From contig OX638370.1 in NCBI GenBank assembly GCA_951812925.1, forward strand, positions 37,947,948-38,011,947: 64,000 bases of DNA, given 5' to 3'. Shown piece by piece: positions 1 to 64,000 of this stretch. Source of the stretch: Calliopum simillimum (taxonomy: Eukaryota; Arthropoda; Insecta; Diptera; Lauxaniidae). Under the pieces are notes generated by a model. It had not been told where the DNA came from. It worked only from the letters and a program-made list of their open reading frames with translations, and did not search any database. Numbering within the stretch: the stretch's first letter is position 1; the number at the start of each line of letters is the position of its first letter. A program made the translations under genes and the position numbers.

Positions 1-13
1 TACCCGAAGAGGT

Positions 14-2371
14 TAAGTGTGCTGATTACGTGAAAAATAGTGAAAAAATTCTATTACGTCACAATTTTCAGTAATTTAAGTTTTACTCACAATAAGTGCC
101 TTTTTTTATATATACAAGACTACCACTCCTACACTACTGAACGTATCAAAACCATATTTGCACCAAATGTTTTTTTGGTGCTTCAACATATTTATAAGAA
201 AAATGGGTTCGATTGGACAAGGGAGCGTTGTACCCCTCATACAAAAATAAAAATCAAAATAATTGGAAATTTTATTTGAGTTGCTCCTACGCCTATACTA
301 GTAGATATATTGAAACCATATTAACACCATATGAGCCGTTCATTTTGAAAGTGGCCTAAGTCCATTTCGGGGCAAAAGTAATGCTGTTCGCATTATATGC
401 CGTAATAATCGGTTTTTTGCTCGATACTGTTTTTTAAACATAACGCCATTAATTTCACACAATGTGGTAAATTTTCTGCAAAGACAGAATTCAATTTTAT
501 TCGGCTCATATAACCGCCTAATACTATGGCAGATTTGTCTTGATAATGGGGGTAATTGAATGAAAGTACGGTGCGCTTGGTATACAAAGAAAGCAAAAAA
601 AGGCACATCTACATACTTTACCTGCATTATGAAACTTGATATCTGGATAAATATTATGAGTAGCAACTATCTTGAACGTAAGGAGAGCACCAAAAAAATA
701 TATTGTGCAAGAATGGTTTAAATATGTTGGGTATTTTAGGCCTGATATTGAAGAGTAGATAAGGATAATAATAAGTTTTCAAATGCTGCACAGGCAACAA
801 GGGTACCCCTCTTAAAATTACGAGAGTGATTTCCGATGTATTTTTTGATGCTGAGCCCAAATCTGATTATAAAATTGCTCTATCACGCCAGAAATTTGAA
901 AATAACTGTGAAATACACACGATTATTCACTATTTTTGAGGCTATGAAAATTGGAGTAACTCAAAATCCTGACGTGATGAAAATAAACCAAATTCAGATT
1001 CGTGATTAGAAGGTCCCAAACCACCATAAAAAGCTTGAAAAATCAAGAGAGGAAAAAAGTGGCAAATTTGCAGGCCTGTGTATTAATATCACACCGTCAA
1101 ATTACATACAGAAATCAGGAATGGGTTCTGATTTTTCGGAGTTCATTTATTCATTGTTATATCGTGTTCATTGTTGATGCTTTGACGAATTTTGTCAAAG
1201 TTTTTGACTGACTCAAAGTACACAAAGATTCTGCCTAATTGTATAAATCCATGTCTGTCAGGAGGGACCGAAATAACTACTTTTCTTTTAATTAGAAGTT
1301 CCAGTTACGTAGCCACTTACGAAGCCGTTGTACTGGGTGGCAAACGTCTACGCTACGGTAATGTATAGTTCACACTTGAGATGGGCACGGGAATAATTTT
1401 TGAAGCTTTGTCCGACACGAACACGAAGTAAGCACTTAAAAAAAAGCTCGATTCCTAAACTAACTAAGAACAGCATTTTTTCTATATTTGTGCTTTTCAA
1501 CCTTCGTGTGATTTCAGGGCTATTACGGGCTTCTAATTCTCGGACTTTTGTGGTTAGGATCGAGCCCGCACGAAATTAAATTTCAAAGTTCGAGCCCGAT
1601 GCCTTAGAGTAAAGGCCCGCGTTGTAATTCATTTCTAGAGCCTTTGTACCTTTTATACAGTTATCCGTAAACTCGACTTGCTCCCATAGTCTAAATTGAA
1701 TCTGCAAACTTTTCAGTTCCACTGTGCAATGCTTCAACTACTTAGTTGCTTTTCTTAACTGATAAGCAACTTATCAGTTTCATGAAATTTTTACGATACT
1801 TGCGATTAAAATTTTTTATTATTCTAATTCCATGTTTTTTGATAATTCCTATTTTTCATCGAGTAACTTGACGTACTCTATGCAACCTTATCTCTTCACT
1901 TTTTGTTGTTGCTCAGTAACAAAATCGCTGCTCCCAATTGATTTTTTTTTTTTTTTTTTTAATTTTATTTAATGCTCTCACCTGTTGCAATACTTTATTT
2001 ACCTGTGAATTATGTAAATATTTTTTGTACTCTCCTTTAAGCCAGCTTTCTTTATCTACAAGCCTCTATTAAACTTTATGCAACCTAACTTGTATATTTC
2101 AATTGTTCTTTTTTAACATGTTTTGTCTATTGCTAAATTTAATTATTTACAGTTCTGCGCCATTTTCCAAATATTTTAATTAAATTTTTCTAAATTACAC
2201 CATTACAAAAATAGGACTTCATAAATTAAATATCGAATGAATAAAATCTGTAAACATTTCAACTGAAATGTCAAATTTTTGCTGATTGTAAACATGCGTG
2301 AAGTTGGCCACATTTGTCAAGTGTAGGGCTTCTGTTGTCACTTATCAAAAACGTAATAGATTCGTTTGTTG
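14..2371. repeat. Large duplicated block, copy A, first part
   Basis: This stretch is nearly identical to 36942-39264, with scattered substitutions and short indels (for example a shorter stretch near 38070). The shared sequence begins at about position 14, where TTAAGTGTGCTG matches 36942 and the upstream bases do not. It holds no convincing gene; the short open frames are non-conserved. The part around 180-330 resembles the degenerate repeats at 51160-51540 (GGGA..GTTG.ACCCCTCATA followed by AAAATGCTATAT-like text), so it may itself be an old transposon. Whether the block is one large transposon or a segmental duplication cannot be decided from one window. Confidence 0.85.
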
Positions 2372-5300
2372 CCCCGATCAAAAAAACTTGTCAAGTTCTT
2401 GTCATTCCCGATCAAAAAAAGTATATCAAAAATATATCAAAATGATATCCAAAATTTGTCAGTGACATACAAGATTTTGATAAAAAAAGGATATCACAGT
2501 GATATACGGAATGTAACGCTTTTTGTATATCACCATGATATCAAGAAAAGATATCAAAATGATATCAAGAAAAGATATCAAAATGATATCAAAAAAGATA
2601 TCAAAATGATATCAAAAAAAGATATCAAAATGATATCAAAAAAAGATATCAAAATGATATCAAAAAAAGATATCAAAATGATATCAAAAAAAGATATCAA
2701 AATGATATACAATTTTTGTACATTTCTGATACAAAAATGACAACCAATTTTGGGTCCGATAACTAAAGTGACGCAGATTATGGCCAAATTTTACAATATT
2801 GTGGTTAATCGTCAACTACTTTTTTTTTTTGTACTCAATTATATTTTTCATATACTTTTTCACTAATTTCATGGCAAAACTCACTTCTTACTAAAAATGG
2901 CTGCTCGTCCGTTTTCCATACTTTTAGTTTTCCCAACCACAGGCCTCATGCAGCAACTGAATGGAGCGTCTGTTCTTTTGCACTCAATAATATTTTTGTG
3001 CTTTTCACTAATTTCATTAGAAAATTAACTTATTCACTAAAATTGGCTGCGCGTTCGTCTTCTATAATTATCTTTATATAAAATTCACAAACGAAAACGT
3101 AAAATTTGACATATCAGCAGCTGATAAATTTTTGATATCATTTTGATATACATTTCTGATACAAAATTGACATGTCATTCAATGATATCAAAAATATATC
3201 AAAATGATATACAAAAAATGGATATCAGCCGCTGACAAATTTTTGATATCATTTTGATATACATTTCTGATACAAAATTGACATGTCATTCAATGATATC
3301 AAAAATATATCAAAATGATATACAAAAAATGGATATCAGCGGCTGATACATTTTTGATATCATTTTGATATACATTTCTGATACAATGACAAGAACTTGA
3401 CAACCCGATCAAAAAAAGTATATCAAAAATATATCAAAATGATATCCAAAATTTGTCAGTGACATACGAGATTTTGATAAAAAAAGGATATCACAGTGAT
3501 ATACGGAATGTAACGCTTTTTGTATATCACCATGATATCAAAAAAAGATATCAAAATGATATCAAAAAAAGATATCAAAATGATATCAAAAAAAGATATC
3601 AAAATGATATACAATTTTTGTACATTTCTGATACAAAAATGACAACCAATTTTGGGTCCGATAACTAAAGTGACGCAGATTATGGCCAAATTTTACAATA
3701 TTGTGGTTAATCGTCGTCAACTAGTTTTTTTTTTTTGTACTCAATTATATTTTTCATATGCTTTTTCACTAATTTCATGGCAAAACTCACTTCTTACCAA
3801 AATTGGCTGCTCGTCCGTTTTCCATACTTTTAGTTTTCCCAACCACAGGCCGCATGCAGCAACTGAATGGAGTGTCGGTTCTTTTGCACTCAATTATATT
3901 TTTGTGCTTTTCACTAATTTCATTAGAAAATTAACTTATTCACTAAAATTGGCTGCGCGTTCGTCTTCTATAATTATCTTTAAATAAAATTCACAAACGA
4001 AAACGTAAAATTTGACATATCAGCAGCTGATAAATTTTTGATATCATTTTGATATACATTTCTGATACAAAATTGATATCAGCGGCTGATAAATTTTTGA
4101 TATCATTTTGATATACATTTCTGATACAAAATTGACATATTATTCAATGATATCAAAAATATATCAAAATGATATACAAAAAATGGATATCAGCCGCTGA
4201 CAAATTTTTGATATCATTTTGATATACATTTCTGATACAAAATTGACATGTCATTCAATGATATCAAAAATATATCAAAATGATATACAAAAAATGGATA
4301 TCAGCCGCTGACAAATTTTTGATATCATTTTGATATACATTTCTGATACAAAATTGACATGTCATTCAATGATATCAAAAATATATCAAAATGATAAACA
4401 AAAAATGGATATCAGCGGCTGATACATTTTTGATATCATTTTGATATACATTTCTGATACAATGACAAGAACTTGACAAGTTTTTTTGATCGGGAAGTTT
4501 TTTTGATCGGGTTGTATCAGAAATGTATATCAAAATGATATCAAAAATTTGTCAGCGGCTGATATCCATTTTTTGTATATCATTTTGATATATTTTTGAT
4601 ATCATTGAATAATATGTCAATTTTGTATCAGAAATGTATATCAAAATGATATCAAAAATTTGTCAGCGGCTGATATCCATTTTTTGTATATCATTTTGAT
4701 ATATTTTTGATATCATTGAATGACATGTCAATTTTGTATCAGAAATGTATATCAAAATGATATCAAAAATTTATCAGCTGCTGATATGTCAAATTTTACG
4801 TTTTCGTTTGTGGATTCTATGGAAAGATAACTTTAGAAGACAAACGCGCAGTCCATTTTAGTGTAAAAGAAGTGAATTTTCTACTGAAATTAGTGAAAAG
4901 CACACAAATATAATTGAGTGCAAAAAAACCGACACTCCCTTCAGTTGTTGTATGCAGCATGTGGTTGGGAAAACAAAAGCTATGGAAAGCGGACGCGCAG
5001 CCGATTTTAGTAAGTGAATTTTCTCATGAAATAAGTGAAATAAGCACAAACATATGATTGAGTTTAAAAAACCGGCACTTCATTCATTTGCTGCATGCGG
5101 GCAATTTCTAAAAACTTGTTGCCGACGATCAAATACAATATTGCAAAATTTCAAAGACTCAAAGTTGGTTATGTCAATTTTGTATCAGAAATGAATATCA
5201 AAATGATATACAAATTTTGTATATCATTGATATACAATTTTTGTATATCATTGATATACAATTTTTGTATATCATTTTGATATCTTTTATTGATATCATT

Positions 5301-5676
5301 TTGATATCTTTTTTTGGTATCATTTTGATATCTTTTTTTGATATCATTTTGATATATTTTTTTGATATCATTTTGATATCTTTTTTTGATATCATTTTGA
5401 TATCTTTTTTTGATATCATGGTGTTATACGAAAAGCGTTACATTCCGTATATCACTGTGATATCCTTTTTTTGTCAAAATTATGTATTTTTGATATCATT
5501 TTGATATCTTTTTTTGATATCATTTTGATATCTTTTTTTGATATTATGGTGATATACAAAAAGCGTTACATTCCGTATATCACTGTGATATCCTTTTTTT
5601 ATCAAAATTTTGTATGTCACTGACAAATTTTTGATATCATTTTGATATATTTTTGATATACTTTTTTTGATCGGGG
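2372..5676. mobile_element. GATATC-rich composite inverted-repeat element
   Basis: An insertion of about 3.3 kb relative to the paralogous site at 39264, where copy B reads straight through (GTTG/CAATAAAAC). It begins CCCCGATCAAAAAAA and ends TTTTTTTGATCGGGG. Borders fit either no target duplication or a 2-bp GC duplication with CCCGATC termini. Inside are three related units of about 1-1.2 kb: 2407-3403 and 3404-4494 in direct orientation, 4512-5676 inverted. Each has CCCGATC at both ends; one end is preceded by TGACAAGAACTTGACAAG. Each carries a 24-bp tandem array of the palindrome pair GATATCAAAATGATATC, with different copy numbers (about 7, 3-4 and 5-6). No transposase is visible, so it is non-autonomous. 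Superfamily is unknown; foldback-like is a structural description only. Confidence 0.85.
2530..2712. repeat. 24-bp tandem array in GATATC element, unit 1
   Basis: Period 24, seen at 2645, 2669 and 2693, with each unit holding two GATATC palindromes separated by AAAAT. Because the period is divisible by three, both strands stay open and give false repetitive ORFs (KKDIKMIS and IILISFFD). Equivalent arrays lie at about 3536-3612 and, inverted, at about 5280-5420. Confidence 0.9.
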
Positions 5677-8178
5677 CAATAAAACTTTATACTAGCTTTT
5701 TCTGTTCACAAATAAACTGGCGTCAAAAACACAACCGTTCAACAATCGGATCTGATCATTTTAGTCGATTTTTTGGCTTAATAATTATTATAATATAAGA
5801 TTATCGACTGTTAAAATTTTTTTTAAATCTAGTTTGGTTTGTTAAACTTTTAATTCTACAAAAGAAAATGTAATCAAAAATGCTTGATCGGATTTACTTT
5901 CAGAGAAATAGCCATAGAAAGATCGGGATATAGCTTTTATGAAAACCGGTATAAGTTCGGAACCCCTGGTTGGATTTCATTAATATTGGTGTATATGACT
6001 ACAAAATAGTTTTAAATCTGGGTGAAAACTTTCGAGATATGGCGTATTTTCAAAAATATTTTCATGTTTTATTTTTAGTTTCACAGCACTATTTTTCAAA
6101 AAAATGTATTATTAACCTATAGCTTCCTTTCAATTGATTTGCAATTTATACCTCATTTCTTTCATTAGCACATTTTTTATAGGAAAACAAAAAAGTTAAC
6201 CAAAGAAATTTTCATGAACAACAACGGAAAATGGTATTTGGCTAGTAAACTAGGTGTTGGGTATATTATAGACTGATCCGCGGCCGAATGCTGCCGCGAA
6301 GCCGGTATTAGATTTTAGGTGTTTTAAATCCAGAGTTTTGGCCGCAGGCCACCCACTTACCCCTACTTCTATGCAAAATTACTGTGGGAAAAAAAATCTG
6401 TCCAAATTTCAGAAAAGTCATAATATCTCGAAAATTTCGAGTTCGATTTCAAAAAATCTAGAATTACTATTGTAGCTTATTATATTACCTTTCATGTGAC
6501 ACCCACTTTCTGAAAATCAATCGAGCAGTTTTTGTTTATAAGACATTTTTGGAAAAATAGTGCTTTAAAACCAAGAAACCTGGAAAAATTTTTCGAAATT
6601 TCTAACATCTCGAAAACCATGACTCGGGACATAAAACTTTTGCACACCGATTTTGTAGCCATGACAACGATTTTATTAAATTTCATCCAGGGGTTCTCAA
6701 CTTATACCGGTTTTTATAAAAGATATATCCCGATATTCCGATGGCTATATCTCCGAAAGTAGGTTTGACCAGAACTTTTTGTTGTTGTTGTTGTGTTAAT
6801 TAAAGTAGATATTTTGATTTTTTTTCTCCCCATTTTTTGACTTTGGCGGCCATGTTAGTATGAAAAAGGTCCTATTAACATACCCTTTCATAATTTTTTT
6901 TTTTTACATCCATATCAAAACGATCAAGATTTTGTGGATGGAGTACGATTTGGTTATAAACTGCCATGAGTAATATGCCACTATTGTGGAAAAAATTACA
7001 ATAAAAACTAGAAAAAAATATTTTTTTTTTTTTTTTTGTATAGTTTACTCTCAAAAAAAAATTTTGAATTGAGTTTCCCAAAATACGTCATTTCGATTTT
7101 TCCTGTTGAAAAAGCTACAAGTGTAAATTACAAGTCCACGAAATATTGCAGTGGGTCTGCCAGGGGTTCTCCACACTTTTTCATTACATTTTTTGCAATT
7201 GAAAACTCTTATTAAATAAAAATTTCAAACTCAAAAAAATTGTACTGAAAAAATGCGGTGGATGCCACATTTTATTGTTTTTCTGGAGAACCACTAGCAC
7301 GCTTGGTGGACTTGTAAGTTACACTTGTAGCTTTTTGTACAATATAAATAAAAAAATCGAAGGTATATTTTGGGAAACTCAATTTAAAAATTTTTTTTAG
7401 TGTAAACTGTATAGCAAAAAAAAAAAATATTTTTGCTAGATTTCATTTTAAAGCTTGTTTCAAGGCAAATCATTTGACACCTTAAATTTAAGAATTGGAC
7501 AGATGCAACTAAAGTTATAGCTTCTCAGAAAAAAACTAACCTAAAAATTTCAAAGCTCCATCCATATCTCCGGCATTTTTTTAAATTTTGAAAAAATATT
7601 TGGTAGTTATTTTTTGCACAATACCACTATATTTATAGGCGAATCGAATTCCATCAAAAAATTTCTTCATCGTTTTGACATGGTTTGCACCTCATACAAA
7701 ATCAAAAAATTAATTTCAAAAATTTCCTCGTGTTAACTATGAAATATCAAACACTAATACCTTATTCTCACTTGCCTGGTTAACCAGCCTAAAATCAGAA
7801 AATCTTGATAATCAAAGAACCACGTTCACACTTTTCAATGACACTTTTTTGGCGTTTACCAAATCACGACACTATTTTCACTTTTTTTCAAATATATTTT
7901 TATATATTTCGTTATTTAAATTCTTTTTTAAAATACATTTTTGATTTTAGCTTTACTTTGCTTTTATTAAAAATGTTTTATTTGCTTACATTTGTCAAAA
8001 GAAAAGGAAATTTCCTAATTTCCCTGGGATTTTTTGAATTTGGAGATGCCAACTTTTTGGGTTAAATGATCTAATTGTTTAAAAACTTGCTAATCTTTTC
8101 CATACAAATCGAACAGCTTTTTATATGGAAAACTATCCTGGTTAGTGCTTAATCATCATTCATATTGCGAATAGCTTA
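5677..8178. repeat. Duplicated block copy A, second part, with internal inverted repeat
   Basis: Matches 39265-40396 and 40763-42137. Around 5900-5975 the sequence (AGCCATAGAAAGATCGGGAT ... ACCGGTATAAGTTCGGAACC) recurs inverted at about 6690-6760, so a smaller foldback-like element of roughly 860 bp lies inside the block. A diverged relative of the same text occurs at about 43600-43760, before the first ECHDC3-like gene. The 7000-7450 stretch has another weak inverted symmetry centred near 7220. The short ORF at 7805-8065 is conserved in copy B (41764-42024) only because the DNA is; it matches no family I know. Confidence 0.7.
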
Positions 8179-11100
8179 GGGGAGATGTGTGTACATTGGT
8201 CCGCTTTTCAGTTTTTTCAATGTGCTGGATTTTACAAAAAAGTTTCTTTAGTTTTTTGATTAAGATACATTTCTACAATGCTTTCAGCATCAAATAACGT
8301 GACAATGATATTTCTACGTCTTACCATTGAGTAGAAATATTATTTTTTCCGTTGTAATCTCAAACGGTCCAAGGTACACCATGCAAGTGTACCTTGGACT
8401 ATTAAAAATAAAATAGAATACATTGTATTTAGGTAATAAATTATAAAAGAACCATTTATTATGTAATCAAAAGTAAAATTTTTTTAAACAAAAAAAAAAA
8501 TTTTCATAAACAAAAATTATAACACAAAAAAGTGCATTCAGTAAAAAACAATTAATTAAACAAAAATGGTTGCAAATAAATTAGTGCAGGCAAATTAGGT
8601 AAAAACAGGTATTCATTTCTAATTTTGTTGAACATGCACTGATTTTGATCCGACAGAACTCATTTTGTTCGTAATAAAATTTAAAACAAAACCAACACAT
8701 TCGTTTTTTCCGCCCTTTCCCCAAAATTTCTTTAGTCCCCCGTGAACCTTCAAAATCGGATAAATTCAATAAAGCTGTTCTAAAATGCTTAAAAATGGAA
8801 AGTTATGCTATTCACGGGGTTCTCTAGATTACTGAATCCAAATATGATGTTGGAAAATTAAAAAACTTAAAATGACGCCCGGAAAACTGCGTACATACCC
8901 ATTTTAAGCACCAAAAATGGGAAAAAATCGTTACAGCGGGTTTTAGCCTAGAAGTCTTGTTACATTGAATGAATTTATACGGTCGGTGTGGGATATTGTT
9001 TTTTATACTATAAAAATTAAAGTTTACCAAAATTTTTTTTGGGGTTTTGATTTGTTTATTATTTAAGCAATAACTATAAAAAGTTAATACAACTCAAAAT
9101 TAAAAATATTTGTAACATTTTGCAAACCATTTTTTCTAAACTAATTTGAGGTCGTTGAACACGAAAAATCCAATTATTTTTTTTTCCTTGCGGCCGTTCC
9201 CGAGTTATTCGTTAATTTATATTTTCGAGGTTATAGCTTCATATACATCAATATATTTCTATGACGCCAAGTTCGATCAATTTTATTTTTCCACGTTTAC
9301 AAAGAGGGATTAATGGCGCTTCTAACGATTATACCAATGATTATGCTTCGAACAAAATTGACTGAGTTATAGCAGGAAAATGTTTGAAATTTCACAAATT
9401 TTTGAAATTTTTCACATCAACTTCAAATGAAACATTTGGTATTTGGCATATAATTTTTTTAAATATTTGTTTTTTAGTAATTTTGTTAAATGGCGCATAT
9501 AATAGCAAACATTTTAAGCCTATGATGAGCAAAATCGAATGCAATTTCCAAAAGATATTAAGGTTTTAGTGCAATAGGGAAATTTCGATTTCTTTAAAAA
9601 ATTAATATTTTTGATACAATCCGCAATGTTCTTCTACAGAAAATGATTAGAAGTTACTTAAAACATCTTTAAAGTGTTCGATAAGTGTAGGGTGTCCTAT
9701 CTGGAGGCTGAAAAATTGGATCTGTTGACTCAGGCCGAACATTTCGAAAATTCTCACATCTTCCTTATTGCACTAAAACCTTAATATCTTTTGGAAATTT
9801 CATTCGATTTTGCTCAGCATAGGCTTAAAATGTTTGCAATTATATGCGCCATTTAATAAAATTACTAAAAAACAAATATTTAAAAAAATTATATGCCAAA
9901 AACCAAATGTTTCATTTGAAGTTGATGTGAAAAATTTCAAAAATTTTTGAAATTTCAAACATTTTCCTGCTATAACTCAGTCAATTTTGTTCGAAGCATA
10001 ATCATTGGTATAATCGTTAGAAGCGCCATTAATCACACTTTGTAAGCGTGGAAAAATAAAATTGATCGAACTTGGCGTCATAGAAATATATTGATGTATA
10101 TGAAGCTATAACCTCGAAAATATAAATTAACGAATAACTCGGGAACGGCCCCAAGGAAAAAAAATAATTGGGTTTTTCGTGTTCAGCGACCTCAAATTAG
10201 TTTAGAAAAAATGGTTTGCAAAATGTTACAAATATTTTTAATTTTGAGTTGTATTAACTTTTTATAGTTATTGCTTAAATAATAAACAAATCAAAAACAC
10301 AAAAAAATTTTTGGTAAACTTTACTTTTTATAGTATAAAAAACAATATCCCACACCGACCGTATAAATTCATTCAATGTAACAAGACTTCTAGGCCAAAA
10401 CCCGCTGTAACGATTTTTTCCCATTTTTGGTGCTTAAAATGGGTATGTACGCAGTTTTCCGGGCGCCATTTTGAGTTTTTTAATTTTTCAACATCGAATT
10501 TGGATTCAGCAATCTAGAGAACCCCGTGAATAGCATAACTTTCCATTTTTAAGCATTTTAGAACAGCTTTATTGAATTTATCCGATTTTAAAGGTTCACG
10601 GGAGACTAAAGAAATTTTGGGGAAAGGGCGGAAAAAACTAATGTGTTGGTTTTGTTTTAAATTTTATTACGAACAAAATGAGCCCTGTCGGATCAAAATC
10701 GGTGCATGTTCAACGAAATTAGAAATAAATACCTAATTTGCCTGCACTAAATACATTTATCAAGTAAATAACAATAATAATATTATACTGAAAGGCGATT
10801 ATGGTTCCTGGTTGATCGTCAAAAAAGGCTTCCTGGTCAATAAGCATAGGTCCAAGGTACACACAGACAGCATGTTTAAAAAACTGTCAACAGCCATAAC
10901 ATTTATTAATGAAAATACATCTAAAACACACTAAAAGCTTAAAACAATAACTAAACTTCCTTCCTGATGTTGTAAAATTTAAATATTTCAAGTAAGTTTC
11001 TCAAAAAACGTTTCGTAGTTTACTCCAAAAACAAATTTTTAAGCACAAAAAACACTTTTTCCGTCGCTTTTTATACACGCATACAGCTTGACGGTCTGAA

Positions 11101-11182
11101 GTCAACTAATATGAGTCACCGATATGAGTGAAAAATTCCATAGAAGAACATTATCGTACACGTGCAGCTGTTGAGTGGCAAA
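8179..11182. mobile_element. TA-flanked GGGGAGATGTG element, copy A, interrupted and lacking its right TIR
   Basis: Starts TA-GGGGAGATGTGTGTACATTG, like the complete copies at 42138-43082 and 24906-25767. It is split by the palindrome at 8581-10750 and continues at 10751. Homology to the short copies runs to GTTGAGTGGCAAAT at about 11182. There the short copies pass within about 50 bp into their right TIR, while this copy instead continues into a MADF-domain gene (11151-11538). That suggests this copy retains internal sequence that the short copies lost by deletion. A right TIR was not found before the hAT element at 12132. Confidence 0.65.
8581..10750. mobile_element. Giant 2.17-kb palindrome (foldback element)
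   Basis: Begins TTAGTGCAGGCAAATTAGGT and ends with its reverse complement ACCTAATTTGCCTGCACTAA. Left arm about 8581-9581 and right arm about 9761-10750 are near-identical inverted copies, with a unique loop of about 180 bp. Copy B (junction at 42600/42601, AAATAAA/TACATTT) is the empty site, so the whole palindrome is one insertion; the target duplication is absent or a single A. The short ORFs 8824-9030 and 10311-10517 are the same sequence in each arm and are not genes. No transposase is present. Superfamily unknown. Confidence 0.88.
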
Positions 11183-11538
11183 TATGTTTAATGTGTTCAC
11201 GAAGGAAATCCATTTGATCAAAATACTGCCACTGGGTTTCACGAATTTGAGCAGCGCTACCTGACGGGCTTGTTGTTTTTGCATGCTCTTTCACATATCG
11301 GTCTCGTAAGCTTTTCCACCTAGCTTGGCAAGAAGATTCTAATACAAGTGTAACATGTCTATCAGTTGTAAAATCCATAGAAATTATCCATAAATATTTC
11401 CTTACCATCAACACCTAACGCTCTGCTAATTTCGTCCCAAGCCTTGGCACGTAGGTGCTTAGACCGGTATTGAAGGCTGCTTTTGACATAAATTACTTTA
11501 TTTTGTTTCACCAACTCAATAAGTTGCTCCTCCATCAT
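11151..11538 (-). CDS. Small MADF-domain protein, two exons, probably transposon-associated
   Basis: Exon 1 is 11406-11538 and exon 2 is 11151-11338; the 67-bp intron has GT-AG borders, and joining them gives 106 aa in frame. The protein reads as a MADF (Myb/SANT-like) DNA-binding domain: an N-terminal helix (EEQLIELVKQNKVIYV), a central AKAWDEISRALGV, and SCQARWKSLRDRYVKEHAK with the conserved Trp, then WQYFDQMDFLREHI. MADF domains bind DNA in fly transcription factors and accompany some DNA-transposon transposases. The last eight codons and stop lie in sequence shared with the dispersed TA-flanked repeats (42138-43082, 24906-25767), so the gene probably belonged to the parent of that family. 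Two ATGs are adjacent at 11533-11538; I used the first. Expression is unknown. Confidence 0.7.
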
Positions 11539-12131
11539 CTTTTCTTACGATTTTTTTTATTTATTTTATTTATTTCAATTCGCATGAACTGCTGTTCAGC
11601 TGATAGTTGACAAAATTGACAGATTGACGCGAGAACGCGTAGAAAAAGTTGAAAGTTGCTCAACTTTTTGCGTCATATGCTTTTTGACTTTCAACGCGTT
11701 GTGTTATGTAGCTCACTCCATACGAATGCAGGGTTTCAACTTTTTCTGACAGAAGCGTGTGCCGCGATAACGCGACGACGCGTTGCATGTAGTTCCAGCT
11801 TGAGAGTTGAGTTTTGCACACACTTTTTTTGTTTTTGTTCACAAAGAAAACATTTTTCTTAATCACTTTGTGTTTTTTTTTTCTTGGTCACAGAATGCCG
11901 GTGTATTTTCGTGGTGTTTGCGGCACAACGAACGACAAACAAATGAAATCGAAATCAAAACAACAACGATGACTTGTGCTGTTGGAGCAAAAACAAAATT
12001 TGAAAAAAAAAATCGTTAAGATACGCCGCGCGCTTTACCGAAACACAACAGCAACAAAGTAAACTTGCTCAGTCGTCGGTGTTGTTGCGGTTGTGCACGA
12101 AGAGTAACGAGCGCTTTGTTGTTGTTGGTGG
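11539..12131. other. Gene-free stretch with CG-rich imperfect repeats; left flank of hAT insertion
   Basis: No gene seen. From about 11600 to 11790 there are repeated ACGCG motifs and several complementary pieces (AAAGTTGAAAGTTG / CAACTTTTT, ACGCGTTG), suggesting a small TIR element, but I could not define its ends. The segment 12065-12131 (GCTCAGTCGTCGGTG ... GTTGTTGTTGGTGG) is unusually GC-rich and contains TCAGTC, which fits the fly initiator consensus. It continues after the hAT element as a possible first exon with a donor at 15142. Confidence 0.4.
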
Positions 12132-15111
12132 CAGCGTTGCCATAATGACGATTTTATCGTCATTTTGACGATTTTTCGACCTCAATGACGATCAGACGTT
12201 TTTTTTCTCAAAATGACGATTTATTGGCAATAATTGAGATTTTTTGCAAAAAATGACGTTTTTTCTAATTCTTTCAATTATTGAAAACAATTTTAAGTTT
12301 TTCGATTAGCAAACTTACTGGCTTGTCGTACTTTTTAATCTATTTGGCAACACAGTATCAATAAACACATTTTTTTGACATATGAAGATTCTAGATGACT
12401 AATGAATATTAAAAATTCTTATTCTATCAATGGAATTGACGCGTGCTTAACACAATTTTGACATTTCTCATATGTAAAAAAGTGACGACGTTCAGATAAA
12501 TTTTGCAAAATCGAAACTTTGCACGTGGGTAAACATAATTATAATTCTAAAATCTGAAAATAACTTTGATAATGGAAGAAAATGAAGGTAAGGTAGTAAG
12601 ATATTGATTGCTCTTTATATTGATAACCTTTATTTCTTCCAGACAGAAGCAGTAACTCTAATGAAGACAACGTTGTCCTGATCGAAGATGACACGGTAGA
12701 AAAAAATGTAATTTTATTTTCTTATATTCGGTGGCACATTGTATTCATGTATATGCGTACTTATTTCAGAAAAAAAAAGCCAAAAAGCGAAAAATATGCG
12801 AAACGTGGGTCAAAACTTTTGGTAAATGGCTAGAAAAAAAGAAAACCTTGGCTGGCAACGAGGAACTTTTTTGCAAAGTATGCAACTCATTTTTAAAAGT
12901 AAGTTCTGGAAAATCTGATTTAATTAGACATACAACCACCAAAAAGCACAAAGAGAAGTCGAGCTGCCTATCAGGTGGTCACATACCTATAGATATGCAC
13001 TTGAAACGAAGCACTGGAGAAGTTAGTCATGTGCAAAATTTGGAGCTGCAGTTGAGTGCTTTTGTTGCAGAGCACAACTTACCCTTCTCTTGCATGGACC
13101 ACTTATCGCTATTTCTGAAGACTTCCATTCCGGACTCGAAAATAGCATCAACATTTTCTTGCGGCCGAACAAAAACAACCGCTATAGTGAAAAATGTACT
13201 GGGGCGCACGCAGTTCGAATATTTGTGCAGTTTATTACGCCAGGAAAAATTTTCGCTGTGCATCGACGAGTCAACAGACATATCGAACAAAAAGTCTCTG
13301 TGTTTGGTAGCCCGGGTTACCATAAACTGTCACATAAAAGATTTTTTTTTTGGTTTAATTGAAGTTGAAGATTCCAAAGCCCTATCAATTTACAAATGTA
13401 TTGTAGAATACTTTGAAAAAAATAATATTAATTACAAACAGAATTTGATAGGATTTGCTGCGGACGGGGCAAATGCCATGACAGGCGTATGTCATTCCGT
13501 GGCAAGTCTGTTGAAGGACGATGTTCCAAATTTATTTATTATGAAATGTGTTTGCCACTCCATCGCACTATGTTCTTCAAATGCCTGTCTCATGCTACCA
13601 TCCGGAGTAGAATCTTTAGTCCGTGATATATATAACTATATATCGAATAGCCCTAAGCGAAATGCTCAATTGATGAAAATTTTGTCACTTTTAGAATACA
13701 AGCCAAAAAAAATGCTGCATCCTGCGCAAACCAGATGGCTGTCTTTAGAATCAGTGGTGAATCGTGTACTTGAATTATATGAACCACTAAAAATATATTT
13801 TTCATTTGCGTATAACATTGACAAAATAGATAGCGCAAAAACTATATATTGTAATTTGAATGAAACAAACGAACTCTATTTGTGCTTCTTAAAATATATT
13901 CTTCATATAATAAATAATATTAATAAAATGTTTCAAAGTTCAAACTCACAAATACAAAATATGTATGAAGAGATGCTACGGTTGTATCTCAAAATTTTAG
14001 ATAATTTTATAGATCCCATGTACTTAAATGCAAATCATTTTCATAAACTCGACTTTGAAAACAAGGAAAAGTTTTTAAATTACAAGGACGTATACCTTGG
14101 GATATACTTTCAAGAAAAATTATCCAATTGTAAACTTTCTTCCAGTGAATTAAAAGAAATCACCAACAACTGTATTCAATTTTATGTTGTATTTTGCAAA
14201 GGAATAAAAAAACGATTTGATTTCGACAATTCAGTCCTGAAAGAACTCTCTTTTATGAATCCCAAAAATATTATTAAAAAAAGCGTATCATCAATACGAA
14301 GCGTAATACAAAAGTTTCCAAACTTAATTGATCCGACTGATGCACAGAAAATTGATGATGAGTTTAGGGAGCTGCGTCATTTAAAATTTTCTGAACATTT
14401 TGAGAATTTAAACAATCTAAGTTGCGAGGAATTTTGGAGTACTATTTCCAAAATTACCCGTGGAGGTACGGAATATGCTTTCCATACTCTTTGCAAGTTT
14501 GTTTCAAATTTAATGAGCCTCCCTAGTTCATCAGCAAACGTGGAACGAATATTTTCGAAAGTTAATATGAACAAAAATAAATATAGAAACAGGCTACATA
14601 ATCCAACCCTAGAGGGTATTTTATTCACGCAAGATTATTTATTACACAATAATTGTTCCTGCTATAATTTAAAAATTGATTCTAACGTACTAAAAAACTT
14701 CAAACCGCAACAGTATTTTTCTAAAGACAACCAAATTTTATAAAATCAATGGCATAATGCCAATTTTATGAAACTCGCTTTTCTTTTTACATAAGTATGT
14801 ATGCATGTATGCATATTTAAGTACTTAATATGATCTCATGTAATCGATCTCATATACTTAAAATATGAATTGTTTTTGTTTTTTTATGTTAAAAACTTGT
14901 AACTTGCATATAAAATATGAATTGTTTTAGTTCTTTTTATGTTAACACTTGTAATTTTTATATTTTTGTTTGGTTCCTAATAAAAATGGTAAAAAAACGT
15001 GTGACGATTTTTTGACGATTTATTTATTTTAAAATGACGATTTTTTGGTAGAAATTACGATTTTTTTTAGGCCTTTTGACGATTTTCTTCCAAAACCTTC
15101 TGGCAACGCTG
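12132..15111 (+). mobile_element. Complete hAT-superfamily transposon, 2980 bp
   Basis: Termini are CAGCGTTGCCA at the left and TGGCAACGCTG at the right, perfect 11-bp inverted repeats. Immediately outside them is a perfect 8-bp direct duplication GTTGGTGG (12124-12131 and 15112-15119), the hAT signature. Subterminal regions on both ends are packed with the heptamer TGACGAT (about 12150-12260 and 15000-15090), probable transposase binding sites. It encodes one intact transposase (12572-14743). Intact ORF, perfect duplication and matched ends together indicate a recent insertion that may still be active; activity itself is an inference. Confidence 0.96.
12572..14743 (+). CDS. hAT transposase with BED-type zinc finger (3 exons, 680 aa)
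   Basis: The large open frame starts at 12731 only by reading through an intron. The better model is exon 1 12572-12587 (MEENE), exon 2 12643-12695 and exon 3 12770-14743, with GT-AG borders and phases 1 and 0 that join in frame. After an acidic start and a Lys/Arg-rich nuclear-localisation-like stretch (about residues 24-31) comes a BED-like finger (C-x2-C ... H-x5-H, about 58-84). The RNase H-like core follows: CIDEST with a catalytic Asp near 189, GFAADGANAM with Asp near 255, MKCVCHSIAL (the hAT CxxH), and RWLSLESVV. The C-terminal hAT dimerisation motif SSSANVERIFSKV is near 609. No frameshift or stop. A polyadenylation signal AATAAA lies at 14979-14984. Length is normal for hAT. It would cut and paste the element 12132-15111. 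Confidence 0.95.
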
Positions 15112-15119
15112 GTTGGTGG

Positions 15120-15985
15120 TGTTGTTTTTAAATTGCTGGAGGTGAGTTAATGAGACGCTTTGGTGGTTGCCCACCTGTGGCAAAATAAAGGTTGTATTAT
15201 GGTATGAAGCTTTAATTAGCTAATGCAGGTGCATACGGTAGGTGAAAAAAGTATCTAAAAAATATTCAATTTCATTAAATGTATCTAGATAAAATTGATG
15301 TAACTTTGTTTTTTTTTTTTTGTACATTTCCCTCTGTTACTTTTTTAAGCTTTGCCATCCAAAGCCATAACGACACTTGTATTATGTCACAATTTTTTTA
15401 TGTTTTTGACATTAAGGGTATTCCTTAAATCGTGTAAGCTCCTAAACGCAAAAGTTTGAACAGTATTGCCTTCTAAATACATAGAGCTTGAAAAACATCG
15501 ATGTTCGCACAATGTCGCGAGCTTATTGCCATGATCATCTCAATTTTTTTCGAAATTTGCAGTTGGGTTCTCAGATTTTTATATATCGTTGTAAATGTCT
15601 CAACATGGACTACATTTCATTCATAGAAGTCATTTATCTCAGGACAACTTATAAAATTAAAGCCCACAAAAATTCATAAAATTCATCTCTACAAAGTTTC
15701 CTCAAATTGTTGAAGTTGAAGAAGTTATAGCGAATCTAAAAGCTCAATACAAAATACGAGAAACAATATGTTTCAAAAACGAATATCGTCCCCTAAGATT
15801 ATGCAATATTTTTTTTTATTTATTTGCATGCTGTTTGAAATGTCATATGTTGTCCATGTTGAGACATTTACAACGATATACTATTCTTGTTGATCGGACG
15901 TCAAATGGCGGAGGTATAACAAAAAAACAAAACCGCATCGAATTTAGAGTCCGAAAAAAAAATTTTTTTTTTCCTTAAAATTCTT
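15120..15985. other. Gene-free stretch; possible orphan first exon at its left edge
   Basis: The left edge, joined to 12065-12131 across the hAT element, ends in TGGAG/GTGAGTT, a good splice donor at 15142. A first non-coding exon of an unidentified plus-strand gene is possible, but I see no matching downstream exon. An inverted pair exists: CGTTGTAAATGTCTCAACATGGAC at about 15588 and GTCCATGTTGAGACATTTACAACG at about 15852, so a short TIR element or hairpin covers roughly 15588-15875. Confidence 0.35.
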
Positions 15986-15991
15986 TCAATA

Positions 15992-16255
15992 TTAGCTTTC
16001 AAACTGGGGGCGGTCATTCGCATTTTTTTTTTTTGTATGGGGGTCGATACTATCTACTGGCCAGTCCAAAACACAGATTTTTTCAGTCCCTAGTTTAGTC
16101 GAATGCTTTGGATCATTATCCTGCATAAAGATCCAATTAACTGGCATGGAAACAAATAAAAATGGCTCCATCGTATTCCGGAGTAAGCTTAAGTATCCGA
16201 ATTGGTCTAATTTGCTATCAATTTTGACCAATCGTCTCAATGTGCTGCATATCAT
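15992..16255 (-). pseudogene. Tc1-like transposase relic (C-terminal DDE part)
   Basis: The minus-strand frame contains VNWIFMQDNDPKHSTKL, the second-Asp motif of Tc1/mariner transposases (QDNDPKHT), preceded by a DQFGY...NTMEPF stretch and followed by CVLDWPVDS, which decays before the third acidic residue. Frames break on both sides. It is closely related to the plus-strand relic at 17905-18395, so two inverted fragments of one family bracket a piggyBac-like relic. Confidence 0.85.
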
Positions 16256-16589
16256 GACACAACTTCCCTAAAAGTTTGAAATTAAATGTTATTTGGTAGC
16301 GGAAAGGACCTATTCGTCTTTAAGCATTCCTGAATGTATTCTGATCATTTCTGTAACGTTTTGCTGTTTTTTGTTTGCACAATACCATTATTTCTGAGTT
16401 GGGACGGAGCCAAAGTAAAGAGCGTAGGTAGTTTTTGCTTAGTTTTTGGATGAAATTGAGTGGTGAAGTTCACAAAATTATAAAAATAAAGCGAAATTGA
16501 AGTTTTACGCGTGTTTACAATTGTAAATGGTAAGAATTTATAAAAAAAGATTAGTTTTATGCTTATTTTGATATATGGTACTTATATGT

Positions 16590-17840
16590 ACCATTCGTCC
16601 GGTATGGTGGTACACATATGTACCAGTAGTCCGCTATGCAGTAAATAATGTGAAGCCTGGTTTTGCAGGTAATTTGTGTCTTCCTAGATAAGGAATCCTG
16701 AAGATATTCGTAAATTGTTGGAGGATGAAGCTGATAGCGTTAGCGACTTGGAAGACTTGGAAGACTTTTCTAGCGGAAGCTCTTATAATTTTGTTGCAAG
16801 TTGTGTCTCTAGTTCCAGCAAAAATGAAGATTCAGTCTCTAGCTCCAGCGATAAGAAAGATTCAGCAGCCGACATGCATTTATTGGACGCAATTTCTTTC
16901 TCAGCTATTGGTCCTGTAATGGCAAACAGAAAAGGTATGCCAAAATTTTCGGGGAGAACACTGGAAAAACGTGAAATGGAGTTCAAGTACACATTGCCTG
17001 GACTTCTATGCGCAAAAAACAAGACACCAAAAAAGTCTTTGTGATAAGTAATTGCCATGAAGCAACAGTTACGTCACAAAAAAAAAAAATCAACACAGGC
17101 GAAAAAACTCAAATCCAAACAAATCAAATCAAATTTTATCGTAAGATCATGGGAGTGTATATTTGGCAGATCAAATGAGTTGCCTCTACGACTACGATAA
17201 AAATCGAATAAATGATGAAGGAAAGATTTTACCGTTTGAAAATGATGACAGCCGTAAATGAATGGGTCATTTATGATGAGGTCAACCGAAACTAGATGCC
17301 ATTCAAAACATTTTTAGTTACCATAGCGGATTAATTGATTGAGAAAGGCTTCAAAACCACAGCTGTTCGTCGGTCAATAATTCCAGGTCGCGCAGCACAA
17401 ACTGCCAATCGCAGAGAAATGCATCTTCCTATTCAAATAGTTACTTGACGTCGTTGTGTCAACTGCAGCGCTCAAAACAGACATACACGCACCTTACCAT
17501 ACATACTTGAATTTGATGTAAAAAATACACTTTTTCATAACTTTTCCTTTCTGTTCAATAATATTCAAAATCGATGAAATATAAAAAACTATAATCTATA
17601 ATTTATATCCTTGTAATTATTATTTCTATTTGGAATCGTTTGTTTTGGAGGACGGGTGATACGCACAGGTACCACCACACATCCCGGATGGTACAACGGT
17701 TTACCACCACCCCCAGACCCACCCCATTATTGTTTCTCAGACTTTCATTCACTGGTACTTTTTATTAAACCTTAATAACAGATTCCAATCAAAAATTTAG
17801 TTCTAACATTGCTATTAGAAAGCCGGGTCGAAAGGGTTAA
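16590..17840 (+). pseudogene. piggyBac-like transposon relic, internally deleted
   Basis: An acidic, Ser-rich N-terminal part (about 16697-17042: NPEDIRKLLEDEADSVSDLE, later MANRKGMPKF) resembles the acidic N-terminus of piggyBac-family transposases. The central catalytic domain is missing. The remaining downstream text has broken frames giving VYLADQMSCLYDYDKNR (cf. the GGVDxxDQM...Y motif) at about 17157-17212 and GRAAQTANRREMHLPI then CVNCSAQNRHTRT at about 17385-17495, like the C-terminal Cys-rich domain. The right end may be CGAAAGGG-TTAA at 17829-17840, since TTAA is the piggyBac target. The left end is unclear. Confidence 0.6.
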
Positions 17841-17904
17841 AGGTTTTGGTGGTATACTTTGAGTTGAACTCTTAGCACTTTGGGCGATGCAAAAATGTGT
17901 TCCC

Positions 17905-18395
17905 ATCAGGTGAAGCCCGGTTTTGCAGGTCTGGTGGAGGTATTGTTATGGTAGGGGACGCATTTTCTTGGCATGGAGTGGGACCTTAAGTCAAAATTAA
18001 TGGCAAATTGGACCAATTCGGATACAATGGAGCCATTTTCATTTGATTCCATGTCAGTTAATTGGATTTTTATGCAGGATAATGAACCAAGGCATTCAGC
18101 TACAATAGTGAAAAACTGGGTAGGGGCTGAAAAAATCCATGTTTTTGACTGGCCAGTTCGAAGACCATATCAATGTCCTACGGAGTACCTTTGGAATTAT
18201 GTGAAAAATATTATTGGGTAGAAAAACTAAAAATTTGGAAGAATTTTGGGCAAGAATTCAGAAGCTTGGTATTCCAATTCAAAGAGCAGATGCCAAAAAC
18301 TTGTGGAAAGCTTGCCTCGCAGATGTCGCGAAACAATCAAAAATCGTGAACACACTACAAAATACTAACGTTATAAGTAATTACAAGTTGTTTTA
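17905..18395 (+). pseudogene. Tc1-like transposase relic (GGGIVMV to C-terminus)
   Basis: Reading across frame breaks shows the Tc1 order: SGGGIVMV..AFSWHGVGPL, DTMEPF, WIFMQDNEPRHSATIVKNWV (second catalytic acid region), WPVRRPYQCPTEYLWNYVKN (third acid: Glu of TEYLW), then, after a frameshift near 18213-18220, NLEEFWARIQKLGIPIQ and a C-terminal helix. Asp/Glu residues survive but frame is broken, so it is dead. Same family as the minus-strand relic at 15992. Confidence 0.9.
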
Positions 18396-18396
18396 A

Positions 18397-20390
18397 GCAG
18401 GTTATTCAATATGGTTGCTTTCTTTTTTCACAGGACTTCACAAGTGTGCTATTTCTGTTTCAAGGTGTTTCTGCATCTTCAAACGCTTAAATGGCTTTAA
18501 CAGAGCAAAATGAAGGAAAATATTTGAAGTTTGTGGTTTTTTAGGCCTATGAACTCCAAAATTAATTTTTTATTTCAATAATCCAAACATATTTTTTTTA
18601 AATAAATTCAATCGTGCTATTTCTTTTTCCATAGCTACATATGTATGTATAACGTATAAAAAAAACATATCAACAAACATTGATGGTTTTGCTTTTGAAA
18701 CAACAATTTATATCCTTCACAACATTATACTTAATTTAAAAATTTTTATTTTTCAATCAAGGACAAAGTCTGTTGCGAAGTATTCTACCAACAAAAATAC
18801 TTGAATCAAAATATAAAATTTTTACAATTTTACAAGCATGGATCAGATGACTTGTTGGATCGAACTTACAGTGTTTTTGTAAACATCAACAAAATTACAA
18901 AAACAAGCCACAATTCATAAAAAAAAACCAAAAATTTTGGTATGCTGGTGTAATATCAACGAGTTACAACGAAAAGGCGATGCATAATAGAGGAAAAACT
19001 TATTTTCCTTTTACTATAATTCTCAACAAGTCTATGCTAAACCTAATATAAGTACGCTTGTTACTTCTTCCGGATGTTCGCAAATTCGTCTGCTGATAGA
19101 CCTTTGGCTGGCCTCCAAAAAAATTTTTTTTTTTTTTTGCAAATCGAAAGCTTGCATTACAAATTTATAAAGATAGTTAAATATAATAATGGCGTTATAC
19201 TCAACAGCTGTAAAGTTCAAACCTTTTGTATTTCTGACAATGAGTATCTTTTAACATTTTGAAAATTTATCTGAGTCAATATCTGGATATTCTTGTTTTT
19301 GTTTATTTCGGGCTTTGTTGTTTTTCTTTTTTGCAATTTTTGGTCATTTCTTTTACCGGTGTTGCAATTTTTGTATTTAATATAATTTTTTGTTTTTTGG
19401 TTGTTGTTATTTAGGTGGGTGTTTTTGTTGTTGCGTGATGTAAGTATTTGTTGTTGTTGTTACTTTGCATGTTGTTGTGTCATTAAACTTAATCGTCGCC
19501 GGCTCCCCTCACACTTCCATATTCGAAATTTAAGTAATACTTATTATTAATTTTTTTCATTTGGGTGTGTTTAAATTCCACATTATGAAATAATTTATGG
19601 ACGTAATAAAAATGTTTCATAAAAAAATAAAGCTGGTGAAATTACGCGTGTCAATGTATCAATTTTTCCTTTTTTTTTTTTGACATATTTTGCTCCTGAT
19701 TAAATATAGATTTTTTTTAAAGCTTCTTTTTTCGTAAACAAAAAAATTGTCTGAAAAATATTTTAATTTACGAGTACTTGATTTCGGAATTTTAATTCAA
19801 AAAGTTGAGTTTCGAAACATGTATCTCATAAACTGGAACTGATATGAGAAAATGATGGTAGTTTTCGGAATCAACCAAACTCATCATGGACTCGAAATTT
19901 AAACCATAAGCTGCACGATATTGTCTAAAGCAGCGATGCCCATCAAATTTATTTGAAGAGTGGAACTTCAAAATACCAATCAATCCAATACATCACCAAA
20001 AAATAGGAAGCAAAAAAAACAACAAACGTCCCAGAGAATTACAAAAAAATACCCAACGCGCTGGCTGATTGATTGTCGATTGTGCGTGAAAAACAATAAC
20101 AAAGCAATAGGAAGCGCGTGTACGGTAGCAAACAGAATTTTTTTGAAATGAAACACACATTTGAAATATTGTAAAAAATTATATGTTTTGAGACTGGAAA
20201 GAGTTAGGTGATAGACATATCGGGTAAACTTCAGGCATTGGTTTTCATGAAGCAACGCTTTGAGCTCGTAGTATATAGTCCAGTTAGTACTTTTGCTTTT
20301 ATTATGCCAGAAAATTTTAACTAAATTATCTTACTATGTGATTCCATATCGATCCCACATATGAAAAATGTGGGACTGTCTTACAAAAAC
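18397..20390. other. Intergenic, no gene recognised
   Basis: AT-rich sequence with long A and T runs. Part of it (about 18825-19110: AAGCATGGATCAGATGACTT ... TTCTTCCGGATGTTCGCAAA) is a diverged relative of text at 48893-49010 and, inverted, at 50480-50560, so it is a dispersed repeat. No domain or conserved frame was found. Confidence 0.5.
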
Positions 20391-20394
20391 TAGC

Positions 20395-20890
20395 ACATAA
20401 TAAAAAATTTCCGAAAAGTAGGATGTTTCTCAAGGCCCCTGAGGAAAAATAAGATGTTTTATATTTTTAACGAAAAGAACGATGTTTTATGCATGAAAAA
20501 TGTATGATGAATCATTCTACTTTTCGTAAGAGGCATTCAAAATGTACTAGTTAGTCATCATCAAAAAATTGGAAGGCATCCTTTTTTCAATTAAAAATAT
20601 GGAACGTCCTCTTTTCGACATAAAATCCTACTTTTCGTTATATATAATGAAACACCACAGTTTACTGCAAAAACAGGGTGAAATGTCCTACTTTTCGCCG
20701 CAAGAATCGGAAATCTAGTTTTCGTATGAAAACAAATTAATAATAAGCTTTTCGCATGAGTCATCTATATAACAGTGTAGAGTTTTTGTCGAAATATGGA
20801 CTTTACTGATTTACATAGAAGATATTTGAAGGAGTACAAAGCTCACAGTCAGTTAAATATGCTCAGTACTTAGTACTTTTCGGATATGCT
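20395..20890. repeat. Stretch with iterated TACTTTTCG motif
   Basis: The motif (C)TACTTTTCG or close variants (CTCTTTTCG, AGTTTTCG, AGCTTTTCG, GTACTTTTCG) recurs about eight times between 20517 and 20882, usually after CC or CAT. It resembles the iterated termini of the TA-flanked elements elsewhere here. Ends and target duplication are not clear. Confidence 0.4.
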
Positions 20891-21121
20891 TAGGTACTCA
20901 ATGATGTACTATGATTTTTTTTTGTTTTGACAAAAAAGTATACACCAAAAAATTGCAAGGCAAGTGAAAGTCTTTTTGAAACACTCAAACTCGAAATTAA
21001 AGCCAAAACATGAACCTATATTTTAAGCTACAGCTTTTTACAAAATCTGATCTACAAAAATGGTGTGAACTCTTGAACTTTGTAAAAACCGCTTCTTTTG
21101 TTTTGTATAAAAATGTTAGTC

Positions 21122-22235
21122 GCGCTAAACGCAGGAGTGATATATGAACAAATTTATATGAATTCAATCAAATCAAGTAACATAAAATCAATTCAAAGTG
21201 AAAATGGGTGGTGCCACGCCCCAAAAACCAAATTCGTCATATGTATCTCCGAACTGTTAGACGCAGATATAAGATGTGGCAAGTTTGTGATAGGCACAGA
21301 AAGAAATGACATCCACTGGAAAAGTAGGCGGCGCAACGCCCCACAAATACAAAGCTCATCATAACTCCTAAACTATTTGAGCCATATGGATGAGATTTGG
21401 TATATATCAATATAAAGGGCATTGAGTCAAATAAAATCTGCTGAAAAAATGGGCGGTGCGACACTCAACATTGAACATGTCCTTATTAGTTGCCACCCTG
21501 TTCTATTGGAAACAAGATAATTCATGAAACTCTGTCTTTGAGCGTGGCACCACCTTTTTGTCTCGATGCTCTTTGTGTATAAAACGATTCTCATCCATAT
21601 GGCTCAAATAGTTTCGAAGATATAATGTGTTCTATATTTTATGGGCGTGATACGTCCACTTTTCCAGTGAATGTTATTTCTCTCTATGCCTATTACAAAC
21701 TTCACACATCTTATTTATATCTGTGGACTTTTGACAAAACAACCTAAATTGAAATTAGGAACTTTTCAGGAGAGCCTAAAAACTGATTAACTACTTTTCA
21801 ATAATGTGGCTCAATTTCGTTGATGCAGCGTTGAATCTCTTCTTTCCATATATTTTTATTAATATTAAAGTGTCAGCTGTCGAATTATTTTTTCTTTTGG
21901 TTCATAACACTTCACCGCACGAATGGCTCTAAGTTCAAATCTTGCGTGAACTATGGGACACCTTTATATCTCTAGAACAAAAAATCATAGAGACGTGGCG
22001 ATTATACCTATAGAAAGAAGCGTATTTAAATTTTATATTTAGCACTAAAATCCTGGAGAATTGTCTTATCTCGACTTAGGTTGTTTTGTCAAAAGTCCAC
22101 AGATATGCGTCTAATAGTTTCGGAAATATGACGAATTCGTTTTTGGGGCGTGGCACCACCCATTTTCATTTTGAGTTGATTTTAGGTTACTTGATATGAT
22201 TGAATGCATACAAATTTGTTCATACATATATCATT
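21122..22235. mobile_element. Foldback element of about 1.1 kb with mariner-type coding remnant
   Basis: The left end (CGCTAAACGCAGGAGTGATA) is the imperfect inverse of the right end (ATATCATTCTTGCGTTTAG). Within the arms, the left GGTGGTGCCACGCCCCAAAA pairs with GGGGCGTGGCACCACCCATT at about 22144. Internal pieces also pair (GAGCCATATGGATGAGAT with ATCTCATCCATATGGCTC-like text near 21590). In the minus frame at about 21795-21845 EIQRCINEIEPHY reads like the C-terminal part of a mariner-type transposase (compare 26808-26885). The GGTG(C/G)CACGCCC text also occurs at 49318-49500. Confidence 0.7.
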
Positions 22236-22369
22236 CTTGCGTTTAGTCCCAATGGGGAATGGAGCGCATCAATAGCGCTTCTGAAGCGCTCTAAAGCAGC
22301 AGTGAAGCGCATCTCTCTCGTTGCCAAAAGCGCTGAAATTAACATTGGCATGTCATTGGAACGAAGCGC

Positions 22370-22510
22370 TTCGCTCTCGCTACCAGATATGCTCTTTGGA
22401 TGCGCATCGCTCTCGCATCCAGAAATGCTGTTTGGATGCGCATCGCTCTCGCTACCAGAAATGCTCTTTGGATGCGCATCGCTCTCGCATTTAGAAACGC
22501 TCTTTAGATG
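22370..22510. repeat. 36-bp minisatellite, block 1 (about 4 units)
   Basis: Consensus unit has GCTACCAGAAATGCTCTT then TGGATGCGCATCGCTCTC. Successive units alternate TACC and AT(C/T)C/T before AGAAA, a two-unit (72-bp) higher order. The period is a multiple of three, so open frames on both strands are artefacts. Confidence 0.9.
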
Positions 22511-22686
22511 CTTTTTGGATGACAATAAAAATATTTAAAAAATTAATTTTTAACTGAAATTTTACGTCTTTCGTCAACAAAGACACATCAGACTATTATT
22601 TTTTTTTTGATGTAATTATAATTATTTTTATTTTACTAAATTAATTCTAATTGAAAAATTGCAAGTTGAAAACTTTTGTGTTAGGT

Positions 22687-22790
22687 CTGGGCCGGAGTTG
22701 AACCGAGGACCTCACGGTTGCTACAACTCTCAATCGCAGTGCCAGTCGCTAGACCACTGCTCTATCATCGCGCTCTTACGAAGACGACTT
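22687..22790 (-). other. tRNA-like Pol III promoter segment in minisatellite repeat
   Basis: On the minus strand an A-box-like TAGAGCAGTGG (22754-22764) is followed about 49 nt later by GGTTCAACTCC (22694-22704), a near-consensus B box. A related, more decayed version lies at about 60310-60405 in the second copy. It does not fold into a confident tRNA cloverleaf, so I call it tRNA-derived rather than a tRNA gene. Confidence 0.6.
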
Positions 22791-22827
22791 ATTGATTTAT
22801 TTTGTTTTGTACGTTAATACGTGACCG

Positions 22828-23100
22828 AAAGCGCATCGTTCTCGCTACCAGAAATGCTCTTTGGATGCGCATCGTTCTCGCTACCAGAAATGCTCTTTGG
22901 ATGCGCATCGCTCTCGCATCCAGAAATGCTCTTTGGATGCGCATCGCTCTCGCTACCAGAAATGCTCTTTGGATGCGCATCGGTCTCGCATCCAGAAATG
23001 CTCTTTGGATGCGCATCGCTCTCGCTACCAGAAATGCTCTTTGGATGCGCATCGCTCTCGCATTCAGAAATGCTCTTTGGATGCGCTTCGCTCTCGCTAC
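22828..23100. repeat. 36-bp minisatellite, block 2 (7 exact-period units)
   Basis: GAAATGCTCT recurs at 22851, 22887, 22923, 22959, 22995, 23031 and 23067, an exact 36-bp period. The four bases before it run TACC, TACC, ATCC, TACC, ATCC, TACC, ATTC, giving the same alternating 72-bp higher-order pattern as block 1. Confidence 0.95.
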
Positions 23101-23733
23101 CTATAGCGCAGAAAATATGCGCATACAAATCAGCTCTTTGGATACGAGAAGGACGCGCATCGCTATTGCATCTTGGGGATGCGCATCGAAATTTTCTGTT
23201 GGGGTGGATGGTGTCGCTGTTGTTGTCATTAGATTTATGTTGTTGGTGTTGAAAATTGAATTATACCTTATATGCGATTTGTGTCATAGTTTTATACTTA
23301 TATTCCAGATGAAATAAACATATATGTACATGGTACAAATGTGACAAAATCAAAGTCAATCAACAATTTACATACTAAATAGGTGTGGAGTCCTTTAATA
23401 AAATTTCAGTTTGAACTTTTTTCACTAACAACAATAATAACAGTTTAAGCCATAAATACATATTTGGTGAAAATTATTTTAGCAAAAATATTTGTTACTT
23501 TTCAGTATATAAAATATAAAATCGTGTACATAAATATATCAAAGAACAACAATAGTTTATATAATCATTTAACATCAATTAAATACACTATGTACTATGA
23601 TTTGCAATACTTTTTTTTATGTTACAAAAGTTGTGGATCTTTATAACTTAAATTATATATGTATATATACTAAAAATGCAAATTTTTATACAATTACATA
23701 CACACACAATTGGAAATGATGTTTTGATGTATA

Positions 23734-26700
23734 TTATTGTGGTGTATAATACATGCTGTTTAGGAAACAACGTGTTACTTCGCCAACAACAGAGCGATCA
23801 GGAATGCTTTGGGCCATACCATAAATCGTCATTTTACCTTTAACAGGTTGTCCGGGATCTTTCATAATTTCTGCAACAGCTGATTTGACATCAGTTAAAA
23901 ATTTATCAGCTACACCAGGAGCAGTATGCATATCTGTGATGCAAATGTGTATGCTGTTGGAAGAAAATAAAATAAAAAAATCTGATAATGAATCTGAATG
24001 ATTTTGGTTTAATGCACAGCGAGGTCCAAATTAAATGCAGATTTGTTGTATGACATACATTAGTCGTTTAATTTCAACGTTTTTAAAAGTGGAGCAATTT
24101 TCGATATAGAAATTTTTCTAATTCATAGCGAAAATGGAGATAATGGTAACAATAGATAAAACGTTATACATATCAGTATTTCCCAATGTGTTGCCTAGTG
24201 CTTACCAATATTTTTAAATTGATTTGAGTGAAAGCCCTTAAAAGTCAAGCAATGATAAAAAATGTACTTGCCTCATTTTCGAAATAGCCAGTTTATATAG
24301 AGACTATTGCATCACGAATGCGTCGTACAAGTCACATATAGACCATTTATAGATAAATTATGTTTTCAGTTTTTAGTCGATTTTTACAGGAAAAGTCCTT
24401 TATTAAATAGTTTATGAGCTAGATATTTAAACAAAAATATTGAAAACAAAAACATTTGACTCTGTGCAGGAAAGTAGGTAGTAACGTCCATCATAATGCA
24501 TGACTCGTACTTTTTTATTTCAGTGTTAATAACACTGTTCGACACAAAAACAAAAACACATAAGAAAATCCAAAAAATTCTTAAAGTAGACGTTAAAAAA
24601 AAAACTCGTGTCTCGTGGTTTTTTCCCAGCACGTCACATTTTTTTTTTAATCGATTTTTGAAGTTTTTTTATCCACTGTACATGAAAAAACAAAAATACC
24701 GCATTCTTGTGTTAAATCGATGAATTTAACTATATGATCCTTACATTTGAGGTGTATCATGTGTTTAGCAAACTTATGCGGGGAATACTTTTGTAGAAAA
24801 TTTTAGCCCTGTACAACCCCTACATGTGGGTAATTTTTTTCCTTTTCTTAAAAAGGTACAAAAATGACACCTAAAACAGGCGAATATTGAGTCAGTACCT
24901 ATGTAGGGGAGATGTGTGTACCATGGTCCGCTTTTTAGTTTTTTCAATGTGCTGGATTTTCCAAAAAAGTTTCTTTAGTTTTTAGCTTAAGTTATATTTC
25001 TGCAATAATTACAGCATCAAATGTCGTGACAATGATATTCCTATGTCTTACCATTGAGTAGAAATATTACTTTTTCCGTTGCAATCTCAAACGGTCCAAG
25101 GTACACCATGCAAGTGTACCTTGGACTATTAAAAATAAAAGAGAATGCATTGTATGTAGGTAATAAATTATAAAAGAACCATTTATTATGTAATCAAAAG
25201 TAACAGTTTTTTCAATAAAAAAAAAATTTTTCATAAACAAAAATTGTAACACAAAAAAGTGCATTTAGTAAAAAACAATTAATTAAACAAAAATGGTTGC
25301 AAATAAATACATTAATCACGTAAATAATAATAATACCAATATTTTGAGAGGCGATTATGGCTTCCTGGTTGCCCGTCGAAAAAGGCTTCCTGGTCAATAA
25401 GCATAGGTCCAAGGTACACACAGACAGCATGTTTTAAAAACTGTCAACACCCATAACATATATTAATGAAAATACATCTAAAACACACTTAAACAATAAC
25501 TAAACTTCCTTCCTGATGTTGTAAAACTGAAACATTTCGAGTAAGTTCCTCACAAAACGTTTTGTAGTTTACTCCAAAAACAAATTTTTACACACAAAAA
25601 ACACTTTTTCCGTCACTTTTTATACACGCTTTATACAGCTTGACGGTCTGAAGTCTACTAATATGAATCACCGGTATGAGTGGAAAATTCCATAGAAGAA
25701 CCGTATCGTACACGTGCAGCTGTTGAGTGGCCGAGGTACACTTGTACCAAGGTACACACATTTCCCCTACTACAGAAATATTTGCTATACAATTTCACTA
25801 TTAATTGCTGAACACTAAAAAAGCAAAATTTTATCCCGAAAGCAAAAAAATCGTTAAAATCAGTAAGTAAATTTCACCCCACTGTTAAACTCTAAAACTA
25901 CATTTTGGACAAAACTCGTTCTCACAAGATCATAACGAAATCACTCAAGGATCATTTTCCTACAACACATTTACCCATTATATCCTGTTTTATAGATCTT
26001 TTTGACCCCTTTTTCTAAAGCTGGGCCACAATGGGTTAAAAAATTTGCAAAAATATTCTACAAAAATTTTCACTAAGAGTTGCCAGAGACGAAAAATTCT
26101 TAAAACTTAAGGTAAGCGCGTCAGAGATGTAATTAATATGCAATGTGAAAAGTCCTAATTGATTTTAACGATTTTTTTGCTTTCGGGCTCAAATTTCGAC
26201 CTTTAAACACGTAAACTAGTAGTGAAATTTTATAGCAATATTTACCTGTTTTGGGTGTCATTTTTGTACCTTTTTAAGAAAAGGGCAAAAATGTCCCACA
26301 TGTGGGGGTTAAACAGAGTTTAAAATTTATACAAAAATATTCCCCGCAATATCCTGCATAAGTTTGCTGAACACATGATACACCTCAGATCTAAGGATCA
26401 TATAGTTAAATTCATCGATTTAACACAAGAATGCAGTATTTTTGGCTTTTTTATGTACAGTGGATAAAAAACTTCAAAAATCGATTAAAAAAAATGTGAC
26501 GTACTGGAGAAAAACCACGAGAAACGGGTATTTTTTCAACCTCTACTTTAAGAATTTTTTTGGATTTTCTAATGTGTTTTAAAAAAAGTTCGAAATTGTC
26601 GAACAGTGTAATTGATATTATACAAAATAAAGATACAAATAAAAGATACCGCCTGTAAAGACGTACAGCATTTTTGTTCCTTTCTGTAGAAAATGGCATA

Positions 26701-29700
26701 TAATTCACGCAATATTCAAATTTGCCGCCTTTTGTACCTTGAAGTGTTGGCAACCAAAAAAAGAAAACAGTTTGAAAGCTAGCAGTTTAGGATTAGGTGT
26801 TTTGAAGATTCAACGCTGTATCAACGCGATTCAGCCACATTTACGCAATATGGTCATGGAAAATTTAGACAAAAAGTGTCCGTAAGTGCCAGCTACGCCA
26901 TGGAGGTTATCTGCCTGATGTACTATTTCATACATAGTTCTTATGTACTCTTATAAACAAACAAAAAATGTTCCCTATTTAATACAAATCTTGCATGAGT
27001 TATGGGACACCATACTGTAGCTATGACTATAACTCTGCTAATTTTAAGCTTGATATGCAACACATTTTTCAGATAGATTTGAACGTTTGGTTTCACTGCA
27101 GATCTTTCCACTTTATTCAGACATATGAGTATTTCCTTGGTAGTGAAAAAGAATTCGAACTAACACGGTGATGCGACTTCAAATGAAAATTTGTCTCCAC
27201 ATTTCTTGTAATCTAAACACAATTTTTCAGGAGAGCAAAAAAAAAAAACGATTCAATCGCTATTCTATACGGTATTAATCAATTGGAATACTACAATATT
27301 ATTTTAAAGGGTCTATTTCGCCCCACAAATAAAATCTTTTAAAAACTTGTGTTAATCCCATTATTATAGTAGATAGAGCTTATTTCAAAGCGGATAATAG
27401 TTGAAATTTTTTACTACGAAGTTGTTTTGTAAATGCAATATCCTCTATCTATACTATTTTCACTTGCTATTAAAGTATTTTGAGAAGTTTTTGTGCAGAT
27501 AGAGGATATTAAATTAACAAAAAAAATATTATAGTAGATAGAGCAGTAATAAAAATGAAAATAAAATAGCTTTGGAAGTTGGTTTTCTGGTTGTAATAAA
27601 TTTCATACATGACATTTAACTCAATGAAGAGGGTATTGAACAAAAGCCGTCGATATTCATATGTTTCAAAACAAACGGGAAAACGACTTCAAAATGATAT
27701 AATAAAACGATCAAAAATCGATAAAAATGTCTACGTACCCAGATGGAAATTGAAGTGTATTTAAATTCCAGCCAAGTTTGCAAAGCGCATCCGATAGACG
27801 ATATACATCAAAAACTTTTGAGCCCATAGCAATAACAGAAGTTGCTGGAGTGCCAAAAATGTAAATCCCCTTAATTTTACGTAAGCTGCAAAGTAAAAAC
27901 AAAATATACAATATATATATTTAATGTAAACAAATAAATTGACAAGTATCACAAAAAGTTAAAAACATACTCTTGTTCAATATAGCGTGATGTATCCAAA
28001 ATACGTTTTGTTGCCTCCAAATAACCCTCATGTCCAAAGTTCATCATTGTTGCCCAACAAGCAGCTATAATGCCACCAGCACGTGAACCATTTACAGTTG
28101 GTGATCCATAAACACCGCCTGGCCAATCGGTGGTAACCGTATATTGATGATTACGATATTTTCTATCTGAATACAAAATGATAGAGGAACCTTTTGGTGC
28201 AAAGCCATACTACGAACCAAATGAATGACCATACAAATTAAAAAACATTGATTAAATAAATTTAGAAAAATGCACACTTACCTTATGTGTATCCGCTGAC
28301 ATGCTAGTAACGCCTTTAACTGCAAAATCAAAGGGTCTCAAACTATAGCCAGCTTCACGCGTAAGTGCTACGACAAAGCTACCCAAACATGCATCTACAT
28401 GTACTGGAATATTGTATTTAACACCCAAGGCGGCGATTTCTTCAATATCGTCAATAGTACCATATGGAAAGTTAGGTGCCGATCCAACAAGCTGTATGTT
28501 TTACGATAAGATTAAATTGTTGCCAAAGTGAAAAGTTTAAAAAAAGCATAATAAATATACCAAAATTGTGTTTCCATTAATAGCACGCTTCATTGCTTTG
28601 ATATCAACTTCAAGTGTGTTAGGATCAACATCAACAGACTGCACATGAATTTTAAAGTATTGGCCAGCCTTATCGAAAGCAGCATGTACTGTTTTGGGTA
28701 CCACCATATTGGGTTGTGTTATACCTTTAGTTTCACGCGCAAAATCACGATAGGCTTTACAAGCCATTAAAATTGATTCTGTGCCGCCGGTAGTCATCTA
28801 AAACATAATGCAGATGTAGAATTGGTTTTAAGTAACTATAATTTACACATAGTCAAGTATATTTACGGTGCCACAACTGTTCATATCACCATGGAAAAGC
28901 GCACATGCCATACGCACTACTTCAGCTTCCATTTTACAAATGCCTGGAAATAAATCAGGATGCAGTGGATTTGTGTACGATGCTTTTCCATATACTTCGG
29001 TTACCAACTCGACAAGATCTTCCTTATAGCCATAGACAGCACCGGATACACGTCCTTCGCGCCAATTATAACTACCAATACTTAAATGGTCATCGACTAA
29101 GGCAATTATTTCATCCTTAGATAGACCTTTCAATGGCAACTCCAAAGTATAACTTAAATTTGCGCAATTCTTAGCGATTTCACCTTCAAAGTCAGTGGTT
29201 GCTTTATTCATTTCTTTATCAATTTTACGCTGTACGATGGGTAGTTTACGGGCGTGACGAAAGAATTCTTTTTTGCTGCGGACCCAAAGACCTGTGAATA
29301 AAATGTAGAAATTTATTATAAGCAAGGATTTTTAGCAGCATAGGTAACATAAAAAAAATAAATATGTACACAATTTTGGAATTTATTTCTTAAAAATTAT
29401 AACGTCCAAATGTAAACCCTAGCGATCACTGCACTCATTGATTCGAATACTTAAATTTCTCATGACGGCTCGACAGGTAGACTCTGTGATGGCTGCTATT
29501 TTGCGATGTATATTTTCTTTCAAATGGGCCAGAGAAGAGTGTCTATTGGCGTAGACATCAGATTTGAGATAACCCCATAAGATAAAGTTCATAGGGAAAA
29601 GCGCACAATTGCCTGATTTACGAATTCCAGCCTTTGACTGGCATCCTTAATTCTAGTACCAATTGAATTTTATAGAAGTACAGCTTTAGGTTTTTGTCCA

Positions 29701-32700
29701 TAATACGGTGAAATGATGATCTAGGCACATTAAAAGCACTGGTGCGCTTCCGAATTGAAAGGTTCGGATCGTCGCGAACAGACTGGTTACAATCTTCACG
29801 TTTCTTGTCGTTCTTGATGATTTTGGTCGCCTCTTTCTCAAACTGCTTTACCAATTTTCGAATGAGAAGTATGCTTGGCAGTTGGCTCCGCGCTGCAGTT
29901 GCCGAATCCCGTTTTTGTAAAACTATCGCACACACGACGCGCGGTCTGCCTCTGAGAAACGCTCTATAGTGATTAAATTCCAAAAACCCAGGTTACCGAT
30001 TGACATACCCGCGCGCCTCGGTTTTTTATTTTCCATACATAGTAAATATCCACGGTAAAGGCGTGGCATGGGATAGGAAAATAAAAATTTATCAAGGTGT
30101 TGTCTATAATTAGTAAAGACACCTTTTTGAAGTACAATAAATTTGTTCGGCTCATTAAGAGACGAATTTTATACAACGGTACATACATGTATGTGTGTAT
30201 GTATTCTGCTTTAACTCCTAGGAGGAGCATATTGCCAATATCAAACGTTTCCATTTGTTGCGATCCCTTGCGATAACTTTGATCTCTTGTCACGACTTTC
30301 TCGACTCTTGTATTTCCTTTTCCAGCGACCTTTTCCAGTTGGTTTTGGGTCTACCACGTGCTCAACTGCCTTGTGGATTCCACTCAAGAGCCTGGCGACA
30401 AACTTCGCTGTGCGGTTTCCGGAGAGTGTGACCAATCCATCTTCATTTGCGCAGCTTGACCTCGTTTGCTATAGCCCTTTGATTGCATATTTGATGTAGC
30501 TCGGCATTTGTTATAGTGCGAGGCCACCAAACCTTAAGTACACGCCTTAAGCATTTGTTGACGAATACTTGCAGCTTGTTCATTAGTTGTTCAGTAACAA
30601 GCCATGTTTCATGCTTTTAGTCTTGGATACGTTGATTTTTAGGCCGGCATTTTATGATTCCAAGACGAGATCTTCAATTTTGCTTTGCATATCTGAGTGT
30701 TTGGACGATAAGAAGCAAATGTCGTCAGCGTAGTCGCGATCTTCTAGATGTTTGGTAAAGTTCCATTGGATACCCTTTTTGGCCTTGTTAAGAGCTTTAT
30801 CTAGGATATCGTCAAGAACGATAAGGAAGAGAGATGGTGATAGTAAACACCCCTGCCGTACGCCTCAATCAGTGGTGAATGTCGGTGACAGCAACCCGCT
30901 GTGTAACACACTGCATTTAAAGCCTTCATATTGTGCACGCACTAAGTTTATGGCCTTTGCGACAATACCTCTTCGCTGCAGTGCAATCCAGATGTTTTCT
31001 CGGGAGACACTGTCGAAGGCAGTGCTTTAGTCTACGAAGACAAGTTGAAGCGCAGCACGCCACTCACATGATTGTTCGACAATTATTCTAAGGGTGTTGA
31101 TTTGATCCACGCATGATCGGTTTGGCCGGAATCCTGCTTGTTGCCTTCGGATGGTCGAATCAAGTTTTTCTCTTACCCTGTTTAGAAGCACTTTTGTCAG
31201 TACTTTTGATAGTACTGAGAGCAAAGTTATTCCTCTATAATTTCGGCACTCGCTTAGGTCACTTTTTTTCGGCAATTTGACTAGCATGCCATGCAGCCAA
31301 TCTTCTGGCAAATGCTCTTCGCTCCAGATTTTGGTGGGCAGAGGATGCAGAATTTTAGCTGATGTAATGGGGCATGCTTTTAGCAGTTCAGCTGTTATTT
31401 GATCTATACCGGCGGTCTTGTTGTTTTTCATGCTTTGAATAGCTTTCACTATTTCATCGATTGTAAGCGGTTGTGTTTGTATTCGACTACTACTGAGAGT
31501 CACTGCGGCAGTTGTAGTTGGTGATTCGGGAATGTGGTAGATGTGGGATTCAGTATGTCACAAAAATACTCTTTCCATCTTCTTAGTTGGTCGTCCGCGG
31601 ATGTTACAGATTTCCGTTTTTGTCTTTGATAGGGCGATTCAGTTGGTGTTTTCTGGCAGATAGTCTGCGGGTCATATCGTAAAGCTGCCTGAGATTTTGA
31701 GCATTTGCAGCACTTTCGGCTTCGCTCGCGAGGTCGTTATACATTCTTCTTTTGTCTTGTCTGCACGAACGCCTGACTTCTTTAATGAGGGAATTAAAGA
31801 CCTTTTTGGCGTCGTTCTTTTGCGCTCTAGTTTAAGCGTCATCTATCAGTTTTTTCTTATTGTTGGAGTATATATAAATATTTTTTTTTCCTATTTATTT
31901 TTGTGCTCCAATATCGATCCTACTCAATATCTATATTAATTGCGAAATATGCAATCGACTTTGTTCTTTAAGTTTTTTTTTTTTTTCATTTCTTTTTATC
32001 TTTATTAATATGATAGTAATTTAATTGATTAATTTTTAATGAATCTATAAAGAAAATTCTTTATTTTTTTCTTGTTTTTCACTTAAGAAATTGCAGGTGA
32101 AAAAATTAAAAACTTTATATTCAATTACTTATCAGTTTTAAATTTATTTTTATGTTGAACTGATAATCGAGAGGTTTCAGTTAACAACCAATGCTTGAAA
32201 GCACAATATGAAAATACAAACAATTTAAATACAAATTGATGAAAACATTCTAATTGATTATCGATTGATTTTAAGATTATTCAAGTGTAAGTACGCTTAG
32301 TTTAAATGACTTGTGGGTTAAGTAAAATTATGAATTATAACCTCTTGGAAGGTTGTTTCAAAATTAGATTTTGATCTCACAATAAAGTAAACAAAAATGT
32401 TTAAGATAGTGTTTATAGTTATTTGAAGTTTTTACTGTAGGGGAGATGTGTGTACCTTGGTCCGAGTGTACCTAGGTCCAAGAGTCGGTTGCCACTCAAC
32501 AGTTGCACGTGTACGATAATGTTCTTCTATGGAATTTTCCACTCATACCGGTGACTCATATTAGTAGACTTCAAACCGTCAAGCTGTATGCGTGTATAAA
32601 AAGTGACGGAAAATGTGTTTTTGGTGTGTAAAAGTTAGTTTTTGGAGTAAACTAAGAAACGTTTTGTGAGAAACTTACTTGAAATATTTCAGTTTTAGAA

Positions 32701-34259
32701 CATCAGGAAGGAACTTAAGTTATTGTTTTAAGATTTTAGTGTGTTTTAGATGTATTTTCATTAATAGATGTTATGGTAGTTGACAGTTTTTAAAACATGC
32801 TGTCTGTGTGTACCTTGGACCTATCCTTATTGACCAGCGAGCCTTTTTCAACGGGCAACCAGGAAACCATAATTGCCTCTCAATATAATATTAATATTAT
32901 TATTTACATGATTAATGTATTTATTTGCAACCATTTTTGTTTAATTAATTATTTTTTACTAAATGCACTTTTTTGTGTTATAATTTTTGTTTATAATTAA
33001 TTTTTTTTTTATTGAAAAAAACGTTACTTTTGATGACATAATAAATGGTTCTTTCATAATTTATTACCTAAATACAATGTATTCTCTTTTATTTTTAATA
33101 GTCCAAGGTACACTTGCATGGTGTACCTTGGACCGTTTGAGATTGCAACGGAAAAAGTAATATTTCTACTCAATGGTAAGACATAGAAATATCATTGTCA
33201 CGTCATTTGATGCTGCAAACATTGTAGAAATATAACTTAATCAAAAAACTAAAGAAACTTTTTTGGAAAACCAGCACACTGAAAAAACCGAAACCCCTAT
33301 TTCGAATCCATTTAAGTGAGAAAGTGCTTTGAATGTGCTTATCTATGTACTTAAGATTTTGAAGTTCAATATTGTATGCATTAAGTTATTTGGTTAAAGT
33401 AATAAGTAATATTTGAATTTATGCTAAAAATATTAGTGCAAAGTCTACATTGTTAACAATTTAATGATTAATAATGTGATAATTGCATTTAAGCAGACGC
33501 AAAAATGTAAACCTGTTTTAATTTATAACTTTTTGTTTAAGTGCAATGCCCCTTGGATAATTTTTTTTCTTTTTTTTTTTTGTGAATGGCGCAGTTGTAA
33601 TTTATGATAGTACATATTTACATTTGAAATCATTTTCTTTAAATGGACAAACAACTTAGATTTGCTCAAAATAAATATTTCCTATGCCTGCTTTAGACAA
33701 GATTATGTGTTAGGCTTCAAAAGGAAGAAAGTCTCTAATATTACTAAACAGAAATATCTAAGCCGCGCACTGAAAACCAATCTTAGCAATATATGTACAC
33801 TGAATCATTATCTTCCTCAAACTAGTATATAAAATTGTTTCAAACCAATATTTAAAATTCAACTCTAGATGAAGCGATTGTCGCTTAAGAGCGCTAATTA
33901 CTTAAAATTGTGTCACTTATAGCATGCAGATTTGTTTAACAGCTTGCATTTTTTTCTTGATCCCTATGTACGGTTACAAAGCCTTTAACCATTTCTCAAC
34001 TATATGATGATATTCAAGGCACAACAATCGAAATTGGCATAATACGATAAAAGTCTGTTAAAACTTTAAATTCCAATAATTTATAGATATCATATTTTAA
34101 CTTACTTTCATCTTGGCTGATGAGGTTCCATAACCAAATGCTGCTCATCACTGTTGCTGCTGTTATGGTAGCCACTTGCCAGGGTTCACGTGAACCAAAC
34201 ATACGATTAATGCTATCGGTTACCATTTTGGTGCAATCGTTAGTTGTAAAAGGTTTCAT
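23734..34259 (-). CDS. Sply: Sphingosine-1-phosphate lyase
   Basis: PLP-dependent lyase of the ER that cleaves sphingosine-1-phosphate to hexadecenal and phosphoethanolamine, the exit step of sphingolipid breakdown. Seven coding exons on the minus strand: 34106-34259, 28867-29291, 28561-28797, 28282-28491, 27971-28209, 27739-27885, 23734-23953. All introns are GT-AG and phases close to 1632 nt (543 aa), close to the fly protein. Residues 24-45 ([20 protein letters not shown]) are the single membrane anchor. Then come [35 protein letters not shown], and [15 protein letters not shown], whose Lys is the PLP-binding residue and sits at the exon 4/5 junction. The C-terminus ends NSMYYTPQ. Start chosen by the conserved MKPF.. 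sequence and a CAAAATG context. Introns 2-5 are 69-85 bp; introns 1 (4.8 kb) and 6 (3.8 kb) are filled with transposons. Confidence 0.97.
24525..26620. mobile_element. Foldback element in Sply intron 6, with a nested element
   Basis: Left arm text (ACACTGTTCGACA..., AAATCCAAAAAATTCTTAAA, GGTGTATCATGTGTTTAGCA, CCCGAAAGCAAAAAAATCGT near 25835) recurs inverted in the right arm from about 26157 to 26620. The left arm is cut in two by the TA-flanked element 24906-25767: its text continues from ACAGGCGAATATTG before it to GCTATACAATTTCAC after it, matching the unbroken right arm. The unique centre is about 25863-26156. No coding sequence seen. Confidence 0.8.
24906..25767. mobile_element. TA-flanked GGGGAGATGTG element, nested copy
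   Basis: 862 bp flanked by TA on both sides, with termini GGGGAGATGTGTGTACCATG and GGTACACACATTTCCCC. Inside, the GTGTACCTTGG(A/T)CC motif is reiterated in both orientations near both ends. Close to 42138-43082 in length and content. No ORF of substance. TA duplication points to the Tc1/mariner/pogo group. Confidence 0.88.
26808..26885 (+). pseudogene. Mariner-type transposase C-terminal relic in Sply intron 6
   Basis: A short frame reads [20 protein letters not shown] then DKKCP and a stop, the pattern of the last residues of mariner-like transposases. Downstream AGCTACGCCATGGAGGTTAT in another frame is consistent with the usual ending (GGHL.DI.FH). A related fragment in the opposite orientation lies at 21795-21845. 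Confidence 0.65.
27340..27560. repeat. Small repeat pair in Sply intron 6
   Basis: TATAGTAGATAGAGC occurs at about 27365 and again at about 27531, and ATATCCTCTATC (27439) is inverted as GATAGAGGATAT (27498). This suggests a short hairpin of about 70 bp inside a direct-repeat pair. No further identity. Confidence 0.45.
29410..29985 (-). pseudogene. Decayed IS630/Tc1/mariner-like transposase in Sply intron 1
   Basis: The minus frame 29618-29983 reads [20 protein letters not shown], then [40 protein letters not shown]: the helix-turn-helix region seen in insect mariner-like elements (the DUF4817-type N-terminus, ending KLxxYKIQLxQEL). The DDE core is deleted. Immediately downstream, about 29410-29590, the C-terminal part survives: [40 protein letters not shown] and INECSDR-stop. 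Clearly dead. Confidence 0.8.
30180..31862 (-). pseudogene. Non-LTR retrotransposon fragment with reverse transcriptase, in Sply intron 1
   Basis: The minus frame 31027-31503 holds [35 protein letters not shown] and [19 protein letters not shown], conserved RT blocks. After a stop, [14 protein letters not shown] continues, and [11 protein letters not shown] (the YADD catalytic motif) is at about 30715-30745. A C-terminal [21 protein letters not shown] region follows at about 30340-30460, typical of RTE-like and related LINEs. Upstream, 31504-31845, broken frames match the linker before the RT. Several stops make it dead; the endonuclease is missing (5' truncated). Clade assignment is uncertain. 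Its 3' tail (GCTCCTCCTAGGAGTTAAAG on the minus strand, then ATACATAC repeats) recurs at 42425-42469. Confidence 0.92.
32440..33297. mobile_element. TA-flanked GGGGAGATGTG element in Sply intron 1, inverted and end-eroded
   Basis: Flanked by TA, it starts GGGGAGATGTGTGTACCTTG and runs in the opposite orientation to the copies at 24906 and 42138. The right end is only CCCC-TA after AAAAAACCGAAA: the last ~25 bp of the TIR (GATGTGTGTACATTGGTCC in other copies) have been lost or replaced. About 860 bp, no ORF. Confidence 0.85.
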
Positions 34260-34470
34260 TTTGAGTTGTTTGTGTTTCTTCTTATATTAACTAATAAAAG
34301 AAATATATTTTTTATTGAATATGTATAAGAAAAAATGAATAAGCACAGCAGCTAAGCGCAACAACACAGTGACTACTGAATGACTTACGGTTTTGAAAGA
34401 AACGTTTAACCTGCGACGTTATGTGCTCTTTATGGAAGCACAGTGGAACAAATGAAGGGAATTAGTTGTT
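34260..34470 (-). promoter_or_regulatory. Sply: Sply 5' UTR, with probable 5'-UTR intron and truncated promoter space
   Basis: Upstream of the ATG the minus strand has an acceptor TTTTATTAG (exon resumes at 34290) and a donor ACC/GTAAGTC (exon ends at 34389), implying a 98-bp 5'-UTR intron. The first exon would lie in 34389 to about 34470. A foreign TA-flanked element begins at 34485, so any promoter further upstream than about 100 bp is separated from its original context or provided by the element. No TATA box is obvious. Transcription start is not determinable here. Confidence 0.5.
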
Positions 34471-34484
34471 TAAAGTTTCAAGTA

Positions 34485-36005
34485 GGGGAGACTGGGGCAC
34501 ATTTGACACTAAATTTTCAAATACCTGTATCTTTGAAAATTATTACACGATCTTAATACTCTTTACTGTTTCTGAAACATTGATTATTTAAGAGTAAAAC
34601 CAAGAAAAAAAAAATTTCAAAAAAACTGTATTAAGAGTCCTTTTTTAAATTTTTTCAAAAAAGTCATTTTGTCAATGCAAGGGGCACATTTGACACTCAC
34701 AAAAATAACACAGAAACATTAAAAAAAACATTAATACATAAATTTTTTTCATATAAATACAAATTATAAGTATGTATGTATTAACGAAGACTTATTTTAT
34801 ATATAAGTGTGAGAAGTCGATGTCAAATACGTATTTAGTGCGTGAACGTGAAGTTGAGGATGGATTTGTTGGAGTTGGTAGTTTAAACTCAATTGCACTC
34901 CTCAAAGTCAGGCAAACATCTTCAACTTCCGGTTTTATAAAAACCCAATTTAATGGTTAAACTCTTCTCAAATAACTGATCTTGTATGAAGTAAAGCTAA
35001 TTACTTCTAAAATTTCTCCCACATAAAAAATTGGTTTTTGGATTTTTTGCCAAATTTCCCTAGGACAATACAATATATAAGTATAAAGAACAATTTCCAA
35101 CAACACCCCTAATAAAAACATCAACATAAAATGTTAGGTAAGACCCAGTTTGGTGGAAATTTCTATGGTCTGGATTTTGGGTAGCACCATCGTCAAGATA
35201 TCTGCAGCGCTTTTACATGATGGGGCATACTTCAAATCAATTTGATAATTATTAAAAACTTCGCATACATGATGAACTTTGATGTCAATATGTCTACTTC
35301 CAATTCATCCATCCGAATTTTCAAATTACAATAAGTGGTAGAGGTCCTGGAAAGTATCCATTCAAAATTCTTGTGTTGTAGATAAAACAAAGGTAACAAA
35401 TTATATTAAATCAAATGAAATGGATTCTGTGTCAGAAGTCGGAGTTTCTCTCTGGTTTCCGATATTAGAAATAGCGTATTTAACTTTTTTTCATCGCCAT
35501 CGGGTCTTTTCGTCTTCATTTTATAGTGGTATACCATATCTTTAAAAAGGTAACACTAGAAAATCTTCTAAAATACACAAACACATATGTCTGGACGAAC
35601 GTCAAATGTGCCCCTTCGGCAAAAGTCAAATGTGCCCCAAAATCTCTTGAAGAATTAAAAATATTTTAGAATTTAAACTATTTGACTTTGATAAAAACCA
35701 CTTTTATTCTATTAATTATAAAGGTTAGAGCTACCAAATTTTCATACTTACTTTTAAAAAGCAATACAACTTTATTTGCAAAACCCTTACAAACAAGATG
35801 TCGAAAATTACAAAAAAATACACAAAAAGTTAAAAAAGCGTATTAGCGCGGGAGGAGTTGAAAGAAAACTGCCAAAGTTCATTACGTTGCTTCCACTCTA
35901 ATTAGTTATGTTTCTGCATTTCAGGTTTTTGGTTCGAAAGGCGTGCTCACACCGAAAACGGCAAAGTCAAATGTGCCCCGGTGTCAAATGTACCCCAGCT
36001 TACCC
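34485..36005. mobile_element. TA-flanked element with iterated GGGGCACATTTGACA termini
   Basis: Flanked by TA (34483-34484 and 36006-36007). The left terminus GGGGAGACTGGGGCACATTT-GACAC pairs with the right terminus, which reads inverted GGGTAAGCTGGGGTACATTT-GACAC. The motif GGGGCACATTTGAC is repeated at 34680 and, inverted, near 35605, 35630 and 35965. About 1.5 kb with no intact gene. It belongs to the same structural class as 24906-25767 and 62842-63870 but differs in sequence. Confidence 0.85.
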
Positions 36006-36009
36006 TATT

Positions 36010-36941
36010 GTTTTTTATTGTAGAAATTTTTGTACCAAAAATAACCAAATTTAAAATTTTAAACTTATTTTCTACGCAAAGGATTTTCTTCAAATTCAGC
36101 ACACCAATTCTATGGAATTTTTTGCATTTTCAGCAAGAAAAATGGTTGATCTATTTTATATAAAACAATGGTTAATAGTTTTTTGGTTTTTTGCTTGATT
36201 TTGTTTGAACTGAATATATCTAGTTTTGCATATAGGGTACTCATATGGAAATCTAGCACACATTTTGTATTTTTCATTTATTTTGTTATTATTCCTTTTT
36301 TTTTAGTAATTAATTAATTTTTTAATAAATATCTGCAGACATTTTTTTATAAAAAAAAGTTCTTTTTGGAAATAAAGCCGAACATTAACTAGGAAATAAC
36401 TCTAGAATATTTAAAAATATAACGCTATAGAAGTTATCGGCAGAAACATTTTTTCAAATAAAGCCATACAAAATTCTGGCCTTATTTCCATTTTGTTTTG
36501 GAATAAAACCAAAAACTTTTCTTGAGTTTGTTCCAAAAATTTATGTATAGAATTTTTTCTGACTTCATTTTCAAAATATTTTCTCGCGATAGTTCCTATG
36601 GCTTTATTTTTAAAAATTGTTTGGCGATATTTCCTATGGCGTTATTATCTTATTATCTAGAGCCGTAAAGTACTTTTATGTAGAAGTGCAATTTCTAAAG
36701 AACAAATAAAATGTCGCATTTATTGGAGGCTATCGTGAATAAATATTACCGGGGATTTTTCCTCAGGCTGTAATCGAGAAAGCACGGCAGTCTAAGAAAA
36801 GTTCACGATAACCCCCATTAACTTTTGTCGGAGTTTTATTTTGTAAGTTTGCGTTTATAACAGCAAAGGCCGAGGAAAAGATTAATAACACAGTCCTACA
36901 ATGGTTTTTCTCTCTTAATTTTAAAAAGCGATTTCTATAGA
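36010..36941. other. Gene-free AT-rich stretch between two repeats
   Basis: No conserved frame. Between about 36360 and 36660 the phrase (AAATAAAGCC) and TTTCCTATGGC/TTCCTATGGC repeat in both orientations, suggesting another small degenerate element. Boundaries are not visible. Confidence 0.4.
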
Positions 36942-39900
36942 TTTAAGTGTGCTGATTACGTGAAAAATAGTGAAAAAATTCTATTACGTCACAATTTTCA
37001 GTAATTTAAGTTTTACTCACAATAAGTGCCTTTTTTATATATACAAGACTACCACTCCTACACTACTGAACGTATCAAAACCATATTTGCACCAAATGTT
37101 TTTTTGGTGCTTCAACATATTTATAAGAAAAATGGGTTCGATTGGACAAGGGAGCGTTATACCCCTCATACAAAAATAAAACTCAAAATAATTGGAAATT
37201 TTATTTGAGTTGCTCCTACGCCTATACTAGTAGATATATTGAAACCATATTAACACCATATGAGCCGTTCATTTTGAAAGTGGCCTAAGTCCATTTCGGG
37301 GCAAAAGTAATGCTGTTCGCATTATATGCCGTAATAATCGGTTTTTTGCTCGATACTGTTTTTTAAACATAACGCCATTAATTTCACACAATGTGGTAAA
37401 CTTTCTGCAAAGACAGAATTCAATTTTATTCGGCTCATATAACCGCCTAATACTATGGCAGATTTGTCTTGATAATGGGGGTAATTGAATGAAAGTACGG
37501 TGCGCTTGGTATACAAAGAAAGCAAAAAAAAGGCACATCTACATACTTTACCTGCATTATGAAACTTGATATCTGGATAAATATTATGAGTAGCAACTAT
37601 CTTGAACGTAAGGAGAGCACCAAAAAAATATATTGTGCAAGAATGGTTTAAATATGTTGAGTATTTTAGGCCTGAAATTGAAGAGTACATAAGCATAATA
37701 ATAAGTTTTCAAATGCTGCACAGGCAACAAGGGTACCCCTCTTAAAATTACGAGAGTGATTTCCGATGTATTTTTTGATGCTGAGCCCAAATCTGATTAT
37801 AAAATTGCTCTATCACGCCAAAAATTTGAAAATAACTGTGAAATACACACGATTATTCACTATTTTTGAGGCTATGAAAATTGTAGTATCTCAAAATCCT
37901 GACGTGATGAAAATAAACCAAGTTCAGATTCGTGATTAGAAGGTCCCAACCCACCATAAAAAGCTTGAAAAATCAAGAGAGAAAAAAAAGTGGCAAATTT
38001 GCAGGCCTGTGTATTAATATCAATCACACCGTCAAATTACATACAGAAATCAGGAATGGCTTCTGATTTTTGACGAATTTTGGCAAAGTTTTTGACTGAC
38101 TCAAAGTACACAAAGATTCTGCCTAATTGTATAAATCCATGTCTGTCAGGAGGGACCGAAATAACTACTTTTCTTTTAATTAGTAGTTCCAGTTATGTAG
38201 CTACTTATGGAATCGTAGTACTGGGTGGCAAACGTCTACGCTACGGTAATGAATAGTTCACACTTGAGATGGGCACGGGAATAATTTTTGAAGCTTTATC
38301 CGACACGACACGACACGATGTAAGCACTTAAAAAAAAGCTCGGTTCCTAAACTAACTAAGGACAGCATTTTTTCTAAATTTGTGCTTCTCACCCTTCGTG
38401 TGATTTCAGGGCTCTTACGGGCTTCTAATTTTCGGACTTTTGTGGTAAGGATCGAGCCCGCACGAAATTAAATTTCAAAGCTCGAGCCCGTCGCCGAAGA
38501 GTAAAGGTAATTCATTTCTAGACCCTTTGTACCCTTTATACTGTTATCCGTAAACTGGACTTGTTTCCGTCACCTAAATTGAATCTGCAAACTGATTAGT
38601 TCCACTGTGCAATGCTTCAACTACTTAGTTGCTTTTCTTAACTGATAAGCAACTTATCAGTTTCATGAAATTTTTACGATACTTGCGATTAAATTTTTTT
38701 ATTATTCTAATTCCATGTTTTTTGATAATTCCTATTTTTCATCGAGTAACTTGACGTACTCAATGCACCTTATCTCTTTACTTTTGTTGTTTTTGTTGTT
38801 GCTCAAAAACAAAAAACAAAATCGCTGCTCTTTATTGAATATCTTGTCTTTTTTTTAATTTTATTTAACACTCTCACCTGTTGCAATACTTTATTTACCA
38901 GTGAATTATGTAAATATTTTTTGTACTCTCTTTTAAGCCAGCTTTCGTTGAACTTTACGCCACCTAAGTTGTATATTTCAATTGTTCTTTTTAAACATCT
39001 TTTATCTACTGTTAAATTTAATTATTTACAGTTCTGCGCTATTTTCCTAATATTTTTATTAAATTTTTCTAAATTACACCATTACAAAAACAGGACTTCA
39101 TAAATTAACTAACGAATGAACTGTCACTTTGCTTAAAATCTGTAAACATACCAACTGAAATGTCAAATTTTTGGCTGATTGTAAACATGCGTGAAGTTGG
39201 CTACATTTGTCAAGTGTAGGGCTTCTGTTGTCACTTATCAAAAACGTAATAGATTCGTATGTTGCAATAAAACTTTATACTAGCTTTTTCTGTTCACATA
39301 TAAACTGGCGTCAAAAACACAACCGTTCAACAATCAGATCTGATCATTTTAGTCGATTTTTTGGCTAAATAATTATTATAATATAAGATTATCGACTGTT
39401 AAAATTATTTTTAAACCTTGTTTGGTTTGTTAAACTTTTAATTCTACAAAAGAAAATGTAATCAAAAATGTTTGATCGGATTTACTTTTAGAGATATAGC
39501 CATAGGAAGATCGGGATATAGCTTTTATGAAAACCGGTATAAGTTCGAAACCCCTGGCTGGATTTTATTAATATTGGTGTATATGAAAGGTATTTTAACT
39601 GACTAATAAAATGGTTTTAAGTCTGGGTGAAAACTTTCGAGATATAGCGTATTTTCAAAAATGTTTACATGTTTTTTTTTAGTTTTAAAGCACTATTTTT
39701 CAAAAAAATGTATTATCAACCTATAGTTTCCTTTCAGTTGATTTGCAATTTATACCTCATTTCTTTCATTAGCACATTTTTTATAGGAAAACAAAAAAGT
39801 TAACCAAAGAAATTTTCATGAACAACAACGGAAAATGGAATTTGGCTAGTAAACTAGGTGTTGGGTATATTATAGACTGATCCGCGGTATTAAATTTATA

Positions 39901-42137
39901 GGAGTTTTAAATCCAGAGTTTTGGCCGCAGGCCATCCACTTACCCCTACTCTTATGCAAAATTACTGTGGGAAAAAAAACTCTGTCCAAATTTCAGAAAA
40001 ATCGTAATATCTCGAAAATTTCGAGCCAAATTTCAAAAAAATCTAGAATCACTATTAAATTACCTTATTAAATTACCTTTCATGTGACACCCACTTTTTG
40101 AAAATCAATCGAGCAGTTTTATAAGACATTTTTGGAAAAATAGTGCCTTAAAACCAAGAAACCTGGTAAAATTTTTCCAAATTTCTCATGTCTCGAAAAC
40201 CATGACTCGGGATTTTAAAATTTTTGCACACCGATTTTGTAGCCAGTTAAAATACCTCATGACAACGATTTTATTAAAATTCATCCAGGGGTTCTGAACT
40301 TATACCGGTTTTTATAAAAGATATATCCCGATATTCCGATGGCTATATCACCGAAAGTAGGTTCGACCAGAACTTTTTGTTGTTGTGTTAATTAATTCCT
40401 AGAGCTCTATTTGGACATAACAAATAACAACAACAGTTTTAAAAGTAAAATCGTTCCTTATAAATTTACCGAATGAGAATAATTGACACGTTTTTTTTTT
40501 TTTGATGCGTATACTGGGTGTATTGCTAAAGGTTACGAAGCTTCTGGTAGGTGATAGAAGAGGACTAGACTAATAAAAAATTGCACTTGGTGGGGGGTTT
40601 AAAATGTACCTCTGACGAGTTATGGGGTTAAAACGGATATTCTGACTTAACGTTTTAAAGAAAACATTTCGGTAGCGAAATTTTAGCTAATTGTAAGAGC
40701 TTTCAGTTAGTGTATATGGTTTACAGAGTGTAAAAGAATTTCGCAAAGTTCTGGACCTTTAAAGTAGATATTTTGATTTTTTTCTCCCCATTTTTTGACT
40801 TTGGCGGCCATTTTAGTATGAAAAAGGTCCTATTAACATACCCTTTCATATTTTTTTTTTTTACATCCATATCAAAACGATCAAGATTTTGTGGGTGGAG
40901 TACGATTTGGCTATAAACTGCCATGAGTAATATGCCACTATTGTGGAAAAAATTACAATAAAAACTAGAAAAAAAATTTTTTTTTTTTTTTTTGTATAAT
41001 TTACTCTCAAAAAAAAAATTTTTGAATTGAGTTTCCCAAAATACGTCATTTTGATTTTTCCTGTTGAAAAAGCTACAAATGTAACTTACAAGCCCACGAA
41101 ATATTGCAGTGGGTCTGCCAGTGGTTCTCCACACTTTTCATTACTTTTTTTGCAATTGAAAACTCTTATTAAATAAAAATTTCAAATTCAAAAAAATTGT
41201 ACTGAAAAAATGCAGTTGATGCCACATTTTATTGTTTTTCTGGAGAACCACTAGCACGCTTGGTGGACTTGTAAGTTACACTTGTAGCGTTTTGTACAAT
41301 ATAAATAAAAAAATCGAAGATATTTTTTGGGAAACTTAATTTAAAAATTTTTTTTAGTGTAAACTGTATAGCAAAAAAAAAAAAAATATTTTTGCTAAAT
41401 TTCATTTTAAAGCTTGTTTCAAGGCAAATCATTTGACACCTTAAAATTAAGAATTGGACAGATGCAACTAAAGTTATAGCTTCTCAGAAAAAAACTAAAC
41501 TAAAAATTTCAAAGCTCCATCCATATCTCCGGCATTTTTTTAAATTTTGAAAAAATATTTGGTAGTTATTTTTTGCACAATACCACTATATTTATAGGCG
41601 AATCGAATTCCATCAAAAAATTTCTTCATCGTTTTGACATGGTTTGCACCTCATACAAAATCAAAAAATTAATTTCAAAAATTTCCTCGTGTTAACTATG
41701 AAATATCAAACACTAATACCTTATTCTCACTTGCCTGGTTAACCAGCCTAAAATCAGAAAATCTTGATAATCAAAGAACCACGTTCACACTTTTCAATGA
41801 CACTTTTTTGGCGTTTACCAAATCACGACACTATTTTCACTTTTTTTCAAATATATTTTTATATATTTCGTTATTTAAATTCTTTTTTAAAATACATTTT
41901 TAATTTTAGCTTTACTTTGCTTTTATTAAAAATGTTTTATTTGCTTACATTTGTCAAAAGAAAAGGAAATTTCCTAATTTCCCTGGGATTTTTTGAATTT
42001 GGAGATGCCAATTTTTTGGGTTAAATGATCTAATTGTTTAAAAACTTGCTAATCTTTTCCATACAAATCGAACAGCTTTTTATATAGAAAACTATCCTGG
42101 TCAGTGCTTAATCATCATTCATATTGCGAATAGCTTA
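36942..42137. repeat. Large duplicated block, copy B
   Basis: Same orientation as copy A (14-8178). It lacks the 3.3-kb GATATC element (junction near 39264) and the giant palindrome (junction 42600/42601, in the adjoining element), and has an extra 362-bp segment (40397-40758). The match continues past 42137 through the GGGGAGATGTG element to about 43034. Over long stretches (for example 7740-8170 against 41700-42130) only a few differences per several hundred bases are seen. No genes. Confidence 0.88.
40397..40758. other. 362-bp segment between TTAA sites, absent from copy A
   Basis: Copy A reads GTGTTAATTAAAGTAG at 6793-6808. Copy B has TTAA (40393-40396), 362 bp, then TTAA (40759-40762) and AGTAG. 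This is either a TTAA-targeting insertion in B or a microhomology-mediated deletion in A. The segment ends show no inverted repeat, which favours deletion in A. Confidence 0.6.
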
Positions 42138-43082
42138 GGGGAGATGTGTGTACATTGGTCCGCTTTTCAGTTTTTTCAATGTGCTGGATTTTCCAAAAAA
42201 GTTTCTTTAGTTTTTTGATTAAGATATATTTCTACAATGCTTTCAGCATCAAATGACGTGACAATGATATTTCTACGTTTTACCGTTGAGTAGAAACATT
42301 ATTTTTTCCGTTGTAATCTCAAACGGTCCAAGCTACACCATGCAAGTGTACCTTGGACTATTAAAAATAAAATAGAATACATTGTATTTAGGTAATAAAT
42401 TATAAAAGAACCATTTATTATGTATTGGCCCTATGCTCCTCCTAGGAGTTAAAGGAGAATACATACATACATTTATTATGTAATCAAAAGTAAAATTTTT
42501 TTCAACAAAAAAAAAAAAATTTTTCATAAACAAAAATTATAACACAAAAAAGTGCATTCAGTAAAAAACAATTAATTAAACAAAAATGGTTGCAAATAAA
42601 TACATTTATCAAGTAAATAATAACAATAATAATATTATACTGAAAGGCGATTATGGTTCCTGGTTGATCGTCAAAAAAGGCTTCCTGGTCAATAAGCATA
42701 GGTCCAAGGTACACACTGACAGCATGTTTAACAAACTGTCAACACCCATAACATTTATTAATGAAAATACATCTAAAACACACTAAAAGCTTAAAACAAT
42801 AACTAAACTTCCTTCCTGATGTTGTAAAATTTAAATATTTCAAGTAAGTTTCTCAAAAAACGTTTCGTAGTTTACTCCAAAAACAAATTTTTAAGCACAA
42901 AAAACACTTTTTCCGTCGCTTTTTATACACGCATACAGCTTGACGGTCTGAAGTCAACTAATATGAGTCACCGATATGAGTGAAAAATTCCATAGAAGAA
43001 CATTATCGTACACGTGCAGCTGTTGAGTGGCAAATGGCACTCGGACCGAGGTACACTTGGACCAAGGTATACACATCTCCCC
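42138..43082. mobile_element. TA-flanked GGGGAGATGTG element, complete copy B
   Basis: Flanked by TA. The left end is GGGGAGATGTGTGTACATTG and the right end CCAAGGTATACACATCTCCCC, with the GGTCCAAGGTACAC motif repeated near both ends (for example 42325-42360, 42700-42715, 43040-43070). 945 bp including a 58-bp gain from a LINE-tail insertion. The segment 42960-43034 is homologous to the last exon of the MADF gene at 11151. Confidence 0.88.
42412..42482. mobile_element. 45-bp LINE 3'-tail insertion with 13-bp target-site duplication
   Basis: CATTTATTATGTA occurs at 42412-42424 and again at 42470-42482, but only once in the homologous copies (near 8454 and 25180). Between them are 45 bp (42425-42469) matching the 3' end of the LINE at 30180-30245 (GCTCCTCCTAGGAGTTAAAG then ATACATACATA). 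This is a severely 5'-truncated target-primed insertion of that LINE family. Confidence 0.9.
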
Positions 43083-43265
43083 TATATCATTAAATTTTAA
43101 ATTTTCTTAAAAGCGGTAGCCCTGCCGAAGCAACCTTCACAAATGACTGGAAATTCTTACTGGGGACTACAGGTGTTTGCCCTATTTGACATTTCATTTC
43201 ACTAAGTGGAATCCACTTAAATATTTAAAAGTGGATTAATGATAAAAAGATAAAAAGGTAGAAAA

Positions 43266-45154
43266 ATGTTGAGCAACGTTCGAAGCCTGTTAACAAAAGT
43301 AAGATTTGAAATAAATTTATTTGAGTGACCTATATTTTTAAAAAATATTTCGTTTGTGTAATGAAAAATAGGGGAAGTTGTTGCTTCTGTTGTTGTATAT
43401 GTTGGTATAGTTCCTCAATTGTGGGATCATTTTCTGTTTCTCTACATAAAATGTGCTAACGAAGTTAATTTAGGTACAAGTAGGATATCAGATGATTGGA
43501 AATGAATTAAGCTTTCTCACTATGCTAATAAAACTATGAGTTAATTATGTATTTTTTGGAGAAATTGGCGGTTCTTTCGAAAAAGTAGTGGTGCATTTTG
43601 CGAGAAACCGTCATATCTCGAAAACTATATCTCGAATTTAGTTTTCATCACGCAAATTTTGTATATTGCTAAAATACCGTTAATTTGTCTTGAATTTTTT
43701 CAAATCCATTGAGTGGTTCCGAACTTATACCGGTTTTTCTAAAAGCTATATACGATGTCTATCTCCGAAACTGCTTTCGGTCGAAATTTGTTAATTATGT
43801 ACATATTTCTTAATATTAAAAATTTAAAAAAATATATTTGAAAAACAATATCCTTAAATGTCGCTTAAGTAAACTTAATCCAAATGTTTAATAATTTCAG
43901 AAATCATATTTAATTTTTCTAATTAATAGAATTTGCAACAATGTGTGCAACAATGTGTGCAACAATGTATTGCACCATTGCATGTGAGCTCCATCAAACG
44001 CGGGCAATACATTGAAGTCCAACAAAAGGATGGTGTGCGTGAAATTACGCTAAACGAGCCTACATCACTTAATTCACTCTCAATGGGAATGATGGACTCC
44101 ATATTAGCAGAATTAAACAGAGATTTGGACAATAGAGATTTGCGATGTATTGTTTTGTCTGCGTGTGGTCCCGTTTGGTCCGCAGGGCATAATCTTAAGG
44201 AGCTGGTAAAAAAATTAAATTACATTTTTTCGTTTGTTAACACTCTCCTATGTTATAGACTCCGGAAACAGGCTCCGATCATCATGTTAAGATCATTAAA
44301 AAATGTACTGAAATTATAACGAACATTTACAAGTCACCAGTACCAATTATAGCCAAAGTAAATGGATTAGCTGCAGCAGCAGGTGTCCAACTGGTAGCCT
44401 CATGTGATATTGTTGTTTGTAGCGATACTAGTAGCTTTTCTACACCAGCGTAAAGAAACATTTTTAAAAATTTACAAAACAAAGTACTAAATACATATAT
44501 CTCTTTACTTATTCAGTGCCAACTTTGGGGTTTTTGCTTCCACGCCCGGCATTGCAATGTCCCGTACGATGCCACGTCTTAAGTCTTTCTATATGCTAGT
44601 GACCGGTTTGCCTATAACTGCACAAGAGGCGTATATAGCAGGTACTGTATTTTAGGGCGGCTTACGTCTAGAATCTTATTTTGTATGAAATACTTTTTCG
44701 TTATGGTACTGTTTCTTCGATTCTTAGAATAATTTTCCTCTCACAATACTAAAATGTCGTTTTACTATTCGCTAAAAGTATTGGATTTATTAATTTGCCT
44801 TAGTCCCTTTTGTCATTAATTAATTGCTTTTATTTTCTCCAAGGTCTTGTTAGTGTTGTTACTCCTGAAGCACAACTTGACGCAGAAGTGGCAAAGGTAA
44901 CCGATTCTATCAAACAAAAAAGTCGTGCTGTTATTAAACTTGGTAAAGAATTCTATTACAAGCAACTAAATATGAACATAACAGATGCTTATAATCATGG
45001 TGCAGAGGTTTGTACAGTAAAATTACTTTTATTTTGTAATTATATTAAAAAAACTTATCAATAGATTATGCGTGACAATATCTCTATGAATGATGGCGTG
45101 GAAGGTATTCGGAGCTTTATAGAAAAACGTCAACCCAAATGGTCGCATAAGTAA
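43266..45154 (+). CDS. Enoyl-CoA hydratase domain-containing protein 3-like, upstream tandem copy
   Basis: Crotonase-fold protein, ortholog group of human ECHDC3 and fly CG6984, probably mitochondrial. Six exons: 43266-43298, 43930-44205, 44259-44449, 44517-44641, 44844-45007, 45065-45154; GT-AG borders, 879 nt, 292 aa. Conserved blocks: DGVREITLNEPTSLNSLSMG, SAGHNLKEL (first oxyanion-hole segment), NGLAAAAGVQLVASCDIVVC (second) and a WSHK C-terminus. Against the downstream copy it has an extra 12 residues (QQCV repeated) just after the start exon and three changes in otherwise conserved positions: GCQL to GVQL, STPG to STPA, FCSTPG to FASTPG. The frame is intact and splice sites are good, so it may be functional but diverging. 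AATAAA at 45340-45345. The first 11 residues (MLSNVRSLLTK) look like a mitochondrial targeting start. Confidence 0.9.
43936..43971 (+). repeat. In-frame 12-bp tandem repeat (3 units) in ECHDC3-like copy 1
   Basis: CAACAATGTGTG occurs twice exactly and a third time as CAACAATGTATT. It adds QQCV-QQCV-QQCI at the start of exon 2; the paralogue at 46802 has only NFRA before LHVSS. The 36-nt difference equals the exon-length difference exactly (276 against 240). Confidence 0.95.
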
Positions 45155-45159
45155 TGATC

Positions 45160-46690
45160 GTCATTTTGGTCCCGCGGACTAAAAATGTACTTGTTATTGG
45201 GTGATGTGATAGTCGTATAAGTGATAACAAAGATTTATATTCCGAGGACAAAAAGTGCATTTATTTTTGAGGTGATGTGATTTATTTAAAAAAAAAATGT
45301 TATGTTATATTTTTGATATTCATATTTTAATATACATATAATAAATGTACAGCTCCATTATGTTATAGCGTTTACTTTTCAAAAAAAAATTTTGTTTTTT
45401 TAGTTTTCACTTTACCCGAATAAAATGTTGCCTTTTTTTAAATAAAAATAGAATTGTAAATAAAAAACCACTTCAAAACCTTTCAATATCACCTGTTTTT
45501 GAAAATTCAATGTTCAAAATTCTCACCCCTTCGTTTGAAAAAATGCAACAATTTTTAGAAAATTTTGGAAAAGAACATAAAATTTTGACAACCATCGAAA
45601 GGGGCAGAAAAAGTGTAACATTTTTTTTTTTTTTTTTTTTGAGAAAAGAAAACGCTTTTAACCCTGCGATGTGGAACTGGGCTTTTCGAGGCCCATTTTG
45701 GCTTTAAGTGGGCAATAAGGTTTTTTTCTTAAATCTGATCTCCAAACGTCTTCTTCTTAACTACCGCTAATGGTTTCTGAATGCAATGAATCTTCAGATG
45801 GGTCGTTTGTGCTCACTTCGTAGAACAAACAGGTTCTGTTGCTATAGCAACACCGGATTAGTACCTACTGGCCCTGGACATCTACTTGCATTTGATGATT
45901 ACTTTAGGATCAAACACTATCAGAAAGTTCATTAAATAAACCAAAATAGTCGTTTTCGGCGTATTTGGATGTATTTGCCGATGCTGATTCCGAATCCCTC
46001 TTAAAATTGCTCTATCGCGTATGGTTTTTGAGATATTTTAACCCAAAAATTCAAAAGGACGCATAAAATTATTTTTGACTCTTATTTACTAAGGGCATCG
46101 CTAAGTACTATCCTTCGTCTTCAAAATATGCTATGAATTGGTCTTGTCTGATTTCTCCTTAAAAAGTTTTTTTAATTTAATTTTAATCACGGTCGCAAAG
46201 GACACTTTTTCCACTTTACAAATTTTAAATTGGAAATCTATTCTGACGAGAGTGGCAATTTTTCTATTATGGTGGGCTTTAGCCGACTTCTAATAAAACG
46301 AGTAGTAAGTATTATTTTAATAGAAATTATAAAATTGCTGCAGTAGCAATATTTATATTTGCATAGATGCAACTTTTAAGAATAGTGCTCTATTCACGTA
46401 GTCATACATGCATCCTGCAACAGTTGTTGCGCAACTTTTTTATTTTTTTTTTGCAAAAAGCTCCGTAATAAGTACAGTGAGTGCTGCGCGCCAAACTTTA
46501 TACTGCCACATTGCAACTAAATTTTGTTGCATTTCCGAAAGCACCTCTACAGAAACTGCGTAGTTCAGTTTCTACTGGGGATAACAGCTGTTTTGTTATT
46601 TTGACATTTAATCAAATGATTTTGACATTTAACAGCTGTTAGCTATTTACTTATTTACCGGTCATTAAAAATTTGTGTTTTAATAAATTG
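45160..46690. other. Intergenic between the two ECHDC3-like genes
   Basis: Contains the polyadenylation signal AATAAA of the first gene at 45340-45345. The stretch from 45700 to 46560 has no conserved frame. Just before the second gene are CAGCTGTT and TTTGACATTT repeats (46576-46640), comparable to TTTGACATTTCATTTC before the first gene (43179), which suggests the promoter-proximal DNA was duplicated together with the gene. Confidence 0.5.
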
Positions 46691-46693
46691 AAA

Positions 46694-48118
46694 ATGATGT
46701 TAAGCAGTTTTCGGAGCGTATTTAAAAACGTAAGTATGTACATGGAACATGATTTATTTATTTTCGTTAACAATACCACTCCGCTGCTCTTTGTTATATA
46801 GAATTTTCGTGCGCTACATGTGAGCTCTATCAATCGCGGCCAGTACACAGAAGTTCTGGAAAAAGATGGTGTGCGTGAAATTACTTTAAATGAACCCAAG
46901 ACACGCAACTCACTGTCAATTGGCATGATGGATTCCATATTGGAGGAATTGAACAGGGATTTAAATAGCAACGATTTGCGATGCATTGTGTTATCTGCAT
47001 GTGGGCAAATATGGTCTGCGGGACATAATCTTAAGGAGTTGGTAAGAAATTTAAAACAATTTTTAAGGCTTTGGAAAATACATTTATTGGAATGTTGTCC
47101 AGTAGGCTTTATAGAAAATGATTAAGAACTCTTACTCCTTAACTGTCTTAAAGTAAAAGACGCATGAAAATTGTAAACAACCGATTACATTTTAAAATCT
47201 GTGAAGATTATTTTAGCAAAAAAACTCAAATTTCCACTTTTGACAATAAGAATATTTTCTACCCGGTTCCAAAACGCGATTTTTTCCCCTTTTATAATAA
47301 TTATCTATACTCGTTACTATTTCCCATTAAATTTACTATCCTTTCAACTATAGACACAGGATACTGGTTCTGATAGTCATCTTAAAATTTTTCAAAAATG
47401 TTCTGAATTGATGACAACCATTTACAAGGCCCCTGTGCCAGTGATAGCTAAGGTTAATGGATTAGCAGCAGCAGCAGGCTGCCAATTGGTAGCCTCATGT
47501 GATATTGTCGTTTGTAGCGATAAAAGTCGTTTCTCTACACCAGGGTAAAAAAGAATGAAGAACGATACTGCAAGAAATTAAAATTTATGCATAAAACAAT
47601 CTATTTATTTAGTGCAAGCTTTGGAATTTTCTGTTCAACACCCGGCATTGCTATTGCACGTACTATGCCACGTCTTAAGTCATCTTATATGCTACTGACA
47701 GGTTTGCCTATTACAGCGCAAGACGCTTATACATCAGGTAATGTTAACGTTTGATAATTTAAAAAAATTGATTTATTTATTTAGTGGTGCTTTAAAAGGT
47801 CTTGTTAGTGTTGTTGTTCCTGAGGCTGAACTAGATGCTGAAGTTGCAAAAATAACTGATTCTATTAAACATAAAAGTCGTGCTGTTATAAAACTTGGCA
47901 AAGAATTTTATTACAAACAGCTGAATATGAACATAACTGATGCTTATGTTCATGGCGCAGAGGTTTGTAAAAAAATATATACACATTTAATGAAATAAAG
48001 TTAAAATTTCTCAATTATCCTTTTATAGATAATGCGTGACAATCTTGCTTCTAGCGATGGCATCGAGGGCATCAAAAGTTTTATCGAAAAGCGCAAACCT
48101 AAATGGACACATAAGTGA
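46694..48118 (+). CDS. Enoyl-CoA hydratase domain-containing protein 3-like, downstream tandem copy
   Basis: The more conserved member of the tandem pair. Six exons: 46694-46729, 46802-47041, 47354-47544, 47613-47737, 47799-47962, 48029-48118; 846 nt, 281 aa, exon lengths and phases identical to copy 1 except exons 1-2. Begins MMLSSFRSVFKN, a basic/hydrophobic start consistent with mitochondrial import. Blocks: EKDGVREITLNEPKTRNSLS, SAGHNLKEL, NGLAAAAGCQLVASCDIVVC, STPGASFGIFCSTPG and KWTHK at the end. As in ECHDC3 generally, the two catalytic Glu of classical enoyl-CoA hydratase are not present at the aligned sites (Gln and Gly instead, by my manual alignment), so classical hydratase activity is doubtful. 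AATAAA at 48316-48321. An alternative start three bases downstream is possible. Confidence 0.93.
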
Positions 48119-48329
48119 TAAAATTGTAAATACTAAAGTGAAAAATGCATTTATTTTTGTTGTTACTCATTTGTAATCTATTTTGTAAAATATTTTTTTT
48201 TTTTTTTTTAAATTTTACTACATGTTATACTCAAAAGTTATACTTTTAAGTAGCAGTAACAGACTTAAAGTTATATTTTTGATAAGAGTTTTATAAAATA
48301 TCTAATTGCTTCTGAAATAAAGACCTGAT

Positions 48330-49250
48330 TTTAAAAGCCAAATGCAAGAATACTCTCTCCGAAAAGATGTGGCAGAATAATTTTACTTAGTTCTTTTTTA
48401 AATAATAAAGAATTTGATGCTGTTTATGGAGTGACATTCAGAATGTGGGTCATGAGTTTAACGTAGCTTTAATATTAAGCTACACAGGAACAGAAAACAG
48501 AACGTAAAGAATCGGCAAACTTCATTTAAATCCAATACTTCATTGCATAGATAGAATATAAATGCAAAAATATTGGGCCTTATTATGCATTAATATTTAT
48601 TCATGTAAAACCCAACGTTTATTTAAGTCGTCCAGTTGCAAAGCTAGTGAACTTAAATTTTTATTAAAATTTTGTCTTTGGAAAAGACTTCATGCTTTGA
48701 AAAGTAATAATCTTTTTCCTCATCAAACGATTAATAATAAAAAATGTAAGAATTTTCCACAAGTTAGTCCCTTGCTTCTCAGGCTTGTAGAACGGCTAGG
48801 ATGGCAACGATCCTGCTACTTACAGGATAGGCTTAAATTTTTAGTAACTTTTTCAAGCAATATTCAACCAAATTTTTATATTATTTTTTGGTATCAGCAA
48901 GCATGGATTAAATGACATCGTTCGTTAGAGCTTACTGTTATATTTGTATATGTAAAACACCAACAAAATCACACAAACATTTATTTATTTATCAACAGAT
49001 AAATTTGCCGACATTCAGAAGAAGCATACTATATTTAACATTAAGCATAGATTTGTTGAGAATCACAGCAAAAAAGAAAATAAATCACATGAAAAAGTTC
49101 TTATTTTTTGTTTTTCCTTTGTTATGCCCTGCTGTTGCAAATCGCTTATATACTTTTCTTGAATAGTGCTTTATTTTGCAAGCTTATTTGGCGAGATGAA
49201 CCAAAGTGCCAAACCCACTTTGTAAAAGAGAAATATAAAACTAGTAAGGG
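48330..49250. other. Intergenic, dispersed-repeat text
   Basis: The 48893-49075 stretch contains AAGCATGGATTAAATGAC and AGCATACTAT ... TTTGTTGAGAATCACAGC, the latter inverted at 50480-50515 and the former related to 18837. So 48990-50560 may be one old element bounded by these inverted pieces. ORFs 48562-48915 and 48912-49166 resemble nothing I know. Confidence 0.4.
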
Positions 49251-49317
49251 TGTAACATTTGGCCTGGCCAAACATTAAATACCCTACACTGCAGTGTTTT
49301 GAAAATTTTGCTTATAT

Positions 49318-49840
49318 GGGAGGTGCCACGCCTATTTGTCCGAGTTCGTCTAGTTTTAGCTCAGAGCGTGCATTTAAAGTCTTCAATATTTGAGTGAAAT
49401 TTAATTGGATTATCCCAAAAAACTCTTCCAGTATAGCGTTTTGAAGCTTTTGCTTATATGGGAGGTGCAACGCCCTCTTGTCCGAATCCGCCTAATTTTT
49501 GCTCAGAGCTTACGCTAATAATTCGTAGTATTTAAGTGTATTTTGGTTGAATTGTTGTGAAAAATACTTCTAAGGTTGCATTTTGAATATATTTTTTTGT
49601 ATGGGCGGTAGGCGTGTCCGTTGACCGATATCGCTCATTTTCAATCCCTCGAGCTTACTTTTGCGACAAAGCCAACGCACTTAATTTCATTGAATTATCA
49701 TGGTTAGTTTTCCCGTAAAAAATATTTCCACGTACAGCCAGCCTGCCAGCCAGACAGATGGAGGTGACACTGATCAAGAATATATACCCTTTTCTATATC
49801 TGCCACGCCTCCTTCTCTGGGTGTAGGGTATAATAAGATC
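49318..49840. repeat. GGTGCCACGCC-type repeat units
   Basis: GCTTATATGGGAGGTGC(C/A)ACGCC is repeated at 49311 and 49452 about 140 bp apart, with TGTCCGA(G/A)T and GCTCAGAGC following each time, and a third weaker unit (TTGTATGGGCGG) near 49598. Related to GGTGGTGCCACGCCCC text in the foldback at 21122-22235. Ends with the common fly repeat text GCCAGCCAGACAGATGG. Confidence 0.55.
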
Positions 49841-49899
49841 CCTGTATGACCGACGGAGTCAATTGTCTCAATAGTCCAATCTTTGGTCTAGTTTTTTTG

Positions 49900-50160
49900 T
49901 AAGTATTCCATAATGGACTACACCTGCTGCGTGGAGATGCCTTGGTTCAAATCCTCCACTCGGTGATTTTAAATTCCAATTTTTAAATTTCTATAAATTT
50001 GTACACAATTTGTTTGAAGAGTCTTCGGACAACATAGTCGTGGTATAAAATAATAAAAAATTAATAAAAAAATGTTCATCCACACTGAGATTCGAACCCG
50101 GAACACATTGCTCAAAAATATAAAATATAACAAACTTTTTAGCATATTCGGCTATGAAAC
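49900..50160. other. Two tRNA-like promoter segments on opposite strands
   Basis: On the minus strand, TAGCCGAATATG (50143-50154) and GGTTCGAATCT (50088-50098) are spaced like A and B boxes, with a tRNA-like length between. On the plus strand GGTTCAAATCC (49944-49954) is a B box, its A box less clear. Neither gives a convincing cloverleaf, so they are probably tRNA-derived SINE heads. Confidence 0.5.
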
Positions 50161-50854
50161 CTTTTGACATTTTTGTGTAAAATTTGAATTTTAAATTAAA
50201 TTTGTTGAAATTTATAAATAAAATAAAAAAAATGGCCTTTTTATGGTTCAAATGTAATGCATAAGAAGACAATTGACCTTTTTCTAGTCCGATTGTAATG
50301 TATAAGGAGACAATTGGTTACGTCTAATGACAAACAATGTAAACCGTAAATAGAACTTTATGTGTGATGTGACCAGAATTTAGACCAGTCGATTTCTCCC
50401 ACGTAGTAGTTTGCAAAATAGTTTCGGATTAGTCCGTGGTCTTGCAGAGATCTTTTGCATGTATGAACTTTATTATCATATTGCTGTGATTCTCAACAAA
50501 TAGTATGCTTGTAAGTTCTTCTGGATGTTTGCAAATTCGTCTTTCCTCTTGTGGGCTTTGAATAGGTGTGACTCTTTCCAGTTTTGGTCCATTATATGTG
50601 TCTTTCATTTGTATGGCAAAAGTATGTTCTATGTTCTATGTTCTAAATAAGCGAATACTTGACCAATATAATTTTTTCAACTTAATGCCATCAATTCCAC
50701 ACATCACGTAAGCTTTTCGTGTAAACAGATCGCAATTTTATTTATTCGTTACAAAATGTATGCCAATCGTGTTATGACATTACTTTAGCCTCGAAATAGA
50801 CTTGCACCACTATTCAAATGAACGACACATATCGTCGGGTTAAAACTACAGCTA

Positions 50855-52040
50855 AGGAGTGATTTTTCAAAAGGGCGTAAAACCACTTCCAACCTCGAAC
50901 AAACCTAAGAATGCCATCGCCATTACCATTCTAAAATGCATCCTCTAGTTTAAAATTCATCACAAAAAATGCATTTTTCCAAGGTAAAATCGTGATCAAA
51001 AGTCGCATTTCAGAACAAAAGGGCTTATTTCCATATCTATATATATAAAAATGAAATGGTGTCCGTATGTAGCTTATGAACGCGGAAACTACAAGGCCGA
51101 TTTACATAATTTTTTTTTTAAATTGTTTGTTGTGGTCTGTAGAAGGTTCTTAAGGGGGTGAGATTCCACTGAGGGGAACGGGGGTTGCACCCCCCATACT
51201 AAAAAAATACAAAAAATGCTATATCTCTACAGTTATACAAGTTATGATTATGAAAGTTGGTGAACTTATGCATAATGTATGTACCATTCACCATGCAAAA
51301 TTTGAGGGGGATTGAACTAGGGGACGTTGCACCCCTCATATGAAAAAAACACATAAAATGCTATATCAGTGTTCAGTTATCATTATGAAACTTGGTACAT
51401 GGATGTTTATTGCGTCTACTATTCAGCATGCAAAGCTTAAGAGGGATTGAACGAAAGCGATTTGCAGCCCCCGTACAGTAAAAATACTCAAAATGCTATA
51501 TTTCTACGCCTATAGTAGCTATCATTATGAAGGGTTGGAAGAGAAGGATGACGGAGATAAATGGGACTTGGAACATATGTAAAGGGCATTGGGAACGGGC
51601 GAACAAAGTCGCTTCCGGGCCAGCTAGTAATTTTATAGAAATTTTTAAAGTTTGATACAAAAAGGCGTATTTCGAATAGTGGCCAAAAAAACTTTTAATA
51701 TTTGTTATATGCCCCAGGCTATATAGGTTCTTACATAACATGCCTATAGACATCAGAATTAACTTCCAAATGGTGAAATAAGAGTGATTTCGAAACAAAA
51801 GGGCTTATTTCCAAAAGTTTCAGAACAAAAGGGCTTATTTCCAAATGTTTTTTTCTTTTAGCAATCACTACAAATATGTTACAACAAAAATGTTAAGGGG
51901 ATTAGAATCTTTGGTCAACTCGCTATAACACTGGAGACATTAAAAAAAAAATAACTTATTGTAAACAGCCCATAAAAGTTTTTTCTCATTACTGAAAATT
52001 TGTTTAACATGGTTTTACGCCCTTTTGAAAAATCACTCCT
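50855..52040. mobile_element. Element with 31-bp perfect TIRs (AGGAGTGATTTTTCAAAAGG)
   Basis: The first 31 bases, AGGAGTGATTTTTCAAAAGG then GCGTAAAACCA, are the reverse complement of the last 31 before 52040. Internal AAAAGGGCTTATTTCC repeats at about 51018, 51801 and 51832. The host sequence survives inverted at 53405-53440 without the element (ACTACAACTAGACATC), indicating a probable 6-bp near-duplication CA(G/A)CTA at the borders. No transposase. Superfamily unknown. Confidence 0.75.
51160..51540. repeat. Degenerate tandem repeats of about 140-150 bp
   Basis: Three units: (A)GGGGAACGGGGGTTGCACCC, AGGGGACGTTGCACCCCTCA, and AAAGCGATTTGCAGCCCCCG, each followed by AAAAATGCTATAT, then ATCATTATGAAA.TTGGT and ATGCAAA..T.GAGGGGGATTGAAC. 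They are preceded at 51038 by TATATATATAAAAATGAAAT and lie inside 50855-52040. Related to 190-330 in copy A. Confidence 0.65.
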
Positions 52041-52242
52041 CAACTAGACATCTACATTTTTATTGATTTGAGAAAAACGCTTTTTAAGTTTTTTGAAATT
52101 CGATTTTTGTATGAGATTTTAAAGTTTTCTACTTTTTATTTCTCATGGTATATAAAATTGGATGGGGACTACATTTCAAAAAACCCATAGACTGAGGCGT
52201 AGCGCTATTTTTTCCTCATGTTTCTGTATACTTAACTCAGTA

Positions 52243-53395
52243 CAGTCGACGTCCAATAATACGAATTATAATGTCAGACCAATTCGTAAAATCGAAAAAT
52301 TCGTATTATCGCAACGAAATTTAGGTCTTTTTTTCTTTTGTATTGACACATATCGTCGGTTTATAGACAAAACTCATCAACTCGAATATATGATTTGAGA
52401 GAAAAACATCAGTTTACGAAAAAATTGTATGAAAATTAGGAAATTTTTTTCTGAGTAAAATGGTGCGGAAACGGAAAACACAATTAAGGTATTTCTTAAT
52501 ACGTGTAAAAGCCTCGAAAGCTCGTAAAACTGACAAAGCCCAGTGTGCCAAACGGTTCATATCTCCGCTTTTTTATCCGTTACGGATCAGTAACGGATAC
52601 AAAAGCAGAGATACGTACGGATCCGTTACTGATCCGTAACGGATAAAAAAACGGAGACATGAACCGTTTGGCACACTGGGAGTTGGCATTATTTTTGACA
52701 ACTTCTACGAGTTTACGTGATTTTCGAGGCATTTACACATTTTAAGGAATACCCTAAATATCTTGATAAAAAACAAAAAAATATTTAATGGAAAAATATG
52801 GAAATTGAGCCAAACATACTACACTGTTAAGCTCAATTTCCAAAAAAAAAAAAATATTGTACTTAATGAGTTCAACATTAAAAGTGGAAATTTGAAGTAA
52901 AACACGCCAATTTTAAAAAATCATAATGTGACCGATTTGGCTAAAATTTGGCATTGTTGTGTTACTGATGCCTAGCATAATAAGAGCGCGAGGATTTTGC
53001 TGTGGTATTTTTTGTCAAAAAACAGGGTCGCGATTTTGATTTTGGTGATTTTTGTAAATTTCTTAGAAAGACTGCTTTTCAACAACTCAAACTTTTTTTT
53101 ACAGGTTTTTCGAAACGTTTTATAATTTTTCAACAATTTTTCTCCAAATTTTAGGAAAAAAGCATTTCAAAACATTCTAAAAACTCTGAAAAATATCCCA
53201 CGTATTCTTTCTTGCATTCTAAGCATTTAGTGCTTGGCAAAAGAGCAAAGTCTACTAAGAGAAAAATCTCATTGGTATTATCGAACCGTAAAATTTACCG
53301 CTGTTCGTATTATAGAATCACGTGTGGAAGAAATATTGCATTCGTATCATTGGACATTTGTAATACGGAGCATTCGTATTACTGGACGTCGACTG
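52243..53395. mobile_element. Pogo/Tigger-like non-autonomous element
   Basis: Flanked by TA on both sides. Termini CAGTCGACGTCCAATAATAC and, inverted, CAGTCGACGTCCAGTAATAC, with further AATTCGTATTATCG-type repeats inside each end. TA target and CAGT(C)GA.C(T)..A.TA.CG termini are like pogo/Tigger MITEs. It contains a 270-bp palindrome (52483-52750) but no transposase. Confidence 0.8.
52483..52750. repeat. Near-perfect palindrome
   Basis: The inner core 52539-52680 is almost perfect: CCCAGTGTGCCAAACGGTTC at the left and GAACCGTTTGGCACACTGGG at the right, with TATCCGTTACGGATCAGTAA paired to TTACTGATCCGTAACGGATA. Outward, CGTGTAAAAGCCTCGAAA and GCTCGTAAAACTGACAA pair with TTGACAACTTCTACGAG and TTTTCGAGGCATTTACAC less perfectly. 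Confidence 0.92.
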
Positions 53396-53543
53396 TATAT
53401 CAAAAAATGTAGATGTCTAGTTGTAGTTTTAACCCGACGTTATGACAGAGCCAAGTGATGTTAGTAGATAAATCTTGATTCACTTTGGCTCTTAAAATTT
53501 ATATGCTTGATTTGACTCTAGTTCTCAAGATATCCTTGCTTAA

Positions 53544-53836
53544 CCCTTTCAGGACCATAGGGACATATGTGTCCCAAGCCAAAAATTAACAATATTTGTG
53601 TTATTACGGAACCAATGTGATTCATTTTGATATTTATCAGCTTGTAGGAGAAAAATGAACTTTATTTGCTTTTTGGAAAACTATAACGACCAAACGGACA
53701 CATATGTCCCAGAAAATTCCAGAAAAACTGTAAAAAAAATTTTTATTTTAAAATATGTTTTTTAGACGCCCAATATACCTTTCTAAATAACTGAAAAGGT
53801 TGCATACGCTCCCAGTTGCTTATGGTCCTGAAAGGG
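53544..53836. mobile_element. piggyBac-type MITE, 293 bp
   Basis: Flanked by TTAA at 53540-53543 and 53837-53840. Termini CCCTTTCAGGACCATAGGGA and TTATGGTCCTGAAAGGG are inverted repeats; CCCTTT next to TTAA is characteristic of piggyBac elements. GGACA(C)ATATGTCCC is present near the left end and in the middle. No coding capacity. Confidence 0.92.
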
Positions 53837-53840
53837 TTAA

Positions 53841-55900
53841 AAGTGGACAGATTTCTATTTTGGTCAAATTCGAAATTATATCATACATACAGAAAACAGC
53901 ACAATTCATTGCTAATTGCGTCGGATAGCCATAATCTTTCTCACTAAACTTCACCTTGAAACTTTTATAATTAGATCTATACACTCAGAGTTATCATCCG
54001 TTGAAGTAATGTTGTCTAAACTCTAAATTATTTCTTTAGTGTTGAGATATATTTTCTTCTATTGATGATATTTGGAAAAGTTAAGATTCAATTAGAAAAG
54101 TTTAATAAGGAAGATTTTGTCAATCCGATACCACAAGCATAAATTAACTAAGCTGTGTACTGTTAATTCAATATAAATTTAAATATTCCTTAGGATAGCG
54201 ATTTTTTCACTTTTAAGCAAGGATTTTATGAAGACTAGACTCGATTCGCCGAATTTAGTATTATTTTCGTATTTAAAAGAACATGATTACCAAATTATCA
54301 GTATTAACAAGTTGGAAAGTGAACTCAATCTTAACTCTAAGGGTTCAGAGTCTTAACCCTTAATGAAACCTGCCAATTTATTATGATGCTGCATCAAAAA
54401 TAATGAAAATTGAACCTAGAACTTCTTTAGCAACAAATAAACCAAAACGATCTCTGCTTAAACTTTTTTTGTATTTTTTTATTAAGGTTTTGTTTTCGTT
54501 TAATAAATTTAAATACAATATTAAAAAAAAATCGAAAATAATTTTTTTTCATTGTTGTAAAGTTTTGATCTTTCTTAAAAACAACTGCTGTTCTGTTGTA
54601 ATTAATTGTATAGTATCGTGTGATCTTCATGAACGATTGACTTGTGGTGATTCTTTATATAGATGTTAACGGTAATGTTAATGTAGATTCTTTTTTTATG
54701 AATTTTTAGCAAAAGGAGAAGCTATTCATAAATTTTTTTAGATAGTAAAAAAATTTGTGTTGTTTTATTTTATGTATTCAGTATTTTTGTTGTTAATAAT
54801 ACAAAGCGAAATGGATGTCAATTTCAAATTAGTACAAGTTGTTATGACTAATGTTGGTGTTTTCTTCATTATACAAATAAAGTGTAGTAAAATTGTAAAA
54901 GGGGATTTTTATATACGAGTAAGTTATATAGTTTTTTTATAAGTTGTTAACATTTTTAATAAAAGGCCTATGTTCAAGTTTTAAGTCTAAGTTAAAATTA
55001 AGCTTATGTTAAAGAAAAAACAAGGGTTATATGATGTTTGCTTAACCCTTACACTCCTGAATTTAAAAGTACTTTTTTTTTTGTGTTAAATATGTCGTAA
55101 ATTTACTAATTCTAATTTGTCGAAAGAAAAAAAAATTGTTGTTATTTTATTAAGCTAACAACGGTTATCGTTAATGCAAAGGAAAAGTATTCATACGTTC
55201 GAAAGTTTCTTCTCTGCTTTTTTACTAAAAGTTATGGTACACTTAAAAAAGTATTTATGCTAATATTTTTCATACTAAATTTCCCAACAGTAAGTAGCCT
55301 AAACATGACTGAATGAACATGCAAAAATGTGTATTGAAATCATAATTGTTAGTTTTTTCATTATTCATTTGTTAAATTTAAGTTTAAAAATAAAAAATTC
55401 TCTTTTTTTTAATTCAAATGATTAATGTGTTATTTATTAAAATATTAAAATTATTTCATTATTAACGTATTAGTCATCATAAATATTTTTTATGTATTAT
55501 TACAAGAAAGGAACAATATGTAATGTTGTTGTAGTTGTATTTGTTGTTGTTGTTTATTGAACATTTGTAAATCAATATTTTTGTTTTTTTTTTTTCAGTT
55601 TTTATTTGTCTTTAAAATTGCGTAAAAATATTTTTTTTTTTTTTTTTGTTTTTATTTTTTAATATTTTCTTCTACCATCATTTCGTATGCTTTTTTGTAT
55701 GTGCCGTGCAATGTGTTATCATCAATGGTGGTGTCATAAAGTGCTTTATGTAGATCTTTATATCAAAGTGTGCATGTTTTTTTGTTTTTCCTAATGAACA
55801 GCAGCGTTGTTAATTTATTTATTTTTCATTATTTCATTATTCAAGGTCTTGTTATTCGTCACTTATTTAAGAAAAAGTGCTTAACATGTTTTTAATGATC
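53841..55900. other. GstS1: Intergenic upstream of ECHDC3 block and downstream of GstS1
   Basis: AT-rich, with no conserved frame; ORFs such as 54403-54669 and 54757-54942 look random. On the minus strand the GstS1 3' UTR begins at 55905, with polyadenylation signals AATAAA at 55814-55819 and overlapping at 55818-55823. Confidence 0.55.
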
Positions 55901-55905
55901 GTCAC

Positions 55906-58900
55906 TTAAACTTCAGTTTGTGGCCTCTTCTCTACCCAGGCCTTAATGGGTTCAAGGGCATTAATAGTTTCCACAACACCTCGCAGTGCTGGATATGGTT
56001 CGAGTAAATCACGTTTCACCATGTAGTTCATGTAATCCAAAATGCCTGCAAAGTAAACATCGGCCCATGTAAGCTGTGAAATAAATTAAATGTGAATTAG
56101 TTGGTATCAATATCTCTGTCAGTATAGAAAAGATAATTTAAATTAATTTTTTTTTAAAAAATAAATTTCCTTTTCTTTTTTAACGTTGTACGAAAAAATT
56201 TTATAGTAAAAAGTTTTCATTTGAATCGGTAATTTTGAAAATAGGGATTACCTCTGAGTTTTACATAGTACTTTGAGCTGTTTTCAGTTTCGAGAGTAGT
56301 TGGGTCAAACATTACATTTGATAAATCATTTTTTTGCTTGATCTGAAATGTTATAGTCCATTCTCACTTGCTTGGTTAGGCGATTTAGTTAGTTTATGCC
56401 TAATTATGCGAAAACTAATTGGAAAACAGTGACTACATGCAGGATATCCAGGGCAATCTGGCCTTCATATAACAGTTCAATGTCTTTTTTACTATGTAAT
56501 AACCGCATTAATATAGCAAGAATTACCGCAGTTTGCATTGGACACTGAGCCATCGGTAAGCATGCCGAAAATCTAGATATTTCTTTTAACCCCTTTCTAG
56601 GAAAACCTTTCATCAATGCACTCAGCAAAATCGCCGACACTGTTAAGGTAATTGAGCAGCGAACCAATCTGTCGGAGTGGTATTAAAATGGTCCAATAAT
56701 TGCTACTTAGGGTTTTTAGCTTGCATCGCTAAACGGCTACTTTAATTTGCCATATAAAGAGCTTTTAAATCAGATTGTTAACCAAATAAATTGTCAGTAT
56801 GGAAATGCTTCTTGGACCATTTGCAACACTGTATTTAAAGGAATGATAACCCAGGAGGAAAAATTTCTAGCGCTTCTGATCCAAGCATTTCAAAAGCGCT
56901 TGTTCCCATAGAAATTAAGAAGCACTTTCATTATGATTTTTTATAAGGCTGCAGTAAGAACAACATAGTTTGAACCCAGCCCGGTTGATTTTTTAAAATT
57001 TTTTTTTACTAGTGCATTTCATCAATGTATAAAATCAATGTATCGAAAGCTTTTATATTTTGCATAAGCTGCAAGCAGATCTGCACATCGACTAACACAG
57101 TTGAACGCATATCAGTGAGTGAATATGTATACGAAAAGCTTTTAAGCACAAAAGCTCAAGTGCCCGTTGACGTAGGCCTTGGAAATCACTGATTTAGAGA
57201 GCTTTACGAAAAAGCATTTTTTGTAACATGCTAAACATACAAATTAAAGCTAAAATAAAAAATGCACAAATTTTTTTAACCAAGATAGTTAGAACAAAGC
57301 ATTAAACTTTGCAAAATCTCTCTAGCATGTCAGAATTTCAAGGTATATTGCTGTAATGTTAAAACAGAAATGCTAACTGGTGTGGAACTCTGAATTTTTG
57401 GGTATTTATCTATTAGATTTAGATTTCTGGCTACATAAGTATATGGATGATTCTAATGAGGAAATATTTTGCGGCTAACCATATTTTTTAATTTTTATTT
57501 TAAAGATCAAATCAAAAAATCAAAATTGTTTCTAGTATGATACAGAGAATCAGATCGATCCCAAAGATATTTCATAGAAAAATTCATCTTCAAAGTTTCA
57601 AATTCTCAGTCTCCTGGTATGTTTTTTTTTCCGAAAATAAAGTTTTAATGGTAAATTTTTACACTCAATTTCGAGTATTCATACGTACATTTTGAACTGG
57701 AAACGATATACTTATACAATTGCCAAAATTGCCAAATTAAATAATTCGTTATTGAACTTTATCTTAGTGATATCTCAGCCTCCTGGCACATCAAAATATA
57801 AAAAATTTTTGATGAATTGGCATATCTAGCGCGTTGTTGTTTTATTGATGCGAATGGCCGCAGTAAAGTTATCTTAGGATCGTGGATATTTTAGTCGACA
57901 TGCCGAGTTTTGTGTGAGAGATAGTGACACGGCTAGTCAGATTCTCAGATTCGTGAAAACTATATTTTGTAAGTATTTATAATTTTATTTGTAGGTTGAA
58001 TGTTATAATTTCATCATTGAACATTTCGTATTGACGATTTATTGACTGAAATAAGTAAAAAACTCAGATCAATGGCCAGAGTCTCCTTGAAACTTGTAGA
58101 TCAAATTTCTGTTTTTTATTAATTATTTAAATTGGGTTTTAGCAAAAAGTACAAAAAGGATATTAACTCAGACTACTTGTCTGAACTCAGATGCAAAAAA
58201 AAAAAATTTGTCCCGAAAATAATGTTTTTCCTTCTTTCGTGAGTAGAATCATCCATATAGTAAATATCAAGATTGTAATTTCATTGAAGAAATCTGTAGC
58301 TCCATAAAATGCTGACTTAGCATATAGTTACAAGAATGAACAAGCTAATCAAAAGTTCCTAACAATCATTTACATTTTGCTTCATTTTCGCCATGGCCTA
58401 TGGTTTACATTAATATTGAAGGAAACGACAGAAATCTATGAAATACTGATCAAGCCTAACGCTTCGAATTCTAAAGTTAACGTATTTATATTTTTCAAAC
58501 TTACTTTTCCCAATGCTAAATGTCCATCATTATCCTTAACAGTTTGTTCCAATTTTTCCAAATAGAATGGAATGACTTCGGCATTAAGGGTGACCAATTT
58601 CTTCTCCTTGATTTCATCTTCCGGTTCATACGAAACGACTGCAATTTCTATATATTAAAAAGCAAGATTAATCAACAACATGAAACATGCAACATCACAC
58701 ATTGTTCGCTACTTAGACGGAAATCGTTGATGGTATCAACGACAATATCGATTTGCAAATCTTCCCATGGACTGGCACCGCATAGTCCAACAGTTTTGGC
58801 CAAGAATCTAGCCATTGAAATGCTCTGATGTACACGTTTACCATCGACTTCAAGTACTGGCATTTGACCCATTGGCATAGCTGTGAGGTAGAGAAAAGGA

Positions 58901-59317
58901 GTAAAGAAAAATTTAAAGAAATGTTAATTGGGGTTTCAACATTTTTATTCAAGTAAAAGGAGTATTTGACTGATCTTTTATAAGTTTAAAATTCCAAAGC
59001 TTAAGATGAAATGAAAGATCTCTGTCTTTTTTGAATGCATTAGAAAGTTTGCTCAGAGCTTAAAGCTCTTACTTACTTGGCTTCAATGCTGGCCATTCAT
59101 CACGTGTCACACGAACATCCTCGTATTCGATACCGCCGTAAGCGAACAAATAACGCAACGGCTCAGCCAATGCTTTCACATTGAAGTAGAACAACGTGTA
59201 GGTGTGTTTAATGGGTTCAGCTGGCGCTGCATCTGCTGGTGGTACCTCACCCTCCGCTGGTGGTGCCTCACCTTCGACTGGTGCAGCTTCTGCTGGGGGT
59301 TGTGCTTCATCGGCCAT
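55906..59317 (-). CDS. GstS1: Sigma-class glutathione S-transferase
   Basis: Four coding exons on the minus strand: 59077-59317, 58713-58880, 58505-58647, 55906-56073; GT-AG borders, 720 nt, 239 aa. Residues 1-37 are the Ala/Pro/Glu-rich extension of the fly sigma GST (flight-muscle associated in Drosophila). Then [20 protein letters not shown] begins the thioredoxin-like domain, with the catalytic Tyr in [24 protein letters not shown] is the cis-Pro and glutathione-binding segment, followed by [20 protein letters not shown] and the helical domain ([35 protein letters not shown] at the end). It conjugates glutathione to lipid-peroxidation products such as 4-hydroxynonenal. An acceptor TTTGCAG at 59332 shows that a 5'-UTR exon lies further upstream and was not identified. 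Intron 3 is 2.4 kb. Confidence 0.97.
56074..58504 (-). other. GstS1: GstS1 intron 3
   Basis: Most of it has no recognisable feature. A few phrases (CATTCTCACTTGCTTGGTTA near 56358) resemble the duplicated block at 7755, which suggests old repeat fragments. The ORF 56404-56667 is not recognised. An alternative fourth exon cannot be excluded but none is seen. Confidence 0.5.
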
Positions 59318-59339
59318 TATTTTAGTTTATGCTGCAAAT

Positions 59340-59930
59340 ATACAGAAATAATTCCAGTAAATTAAACAATTTGACTTGAGTATTTCTTCTGTTTTGACTT
59401 TTGTTTTTTTTGATAAAAATCACATGGTCTTTTTTTTGGTTAGGTTTTTTTTTCTTCATATAGAAACGGTTTTTGGGTCAAGGATATTAAAATGTGCTTA
59501 GGGTCTGATGAAACAATACAATATGGTACATGCATATGTCCAATTTTTTTCGTAATGTGTTTTTTACTTAATCTGGACAGTTCTCAGTGAGGTCTAGAAG
59601 CTGGCAAAAACATATATCTCTACGCTTTCTGATTCTTCAGATAAATGACATGGAAGAAATAGAAAAATCTTACTAGTCAAAAATAATTAGACACTTTAAG
59701 GCACTTGAAAAGATCAATAAGTCTGAATTTTTTTAGAATTTACAATAAAACTTGGGGTCCCGGAAATTTTGTTGTTTTTAAGTGTTTTTTTTTTTTTTTT
59801 GTATGGGGGCTACAACTTCCGCTCACCCAATCCCCATTTAGCATTGCTATGAACCACCTGCAAGACAAAACAAATACATAGTGCGAGAATGTTTACGATC
59901 GGTTAAGCGGTTTCAAAGTTATAAGGTATC
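59340..59930. other. Upstream region of GstS1, no gene
   Basis: Runs of T and A. It probably lies within the first intron of GstS1, since the acceptor at 59332 requires an upstream exon. No promoter or first exon could be defined. Confidence 0.4.
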
Positions 59931-59932
59931 AA

Positions 59933-60725
59933 CCCAATGGGAAATGGAGCGCATCAATAGCGCTTCTGAAGCGCTCTAAAACAGCAGTGAAGCTCATCTC
60001 TCTCGTATCCAAAAGCGCTGAAATTAACATTGGCATGTCATTGGAAGGCAGCGCTTTGTTCTCGCTACCAAAAATGGATACGCATTGCTCTTGTAACCGG
60101 AAATGCTCTTTGGATGCGCATCGCTATCGCATTCAGAAATGATCTTTGGATGCGCATTGCACTCGCATTCAGAAATGCTTTTTGGATGACAATAAAATTA
60201 TTTTAAAAATTAATTTTTAATTGAAATTTTCCGCTTTTCGCCACAAAGAATTATTTTTATTTTACTAAATTAATTATAATTGAAAAATTGCAAGTTGAAA
60301 AACTTTGTGTTTGGTCTGGACAGGAGTTGAACCGAGGACGTCTAGGTTGCTACAACTCTCAAGCAGTGCAAGTCGCTAGACCACTGCTCAATTTTTGCGC
60401 TCTTACGAAGCCGACTTGTTGACTTATTTTGTTTTGTGTGTAAATACGTGACCGAAAACGCTTTGTTCTCGCTACCAGAAATGCTCTTTGAAAGCACTTC
60501 GCTTTCGCTACCAGAAATACTCGTTGGATGCGCTTCGCTCTCGCTACCAGAAATGCTTTTTGGATACTTTTTGGATGACAATAAAAAATATTTTAAAAAA
60601 AATAAAGCTGCCTGTTGCCTAGTTATAGCGCAAAAAATATGCGCATTGACGTCAGCTCTTTAGATGCGAGAAGGAAGCGCATCGCTATTGCATCTTGGGG
60701 ATGCGCATCGAAATTTTCTGTTGGG
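59933..60725. mobile_element. Dispersed repeat with 36-bp minisatellite and tRNA-like segment, copy 2
   Basis: Same ends (CCCAATGGGAAATGGAGCGC and ATCGAAATTTTCTGTTGGG) and same order as 22238-23195, but with fewer, more degenerate minisatellite units (about three at 60465-60560, all TACC type) and a decayed tRNA-like part at about 60310-60405 (GGAGTTGAACC, CCACTGCTCAA). The reduced arrays against copy 1 show strong copy-number change after dispersal. Confidence 0.75.
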
Positions 60726-60765
60726 AAGAAACACACGCACACTACATTTCTATACATATATAGTA

Positions 60766-62363
60766 GGGTGGGCCAAATTGTATGGAGGAAATTTTATCGA
60801 CCTCGGCTACCCCCCTATGTGAAAGTTTATTCAATTCTATGAATATTTGCCCAAGGAACTATATCTCTGCGTTCAACTTTAGTTCGGCGCATTTTTGATC
60901 GAAAATTGTACCTTTCATCAATATTTTTTTTTTGTTTTCATACTAAATTTTAAAAATTTTTATAAAGACAAAAGTAATGTCATTATATGATTTGGCTGGT
61001 ATTCTGTCAGTAATCAATTAAATTAGGTTCTGTTTACATAAAAAGTTCACTTGATAGAGTGGAATTGATGCTATATATTTAAAAAAATGATATGGGTCAA
61101 ATAGCCGATTATTATGACCGACTTTCAAAATAAACGATTCATATTTTTGGATGAATTTTTTCAAACAAAATACCAACCTAGGCTGAAAGTTCATTCAATT
61201 CTATGAATATTTGCCCAAGGAACCATACCTCTATGTTCAACTTTAGTTCGGCGCATTTTCGATTGAAAATTTTACCTTGCGTTCAATATTTATTTTTATG
61301 CTTAATTTTCAAAATTTCTATAGAGACAAAAGTAATATCATAATATGTTTTGGTAGTCTGTCAGTTATTAATAAAATTGGGTTCTGTTTTACAAACAGTT
61401 TACTTGATAGAGTGGAATTGATTATATTTATTCCAAAAAATTATATCGGTCAAATTATATATATTTATTATAAACGATTCATATTTGTATATAGATTTTT
61501 GGTATATTGTTCTGTAAAATTAAAAAAAGCGGCTAATTTATTTCCTAAAACTGCCACTATTTGTTGCCCTGGAAAAAAATGAGTGTAAGATTCGGCATCC
61601 TAGCATCCAAAAACACTTGGGTTGGTGTTTCGATTGAAAAAATCCATGTAAAAATATGACTCGTTTATTTTGAAATCGGTTATTTGACCGATATAATTTT
61701 TTGGAATAAATATAATCAATTCCACGCTATCAAATAAACTTTTCGTAACAACAAAACCCAATTTTATTGATTACTGTCAGAATACCAGCCAAAACATATT
61801 ATGATATTACTTTTGTCTCTATAGAAATTTTGAAAATTAAGCATAAAAATAAATATTGAACGCAAGGTAAAATTTTCAATCGAAAATGTACCGAACTAAA
61901 GTTGAACGTAGAGGTATGGTTCCTTGGGCAAATATTCATAGAATTGAATGAACTTTCAGCATAGGTTGGTATTTTGTTTGAAAAAAGTCATCCAAAAATA
62001 TGAATCGTTTATTTTGAAAGTCGGTCATAATAATCGGCTATTTGACACTTATAATTTTTTTAAATATATAGCATCAATTCCACTCCATCAAGTAAACTTT
62101 TTATGTAAACAGAACCCAATTTAATTGATTACTGACAGAATACCAGCCAAATCATATAATGACATTACTTTTGTCTTTATAACAATTTTTAAAATTTAGT
62201 ATGAAAATAAAAAAAAATATTGATGAAAGGTAAAATTTTCGATCAAAAATGCGCCGAACTAAAGTTGAACGCAGAAGTATAGTTCCTTGGGCAAATATTC
62301 ATAGAATTGAATGAACTTTCACATAGGGGGGTAGCCGAGATTAGTTTTCAAATCGGCCCACCC
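60766..62363. mobile_element. 1.6-kb foldback element with TA flanks and doubly repeated arms
   Basis: Flanked by TA. Starts GGGTGGGCCAAATTGTATGG and ends AATCGGCCCACCC. Left-arm text (CCCCCCTATGTGAAAGTTTA, ATTCAATTCTATGAATATTT) recurs inverted at 62286-62340. Each arm contains the CAATTCTATGAATATTTGCC block twice (60833 and 61198; inverted 61872 and 62289), so the element is a palindrome made of two tandem units per arm. The centre is near 61565. No gene. Confidence 0.85.
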
Positions 62364-62542
62364 TAATATATAGATATACACAGGGTTGGGCAGATTAAGT
62401 GTCCTAGTTTTGTAACGGCATTTTACTTAAATATAACGGAACTTTTTTTCACATTACTTCCATTTTTCCATTCAGAATATATTCACCTTTATGAATTCTA
62501 GACGTTAGCTTGATATCTTTCGTTTTTATATTGTTTTAAGCA

Positions 62543-62838
62543 ATGGACGCGAAACGCCAGCTCGTTGTAAATTTATACAAACAAAAATTCCGACCGTGAG
62601 AGGTATTTATGTAATAAGCTAAAACATTTAGATATCAATGTAAGTTTTATATCGCGGACCATTAAGCGATTTAAAGAAGCGCCTTCTTCACGAATCAGGC
62701 CTATTAAGGCATATTAAGCGAAATCAAGCTCAAAGTGCAAGTAAACTCGCTATAGATTTCAAAATATCCCGACGATCAATGAGTCGTATATTACTGCATG
62801 ATTTTGGATTGAAGGCCTACAAAAAACAAAAAATTCAC
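62543..62838 (+). pseudogene. Tc1/mariner N-terminal relic, interrupted by a TA-flanked element
   Basis: Across frame breaks: MDAKRQLVVNLYKQKFRP at 62543, ISRTIKRFKE near 62650, then RIKRNQAQSASKLAIDFKIS and RRSMSRILLHDFGLKAYKKQ KIH, the paired-like HTH of Tc1/mariner transposases. It stops at 62840 where the TA-flanked element begins, and the remaining transposase is not seen. Confidence 0.75.
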
Positions 62839-62841
62839 GTA

Positions 62842-63870
62842 GGGGAGGGGGGGGCTAGTGTGGACTGGGGGCTAGTGTGGACAAATTCAAATTCTCGCGG
62901 CGTTTTGAATTTTTTGTTTCTGTTTTATATTTTTCAAGTTGGTATTTACACTCTGCATCACCAAAAAAAAATTCATTTGTTGACAGTTCAGCTTTCCATG
63001 GTAACGTGACCGAACGTGTTTTACGCAGCAAAAAGTAATTTTTTTGTTGTTTCGTAATTTCAGTGATACTTTTAAACTAATTATTCTTCTGCTGTAGTGT
63101 TAATAGATAATACAACTTAAAATAGTGTTTATTTAAACCATTGAAATTATTTTTGAAGAACTTTACCGTAAGATTAAAAAAAAAATATTTTTGTTTAAAA
63201 AGACATGAAGGGGCTAGTGTGGACAACTGAAATTGGGCTAGTGTGGACATGTCCGCAGCAGCTGAAATGACTCCAGAAATCGTCAGACCATTTCTAAAAG
63301 CCGTTCCAAGAAAGAACGTTACTAAAAAGAAAGAGCGACAGATTCACGTATCCCGATTTACCGGATACCAGTGAAATTTACCGAATTGAAATAGTGGCAA
63401 AGCTGCCACAACCACAACAACTGTCGGAAACATCGCGATCAGCAAGTTATATGAAGTTTGAAACAACATGGACAAAAAGTATTTTATATTGGCCAAATTG
63501 TCACGATCCACGGTTCTCAAGATTTCGACATTACGTTTCTAAAAAGAAAGAACGATAGATTCAAGTATCCCGATATACCGGATACCAGCCAAATTTACCG
63601 AAATGAAATAGTGGCAAAGCTGCCACAAGCACAACAACTGCCGGGAACATCTCGATCAGAAAGTTATATGAAGTTTGATATAAATTTCTCCAAATACATC
63701 ATGAGATAGCAATTAATTTTTTATTTGTATTATTATTTGTATTACATCATTATTTTCTTGAATAAACATGTATCTGAACTCTTTCGTAACGTTTTTGTAT
63801 GAATTATCAAGTTTCTAATGGTGTCCACATTAGCCCCCAGTTAAATCAATGGTTGTCCACACTAGCCCCG
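62842..63870. mobile_element. TA-flanked element with iterated GGGGCTAGTGTGGACA, with pogo-like coding remnant
   Basis: Begins after TA with GGGGAGGGGGGGGCTAGTGT; the motif GGGCTAGTGTGGAC occurs at 62852, 62867, 63211 and 63234, and inverted (GTCCACA.TAGCCCC) at 63823 and 63855. The right border is unclear: after CTAGCCCCGTATA a further GGGGCTAGTGTGGACA starts at 63876, possibly a second copy. It carries the duplicated transposase-like remnant at 63300-63709. Confidence 0.7.
63270..63709 (+). pseudogene. Pogo-like (DDE/CENP-B type) transposase C-terminus, tandemly duplicated
   Basis: The frame 63458-63709 reads FYIGQIVTIHGSQDFDITFL, then KRKNDRFKYPDIPDTSQIYR and NEIVAKLPQAQQLPGTSRSE, the C-terminal pattern FxVxFLRK...FxFPDVxDxSxVxxxDIVxxLPxP found in many insect pogo/jerky-like proteins. 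A first copy (63271-63456: TPEIVRPFLKAVPRKNVTKK, then a diverged repeat of the same segment) precedes it, about 235 bp upstream, with frame breaks. The DDE core is absent. Confidence 0.65.
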
Positions 63871-64000
63871 TATAAGGGGCTAGTGTGGACAAATGTAAGC
63901 TCTTTTTAAAATGATTTAATAGTGCATTTATGAAAACAAAAAATCATAACTATTGATGCAATTATGAAGGCAAGAGGTATAAGTTATCGCTAAAAATTAC

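Follow-up and report, generated by a model that had tools for sequence, protein, structure and literature searches.

The segment between positions 2373 and 5675 of the window, that is, the whole 64,000-nucleotide stretch of Calliopum simillimum DNA analysed here, consists of three nested copies, 1196, 1012 and 1091 bp long, of one non-autonomous inverted-repeat transposon. The composite itself is not the element, and its parts are three elements lying one within another and not three tandem units. In all likelihood, the locus records serial insertions of a MITE of ~1 kb with a 14-bp terminal inverted repeat (TIR), CCCGATCAAAAAAA, related to a larger element, and the family would be moved by a Harbinger-type transposase and its nesting guided by its own repeats. 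The 14-bp end was found by a window search at 2373, 2407 and 3404 on the forward strand, and ending at 4494, 4511 and 5675 on the minus strand; it is absent from the rest of the window, and these six ends make up the three elements. An initial sequence-only reading of this DNA had described three units, two direct and one inverted, bounded by CCCGATC, an arrangement borne out by the six exact ends. The locus is composed as follows:

2371–2372, no strand: left copy of the GC target duplication of the outer element (empty paralogue at 39264–39265)
2373–2406, minus strand: C-type end of the outer element, first 34 bp, TIR CCCGATCAAAAAAA + CTTGTCAAGTTCTTGTCATT
2405–2406, no strand: left copy of the TT target duplication made by the middle element in the outer one (60/60 bases restored)
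2407–3403, plus strand: middle element, with G-type end, 24-bp array, core and 111-bp array (1012 bp including its last 15 bp at 4497–4511)
2527–2708, plus strand: 24-bp double-GATATC array of the middle element, 7.6 copies (Tandem Repeats Finder)
2767–2813, plus strand: remnant of a PIF/Harbinger-type transposase exon in the core of the middle element (SDADYG..IVVNRRQ, by eye; consensus positions 281–319, by blastn)
3402–3403, no strand: left copy of the AA target duplication made by the inner element in the middle one (60/60 bases restored)
3404–4494, plus strand: inner element, complete, 1091 bp
4495–4496, no strand: right copy of the AA target duplication
4497–4511, plus strand: C-type end of the middle element, last 15 bp
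4512–4513, no strand: right copy of the TT target duplication
4512–5675, minus strand: remainder of the outer element, with 111-bp array, core, 24-bp arrays and G-type end (1196 bp in all)
5676–5677, no strand: right copy of the GC target duplication of the outer element
39264–39265, no strand: paralogous empty site, a single GC in GTTGCAATAA

Both ends of the element carry the 14-bp TIR, which at the G-type end is followed by GTATATC and leads into the 24-bp GATATC array, and at the C-type end is followed by CTTGTCAAG and leads into an array of 111-bp units. The 24-bp arrays, detected by Tandem Repeats Finder with scores of 329, 160, 288 and 117, differ in copy number (~7.6, 3.6 and 8.5 + 2.9), as had been noticed before, and the arrays of the 111-bp unit at the opposite end of the element, which had gone unmentioned, reach 2.5, 3.5 and 2.5 copies with the same program. 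The unlike subterminal regions had also suggested one small element inserted into itself, and nesting with exact empty sites corroborates this view.

When the middle element is removed together with one TT, 60 of 60 bases of an intact C-type end are restored, and removal of the inner element with one AA restores another 60 of 60; alternative duplication lengths of 0, 1 or 3 bp match only 26–44 of the 60 bases at these two inner insertions. The sequence-only reading had allowed either no duplication or a 2-bp GC one, and such exact restoration upholds the latter and discards the former. For the outer element, the flanks joined with one GC, TTGTTGCAATAA, equal the paralogue TATGTTGCAATAA at 39264–39265 except for one left-flank base, which supports the empty site proposed in that reading; the left flank of this empty site is 97% identical over 72 bp. 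The outer element would thus have entered host DNA, the middle one the outer, and the inner one the middle, in three successive cut-and-paste events, and the sequence shows that each of them duplicated 2 bp of its target. A repeat lies in both orientations beside the occupied and the empty sites of the window (5875–6801, 39463–39822 and 40118–40457), and is also present, at ~77–87% identity, inside the 4.4-kb element described below (L076, ~2222–2685).

That the junction at 39264 might instead be a precise deletion or excision, with the nesting produced by recombination between tandem copies and no insertion at all, is very improbable. Recombination or deletion between copies does occur, since two copies on contig C1 (L036 and L048) join like ends and L036 is without part of its inner copy; however, each of the three joins in the window gives uninterrupted sequence once 2 bp are removed, and the same empty-site logic applies to two other loci, L090 and L093. 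L036 (C1:50190613-50193296), which like L048 is a family element with two ends of the same type, resembles a head-to-head fusion whose inner copy has lost its last 39 bp.

Other mobile and repeated sequences occupy the rest of the window. The 683-aa stop-to-stop frame at 12692–14743 (+) is a hAT-like transposase, with the hAT dimerisation domain PF05699 above cut-off and DUF4371 below it, and a reverse-transcriptase fragment (PF00078) lies at 31027–31557 (-). A 36-bp minisatellite (GCGCATCGCTCTCGCTACCAGAAATGCTCTTTGGAT and variants), open in several frames, is found at 22366–22511, 22831–23101, 60100–60188 and 60459–60565.

A search of the genome for the ends and their flanks had been proposed at the outset. 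In the assembly (690 Mb, 334 contigs) the exact TIR occurs 534 + 534 times, against 10 + 10 for the same pattern read backwards as a control, so that the ends are not due to chance. From loci drawn among 100 of these places, which all fall within the first 56 Mb of contig C1, 42 TIR-bounded elements were read along with the three of the window, and an exact 2-bp duplication was found at 36 of these 45 (binomial 4e-31, with a chance of 0.083 per site and with the duplicate site L007 counted among the 45). Addition of eight later elements and removal of two repeat sites, namely L007, an inverted duplicate of L005, and the middle element of L090, whose flanks are those of the window, gave 40 duplications at 51 distinct sites, where ~8% per site would be expected. 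Five elements read later and kept outside this count (three in L093, L094 and L097) each show a 2-bp duplication by eye. The duplicated dinucleotides are varied (TT 8, TG 5, AT 5, AC 4, GT 3, TA 3, AA 3, CT 2, GA 2 and GC 2, with CG, AG and CA once each), and 9 strand-folded dinucleotides are represented among the 40. C is over-represented at the bases that immediately flank the duplication (25 of 80 when pooled, p 2e-4), a weak signal noticed after the fact. Among the 11 of 51 sites without a 2-bp duplication, L031 and L028 possibly have one of 3 or 4 bp, and L036 and L048 have their two ends of one type. L005 and L007 (C1:3.580 and 3.600 Mb) hold the same element and flanks, inverted and ~19 kb apart, apparently through an inverted duplication.

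Thirty-six copies of 681–1243 bp are 0.896–0.988 identical to a 1001-bp consensus and split roughly into a ~0.98 and a ~0.91 class. Nine longer TIR-bounded elements (1.6–8.6 kb) were translated in search of an autonomous copy, and the longest frame among them was 125 aa, none being obviously a transposase. Compared with the 36 short copies, eight of the nine contain stretches of at least 256 bp with no family similarity, which we take to be other inserts, a judgement made from the sequence for some of them only, and L037 consists of family sequence throughout. Two scans of viral contigs for the family ends gave no match.

The nesting seen in the window recurs elsewhere, and in one case at the very same position. 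In L090 (C2:67.033 Mb), an insert lies at exactly the TT used by the middle element of the window and is oriented like it, and both hosts have a GC duplication at unrelated sites. The window combines a host of the 0.91 class with an insert of the 0.98 class, and L090 the reverse (identities of 0.87–0.89 between classes and 0.97–0.98 within them); because host and insert classes are reversed, the two insertions are independent. A second position has probably also been hit twice: in L093 (C2:66.995 Mb), where one host with a TT duplication (by eye) carries two inserts with TT and GT duplications, the first insert shares place and orientation with that of L058, and since these two inserts are only 0.88 identical when compared, their insertions were probably independent. 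For two such coincidences of position and orientation among 9–16 nested events, p ranges from 1e-4 to 0.03 depending on the positions assumed possible, a value not free of selection, the window having been chosen as nested and L090 found through an altered-C-type-end pattern.

Self-insertion is also more frequent than the estimated share of the family in the genome would give. GATATC within 30 bp outside an end was found at 24 ends genome-wide and at none in the control; of their flanks, 16 have a match in family copies, three have none, and the other five are too short to be assigned. With one of the sixteen left out, as it rests on 10 bases (C5:35.15 Mb), they amount to 12 nested events, five of them both-sided (the middle element of the window, L090, L058 and two in L093) and seven with one flank only. 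Three of the short-flank loci were read: L094 proved to be nested, with an AT duplication, and in L011 and L095 family sequence borders one side; adding these three gives 15 events, although L094 and L095 may be one event copied. L011, L036 and L095 are only partly explained. The family was estimated to make up 0.075% of the genome, given its exact ends and an average length of 968 bp over 34 copies, and 0.4 nested events would be expected among ~534 copies on this basis, so that the 12–15 observed are ~30-fold above the exact-end share. If the share were ten times larger, 4 nested events would be expected and the excess would fall to ~3-fold (p 9e-4 for 12 observed). Of 98 ends in the C1 sample, 6 are bordered on the outside by family sequence; for two of them this is a neighbour 18 bp away, and the other four belong to L011, L036 and L058.

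Such an excess might also arise simply because insertion is local or favours AT-rich DNA, without the sequence of the element exerting any attraction. The AT-rich composition of the copies, the weak target preference, the distance of ~35 kb on C2 between the nested loci L093 and L090, as local hopping might give, and the ~3-fold figure obtained with a tenfold share all speak in its favour. We nevertheless consider it unlikely, in view of the 12–15 events found against 0.4 expected from the exact-end share, and of the two recurrent positions, where the paired insertions share their orientation and were independent in one case and probably so in the other. Our preferred reading is that the GATATC/TTGTCA-rich repeats of resident copies attract the transposase, which would probably lead to nesting at preferred positions; the excess and the recurrence are observations, and this cause is our interpretation of them.

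The search for an autonomous relative, also suggested initially, had a mixed outcome: a larger relative with the same ends was found, but its transposase is broken, and no intact mobiliser emerged. This 4,446-bp element (L076 + L083, C1:86857441-86861886) is flanked by CT, and begins with 322 bp and finishes with 264 bp of family sequence. One of its strands carries a multi-exon gene of ~260 aa (gene 1, exons placed by eye), whose best Pfam matches, DUF6615 (E 0.012) and DUF4806 (E 0.022), both lie below the curated cut-offs. In this copy, which is incomplete, the Pfam scan of gene 1 gave no Myb/SANT match, scans of pieces of the element gave neither THAP nor YqaJ, and a protein search with gene 1 in a large database gave nothing at E ≤ 0.001 (647 candidates). 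Thirty genomic stretches match gene 1, two of them its own, and 17 of the 30 have internal stops, some of which may be introns. One match, L097, is a 1,096-bp element flanked by TT, with diverged CCCGATC ends (72–76% identity to the family consensus, 1 and 2 mismatches in its TIRs); since gene 1 is present both there and in the 4.4-kb copy, it recurs in the family. Another gene 1 locus, L096, had no family end within 2 mismatches.

On the strand opposite gene 1, the 4.4-kb element contains a piece, SDADYGEILQNYDPKEFRDRFRLSKEVAWKVL, followed by a stop and further residues. It corresponds to the N-terminal part of a transposase only, is broken by the stop and lies inside an intron of gene 1 on the opposite strand, and may therefore have been captured. 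A 58-residue hybrid of this piece and similar fragments was used as a genome query and gave 62 matches, including open frames of 385–387 aa, and the 387-aa frame of L091 is a PIF/Harbinger transposase (DDE_Tnp_4, PF13359, E 1e-30). The closest full match to the hybrid, L092, is a broken relative (PF13359, E 2e-23), to which the fragment of the 4.4-kb copy and that of L085 are similar in single pairwise comparisons (E 1e-16 and 5e-20). Pfam returned no family for the transposase fragments at E up to 10, and the link to Harbinger comes from such pairwise similarity: both the N-terminal piece of the 4.4-kb copy and the remnant in the small copies resemble DDE_Tnp_4 elements of this genome. Within the core of the small copies, 39 bp match the transposase piece of the 4.4-kb copy at 90%, both being oriented alike with respect to the ends, and longer stretches match L085 and L089 at ~82%. 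The Harbinger exon thus probably belongs to the family as well as gene 1. No intact transposase was found between CCCGATC ends, and convincing inverted ends were not recognised in L085–L089 or L092. L091 (C1:34086800-34091800), the one Harbinger transposon that was read with an intact frame, has a Myb-like ORF on the opposite strand and an apparent TTA duplication (both by eye) and ends unrelated to the family, and open frames like its own lie at C1:56.217, C1:84.543 and C2:76.200 Mb. Three of the loci with the Harbinger N-terminal exon, L086, L087 and L089, have inverted TAGTTAAC(C) repeats, perhaps of another non-autonomous family.

Altogether, the family is a non-autonomous cut-and-paste TIR transposon. 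The foldback-like or rolling-circle-like (Helitron/Helentron) nature first suggested could draw on the internal tandem arrays and the unlike subterminal regions, but Helitrons have neither target duplication nor TIR and Foldback makes a 9-bp duplication, whereas the elements here have short exact TIRs and exact empty sites and, at 40 of 51 sites, duplicate 2 bp. Their 24-bp and 111-bp arrays are tandem repeats of the interior, and a foldback or rolling-circle nature is scarcely credible. Galileo/Foldback elements of Drosophila share with the family the tandem arrays within a TIR element, but not their 7- to 9-bp duplications and long inverted arms. The earlier exclusion of Tc1, piggyBac and hAT holds, since TA accounts for 3 of 40 duplications, piggyBac duplicates TTAA and hAT 8 bp. 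In this way, the target duplications ruled out the Foldback, rolling-circle, Tc1, ISL2EU and Spy readings. IS30 and the P element, which duplicates 8 bp, insert like this family into or near ends of their own kind, with unrelated transposases. Unclassified DNA families with 2-bp duplications, such as those named DNA2-n in Repbase, are likewise non-autonomous with a short TIR; for the present family, a larger relative is described in addition, along with self-insertion in excess of its share. The termini of CACTA/CMC elements read CMCWR, and CCCGA deviates at the W. The 2 bp of the family lie within the 2–4-bp range quoted for CACTA/CMC in the available part of PMC4482050.

PHIS groups are sorted by the length and sequence of their target duplications, given as TWA, AT, none, ANT, CWG and TNA, with ISL2EU duplicating AT within A|AT|T (PMC4482050, available part). 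The available part of PMC10045372 states no or 1–4-bp duplications for PHIS members, so that 2 bp falls within their range of length, and that of PMC9179366 gives 3 bp as the general Harbinger duplication. An unconstrained 2-bp duplication matches none of the six PHIS groups in the available part of PMC4482050. The family is like PIF/Harbinger and Tourist-like MITEs in its piece or remnant of a Harbinger-type transposase, its short TIRs and the predominance of small over large copies among those read, and unlike them in its varied 2-bp instead of 3-bp TWA duplication, in its TIR and in a second gene without Myb/SANT match. ISL2EU shares the 2-bp duplication and a related DDE superfamily, but its duplication is AT within A|AT|T, and here AT makes up 5 of the 40, and Spy, in contrast to this family, makes none and inserts within AAATTT. 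A literature search, judged by title and start of abstract and with the broader lists seen in part, found nothing on a 2-bp Harbinger MITE or on MITE self-insertion.

The mobiliser would most likely be a Harbinger-type transposase that binds to the GATATC/TTGTCA-rich repeats near the ends, makes its cuts at CCC..GGG and, with a stagger of 2 bp, integrates at targets of varied sequence. Mobilisation by a different superfamily, with the Harbinger exon as captured sequence, would account for a varied duplication outside the listed PHIS groups (TWA, AT, none, ANT, CWG and TNA; PMC4482050, available part), for a truncated fragment lying opposite gene 1, and for similar fragments at loci without recognisable CCCGATC ends (L085–L089). 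We regard it as rather improbable, however, because the small copies share with the 4.4-kb copy one exon piece, oriented alike with respect to the ends, and we noticed no further transposase on translating the 4.4-kb copy and nine longer elements. For the Harbinger-type mobiliser, we tentatively entertain, without favouring it, a more specific form: a new PHIS group with an unconstrained 2-bp duplication, a partner gene whose type is unrecognised, perhaps DUF4806-like, in place of Myb/SANT, THAP or YqaJ, and a transposase drawn to its own subterminal repeats, so that copies would insert into copies at fixed position and orientation and build multi-element composites.

If this were true, the unconstrained 2-bp duplication would add a group to PHIS and bear on how changeable the target contacts of the transposase are. 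The locus illustrates that what an assembly shows as a 'composite' repeat can have arisen by serial insertion and nothing more. Moreover, nested loci act as natural insertion assays: the empty sequence of each site is known from other copies, so that they directly reveal how a transposon chooses its targets within DNA of its own kind.
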